A stretch of DNA of 16,931 nucleotides from Deltaproteobacteria bacterium RBG_13_61_14 (GTDB taxonomy: Bacteria > RBG-13-61-14). The notes below the pieces were generated by a model that worked only from the letters and a program-made list of their open reading frames with translations, ran no database searches and was not told the DNA's origin. Positions within the stretch are counted from its first letter, which is position 1, and each line of letters begins with the position of its first letter. Position numbers and translations under genes: made by a program. Below are positions 1 to 16,931 of this stretch, piece by piece. The stretch covers positions 33,223-50,153 of the forward strand of contig MGQK01000071.1 of assembly GCA_001797815.1 (NCBI GenBank), read 5' to 3'.

Positions 1-762
1 CAGGACCGGCTTCACCTCTTTCACCTCCGCGGCCGGCTCGGCCACCATGGGCTCCAGCACTTGGGTCAGGCTCGGCTTTTGCGGGTCGGCCATGGGCACC
101 TCCACCGAGACCTTCACCCCCTGCTTGCCCTCGGGCAAATCCACGATCCCTTCCACCTTGGTCTCGCCGGCCCCGGTCACGAACTGATCCAACTTCTTCT
201 CGTCCAGCTTCGAGTCCGGCTTCTTGAGCTCATCACCCACGCTCGCGCCGTTGGTCGGCTTCAGATCCTTGATCTCCTGGTCGAGCACGGCCCGGGCGTG
301 CTGCTGGCCCTTTTGCTTGGCGTCCTCGATCTCCGCCGGGCTGTCCACCACCACCACCGAGGTGGCTTTGACATAGCCGTCCTGGTAAGTGACCTGGCCC
401 TGGAAAGCGGGATCGAGCCGGTATTGGTCGAGCGAGGTCTGCGCCGGCTGGCCCCACATGAACTGGATCGCCTTGCGCTCGTCGCCCAGGAGGCGCACGA
501 TCTCGGCCCGCTCCGCCGCAATCTCGGCCTGGATCTCCTTCCGGCGCTCCGCCCATTCCGCCTGGGTCTCGGCCCGCAACTGGCCAAAGTCCTCCGGCAC
601 CTCATTCGGGTTGAGCAGCATCTCCCGCTTGCGCTCCTCATCAATCTTGCCCTTGGACTTCTTGGCCCTCCCCTGGCTCGGACCGCTCACTCCCCAAGCG
701 ATCCCGACCGCGATCACCACACCCAGCCAGGCCCCCTGCCGAATCGCAATTTTCGTGTTCAT
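1..762 (-). CDS. Secreted/membrane-anchored coiled-coil protein of unknown function, partial (C-terminus beyond window)
   Basis: Open from the ATG at 762 to the window edge: 254 codons, no stop, so the C-terminus is missing. Residues 1-34 look like a signal peptide or N-terminal anchor: basic start, hydrophobic core WLGVVIAVGIAWGV at about 12-25, then polar. Residues 40-100 are rich in Glu, Arg, Lys, Ala and Gln (AERRKEIQAEIAAERAEIV) and should form a long helix or coiled coil. Residues 115-140 look beta-like (FQGQVTYQDGYVKATSVVVV). A second charged helical stretch covers 141-168, then a Lys/Asp/Glu/Pro-rich tail. I do not recognise a family. The start is supported by the signal-like N-terminus and by a promoter ending 8 bases upstream (771-799). 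There is no Shine-Dalgarno sequence, which suggests a leaderless mRNA. The product probably works in the cell envelope or periplasm; this is inferred from the N-terminus only. GC-rich codon use matches the neighbours. Confidence 0.75.
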   Translation of the reverse strand, partial: MNTKIAIRQGAWLGVVIAVGIAWGVSGPSQGRAKKSKGKIDEERKREMLLNPNEVPEDFGQLRAETQAEWAERRKEIQAEIAAERAEIVRLLGDERKAIQFMWGQPAQTSLDQYRLDPAFQGQVTYQDGYVKATSVVVVDSPAEIEDAKQKGQQHARAVLDQEIKDLKPTNGASVGDELKKPDSKLDEKKLDQFVTGAGETKVEGIVDLPEGKQGVKVSVEVPMADPQKPSLTQVLEPMVAEPAAEVKEVKPVL

Positions 763-770
763 GGCTGGCT

Positions 771-799
771 ATTATAGGGCAGAAACCCTGCCAATTCAA
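771..799 (-). promoter_or_regulatory. Predicted sigma70-type promoter of the secreted coiled-coil gene
   Basis: Read on the minus strand: -35 TTGAAT (plus positions 794-799), a 17-base spacer, and a perfect -10 TATAAT (771-776). Only 8 bases separate the -10 box from the ATG at 762, so transcription should start within about two bases of the start codon. No ribosome binding site fits in the gap. Confidence 0.6.
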
Positions 800-890
800 T
801 GCGACCAAGCCCTGATCCTCTTGACCTTTTTCTTGAAGCCTTGGCTCAACCCTAACCCGGTCGAGCCGGAACCAAAGACCAGATCAAGAG

Positions 891-1101
891 TTTCACGCAA
901 AGACGCCAAGCCGCAAAAGGCTCAAATCCTCGGATCGAAGTCAATCCTTCTCGCTTCCCTTCGTCTTTCTTCCCGCCACTTGCACTTGGCCGCCAAGCAG
1001 CCAAGACGCCAAGAGGCAACCCTTTGCGGCTTAAGGTTCTTGGCGTCAAAGTCTTCCCTCTGGCTCTTGACCCTGGCGGCTTTGCGCCTTGGCGTGAAAC
1101 C
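891..1101. repeat. Inverted array of CGCCAAG-type dispersed repeats
   Basis: The left end (891-914) starts TTTCACGCAAAGACGCCAAG. The right end (about 1078-1101), read on the minus strand, starts TTTCACGCCAAGGCGCAAAG, so the outer ends are inverted copies. Inside is a second, perfect inverted pair: GACGCCAAGA (1005-1014) and TCTTGGCGTC (1038-1047). More partial copies of CCAAG/CGCAAAG words lie between. Similar words occur as dispersed intergenic repeats in many environmental bacterial genomes (from memory, not searched). No transposase or target-site duplication is visible. Confidence 0.7.
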
Positions 1102-1188
1102 TCTTCTTTACATTCCGGCATAAAATCATGACCACTTTGGCAACAATTTCAGCCGTAAGCGCCTAAAAACTAAACCTGCCTGCCATTG

Positions 1189-1217
1189 GCCACCATGACA
1201 CCTTGCCACCCTGACCC
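1189..1217 (-). repeat. GGTGTCAGG-type dispersed word, copy 1
   Basis: Read on the minus strand it contains GGGTCAGGGTGGCAAGG followed by TGTCATGGTGGC. It matches words at 14292-14317 (plus) and, more weakly, 8519-8535 (plus). Function unknown. All three copies are intergenic. Confidence 0.5.
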
Positions 1218-1221
1218 AAAC

Positions 1222-1380
1222 AAATTGCCCTTGCCCTCCCTCATTTTTTCGTGAACCGGGGGTAGGGGCGCGATTTATCGCGCCCTTGCCGGGAGGTGGG
1301 CGCAATCAATTGCGCCCCTACGAAGACCGAAAATACGCGGCGCGGTCACAAACTGAGGGAGGGCAAGAAAAATTGCCTCA
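1222..1380. repeat. Composite nested inverted-repeat element, copy 1
   Basis: The core (1262-1321) begins GTAGGGGCGC and ends with its inverse GCGCCCCTAC. It contains two perfect 9-bp hairpins with 2-base loops: GGGCGCGAT/ATCGCGCCC (1266-1285) and GGGCGCAAT/ATTGCGCCC (1298-1317). The core is enclosed by a perfect 14-bp outer inverted repeat, CTTGCCCTCCCTCA (1230-1243) and TGAGGGAGGGCAAG (1354-1367). The right edge reads AAAAATTGCCTCAT. A second copy in reverse orientation lies at 16083-16267, with the two hairpin types in swapped order as expected for inversion. The element ends just before the HIT promoter. Confidence 0.8.
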
Positions 1381-1409
1381 TTGACAGAGATGGAGGCTTG
1401 GCCTAATTT
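1381..1409 (+). promoter_or_regulatory. Predicted sigma70-type promoter of the HIT gene
   Basis: Perfect -35 TTGACA (1381-1386), 17-base spacer, -10 TAATTT (1404-1409). The expected start near 1416 leaves a leader of about 29 bases that contains the Shine-Dalgarno sequence GGAGGTGA (1433-1440). The -35 box directly abuts the right edge of the composite repeat element. Confidence 0.65.
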
Positions 1410-1444
1410 AGGAGGCAACACTTGTTAAGCTCGGAGGTGAGGTC

Positions 1445-1792
1445 ATGGCGGATTGCCTTTTCTGCAAGATCATTGGCAAGGAGATTCCGGCGGAGATCGT
1501 GTTCGAGGACGACCGGGCGGTGGCGTTCAAGGACATCCACCCGATCGCGCCCCTTCATGTGCTGGTGGTTCCCCGGGAGCACATCCCCACCACCAACGAG
1601 GTGGACGACTCCAACTGCGCGCTGGTCGGCCACATCTTTGAGGTGGCCGCCCAGGTGGCCCGAAAGGCCGGCTTTGCCGAGAGCGGCTACCGCTGCATCC
1701 TCAACACCAACCGCGACGCCGGCCAGGAGGTCTTCCACGTCCACATGCACGTGCTCGGGGGCAAGCGCCTCGGCCCCATGCTCTCCCGATGA
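1445..1792 (+). CDS. HIT-family (histidine triad) nucleotide-binding hydrolase, HINT-like
   Basis: A 115-residue protein, the usual size for a single HIT domain. The N-terminus DCLFCKIIGKEIPAEIVFED is the standard opening of the HINT/PKCI branch. The histidine triad is H98-V-H100-M-H102 followed by VLGGK. In this family the middle His (H100) is the catalytic nucleophile that forms a nucleotidyl intermediate. C4 and C7, with H46 and H98, match the zinc-site pattern of many bacterial members. Known HINT proteins hydrolyse purine nucleoside phosphoramidates and related adenylates in the cytoplasm; the exact substrate here cannot be read from sequence. The start is fixed by the strong Shine-Dalgarno sequence GGAGGTGA (1433-1440), four bases from the ATG. 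The gene appears monocistronic: it has its own promoter and is followed by a convergent gene with a hairpin repeat between them. Confidence 0.95.
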   Translation: MADCLFCKIIGKEIPAEIVFEDDRAVAFKDIHPIAPLHVLVVPREHIPTTNEVDDSNCALVGHIFEVAAQVARKAGFAESGYRCILNTNRDAGQEVFHVHMHVLGGKRLGPMLSR

Positions 1793-1795
1793 AGA

Positions 1796-1897
1796 GGCGT
1801 TAGGCATTAGGCTTTAGACATTAGACTTAAAATAATTCGGAGTGAATTGCAGATCTGAAATTTCCGGTCTAAAGCCTAAAGTCTAACGCCTAAAGCC
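1796..1897. repeat. TTAGGCTTTAGAC-type inverted repeat at convergent junction, copy A
   Basis: The left arm (1796-1828) contains GGCGTTAGGCATTAGGC and TTTAGACATTAGAC. The right arm (1866-1897) is its near inverse, with GTCTAAAGCCTAAAG and TCTAACGCC. The arms can fold into a long imperfect hairpin with an AT-rich loop of about 37 bases. It fills the whole space between the convergent HIT and acyltransferase stop codons, so it could act as a two-way terminator. A related structure occupies 14793-14914. Confidence 0.7.
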
Positions 1898-1902
1898 TTT
1901 CT

Positions 1903-2562
1903 TCAAGAGGCCCGGTCGCGGTCGGCAATGGGCCGGATAATTTTGGCCGGGACCCCGGCGGCGAGGACGTGATCGGGAAGGTCCTTGGTGACCACGCTGC
2001 CGGAAGCGACGATGGTGTGCGAGCCGATGGTGACGCCGGCCACGATGGTGGCGCCGGCGCCGACCCAGACGTAGTCGCCCAGGGTCACCGGTTTCACCCG
2101 CATCGGCTCGGTGTTGGAGAGGTCGTGGAGGTCGGAGTCGAGCACGGTCACGTTCCAGGCGAGCAAGGTTTTTCTTCCGAGGGTGATCCGCTCGCGGGCG
2201 GTGAGCACACAGCCGTTGAACATGCAGTCCGGCCCGATCTCGATCCGGGCGTTCTCGAAGGTGGTGAGCACGTTGGCGCAATACTTGGAGCGGAACCAGG
2301 CCCGCTCGCCGATCAATATCTCCGAGCCGGGCGCGGTATCGAGCAGGAGCACCTGGGGCCCGCGCTCGACGCCGGAGCCGGCCGCGAACTTCACCCGGCC
2401 GGAGCCCTGGTAGCAAAGACACCCGGCCCAGATGTCGCAGCCGGGGGCGATGCTCACCCGGTCGCGGAGCCCGCGCCGGAGCCGCCACAGCCGGGCCCGG
2501 TTCCACCAATACAGCGTCCGCAGATACCAGAGGTCGCGGTTGAAAAAAGCGTTTGAAGACAT
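1903..2562 (-). CDS. Left-handed beta-helix (hexapeptide repeat) acyltransferase, WbbJ/maltose O-acetyltransferase type
   Basis: 219 residues. The C-terminal two thirds are hexapeptide-repeat turns (IEIGPDCMFNGCVL, ITLGRKTLLAWNVTV, VTLGDYVWVGAGATIVAGVTIGSHTIVASGSVVTKD) ending in VLAAGVPAKIIRPI, the standard end of this family. D142-S-D144-L-H146 fits the motif that carries the catalytic His in maltose/galactoside O-acetyltransferase relatives. Such enzymes move an acetyl or other acyl group from CoA to a hydroxyl of a sugar or glycan precursor, often in surface polysaccharide synthesis. The acceptor is unknown and no other glycan genes are nearby. An in-frame stop lies three codons upstream of the ATG at 2562, so this is the first possible ATG start; the Shine-Dalgarno sequence is weak. 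The residues before the helix (basic/aromatic 1-35) are less conserved in character. The gene is divergent from the DNA methyltransferase and convergent with the HIT gene. Confidence 0.9.
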   Translation of the reverse strand: MSSNAFFNRDLWYLRTLYWWNRARLWRLRRGLRDRVSIAPGCDIWAGCLCYQGSGRVKFAAGSGVERGPQVLLLDTAPGSEILIGERAWFRSKYCANVLTTFENARIEIGPDCMFNGCVLTARERITLGRKTLLAWNVTVLDSDLHDLSNTEPMRVKPVTLGDYVWVGAGATIVAGVTIGSHTIVASGSVVTKDLPDHVLAAGVPAKIIRPIADRDRAS

Positions 2563-2639
2563 TTGCGCACCATGCTAGCATAATTCTCTCCCGGAGCCGA
2601 AAAGCATGCGCCGGATCGTGCCAATCCCCTGCGAGTGTT

Positions 2640-2657
2640 GCGGGTGCCCCCACCCGC
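2640..2657 (+). other. Perfect hairpin in the leader of the DNA methyltransferase gene
   Basis: GCGGGTG (2640-2646), a CCCC loop, then CACCCGC (2651-2657): a 7-bp GC-rich stem ending 6 bases before the Shine-Dalgarno GGAG (2664-2667). It has no T-run, so it is not a typical terminator. It could affect translation initiation or be a short palindromic repeat. Confidence 0.45.
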
Positions 2658-2673
2658 AGGTCTGGAGCAGTGA

Positions 2674-3744
2674 ATGATGCGCCAGCTCGAGCTAACTCTC
2701 GTCCCTCGCCCGCATCCGGCGCTCTTCCCCTCCACCCGCTACCAGGGAAGCAAGCGCAAACTTTTGCCCTGGATCGCCTCGCACCTGCGAGAGCTGCGCT
2801 TCGACACCGCGCTCGATGCCATGTCCGGCACCGCCGCGGTCGCTTACCTCCTCAAGCAAATGGGAAAGCAGGTCGTGGCCAACGACCGGCTTTTCGCCAA
2901 TGCCGAGATCGCCCGCGCCTTGATCGAAAACCCGGGCGAGCGGCTCTGCGAAGAGGACATCGAAAAGGCCATGCAGCCGCGGCCCGGTGTTCTCTACTCC
3001 CGCTTTATCGAGGAGACCTTTGCCGGGATCTATTTCACGGACGAGGAGAACCGCTGGCTGGACGTGGTCGCGCAAAACCTGTCGCGGCTCCGCCACCCTT
3101 ATCGCCGGGCCTTGCTCCGCTTCGCCCTGTTCCAGTCCTGCCTGGCCAAGCGGCCTTACAACCTCTTCCACCGCAAGAACCTGGACCTGCGCCTGCGGGA
3201 GGTCAAACGCGGCTTTGGCAACAAGGCCGCCTGGGACCGGCCCTTTCCCGACCACTTCCGCGGCTTTGCCCGCGAGGCCAACGCGGCCGTGTTCGACAAC
3301 AGCCGTGAAAACCGCGCCCTTTGCGGCGACGCCTTGGAGGCGCCCGGCCGCTTTGACCTGGTCTATCTCGACCCGCCTTATCTCCGCCGCGACGGCAGCG
3401 GCGCCGATTACCCCGGCTTCTACCATTTCCTGGAAGGGATCTGCGATTACTCGCGCTGGTCCGAGCGCCTGGATCGAGCCAGCCCCCATCTCCGGCTGAA
3501 ACCGGAACCCGACCCCTGGCTGAACGCGAGCCAAGCGCGGCCGGCCTTTCGCCGCCTGATCGAGCGGTTTGCGGAAAGCATCCTGGTGGTCTCCTTTCGG
3601 AGCGATGGGATCCCTGCGGAGGAAGAAATTGCGGCCATGCTCCGGGACGCGGGCAAGAAAGTGAAGGTGCTTCGCCAGGCCCCAAGGCCCTATGCCCTGA
3701 GCCGGAACCGCGACTCTTGCGAACTGCTCTTCGTTGCCAAATAA
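2674..3744 (+). CDS. D12-class N6-adenine DNA methyltransferase (Dam-like)
   Basis: 356 residues with the motifs of the D12/alpha-class amino-methyltransferases in order: motif X R22-Y-Q-G-S-K-R-K-L-L-P, the AdoMet-binding motif I D48-A-M-S-G-T-A, and the catalytic motif IV D233-P-P-Y236. The stretch SCLAKRPYNLFHRKNL (about 155-170) is also typical of this group. The enzyme should methylate adenine at N6 in a short DNA sequence using S-adenosylmethionine. The target-recognition region (about 165-225) does not reveal the site to me. ATG codons lie at 2674 and 2677; GGAG at 2664-2667 favours the first. No restriction endonuclease lies next to it, so it is either solitary or a remnant of a restriction-modification system. 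It is followed after 11 bases by the alpha/beta hydrolase, probably in one transcript. Base composition matches the neighbours. Confidence 0.92.
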   Translation: MMRQLELTLVPRPHPALFPSTRYQGSKRKLLPWIASHLRELRFDTALDAMSGTAAVAYLLKQMGKQVVANDRLFANAEIARALIENPGERLCEEDIEKAMQPRPGVLYSRFIEETFAGIYFTDEENRWLDVVAQNLSRLRHPYRRALLRFALFQSCLAKRPYNLFHRKNLDLRLREVKRGFGNKAAWDRPFPDHFRGFAREANAAVFDNSRENRALCGDALEAPGRFDLVYLDPPYLRRDGSGADYPGFYHFLEGICDYSRWSERLDRASPHLRLKPEPDPWLNASQARPAFRRLIERFAESILVVSFRSDGIPAEEEIAAMLRDAGKKVKVLRQAPRPYALSRNRDSCELLFVAK

Positions 3745-3755
3745 GGAGGGTTAAG

Positions 3756-4673
3756 ATGAACGATACCGAATTAAGGAAGTATCTGGAGAAGCTGGCCAGG
3801 ACGCGCGGGATTCCTTTCCAATTCGACCGTTTCCAATCCGACGCCGTCGTTTCCGACGGGCTCAAGCTCAACCTGGATATCATCGAAGTGGATCGCGGCC
3901 GGCCGGTGGTGGTGTTTGTGCCGGGGACAAGCGTTTATTCGCTGCTCTACTCGGAATTCCTGTTGGCGCTCGCCGACCGGGGCTACAATATCGTCGGAAG
4001 CGATCCGCGCGGGCATGGGAGGAGCGAGGGCGCGCCCGGCAGTTACACCGTCGCCGAGCTAGTGACCGACACGCGCGCCGCGGTGGGATACGCGAGGAAG
4101 CGTTTTAATGACCAAATTGCCGTCGTAGGTTCGAGCCAGGGCGGGATCGTGGCTTTTTATGTCGCGGCGACCGAGGAAAAGCTGGCCGGGGTCGTTTGCC
4201 ACAACGTCGCCGACCTCTGCGACCCGGCGAGCGTCAAGCTGACCCGGAATCCGGCTCTCAGCCGCTTGATGAAGCCTCTCTTGCCAATTTTTGCCTCGCT
4301 CGCGCCGGAATTAAAAATTCCCATCTCCCTCTACCTGGACCTCGAAGCCGAACCTATGCGCGGATTCGGCAACGCCAAAGTTTTCCTGGATCAGGACCCC
4401 CTGGCCTACAAATCCATCCGATTGAAAGGCATGGCCTCGCTGGCCTCGGAAAAGCTGCCTCGCCCGGTCGAGCAAATCACCACCCCCGTCCAAATCCTCC
4501 ACGCCGGCCGCGATAACATCTTCCCCCAGGACTACGTGGAATACATCTACAATAGGCTCACGTGCAAAAAATCTCTGAAAATCTATCCCGACCTGCCCCA
4601 CCTCATCCTGACCGAGCACGTGGATATCGTTGTTCCCGACGTGGCGAAATGGCTTGAGGAGATTTTCAAGTGA
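3756..4673 (+). CDS. Alpha/beta-fold hydrolase
   Basis: 305 residues with a complete alpha/beta-hydrolase core. The oxyanion-side motif VPGTSVYS is at 55-62, followed by DPRGHGRSEG (83-92). The nucleophile elbow is G125-S-S127-Q-G129 (Ser127). The likely acid is D253 in LHAGRDNIFP and the likely catalytic His is H282 in DLPHLILTEH. This layout resembles monoacylglycerol lipase or lysophospholipase-type serine hydrolases, but the substrate is unknown. There is no signal peptide, so it is probably cytoplasmic. The frame stays open 13 codons further upstream into the methyltransferase gene; I chose the ATG at 3756 because AAGGAGGG (3743-3750) sits 5 bases before it. The tight spacing to the methyltransferase (11 bases) and to the peptidase (35 bases) indicates one operon. 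Confidence 0.9.
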   Translation: MNDTELRKYLEKLARTRGIPFQFDRFQSDAVVSDGLKLNLDIIEVDRGRPVVVFVPGTSVYSLLYSEFLLALADRGYNIVGSDPRGHGRSEGAPGSYTVAELVTDTRAAVGYARKRFNDQIAVVGSSQGGIVAFYVAATEEKLAGVVCHNVADLCDPASVKLTRNPALSRLMKPLLPIFASLAPELKIPISLYLDLEAEPMRGFGNAKVFLDQDPLAYKSIRLKGMASLASEKLPRPVEQITTPVQILHAGRDNIFPQDYVEYIYNRLTCKKSLKIYPDLPHLILTEHVDIVVPDVAKWLEEIFK

Positions 4674-4708
4674 GAGAGCAGGATGCCCGCGCCGGAGGTG
4701 AGCGGAGA

Positions 4709-5674
4709 ATGAACGGGACCTTAACCGATGTGGCCGGGATCAAGGTCGGCCATTATTCGGATGTTGAGCACGGGACCGGCGTGACCGTGGTTTTGACCGA
4801 GGCGGGCGCGGTAGCCGGGGTGGACGTGTGCGGGACCGCGACCGGCTCGCGCGAGTTCCTGACGCTCGACCCCCAGCACTCGGCCAAGGTCATCCACGGG
4901 CTCTGCCTGGCCGGCGGCTCGGCTTTCGGGCTGGCCGCGGCGGACGGGGTGATGAAGTTCCTGGAAGAGCGCGGCATCGGTTACCAGACCAGCGTGGCGC
5001 TCGTCCCGATCGTTCCGGCCGCGATCATTTTCGACCTCAGCTTCAAGGACCCGAAGGTGCGGCCGGACGCGGGCATGGGCTACCGGGCCTGCCTGAGCGC
5101 GAGCGCCGGCCCGGTGGAGGAAGGCAGCGTGGGCGTAGGGACCGGCGCGACGGTGGGGAAGCTTTTCGGCCCGGCCTGGGCCATGAAGTCGGGGGTCGGA
5201 TGCGCCGGCCGCGTCTCCGGATCGGGAGTGACCGTGGCGGCGCTGGCGGTGGTCAACAACTTCGGGGACGTGTTGGATCGCCGGACCGGGAAGATCCTGG
5301 CCGGCTGCCGCAACCCCCAGACCGGAGAGTTCCTGGACGTGGCCCGGCGCATCGCCGAGATGAAAGAGTTGCCCGAGGCGCTCGTCCAGCGCGGCACCAA
5401 CCTGGTAGTGGTGGCCACCGATGCCCAGCTCACCAAGCCGCAGGCCTCCAAGGTGGCGCGCATGGCCACCGCGGGCATGGACCGGACCCTGTCGCCGGCG
5501 CACGCCACCTTTGACGGCGACGTGACCTTTTGCCTTTCGCTCGGCACCCGGCCGGGCGAAGTGAACCAGCTCGGGGTGCTCGCGGCCGAGGCGGTGGCCG
5601 AGGCCATTAACCGGGCGGTGGAGAAGGCCGACGGGCTGGGAGTGTTGCCGGCCGGCAAGGATCTGCCTTCCTGA
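4709..5674 (+). CDS. P1 family peptidase (DmpA/NylC-like, Ntn-type aminopeptidase fold)
   Basis: 321 residues. LTDVAGIKVGHYSD at the N-terminus, CGTATGSREFLTLDP (41-55), HGLCLAGGSAFGLAAADGVM (63-82) and VGTGATVGK (143-151) are signature stretches of the DmpA/L-aminopeptidase and nylon-oligomer hydrolase family. Known members are made as one chain, cut themselves once, and use the new N-terminal Ser or Thr as nucleophile; they hydrolyse amides such as N-terminal amino-acid amides, beta-aminopeptides or 6-aminohexanoate oligomers. The segment around the expected cleavage site reads SPAHATFDGD (262-271); see findings for the odd placement of Thr267. The substrate is unknown. The ATG at 4709 is preferred over an upstream in-frame GTG (4670, overlapping the hydrolase stop) because GGAGGTGA (4694-4701) sits 7 bases before it. 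Likely co-transcribed with the upstream hydrolase. Confidence 0.92.
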   Translation: MNGTLTDVAGIKVGHYSDVEHGTGVTVVLTEAGAVAGVDVCGTATGSREFLTLDPQHSAKVIHGLCLAGGSAFGLAAADGVMKFLEERGIGYQTSVALVPIVPAAIIFDLSFKDPKVRPDAGMGYRACLSASAGPVEEGSVGVGTGATVGKLFGPAWAMKSGVGCAGRVSGSGVTVAALAVVNNFGDVLDRRTGKILAGCRNPQTGEFLDVARRIAEMKELPEALVQRGTNLVVVATDAQLTKPQASKVARMATAGMDRTLSPAHATFDGDVTFCLSLGTRPGEVNQLGVLAAEAVAEAINRAVEKADGLGVLPAGKDLPS

Positions 5675-5731
5675 ATTGGGCATGAAGACAATCCGGCCCA
5701 CCGCGGCCGCAACCTGAAAAGGAGAAAACCC

Positions 5732-6322
5732 ATGGCCATGCAAAGTTTGGATCCGTTTTCGTATCCTCAGTACACGGTGCGGAGAGCGTTCTTGAGCTTG
5801 TGGCACCGGAAGTTCCGGATCTACGAGCCTTCGGGCCAATTGGTCCTCTATTCGGAAATGAAAGCCTTGAAGCTCCGGGAGGACATCCGGGTTTACGCGG
5901 ACGAGGAAAAAAGTCAGGAACTGCTGGTGATCAAGGCGCGGCAGGTTTTGGACATCAGCGCTACTTACGATGTTTGGGACGCCCGGCAATCGCAGAAGGT
6001 GGGCGCGCTCCGGCGCAAGGGCCTGAAGAGCGTGGTGCGGGACGAGTGGACGATTTTCAACGCCCAGGACCAGGAGATCGGCAAAATCGAGGAAGACAGC
6101 CTGGCTTTGGCCCTGATCCGGCGCTTCCTCACCAACCTCATCCCCCAATCCTACACGGTCGAGCTAAAGGGCCAGCCCCTGATCCAATTCAAACAGAACT
6201 TCAACCCCTTCCTGCTCAAGCTCTCCCTCGATTTCTCCGGCGATCTCAATTCTCAGCTCGACCGCCGGCTGGGCCTGGCCGCGGCCATCCTGCTTTGCGC
6301 CATCGAGGGACGGCAGCAATAG
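5732..6322 (+). CDS. LURP-one-related (LOR/DUF567, tubby-like fold) protein
   Basis: 196 residues, the usual size for the LURP-one-related family. Repeating beta-strand pairs such as RKFRIYEPSGQLVLYSEMKALKLREDIRVY (26-55), QELLVIKARQVLDISATYDVWD and YTVELKGQPLIQFKQNF are typical of this 12-strand barrel. The hydrophobic stretch LGLAAAILLCAIEG at the C-terminus is where tubby-like proteins have a helix buried in the barrel; it could be mistaken for a membrane anchor. Bacterial members are largely uncharacterised. The related scramblase and tubby folds bind phospholipids, so a membrane-lipid role is possible but is inference only. The start is set by AAAAGGAGAA (5717-5726), 5 bases from the ATG. 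It lies 57 bases after the peptidase in the same direction, so it may belong to that operon or have its own promoter, which I could not identify. Confidence 0.8.
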   Translation: MAMQSLDPFSYPQYTVRRAFLSLWHRKFRIYEPSGQLVLYSEMKALKLREDIRVYADEEKSQELLVIKARQVLDISATYDVWDARQSQKVGALRRKGLKSVVRDEWTIFNAQDQEIGKIEEDSLALALIRRFLTNLIPQSYTVELKGQPLIQFKQNFNPFLLKLSLDFSGDLNSQLDRRLGLAAAILLCAIEGRQQ

Positions 6323-6629
6323 ACCGGTCTGCGCCAGCATTGATCTCGGCTGGCATTGGAGCCTTGCGGATGGCAGGGAGAACCCCGGCCCACTCCTTGC
6401 CCTGCCTGCCCCTGATGGGCCGGGAGCAGGCCAGAGGGCTCTGCCACAACTGCTGCCATTTGCCGGCCCCCCACCTTCGCTGTCGCGCCCGCGGCCCGAT
6501 TCCGGGTCTTTTGATCCGGGCCGGATATGCTACCATAAGCGGAGGCCGGGAACGCGCGTCTTTTCCTGGTGGTCAAATGAGCGGCTTTGCCCAGGACCCG
6601 GGGCGACAAAGAAGAAGGAAAGGCTAGCC
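6323..6629. other. Intergenic stretch with no supported gene
   Basis: About 300 bases between the LURP-one gene and the CoA-transferase fusion gene. The frames crossing it run into neighbouring genes out of phase and give low-complexity Arg/Pro/Gly-rich products, so I call no gene. A short imperfect stem, GCCAGC/GCTGGC near 6333-6355, lies just after the LURP-one stop but lacks a T-run. A weak promoter candidate, TTGATC (6511-6516) with CATAAG after 17 bases, is too poor to list separately. The Shine-Dalgarno-like AAGGAAAGG (6615-6623) belongs to the next gene. Confidence 0.5.
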
Positions 6630-8504
6630 ATGGAATGGAGGTTGCCGCGACTGAAAGAAGTTTACGAAAGCCGGCTTTGCCCGGTGGCGGCCGCTTTCGA
6701 GAAGATCAAGCCCGGCTCCCGCATCTTCATCGCCACCGCCTGCGCCGAGCCGCAATACCTGGTGAAAAACCTCGCCCGCTTCCCCAAAAACATCGCCGAC
6801 ACCGAGATCCTGCACCTGGTCTCGATCGCCGTCTCCCCTTACACCGACGCCCAGTTCCAGCACCTGTTCCGGCTCAACACTTTTTTCATCGGCCGCGCCG
6901 CCCGCGAGTCGGTGGCCCGGGGCGAGGCCGACTACACGCCGATTTCCCTGTCCGAGATCCCCAAGATCATCAAGAGCGGCCGGCTCCATATTGACGTGGC
7001 CCTGGTCCAGGTCTCGCCGCCGGACGCCTTTGGCAACTGCTCGTTGGGCGTGTCGGTGGAGACGGTGAAGGCCGCGGTGGAGCACGCGGGTTACGTGATC
7101 GCCCAGGTCAACCCCCGGATGCCGCGGACCCTGGGCGACAGTTTTGTCAGCGTGGAGAGCCTGCACGCGATCGTGGAGCATGAGGAGCCGATCCTGGAGT
7201 TTCTGGCCGAGCCCGGCGACGAGGTGACCGAGCGGATCGGCTTTTACGTCTCCCGGCTGGTGCCCAACGGCGCTACCATCCAGGCCGGGATCGGCAAGAT
7301 CCCCAACGCCGCGCTCCGCCACCTGATGGACAAGCGCGACCTGGGCGTGCACACCGAGATGTTCTCCGACGGGCTGATCGAGCTCTACGAGGCCGGGGTG
7401 ATCAACAACCGGAAAAAGACCTTCCATCCCGGCAAGATCATCGCCGCCTTCTGCATGGGCTCCCAGCGCCTCTACGACACCATCAACAACAACCCGGTCT
7501 TCGAGTTCTACACCACCGATTACGTCTCCGACCCCCGCAACATCGCGCGCAACGAAAGCATGGTCGCGATCAACTCCGCTCTGGAAATTGACCTCACCGG
7601 CCAGGTCTGCGCCGACTCGCTCGGCAGCCAGTTCTTCTCCGGCATCGGCGGCCAGGCCGACTTCATCCGGGGCGCGGCGCTCGCCCGCTACGGCCGGCCG
7701 ATCATCGCGCTGCCGTCCACCGCCAAGGCCGGCGCCGTCTCCCGGATCGTGCCCGTGCTCTCCCGCGGCGCCGGCGTGGTCACCACCCGGGGCGACGTGC
7801 ATTACGTGGTCACCGAATACGGGATCGCCTACCTCCACGGCAAGAGCATCCGCGAGCGGGCCCTGGCCCTGCTCAACATCGCCCACCCCTCGTTCCGGCC
7901 GGGCCTGCTGGAAGAGGCCAAGAAGCTGAAGTTCATTTACGCCGACCAGGAGCTTCCGCCCGAAGGCGGCAGCCTCTACCCGGAGCGGTATGCCTGGACC
8001 TTCACCCCCCGCGAGGCCGGGGAGGTGAAGTTCCGGCCGATCAAGCCGGTGGACGAGGAAAAACTACGGCGCTTCTTTTATAGTTTGAGCGAGCAGGACG
8101 TGTATTACCGGTTCATGGGCGCGGTGAAGACCCTGCCCCACAAGCAGGCGCAACCGCTGGTGGTGCTGGATTACGAGGAGAAGTTCGCGGTGGTGGGATA
8201 CATCGGCGGGGAGGAGGACGAGGAGCTGGTGGGGGTGGCCCGCTACTTCCTGGACCGGGCCACCAACCTGGCCGAGGCCGCAATCGTGGTCCGGCCCGAC
8301 TGGCAGGGCAAGGGAGTCGGCAGCTTTCTGCTCCGCGCGCTGATCGAGGTGGCCCAGGAGAAAGGCGTCTCCGGCATCGTGGCCGAGGTGCTCGCCATCA
8401 ACCGCCGGATGATGAACGTGATTTACAAGCTCGGCTACAAGGTCCACAGCTCCCTGGAAGGCGGCGTTTACTCCGTCAACTTCCGCTTTGACGAAAAAGC
8501 ATGA
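6630..8504 (+). CDS. Acetyl-CoA hydrolase/CoA-transferase fused to a C-terminal GNAT acetyltransferase
   Basis: 624 residues, two domains. Residues 1 to about 440 match the acetyl-CoA hydrolase/4-hydroxybutyrate CoA-transferase (class I CoA-transferase) family: QAGIGKIPNAAL (218-229), the HTEMFSDGL stretch (241-249) in which E243 corresponds to the catalytic Glu that forms a glutamyl-CoA thioester, and GGQADFIRGA (340-349). Residues about 467-620 form a GNAT domain with the acetyl-CoA loop VRPDWQGKGVGSFLL (554-568; Q/RxxGxG/A pattern Q559-G-K-G-V-G564). The first domain should move CoA between carboxylic acids or hydrolyse acyl-CoA; the second should acetylate an amine, perhaps a protein lysine. 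Single-domain relatives stop near residue 440, and similar fusions are known from deltaproteobacteria (from memory). The ATG at 6630 is preceded by AAGGAAAGG (6615-6623). It appears to be transcribed on its own. Cytoplasmic. Confidence 0.9.
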   Translation: MEWRLPRLKEVYESRLCPVAAAFEKIKPGSRIFIATACAEPQYLVKNLARFPKNIADTEILHLVSIAVSPYTDAQFQHLFRLNTFFIGRAARESVARGEADYTPISLSEIPKIIKSGRLHIDVALVQVSPPDAFGNCSLGVSVETVKAAVEHAGYVIAQVNPRMPRTLGDSFVSVESLHAIVEHEEPILEFLAEPGDEVTERIGFYVSRLVPNGATIQAGIGKIPNAALRHLMDKRDLGVHTEMFSDGLIELYEAGVINNRKKTFHPGKIIAAFCMGSQRLYDTINNNPVFEFYTTDYVSDPRNIARNESMVAINSALEIDLTGQVCADSLGSQFFSGIGGQADFIRGAALARYGRPIIALPSTAKAGAVSRIVPVLSRGAGVVTTRGDVHYVVTEYGIAYLHGKSIRERALALLNIAHPSFRPGLLEEAKKLKFIYADQELPPEGGSLYPERYAWTFTPREAGEVKFRPIKPVDEEKLRRFFYSLSEQDVYYRFMGAVKTLPHKQAQPLVVLDYEEKFAVVGYIGGEEDEELVGVARYFLDRATNLAEAAIVVRPDWQGKGVGSFLLRALIEVAQEKGVSGIVAEVLAINRRMMNVIYKLGYKVHSSLEGGVYSVNFRFDEKA

Positions 8505-8518
8505 GGCAATAGACGGTA

Positions 8519-8535
8519 GGTGTCAGGTATCAAGG
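8519..8535 (+). repeat. GGTGTCAGG-type dispersed word, weak copy
   Basis: GGTGTCAGGTATCAAGG, 15 bases after the stop of the CoA-transferase/GNAT gene. It matches the words at 14292-14317 and, inverted, at 1189-1217. Short and degenerate, so it could be chance. Confidence 0.35.
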
Positions 8536-8600
8536 CCTCGAGAGGCATGAACCTGGAGGCTCTAATCCGACATACTCTCTTCACCGGCCCATTCAATTAT

Positions 8601-8628
8601 GTAAAGTTTAATATTTAGATCTGACCCC
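8601..8628. repeat. Possible remnant end of an IS200/REP-transposase-type element
   Basis: The AT-rich string GTAAAGTTTAATATTTAG followed by ATCTGACCCC stands out in composition from its GC-rich surroundings. Read on the minus strand it starts GGGGTCAGATCTAAATATTA, a phrase I associate from memory with the flanks of REP-associated or IS200-like transposase genes. No transposase is present in the window. Low confidence. Confidence 0.25.
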
Positions 8629-8637
8629 GATCTCCTG

Positions 8638-8666
8638 TTGACGATGCAATCAATTCGCCCTAGGAT
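8638..8666 (+). promoter_or_regulatory. Candidate sigma70-type promoter of the DUF362 cassette
   Basis: -35 TTGACG (8638-8643), 17-base spacer, -10 TAGGAT (8661-8666). Transcription would begin near 8673, only about 10 bases before the chosen ATG and inside the Shine-Dalgarno-like GAAGGA (8671-8676). The geometry is therefore tight and the call is moderate at best. Confidence 0.35.
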
Positions 8667-8682
8667 AAATGAAGGATGGAAT

Positions 8683-9981
8683 ATGGCCGATCAATCTAGA
8701 GTAATGATCAGGGCTTGTCCTGATTATGACGACCTTGATCGCATCAGGGGCATTGTTTCCGAAGGCATGGAGGAATTGGGCGCGAAGCCGTTTGGCAAGG
8801 TATTGCTCAAATACAACATGGTCTTTGCGCATGAGCGGTTTGGCCTCCACCCTTATACTAATCCTCGGGTGCTGGAAGCGATCATTGATGTCCTCGCGGC
8901 CCGCCCGGAGGTTGAGAAGGTCATCTTAGGCGAGAGGACTGGGGTCTATGTTCCCACGCGCTACCACTTTATCCGGGCCGGTTACGAATTCCTGAAACAA
9001 AAGCCCAAGGTCGAAATCTGCTTCTTTGACGAGGATCAACTGGTGGAAGTTGCGCTGGCCAAGGGCGGTTTCCATAAAAGCCTGCGCTTCTCCCGCACGC
9101 TGGTCGAGGCGGACTACAAGCTGTATGCGCCCAAGCTCAAACACCATGTCACCACGCGTCTGACCTGCGCCTTGAAGCTTAACATGGGAATCTGCGACCA
9201 GAAGGAGCGCCTCTTGGGTCACGACTGGCACCTCGAGGAAAAAATCGCGGACCTTTACGAAGTCGGCCATCCGGATTTTGTGGTGGTGGACGCGGTGGAT
9301 ATTGGCCAGCAGAATGAGATCTTCCCTAAGCCACTGCGCCTGGGCGCCATCCTGATGGGGACTTCGAGTGTGGCCATAGACTCGGTGGGCGCTCGGATCC
9401 TGGGGTTTGCCCCGGACCAGATCGAGCATCTCCGAATCGTCCGGTCGCGCGGCTGGGAGCCGGTCTCGGATGACCAGATTGAAATCAGCAGCGAGCTTTC
9501 CTGGGATGAGATCAAGGAGAAAACCAAGGATTTTGACTACAGCTATTCGGATCTGGGCAAGCTTGATACACCCATCCGTTTCTTGCTGGGTGATCACCCG
9601 GGCGGGAATGAACCTTGCTGGGGAGGATGCATCAACACGCTCAAGGGTGCCCTGGCCGGTTTTGAAGCGTATGCGGCCGGTTCGATCAAGCGGGCAAGGC
9701 CTCTGGCCCTGGTGGTAGGCGAGTACGATGGCGACGTGGACGGGCAGGGGCATCCGATCCTGCTGATCGGAAACTGCACCAAGGTCAAGGGCAAGGTCCA
9801 GGGCAAGACGCGCCGGATCTGGGGATGCCCGGTAGGAATTCCCATCTTCACCGTGCTGGCCCCTTATTACTTGGGAATCCCTTCGCCCCTGCTCGGAGAG
9901 GAGCCGGCGCAGATATACAAGTTCCCCTCTCAAGTGGCTTTATCTTACTTCCATAAGATGATCAATCGAGCGTTTCGATAA
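8683..9981 (+). CDS. DUF362 domain-containing protein with a Cys-rich C-terminal domain
   Basis: 432 residues from the ATG at 8683, which has GAAGGA (8671-8676) 6 bases upstream. A TTG-initiated extension to 8638 would add 15 residues but overlaps the candidate promoter. Residues about 38-245 follow the DUF362 pattern: LLKYNMVF, then HPYTNPRVLEAIIDVLAARP with VEKVILGERTG, the central KLKHHVTTRLTCALKLNMGI, and DFVVVDAVDIGQQN to LMGTSSVAIDSVGARILGF. The extra region about 296-432 carries four Cys (C312-x3-C316, C365, C382) with Gly-rich surroundings, which could bind a metal or an iron-sulfur cluster; the usual 2[4Fe-4S] ferredoxin motif is absent. Molecular function of DUF362 proteins is poorly known. 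There is no signal peptide or membrane segment. It leads a three-gene co-directional set with a membrane protein (49-base gap) and a secreted SRPBCC protein. Confidence 0.85.
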   Translation: MADQSRVMIRACPDYDDLDRIRGIVSEGMEELGAKPFGKVLLKYNMVFAHERFGLHPYTNPRVLEAIIDVLAARPEVEKVILGERTGVYVPTRYHFIRAGYEFLKQKPKVEICFFDEDQLVEVALAKGGFHKSLRFSRTLVEADYKLYAPKLKHHVTTRLTCALKLNMGICDQKERLLGHDWHLEEKIADLYEVGHPDFVVVDAVDIGQQNEIFPKPLRLGAILMGTSSVAIDSVGARILGFAPDQIEHLRIVRSRGWEPVSDDQIEISSELSWDEIKEKTKDFDYSYSDLGKLDTPIRFLLGDHPGGNEPCWGGCINTLKGALAGFEAYAAGSIKRARPLALVVGEYDGDVDGQGHPILLIGNCTKVKGKVQGKTRRIWGCPVGIPIFTVLAPYYLGIPSPLLGEEPAQIYKFPSQVALSYFHKMINRAFR

Positions 9982-10030
9982 TACCGGGAGCAGAGATATC
10001 TCGCCCGGAAGGAAGAGGAGGTAGTTGGCC

Positions 10031-10591
10031 ATGTTACAAACTGACTTGTTTTTTTCCTACGGTCTGGCATCCGGCCTTGCCCTTGCCGCGAAGAATCAAT
10101 TGAAAAGGGAGCCGGATTCGCTGGTCAATAAATATTTTCTCGCAACCGTCTTGTGGCTCTCGCTCTTCTTTGTTCCTCAGATCCTTTATCTGCTCAAGCG
10201 CTTCCCGGCCTGGGAATCAATGTTCGTGGCCAATTCTTATTCCGACTATCCTCCGTGGTTTATGAGCCTTTATCCCATTGCCACCATCGTTATGGGAGCG
10301 CTGGGTTTTTATTTCACAAATATTTTCCTCAAAAAAGGGAACACCACCGCGGCCATGATTCAGGTGATCTGGAGCTTTGTTGCCGCCCTCTTTATAGCTA
10401 CCATCGGTTGGGATGGCACCGGATACCAGAGGCTGCTTTACGCGGGGACGGGAACAGACTGGGTGAATGGCGTGGTTTTTCCCTTCACGGCTTTTTTTAC
10501 CGGACCGGTTTTCCTTAACTTGTTGTGGCTGGAAGCGCTCTTATTAATACCTTATTCGTTTCTTTTCCTGAAATGGGCCAGGGAAAAATAA
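10031..10591 (+). CDS. Multi-pass integral membrane protein of unknown family
   Basis: 186 residues, mostly hydrophobic. Likely membrane segments are at about 6-20, 35-55, 78-100, 107-127 and 146-180; the last is long enough for two passes. That gives five or six. Loops hold aromatic-rich polar stretches (FVANSYSDYPPWF at 65-77 and GWDGTGYQRLLYAGTGTDW at 126-144) that might line a site at the membrane surface. I do not recognise the family. The ATG at 10031 is preferred over a TTG two codons upstream because GGAGGT (10017-10022) sits 8 bases before the ATG. Codon use is less GC-rich than in genes to the left and marks the start of a composition change. Spacing (49 bases after DUF362, about 137 before the SRPBCC gene) suggests co-transcription with DUF362 at least. 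Confidence 0.75.
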   Translation: MLQTDLFFSYGLASGLALAAKNQLKREPDSLVNKYFLATVLWLSLFFVPQILYLLKRFPAWESMFVANSYSDYPPWFMSLYPIATIVMGALGFYFTNIFLKKGNTTAAMIQVIWSFVAALFIATIGWDGTGYQRLLYAGTGTDWVNGVVFPFTAFFTGPVFLNLLWLEALLLIPYSFLFLKWAREK

Positions 10592-10728
10592 AGACATGAA
10601 CCAGATCCTTTTTGGTAACCCCTTGGGGAGATATCCGAATTGCAATGATTACAACCGGCAACCAGTCGCCCGAGCAGTTCATGAAAGCGTTTCTATTCAC
10701 CAATAGGATGAAAGGTCGGATAAGGAAT

Positions 10729-11427
10729 ATGCTTCGCGCATCAAGGCTGATTGCTCTGGCCGTTTTATCTTTAATGGCCCTGACTAATTCGGGGAATGGT
10801 GAAGCGGCAAAGTTCAATTATAAACTTGATGAGAAGAAATTATTATCCGGCGAGATTCAGGTCTTTGAGGAGGAATATAAAGTAGAGGGCAAAGGCATAA
10901 AAAAGAGGGTTGTTGGAGTAATGATCTTGAAGGCTCCGCTGGATAAGGTATGGCAAGTCCTTGAAGACTGGGATGCGATGGGCAAGTTTGTTCCAGGTCT
11001 TGAGTATAACAAAACAATATATGTATTTGAACCGCCGGGCAGTAAAGATAAAATAGGGAATTCACTGATTGAAGGACAACTTAAGGTGTTATATTTATCC
11101 ATAAATTATACGCTGAATGTGAAGTTTGATAATGTCAATTACCGGCAGGAGTGGAATTTTGTAACTGACGAACAGGTTGAAATCTATAATAAGAAAAATA
11201 TCCATGTTAAAAAGGCAACCAGGGGTTTGAAGAGTATTGAAGGATTCGAGTATGTCGAGCCCTATGGTGACGGTTCTTCAACCATTTATTATTATGCTCC
11301 CATTGTAGAGACTTCCATTCCTTTGCCGGAATTCTTGGAGCAAGCTCTCTCCAGGTCCACTCTTAGGGGTTATATGGAAGGAATACGCCAAATGGTTAAT
11401 TCTTATGGCAACGAGAAATCCCAATGA
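10729..11427 (+). CDS. Secreted SRPBCC (START/polyketide-cyclase-like) domain protein
   Basis: 232 residues from the ATG at 10729. Residues 1-27 form a clear signal peptide: basic start LRASR, core LIALAVLSLMALT, then a small polar region ending near GEAAKF. The mature part fits the SRPBCC helix-grip fold: V-I-L-K-A-P-L-D-K-V-W-style opening (VMILKAPLDKVWQVLEDWDAMGKFVPG, split at 64-90), a run of beta strands, and a C-terminal long helix (LPEFLEQALSRSTLRGYMEGIRQMV, 199-223). Such proteins bind hydrophobic ligands such as lipids; the ligand here is unknown. The frame is open upstream to a TTG at 10612, with in-frame ATGs at 10645, 10681 and 10708. None has a convincing Shine-Dalgarno sequence; I chose 10729 for its signal peptide and the purine-rich run before it. 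The gene is strikingly AT-rich (bases 11041-11100 are 30% GC, against 77% for 7681-7740), suggesting recent acquisition. Confidence 0.8.
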   Translation: MLRASRLIALAVLSLMALTNSGNGEAAKFNYKLDEKKLLSGEIQVFEEEYKVEGKGIKKRVVGVMILKAPLDKVWQVLEDWDAMGKFVPGLEYNKTIYVFEPPGSKDKIGNSLIEGQLKVLYLSINYTLNVKFDNVNYRQEWNFVTDEQVEIYNKKNIHVKKATRGLKSIEGFEYVEPYGDGSSTIYYYAPIVETSIPLPEFLEQALSRSTLRGYMEGIRQMVNSYGNEKSQ

Positions 11428-11482
11428 CCGACGTAAAATTAGTAAAATTAGTATTAGTTGTAACTTCTCTCTTTATATTATC

Positions 11483-12406
11483 CTATTCGTGGACGGGACT
11501 TCTTATCGCCAAGTAACCGCCGATTGCGATCAGGCCGGCGCCGAGGAGGAAGCGGAGGGGGAGCGGGTCGTGGAAGATAAGGGCGGCGAGGGGAATCCCG
11601 ACCACCGGCTGGACCAGGATGGTGACGCCCACCTGGTGCGATTCCCGGCGGGCCAGGACCCGGTACCACATCCAGTAGCCGAACCCGGTGGCGAGCAGGC
11701 CGAGAAAGGCGGCGGCGAGAAGAGCGTTGAGCGACGGCGGCTGGCGGACGAATTCACCGGCAAGCTTAGGTGCATAGAACAGGGTCAAAAGCAGCCAGCC
11801 GCACAGGCAGGCCAGCGCGGTGGCGGTAAAGGGCCGGGTGGTCCGCAAGACCCGCTTGCCGATGATCGTGTAGCAACCTTCGACCAGAATCCCGCCCATG
11901 ATTAAGAGGTCGCCGAAGCGATAACCGCCCGCGAACAACGCGAGGTTGGCGAAATCGAGGTTCAAGATCAGAAAGACCCCCGCGGTCCCGGCAAGGAGCC
12001 CCAGGACCGCGGCGGGGCGGATGCGCTCGCGGAGCAAGAGAGCGGAGAGCAGGAAGATCACGGACGCCTCGGAGACGCGGAGCGCGGTGGCATGGGAAGC
12101 CGGGGCCAGGGTCAGGCCGGAATAGTGGAGGACAAAGTTGAGGAAGAAGCCGGAGGCTCCGAGGGCAAGGAAGGGAAGCAGGCCGGCGAGGGTGCGGGGG
12201 ATTTCCGCCCGCTGGCGCCAGAGCGCGGGCGCGAACGCGGCGAGGGCGATGGTGAGCCGGAGCCAGGCCAGGGCCGAGGGGCTGAGCTCTTCCACCGCGG
12301 CCTTGGCCACCACGTCGGTCGAGCCCCAGATGGCATTGGCCAGGACCAGGACCAGCCAATCGGAAGCAGCGGAGCGCCTTCCCGCTGAATGAGGGTGCAG
12401 GTTCAT
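11483..12406 (-). CDS. EamA/DMT-family permease
   Basis: 307 residues with about ten hydrophobic segments arranged as two EamA repeats of five. Family stretches are visible: LVLANAIWGSTDVVAKAAVE near the start (20-39), the first-repeat end VFLILNLDF (about 143-151), the second-repeat SFLGLL-like LLAAAFLGLLATGFGYWMWYR, and the final GAGLIAIGGYLAIR. Drug/metabolite-transporter family proteins export metabolites such as amino acids or nucleotides across the inner membrane by ion antiport; the substrate cannot be predicted. The ATG at 12406 has no clear Shine-Dalgarno sequence, and a hairpin with a T-rich tail ends 8 bases upstream, so initiation is unusual. The gene lies downstream of gdpD in the same direction and is convergent with the SRPBCC gene, 55 bases away. 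Confidence 0.9.
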   Translation of the reverse strand: MNLHPHSAGRRSAASDWLVLVLANAIWGSTDVVAKAAVEELSPSALAWLRLTIALAAFAPALWRQRAEIPRTLAGLLPFLALGASGFFLNFVLHYSGLTLAPASHATALRVSEASVIFLLSALLLRERIRPAAVLGLLAGTAGVFLILNLDFANLALFAGGYRFGDLLIMGGILVEGCYTIIGKRVLRTTRPFTATALACLCGWLLLTLFYAPKLAGEFVRQPPSLNALLAAAFLGLLATGFGYWMWYRVLARRESHQVGVTILVQPVVGIPLAALIFHDPLPLRFLLGAGLIAIGGYLAIRSPVHE

Positions 12407-12413
12407 GATCTAG

Positions 12414-12440
12414 AAAATAAGGGCACGGCCTGCCGTGCCC
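12414..12440 (-). terminator. Hairpin with T-rich tail after the GDPD gene
   Basis: Read on the minus strand: GGGCACGGC, AG loop, GCCGTGCCC (12440-12421), then TTATTTT (12420-12414). A perfect 9-bp GC-rich stem followed by a T-rich run has the form of an intrinsic terminator for the GDPD gene, which stops at 12465. The preceding bases GTAGGGGC match the ends of the composite repeat cores at 1262-1321 and 16138-16196, so this may be a third, single-hairpin relative used as a terminator. Confidence 0.6.
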
Positions 12441-12464
12441 CTACTCTTTATTTGCGTCTCGCTT

Positions 12465-13229
12465 TTAATTTTTTTCCGCCTGGAACAAGTGGGGATCATC
12501 GGTCATGATGCCGTGCACGTTCAGGAGTCGGAACCAGCGGATCTTGCCCCTGGAGTTTACGGTCCAGACCAACACCGGGTGGTGGGTGGCCTTGGCCAGC
12601 AGGATCTGGCCGGGGGTGGCGAAGATCCATTGGTAGGAAACCTGGTCCACGTTATACTTCTCGGCCAGGATCAGCATCAAGGGCATGGATTTAGGGTAGA
12701 TCGCGGTCACCGCCTCGGGCTTGATCTTCTCCACCTGGCCGGCCACCCTGGGCACCGGCGATTCGAACACCGCCCGGTCCAGCATGCCCCGCTCTTCGAT
12801 GACCGCCACCAGCCGTTCCGCGAGTTGCGGGTCCGGGAGCTTGAAGTCCAGGATGAAACCCAGGTCGTTGGTCGCCAGCCAGTCCAGCACCTCGTCCAGG
12901 CTGGGCGGGGTATAGCCGCTCTTGGTCTTGAGCTCTCGGAACTGCTCGAGCGTCATCTGGTCAATCCGGCCGTGGCCGTCGGTGGTGCGGTCCACCGTCT
13001 CGTCGTGCATGATCACCAGGACCCCGTCCTGGGTCTGCTGGATATCGAACTCCAGCATGTCCACCCCGATCTCCGCCGCGGCCTTGAGCGACTCCAGCGT
13101 GTTCTCGTCCACCAGCGCCCGGGCGCCCCGGTGTCCGATCCGCAGCGGCCGCTTCTCTTCCTTGGCCCCGGCCGAAGCTCCCGCCAGGAGCAGCAAGACC
13201 AGTCCCATGATCCCAGCTTTCGTTTTCAC
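12465..13229 (-). CDS. Secreted glycerophosphodiester phosphodiesterase (GDPD family)
   Basis: 254 residues. Residues 1-22 are a signal peptide (KTKAG, core IMGLVLLLLAGASAGA, likely cleavage before KEE). The mature part starts with the GDPD signature RIGHRGARALVDENTLES (30-47). Expected catalytic and metal-binding residues are present: H33, R34, E42, N43, E60, D62 and H75. The family is a TIM barrel that hydrolyses glycerophosphodiesters to glycerol 3-phosphate and an alcohol, usually with a divalent metal; the enzyme should act in the periplasm or be secreted. The length is normal for the family. The start is a GTG at 13229, supported by AAGGGGGAG (13237-13245) 7 bases upstream and by the signal peptide it opens. 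A promoter at 13279-13307 lies about 50 bases upstream. Divergent from the secreted protein gene at 13365; possibly co-transcribed with eamA by read-through. Confidence 0.93.
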   Translation of the reverse strand: MKTKAGIMGLVLLLLAGASAGAKEEKRPLRIGHRGARALVDENTLESLKAAAEIGVDMLEFDIQQTQDGVLVIMHDETVDRTTDGHGRIDQMTLEQFRELKTKSGYTPPSLDEVLDWLATNDLGFILDFKLPDPQLAERLVAVIEERGMLDRAVFESPVPRVAGQVEKIKPEAVTAIYPKSMPLMLILAEKYNVDQVSYQWIFATPGQILLAKATHHPVLVWTVNSRGKIRWFRLLNVHGIMTDDPHLFQAEKN

Positions 13230-13278
13230 CTTTTCTCTCCCCCTTACCCGTCCTCACCGGTGATGAATTTTTCCCCGT

Positions 13279-13307
13279 ATCATCGCCTTAACCGCTCTCC
13301 CTGTCAA
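13279..13307 (-). promoter_or_regulatory. Predicted sigma70-type promoter of the GDPD gene
   Basis: On the minus strand: perfect -35 TTGACA (plus positions 13302-13307), 17-base spacer, -10 GATGAT (13279-13284). Start expected near 13272, giving a leader of about 40 bases that includes the Shine-Dalgarno sequence. Back to back with the promoter at 13328-13356, with only about 20 bases between their -35 boxes. Confidence 0.55.
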
Positions 13308-13327
13308 CTGGATCATCCGCGCCCGGT

Positions 13328-13356
13328 TTGGAAAAATCCCTTGGCCACGTTATAAT
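13328..13356 (+). promoter_or_regulatory. Predicted sigma70-type promoter giving a leaderless mRNA
   Basis: -35 TTGGAA (13328-13333), 17-base spacer, perfect -10 TATAAT (13351-13356). The ATG at 13365 follows after 8 bases (CACTCCGC) with no Shine-Dalgarno sequence. Spacing and -10 box are the same as for the gene starting at 762. Confidence 0.6.
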
Positions 13357-13364
13357 CACTCCGC

Positions 13365-14288
13365 ATGCGATTTTTTCTTGCCGGCGTGTCGTTCTTTCTC
13401 TTCTCTGGCCCGGCCCTGGCGGACCCGGCGCCGAGCCCGGCCTCGCCACTTGCGGCCGACCAGGTCTTCTTCGTGGAGACCCTGCGCGGGGTGAGCGGGA
13501 GCCGGACCAACCAGGCGGCCCTGGACCTGGGCCTGGATTACGCCCGGATCAAATACCCCTACGGCATGGTCAACCTGCTCGATCCCGGGCAGAGCGCGGT
13601 CGAGTATCGTTCGCGCCTGCCCATCACCGACCTCGAAAAAATCCTGCAGGTGGAGCAGCAATCCGGGGTCAAGAGCGGCGAAAAAATCACGCTGGTCGCC
13701 ATGGACGGCAAGACCGCGCCGGCCACGGTGGCCTCGTTCGCTTATCTGGGCAACTCCCCTTCCACCGTGCTGGTGGCGGCCATCCTCAAGCTCAAGACCC
13801 CGGACGCCCAGATGACCGGCCAGCGCGGCCTGGCCCTGCGCGGCAGCGTGAAGCTCAAGCCCAACCCCAGGATCCAGTTGCAGCCCCAGGAAAAGATCGC
13901 GCCCGAGCTTTCGGACCGGCTCTTTGCGCTGGCGGTGCCGCCGGAGCGTCTGGGCCAAACCTTGACCGACATCCGGGTGATCCCGGCGCGGCTGGATGCT
14001 TCCGACAAGATCTACTACTTCGTCTCCTACTGGCACCACCCGCAAGGAGCATACGATTTGGAAGACATGCAGAGCGCGGGTTCGCTTTTCCGGGTGGAGG
14101 GCGAGAAGATCGTGGACTTGAACCTGCCGGCTGATCTGGAGGTGAAAGCGGTCTGGGATTTGAACGGCGACGAGAAGCCGGAAATCCTGGGCACGGCCGG
14201 CGACGGCGCGCAAGTGTGTCATCGGCTTTACAGTTGGGATGGAAAGAATTTTACTTTGATTAAAGAGGGGCTGTGTGCGGGGTATTAA
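13365..14288 (+). CDS. Secreted protein of unknown function with a C-terminal FG-GAP/EF-hand-like Asp loop
   Basis: 307 residues. Residues 1-19 form a textbook signal peptide (MRFFLAGVSFFLFSGPALA, cleavage before DPAP), followed by a Pro/Ala/Ser-rich linker, so the product is exported. The middle region has no motif I recognise; alternating stretches such as VASFAYLGNSPSTVLVAAILKL suggest a mainly beta structure. Near the C-terminus, D265-L-N267-G-D269-E-K-P-E273 has the calcium-binding loop pattern of FG-GAP/VCBS beta-propeller repeats or EF-hands, and it is followed by a second beta pair (LYSWDGKNFTLIKEG). Two Cys (285 and 304) in this end could form a disulfide. The signal peptide fixes the ATG at 13365 despite the missing Shine-Dalgarno sequence. 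The gene is divergent from the secreted GDPD enzyme, sharing a promoter region of about 135 bases, and is followed by a small SRPBCC gene after 63 bases. Confidence 0.8.
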   Translation: MRFFLAGVSFFLFSGPALADPAPSPASPLAADQVFFVETLRGVSGSRTNQAALDLGLDYARIKYPYGMVNLLDPGQSAVEYRSRLPITDLEKILQVEQQSGVKSGEKITLVAMDGKTAPATVASFAYLGNSPSTVLVAAILKLKTPDAQMTGQRGLALRGSVKLKPNPRIQLQPQEKIAPELSDRLFALAVPPERLGQTLTDIRVIPARLDASDKIYYFVSYWHHPQGAYDLEDMQSAGSLFRVEGEKIVDLNLPADLEVKAVWDLNGDEKPEILGTAGDGAQVCHRLYSWDGKNFTLIKEGLCAGY

Positions 14289-14291
14289 AAA

Positions 14292-14317
14292 GGTGTCAGG
14301 GTGTCAAGGTGGCAGGG
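14292..14317 (+). repeat. GGTGTCAGG-type dispersed word, copy 2
   Basis: GGTGTCAGGGTGTCAAGG followed by TGGCAGGG, starting 3 bases after the stop of the secreted-protein gene. It is itself a near tandem of the word GGTGTCA. Matches 1189-1217 inverted and 8519-8535 direct. Confidence 0.5.
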
Positions 14318-14351
14318 CGGCAAATTGAATTTTTGAATGAAGGAGTGAGAA

Positions 14352-14795
14352 ATGGCAGAAATTAAGACGGAAAAGGCGATCGAGATTAACGCGCCGGTGG
14401 ACAAGGTCTGGAAGCTGATGCTGGACATCCCTTCCTGGCCCCGGTGGTTCCCTACCCTCAAGGCCGCAGGCATGATTTCGGGCCAGCCCCTGGCCCAGGG
14501 CTCGGTCTTTTACTTCAAGCTCGGCCTGGTGGGCCCGGCCATGAACATGAAAGTCACCATCACCGCGAGCGAGCCGAACAAACGGGTGGCCTGGGCCGGC
14601 GGCATGCTCGGGGTGACCGGGGTGCACAGCTTTGATTTCGAGGCCCAGGGGGACAAGACCCGGGTGACTTCCCGGGAGGTGCTCCAGGGGCCGATGGTGG
14701 GGTTGATGAAACTCCTGTTCAACGACGACGACCTCGGCAAACTGCACCAGGACTGGAATAGCGCGCTCAAGGCGGAAGCGGAGAGAAGCAAGTAG
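14352..14795 (+). CDS. SRPBCC (polyketide cyclase/dehydrase-like) family protein, cytoplasmic
   Basis: 147 residues, the standard length for a single SRPBCC domain. It opens with EKAIEINAPVDKVWKLMLDI and has WPRWFPTLK at about 29-37, the first strand and following helix typical of the polyketide-cyclase/CoxG/START-like group. A run of beta strands follows (VFYFKL, MNMKVTITASEPNKRVAWAGG, VHSFDFEAQGDKTRVTSREVLQG). It ends in the long amphipathic helix (LGKLHQDWNSALKAEAERSK) that closes the ligand pocket. No signal peptide, so cytoplasmic. The ligand is unknown; the family binds hydrophobic molecules and sometimes acts as an enzyme. AAGGAG (14340-14345) sets the ATG at 14352. It follows the secreted-protein gene by 63 bases and may share its transcript. 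Its last codons overlap the start of a repeat hairpin: the TAG stop is part of the repeat. Confidence 0.9.
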   Translation: MAEIKTEKAIEINAPVDKVWKLMLDIPSWPRWFPTLKAAGMISGQPLAQGSVFYFKLGLVGPAMNMKVTITASEPNKRVAWAGGMLGVTGVHSFDFEAQGDKTRVTSREVLQGPMVGLMKLLFNDDDLGKLHQDWNSALKAEAERSK

Positions 14796-14914
14796 GCTTT
14801 AGACTTTAGGCTTTGGGCTTTAGGCCGAAGACTCTTTCTCCGCGGTCGGCCCCGGGAATGATCCAAATTCAATGGCCTGAAGCCTAAGGCCCCTAAGGCC
14901 TAAAGTCTAAGGCC
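14793..14914. repeat. TTAGGCTTTAGAC-type inverted repeat at convergent junction, copy B
   Basis: The left arm (14793-14826) runs TAGGCTTTAGACTTTAGGC then TTTGGGCTTTAGGCC. The right arm (14874-14914) is its imperfect inverse, with GGCCTAAAGTCTAAGGCC at its end. The structure fills the space between the convergent SRPBCC and FrhB-type stop codons. It uses the same words as the hairpin at 1796-1897, which also lies between convergent genes. Possible two-way terminator. Confidence 0.7.
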
Positions 14915-14921
14915 TTCTTTA

Positions 14922-16046
14922 TCAGGCCTGGCTGGTGACCCAGTTGAATTCCTGCGGGTCCAGCTTCAGGTAGGCGCCGGAGTGGGAAAGCCCGGCCAGC
15001 ACCCGCTTCTTCTTGTTGAGCGAGGCCGTGCGCAAAAGCTCCACCCGGTCCTGGGGCAGGTTCTTCACCGCCAGCGTGCCCGCCGAGAGCGCCGCGTCCA
15101 AAACCACCTGGCCCTGATCCGAGCGCACGATCAGCGTATTCCACTTGTCCTTCCACTCGGTCGAGCCCACGCTCAGATCCGCGAGCTCGCTGGTGAAGTC
15201 GTAGCAGATGTCGCAGGTGTGCCGGCGCAGGTGGCGGATCGGCTCGAAGTCCAGCTCGCAAGGGCCGCTCTTGGTATAAACCACAAAACGGTTGTAGGGG
15301 ATATCGAACTTGCGGGCGGTGTGGAGGTCCAGGTGGTTCTTCAAGTGCTTGACCAGGTCGCGGTAGTCGAGCGCCCACATGCAAAACAGCCCGAGCACCA
15401 GCGCGATCCGATCTTGCAGCTTGGGCTCGATCGCCTGGCGCTTGCGGATGGCCAGCGCCTGGCAGGGCCGGGCCACTACCGCCAGTTTCTCGCACTGGCG
15501 GAGCGACTCGTCCAGGATGGCGAGGCTGGGGCAGGCGGTATATTTGGAGCCGCGGGCCAGGAGCACGTCGCCGGCGTTGCGGGCCAGGAAGGGTTCGGGG
15601 AGCAGCGGGTAGCGCTCGGAGGTGCGGGCGAGGATGGCGCCGTCAATGGCTTTATCCTCGAAAGCCTGGATCAAGAGCGCGGAGACGGTGCCGCCGTATT
15701 GGGCGGCCTTTTTCACCGAGCTGTCGCGCGACTGGGACATGAGCACGGCGCGAAGGGTGCCGAGCACGTAGTCCCGGCGCTCTTGGCCGAAGACCTGGCG
15801 GTTCAATTCGGCAAAGTCGGTCTCGGTGCGGGGGCAGATATCGTAGCAGCGGCCCTCACTAAGCCCGCACGGCTCGAGCAGCGCCACCTTTTCGTGCCGG
15901 ATCTTGAAATAGGGGCACAGACCCAGACAGCCGCCGCAGGAACAGCAGAGGTCGGCTCCCAGAATCTCCGCTTCCAGCGCCTGCGGGCTTTTCTTCAACT
16001 TCAATTGATAATCAGCCACTTCTTTCCCCTGAATCAGAATTTCCAT
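14922..16046 (-). CDS. FrhB-type protein (coenzyme F420 hydrogenase/dehydrogenase beta-subunit family, Fe-S flavoprotein)
   Basis: Up to 374 residues. The N-terminal [4Fe-4S] motif is C34-x2-C37-x2-C40-x3-C44-P, followed by C60-x6-C67-x3-C71-P. The flavin/F420-reductase-type domain follows with SKYTACPSL (168-175) and ARPCQALAI (192-200). The C-terminal C278-x2-C281 followed by DFTSELADLSVGS (283-295) is the family signature. Relatives (FrhB, FpoF, formate dehydrogenase and glutamate synthase partners) pass electrons between FAD, iron-sulfur clusters and F420 or other carriers. F420 use cannot be assumed here, and no partner oxidoreductase gene is adjacent. Start: the ATG at 16046 lacks a Shine-Dalgarno sequence and lies only 3 bases from a candidate -10 box. 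An in-frame GTG at 16019 has AGGGG (16026-16030) 6 bases upstream and fits that promoter better. I give the longer form but consider 16019 quite likely. Confidence 0.88.
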   Translation of the reverse strand: MEILIQGKEVADYQLKLKKSPQALEAEILGADLCCSCGGCLGLCPYFKIRHEKVALLEPCGLSEGRCYDICPRTETDFAELNRQVFGQERRDYVLGTLRAVLMSQSRDSSVKKAAQYGGTVSALLIQAFEDKAIDGAILARTSERYPLLPEPFLARNAGDVLLARGSKYTACPSLAILDESLRQCEKLAVVARPCQALAIRKRQAIEPKLQDRIALVLGLFCMWALDYRDLVKHLKNHLDLHTARKFDIPYNRFVVYTKSGPCELDFEPIRHLRRHTCDICYDFTSELADLSVGSTEWKDKWNTLIVRSDQGQVVLDAALSAGTLAVKNLPQDRVELLRTASLNKKKRVLAGLSHSGAYLKLDPQEFNWVTSQA

Positions 16047-16049
16047 TTC

Positions 16050-16078
16050 ATCTTATCGTAGGGTCGGGTCGGAGTCAA
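16050..16078 (-). promoter_or_regulatory. Candidate sigma70-type promoter of the FrhB-type gene
   Basis: On the minus strand: -35 TTGACT (plus positions 16073-16078), 17-base spacer, -10 TAAGAT (16050-16055). The expected start near 16043 is inside the first codon of the longest frame and therefore favours translation from the GTG at 16019. Confidence 0.5.
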
Positions 16079-16082
16079 TTAT

Positions 16083-16267
16083 TCCGGAGCCCTTGCCCAT
16101 CCCCATTTTTTGACCGCATCCCATAGTTTCGGCCTGCGTAGGGGCGCAATTCATTGCGCCCAGTTCCGGCCAGGGCGCGATCAATCGCGCCCCTACCCCG
16201 CGCTGCGCGGGGTTCCCGGAAAAATGGGGGCGGGCAAGTTCCGGAGCCTGAAAAAATGCCTCATGGT
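16083..16267. repeat. Composite nested inverted-repeat element, copy 2 (inverted relative to copy 1)
   Basis: The core (16138-16196) again begins GTAGGGGCGC and ends GCGCCCCTAC, with hairpins GGGCGCAAT/ATTGCGCCC (16142-16161) and GGGCGCGAT/ATCGCGCCC (16173-16192). Compared base by base, it is close to the reverse complement of the core at 1262-1321; differences lie mainly in the central spacer and loops. The outer inverted arms are CTTGCCCATCCCCATTTTT (from 16092) and AAAAATGGGGGCGGGCAAG (16220-16238). The right edge AAAAAATGCCTCAT resembles that of copy 1. It fills the gap between the starts of the FrhB-type promoter and the 3' end of epmA. Confidence 0.8.
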
Positions 16268-16274
16268 GCGGCGG

Positions 16275-16931
16275 TTACCGGCCAAAAGGAAAGGCGACCA
16301 CCTCGCGGATGTCCCGGGCGTCGGTCTGGAGCATGGCCAGCCGGTCCACGCCCAGGGCCACGCCGGCGCACTCGGGCAGGCCCTGGTCCAGAGCCTGGAG
16401 GAATGCCTCGGGCAAGGGGTAGAGCGGAAGGCGGCGCTGGCGCCGCTTCTCCCGGTCGGCCTGGAAACGGGCGCGCTGTTCGACCGGATCGGTAAGCTCG
16501 GAGAAGCCGTTGCCGAGTTCGAGGCCGGCGAGGAAAAGCTCGAAGCGCTCGGCCAGCCGGGAGTCGGAAGGCTTTTTGCGCGCCAGGATGGCCTGCTCGG
16601 CCGGGTAGTCATAAAGGAAGACCGGGCCTTGCGCCGCCAGCCAGGGGTCCACCTGCTCCACCATCAGCCGGAAAAATTTCCCCTCGGAAAAAGGCTCCGA
16701 GAGAAGATCATGATTCGCGGCTTCTTGGAAAGCCTCCGCCACTGTGCTCCGGCGGAAAGGTTGGGCCAGGTCAAAAGTCCGGCCCTGATAGTTAAGTGAA
16801 TCACCTAACAATTCCCGCGCGAGCGCCTCGACCTCATCCATCAGTTCCTGGTAGCTAAAGCCGACGCGGTACCATTCGGCCAGGGTGAACTCGGGCTGGT
16901 GGAGCGGGGAAAGCTCGCCTTGGCGGAAGAC
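16275..16931 (-). CDS. epmA: EF-P lysine ligase EpmA (lysyl-tRNA synthetase-like), partial (N-terminus beyond window)
   Basis: Open at the right edge; 218 C-terminal residues are visible out of about 325 in the E. coli protein. The visible part starts inside class II synthetase motif 2: VFRQGELSPLHQPEF then TLAEWYR. The EWYR ending is typical of EpmA (also called PoxA or GenX) rather than lysyl-tRNA synthetase. Further family stretches are ERFELFLAGLELGNGFSELTD, PLPEAFLQALDQGLPECAGVALG and motif 3 GVALGVDRLAML near the C-terminus, ending in IREVVAFPFGR. EpmA activates beta-lysine made by the aminomutase EpmB and attaches it to a conserved lysine of elongation factor P, which helps ribosomes through polyproline stretches. 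The efp and epmB genes are not in the window. The protein stops at 16275-16277, just before the composite repeat element. Whether the N-terminal OB domain of a true LysRS is absent cannot be seen. Confidence 0.9.
   Translation of the reverse strand, partial: VFRQGELSPLHQPEFTLAEWYRVGFSYQELMDEVEALARELLGDSLNYQGRTFDLAQPFRRSTVAEAFQEAANHDLLSEPFSEGKFFRLMVEQVDPWLAAQGPVFLYDYPAEQAILARKKPSDSRLAERFELFLAGLELGNGFSELTDPVEQRARFQADREKRRQRRLPLYPLPEAFLQALDQGLPECAGVALGVDRLAMLQTDARDIREVVAFPFGR

Follow-up and report, generated by a model that had tools for sequence, protein, structure and literature searches.

MITEs at a fixed distance from predicted sigma70-type promoters, probably mobilised in trans by an IS4-type transposase

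The window analysed here, a stretch of 16,931 nucleotides (G000:C71:33223-50153) from a 4.74-Mb genome in 132 contigs, contains two copies of a short inverted-repeat unit, each standing next to a predicted promoter and a gene. Promoters were called by consensus match only, and the term is used here for predicted promoters. The features of the two copies are as follows (TIR, terminal inverted repeat; TSD, target duplication).

1220..1229, + strand: left TSD of copy 1, ACAAATTGCC; 9/10 match to 1368-1377; only 10 bp fits across copies
1230..1243, + strand: left TIR of copy 1, CTTGCCCTCCCTCA; perfect inverse of 1354-1367; the same end occurs in at least 40 genome copies
1230..1367, no strand assigned: MITE copy 1, 138 bp, non-coding; from an own-genome family of at least 40 copies with common ends
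1262..1321, + strand: GTAG-type REP dimer inside MITE copy 1, GTAG ends outward; occurs in this genome outside MITEs as well
1354..1367, - strand: right TIR of copy 1, inverse of 1230-1243
1368..1377, + strand: right TSD of copy 1, AAAAATTGCC
1381..1386, + strand: predicted -35 hexamer TTGACA of copy 1, exactly 3 bp past the duplication
1404..1409, + strand: predicted -10 hexamer TAATTT of copy 1, 17 bp from the -35
1445..1792, + strand: HIT-domain gene (Pfam PF01230, E 1.3e-27), predicted to be served by the copy-1 promoter
14922..16046, - strand: FrhB/FdhB-like gene (Pfam PF04432/PF04422), predicted to be served by the copy-2 promoter
16050..16055, - strand: predicted -10 hexamer TAAGAT of copy 2, 17 bp from the -35
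16073..16078, - strand: predicted -35 hexamer TTGACT of copy 2, 3 bp (TAA) past the duplication
16082..16091, - strand: promoter-side TSD of copy 2, GGCTCCGGAA; 10/10 match to 16239-16248
16092..16238, - strand: MITE copy 2, 147 bp, delimited by genome search and flank reading
16239..16248, - strand: distal TSD of copy 2, GGCTCCGGAA

A preliminary description of this DNA had outlined nested inverted repeats, and its account of the first copy holds: the 60-bp core at 1262-1321 contains two perfect hairpins with arms of 9 bp (GGGCGCGAT/ATCGCGCCC and GGGCGCAAT/ATTGCGCCC), and a perfect 14-bp outer inverted repeat lies at 1230-1243/1354-1367. The second copy is indeed in the opposite orientation, while the bounds first proposed for it, 16083-16267, are corrected here to 16092-16238. 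The edge sequence GCCTCAT, which had been counted as a shared part of the unit, lies outside the element, on differing sides of the two copies, and is absent from other copies; it was rejected as a coincidence. The listed ATG of the FrhB/FdhB-like gene precedes the expected transcription start, so the true start of this gene is probably downstream of it.

Further repeats were observed in the window. One inverted element occurs twice (1795-1838/1865-1905 and 14780-14837/14870-14919), with heptad-like runs (AGGCTTTAGAC...) facing their inverse across 47-74 bp and with arms of 25-28 bp at 86-92% identity, and looks like a second dispersed palindromic repeat family. An inverted repeat GTTTCACGCAAAGACGCCAAGCCGC at 890-914/1076-1100 (25 bp, 88%) spans about 210 bp, and a third short repeat, ATTGGCCACCATGACACCTTGCCACCCTGAC, forms a 31-bp inverted pair (84%) at 1185-1215 and 14295-14325.

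Using the unit as a query against its own genome, we obtained at least 40 long matches, down to about 75% identity, which is far beyond chance. Nearly all of them stop precisely where the outer arms do, at positions 9 and 146 of the query; the copy number of at least 40 comes from scoring 40 of 125 candidates. The preliminary description had allowed that other copies might share only the core, with unrelated flanks; this was checked, and the outer arms are common to at least 40 copies. The TIR consensus CTTGCCC-N-CCC-Y-CA is present at both ends in at least 40 copies, and a search of the genome with the TIR pattern gave 70 matches, against 1 with a reversed-pattern control. The copies are about 135-149 bp long and lack a transposase gene. 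One of them (L017) has a partly duplicated left terminal repeat (CTTGCCCTCCCTCATGCCCTCCCTCAG). The plasmid collection, searched with the unit, gave no match.

Directly outside the CTTGCC...GGCAAG ends stands a 10-bp direct repeat, for example AGGACCGCGC, GGCGAAATAG and CTGTCCCCCG, and further copies are flanked by the duplications GATTCTCAAT, GGTCAGAAGA and CGCGGTCACT. Among 34 clear-ended copies, whose ends were picked partly by the 10-bp match, although an earlier length-free pass agreed, the mean identity between left and right flanks is 0.87 at 10 bp versus 0.25-0.39 at 6-9 and 11-14 bp. The two 10-bp flanks match at 8/10 positions or better in 28/34 copies (a fraction of 0.03 with shuffled partners) and perfectly in 17/34. 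At TIR positions 8 and 12, the left and right ends of the same copy are identical in 26/34 (expected 12.2) and 31/34 copies (expected 15.9), respectively; this co-variation means that the ends move together as pairs, in keeping with a single transposase that pairs them. With 14-bp TIRs, a TSD of constant length, a short body without a transposase, many copies and, in other genomes, autonomous partners with the same ends (L170, L223 and L194 with L227), the unit is a MITE.

The core proved to have a separate identity. Its half, GTAGGGGCGC..GCGCCC, is a GTAG-type REP half, and the core as a whole is a short palindrome with GTAG at one end, arranged as a dimer and dispersed on its own: the dimer occurs without the outer arms at two loci of the same genome (L062 and L063), and its half-sites give 94 and 95 strand matches there, many of them away from MITEs. 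The nesting thus amounts to an ordinary GTAG-type REP dimer within a MITE. For Anabaena variabilis and Halothiobacillus, REP dimers enclosed by longer palindromes had already been described (PMC3733652). Since elements in other genomes combine these arms with different interiors, it is the arms rather than the core that define the mobile unit. Some of these same-arm elements hold different REP-like palindromes (L228/L229 in G088, L100/L173 in G116; GGCAGGCTTTAGCCTGC; GGAACAGGC...), so the MITE lineage seems to have captured REPs on more than one occasion.

The GTAG foot and dimer layout of the core, which agree with PMC3733652, and its occurrence outside the unit would also suit an ordinary GTAG REP (BIME/REPIN) that a RAYT moves and that has coincidental outer arms. 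We consider this most unlikely, given that the arms are shared by at least 40 copies, are bounded by a 10-bp TSD and exist with other interiors. To our knowledge, TSDs are not expected from HUH/Y1 transposition. A search for Y1_Tnp in the same genome gave 19 matches; among the 10 loci checked for a cognate RAYT flanked by this REP, only L041 has a GTAGGGGC close by, and not the core palindrome. The Y1_Tnp genes were rejected as the family relevant here, since they mostly have TGGGGTC ends and belong to another family. About 15 copies of a Y1_Tnp gene of ~320 aa (L042-L049), several with TGGGGTC near the gene, resemble the 'TIRYT' type with GGGGWSAS ends described in PMC3733652. A TGGGGTC-type sequence appears to interrupt the MITE in L058, and probably also in L054.

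The insertions share a landing site, which the preliminary description had missed. Past the TSD, on one side of the element, there are exactly 3 bp and then a -35 box. Among the 31 copies with a good duplication, TTG stands at offset 3 beyond the TSD in 28, and a match to TTGACA at 5/6 positions or better is found at this offset in 21, compared with at most 2 copies at any other offset from 0 to 59. When copies are aligned on the element, the columns at a 17-bp spacer have the majority bases T-A-A-A-T-T, a -10 box. A -10 match of at least 4/6 accompanies 14/18 MITE-adjacent TTGAC sites versus 8/56 other noncoding TTGAC sites (p=1.2e-6; noncoding defined approximately, by masking ORFs of at least 300 nt), the figure among all TTGAC sites of the same loci being 28/374. 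An ORF of at least 80 codons lies downstream in 27/28 copies; from reading the sequences, we take these to include genes for isoleucyl- and leucyl-tRNA synthetase, SurE and ABC transporters. Both orientations of the element with respect to the predicted promoter are seen (21 vs 7). The predicted core promoter (-35 and -10) is left intact beside the element: thanks to the 10-bp duplication it retains its own upstream 13 bp, and displacement affects only what lies beyond about -48.

Strong inverted repeats upstream of genes could also mark a structured regulatory RNA or riboswitch-like element at gene starts, and the preliminary description had offered a structured RNA/DNA site as an alternative. 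The unit, however, lies upstream of the -35 and hence outside the transcript of the downstream gene, it is found in both orientations, a search of Rfam with it gave no match, and its TSDs denote insertion. A structured RNA is therefore hardly credible, and a structured site is not needed to account for the co-varying ends, which fit paired transposon ends.

Many copies of the same TIR are present in G002 (same order), in G033 (related only at the domain level) and in an Acidobacteria MAG, G116, which was reached through locus L100; traces occur in G016 and G088, and most other genomes are at the control level. Most paired-TIR pattern matches in contigs of other genomes look like chance and are mainly coding, and were discarded; only L100 (Acidobacteria) is a true relative. 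The interiors between the same arms differ across genomes and measure 126-434 bp. A spike of TTGACA stands 13 bp from the element end in G033 (12/31 ends), G002 (5/17), G016 (1/2) and G088 (1/2), counts in which only one end per insertion can face a promoter. The corresponding distance in G116 is 12 bp, matching a 9-bp duplication there. Since the rule holds with different interiors and in different hosts, it belongs to the arms or to their transposase. Random insertion followed by selection, with all copies lost except harmless or useful ones beside promoters, would agree with the normally intergenic position of MITEs (PMC10969869) and with the surviving copies standing beside genes. A single-base offset is nevertheless beyond what selection could produce, and with 21 copies at offset 3, at most 2 elsewhere and the pattern repeated in unrelated genomes, we give this explanation very little credence.

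Full-length elements with the same ends were found in other genomes. In G116, an element bounded by the same TIR (L170:171-2316) encodes a DUF6788 protein (PF20586, 3.9e-25), a DDE_Tnp_1 transposase of 437 aa (Pfam, 6.8e-14) that shows the Y-2-R-3-E-6-K signature of IS4, and a protein with a KTSC domain. The element of G444 (L223:1185-3109) encodes DUF6788 and a 399-aa relative; the Y-2-R-3-E-6-K motif reads YRQRMHIELTFRDWK and YRQRMQIEQCFRDWK in the partner transposases. A third element, in G016, is split over contigs L194 and L227, which contain the TIR and pieces of DUF6788 and the transposase, and its flanks carry the TSD CTTAATAACT/CTTAATAATT. On its left side the arrangement GTCAA-CGT-duplication corresponds to a predicted TTGACA-17-GATAAT promoter, so that a full-length element obeys the same rule as the MITEs; from the flank, this promoter presumably adjoins tRNA genes. 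The G444 element has no clear TSD, and the flanks of the L170 copy are mismatched on its two sides, the 9-bp duplication being deduced by combining contigs L170 and L172. The earlier proposal of a non-autonomous mobile element that moves as a whole is thereby borne out, by common ends, a 10-bp TSD and transposase-bearing full-length relatives elsewhere.

A search of the window's own genome bin for an IS4 partner and a DUF6788 gene found none. Contigs often break in or beside MITEs (L016, L026, L052, L053), so the partner could be missing from the bin; alternatively, it may be extinct there. The TIR, the TSD length and the target rule shared with other genomes suggest that the own-genome copies were mobilised by such an IS4 partner. 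DUF6788 was rejected as a targeting factor by itself, as two DUF6788 ISs with clear TIR and TSD (L188, L193) do not lie 3 bp from a -35. In different genomes its gene directly precedes several transposase-like genes that are unrelated (L188, L191, L193, L195), and DUF6788 is possibly a general IS accessory protein. Its predicted structure (pLDDT 92) had no significant fold match in the PDB; that of the transposase (pLDDT 50) was too poor for use.

From these results we consider it very likely that an IS4-type transposase mobilises the unit, a MITE, in trans, and that insertion takes place at a set position with respect to sigma70-type promoters. An IS4-type DDE transposase, from the lineage whose full-length elements carry DUF6788, would act in trans on the ~14-bp terminal repeats of an element whose interior had picked up an ordinary GTAG-REP dimer. 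A cut with a 10-bp stagger would then yield the order element end, 10-bp duplication, 3 bp and -35 hexamer. In a compact genome such a landing zone would be harmless, lying beside genes, essential ones included, with the core promoter intact. Transposition might be guided by promoter recognition in either of two ways: through tethering to the RNA polymerase holoenzyme, or through a transposase that reads a CTTGAC-like motif.

A transposase that reads CTTGAC, a motif akin to the CTTGCC at the tip of its own TIR, from a set distance would strike promoters only because this motif is a -35 box. The near-invariant TTG is in line with this, and so is the preceding C, which is commoner at MITE sites (22/28) than at control promoters (15/36; p=0.003). 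Motif reading would, however, also strike TTGAC sites that lack a -10, whereas a -10 accompanies MITE-adjacent sites much more frequently than it does other noncoding TTGAC sites. Several targets, moreover, have a weak -35 (TTGCGC, TTGCCC, TTGAGC) but a -10 that is usable and 17 bp away. We regard motif reading as possible, though we would not expect it to be the answer. The -10 at the right spacing and the insertions at weak -35s favour polymerase engagement, in which the transposition complex would contact polymerase bound at a promoter and cut immediately upstream of it. The two modes may also act together. We think it slightly more likely than not that the IS4-type/DUF6788 lineage and its MITEs, a cut-and-paste lineage present in several phyla, choose their targets through contact with either sigma70 RNA polymerase or the promoters it uses.

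Bacterial transposons are known to choose targets such as single sites (Tn7), hairpins, REPs and loose consensus sequences. In the literature outside subscription journals we found no bacterial IS or MITE described as targeting a set offset from promoters, which is a weak sign of novelty. If true, a distance from sigma70 promoters that is exact to the single base in several phyla would represent a new principle of targeting. In uncultured genomes the MITEs would then mark active promoters naturally. They could also inspire a tool that puts DNA upstream of a promoter and leaves the promoter itself undisturbed, and the question whether the transposase sees bound RNA polymerase or -35 DNA is made testable.

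Known prokaryotic MITEs, among them Correia/NEMIS, ERIC, BrickBuilt and MITEAba12 (reviewed in PMC10969869), are likewise short and non-coding, with TIRs, target duplication and many intergenic copies. Their described preference is simply 'intergenic', and Correia and others hold promoters inside (PMC10969869), whereas here the predicted promoter lies outside, at a fixed distance in bp downstream of the element. The partners resemble the IS4 family in the DDE_Tnp_1 domain, the Y-2-R-3-E-6-K motif and duplications of 9-10 bp; the nearest annotated plasmid match of the transposase is ISTth2 (IS4 family), at ~31% over half the protein. They differ in scoring below the cut-off of NCBIfam IS4_2 (NF033591; 121.9 bits against 152), in the extra DUF6788 (and KTSC in one case) and in the promoter-proximal target. 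The GTAG REP dimers, including those nested in longer palindromes (GTAG-15 of A. variabilis, CGTC-1 of H. neapolitanus), correspond to the 60-bp core described here and provide a precedent for its nested layout, but the consulted sections of PMC3733652 mention neither a target duplication nor a transposase partner nor a promoter rule in connection with the outer palindromes. A parallel in target choice is with yeast Ty1/Ty3 and the Dictyostelium elements, which insert upstream of RNA polymerase III genes, a safe landing zone in a compact genome (PMC5911963). Those are eukaryotic retrotransposons with no relation by descent, and the family described here, if our reading is true, would be a bacterial counterpart of Ty1/Ty3 targeting that leaves the gene unbroken.
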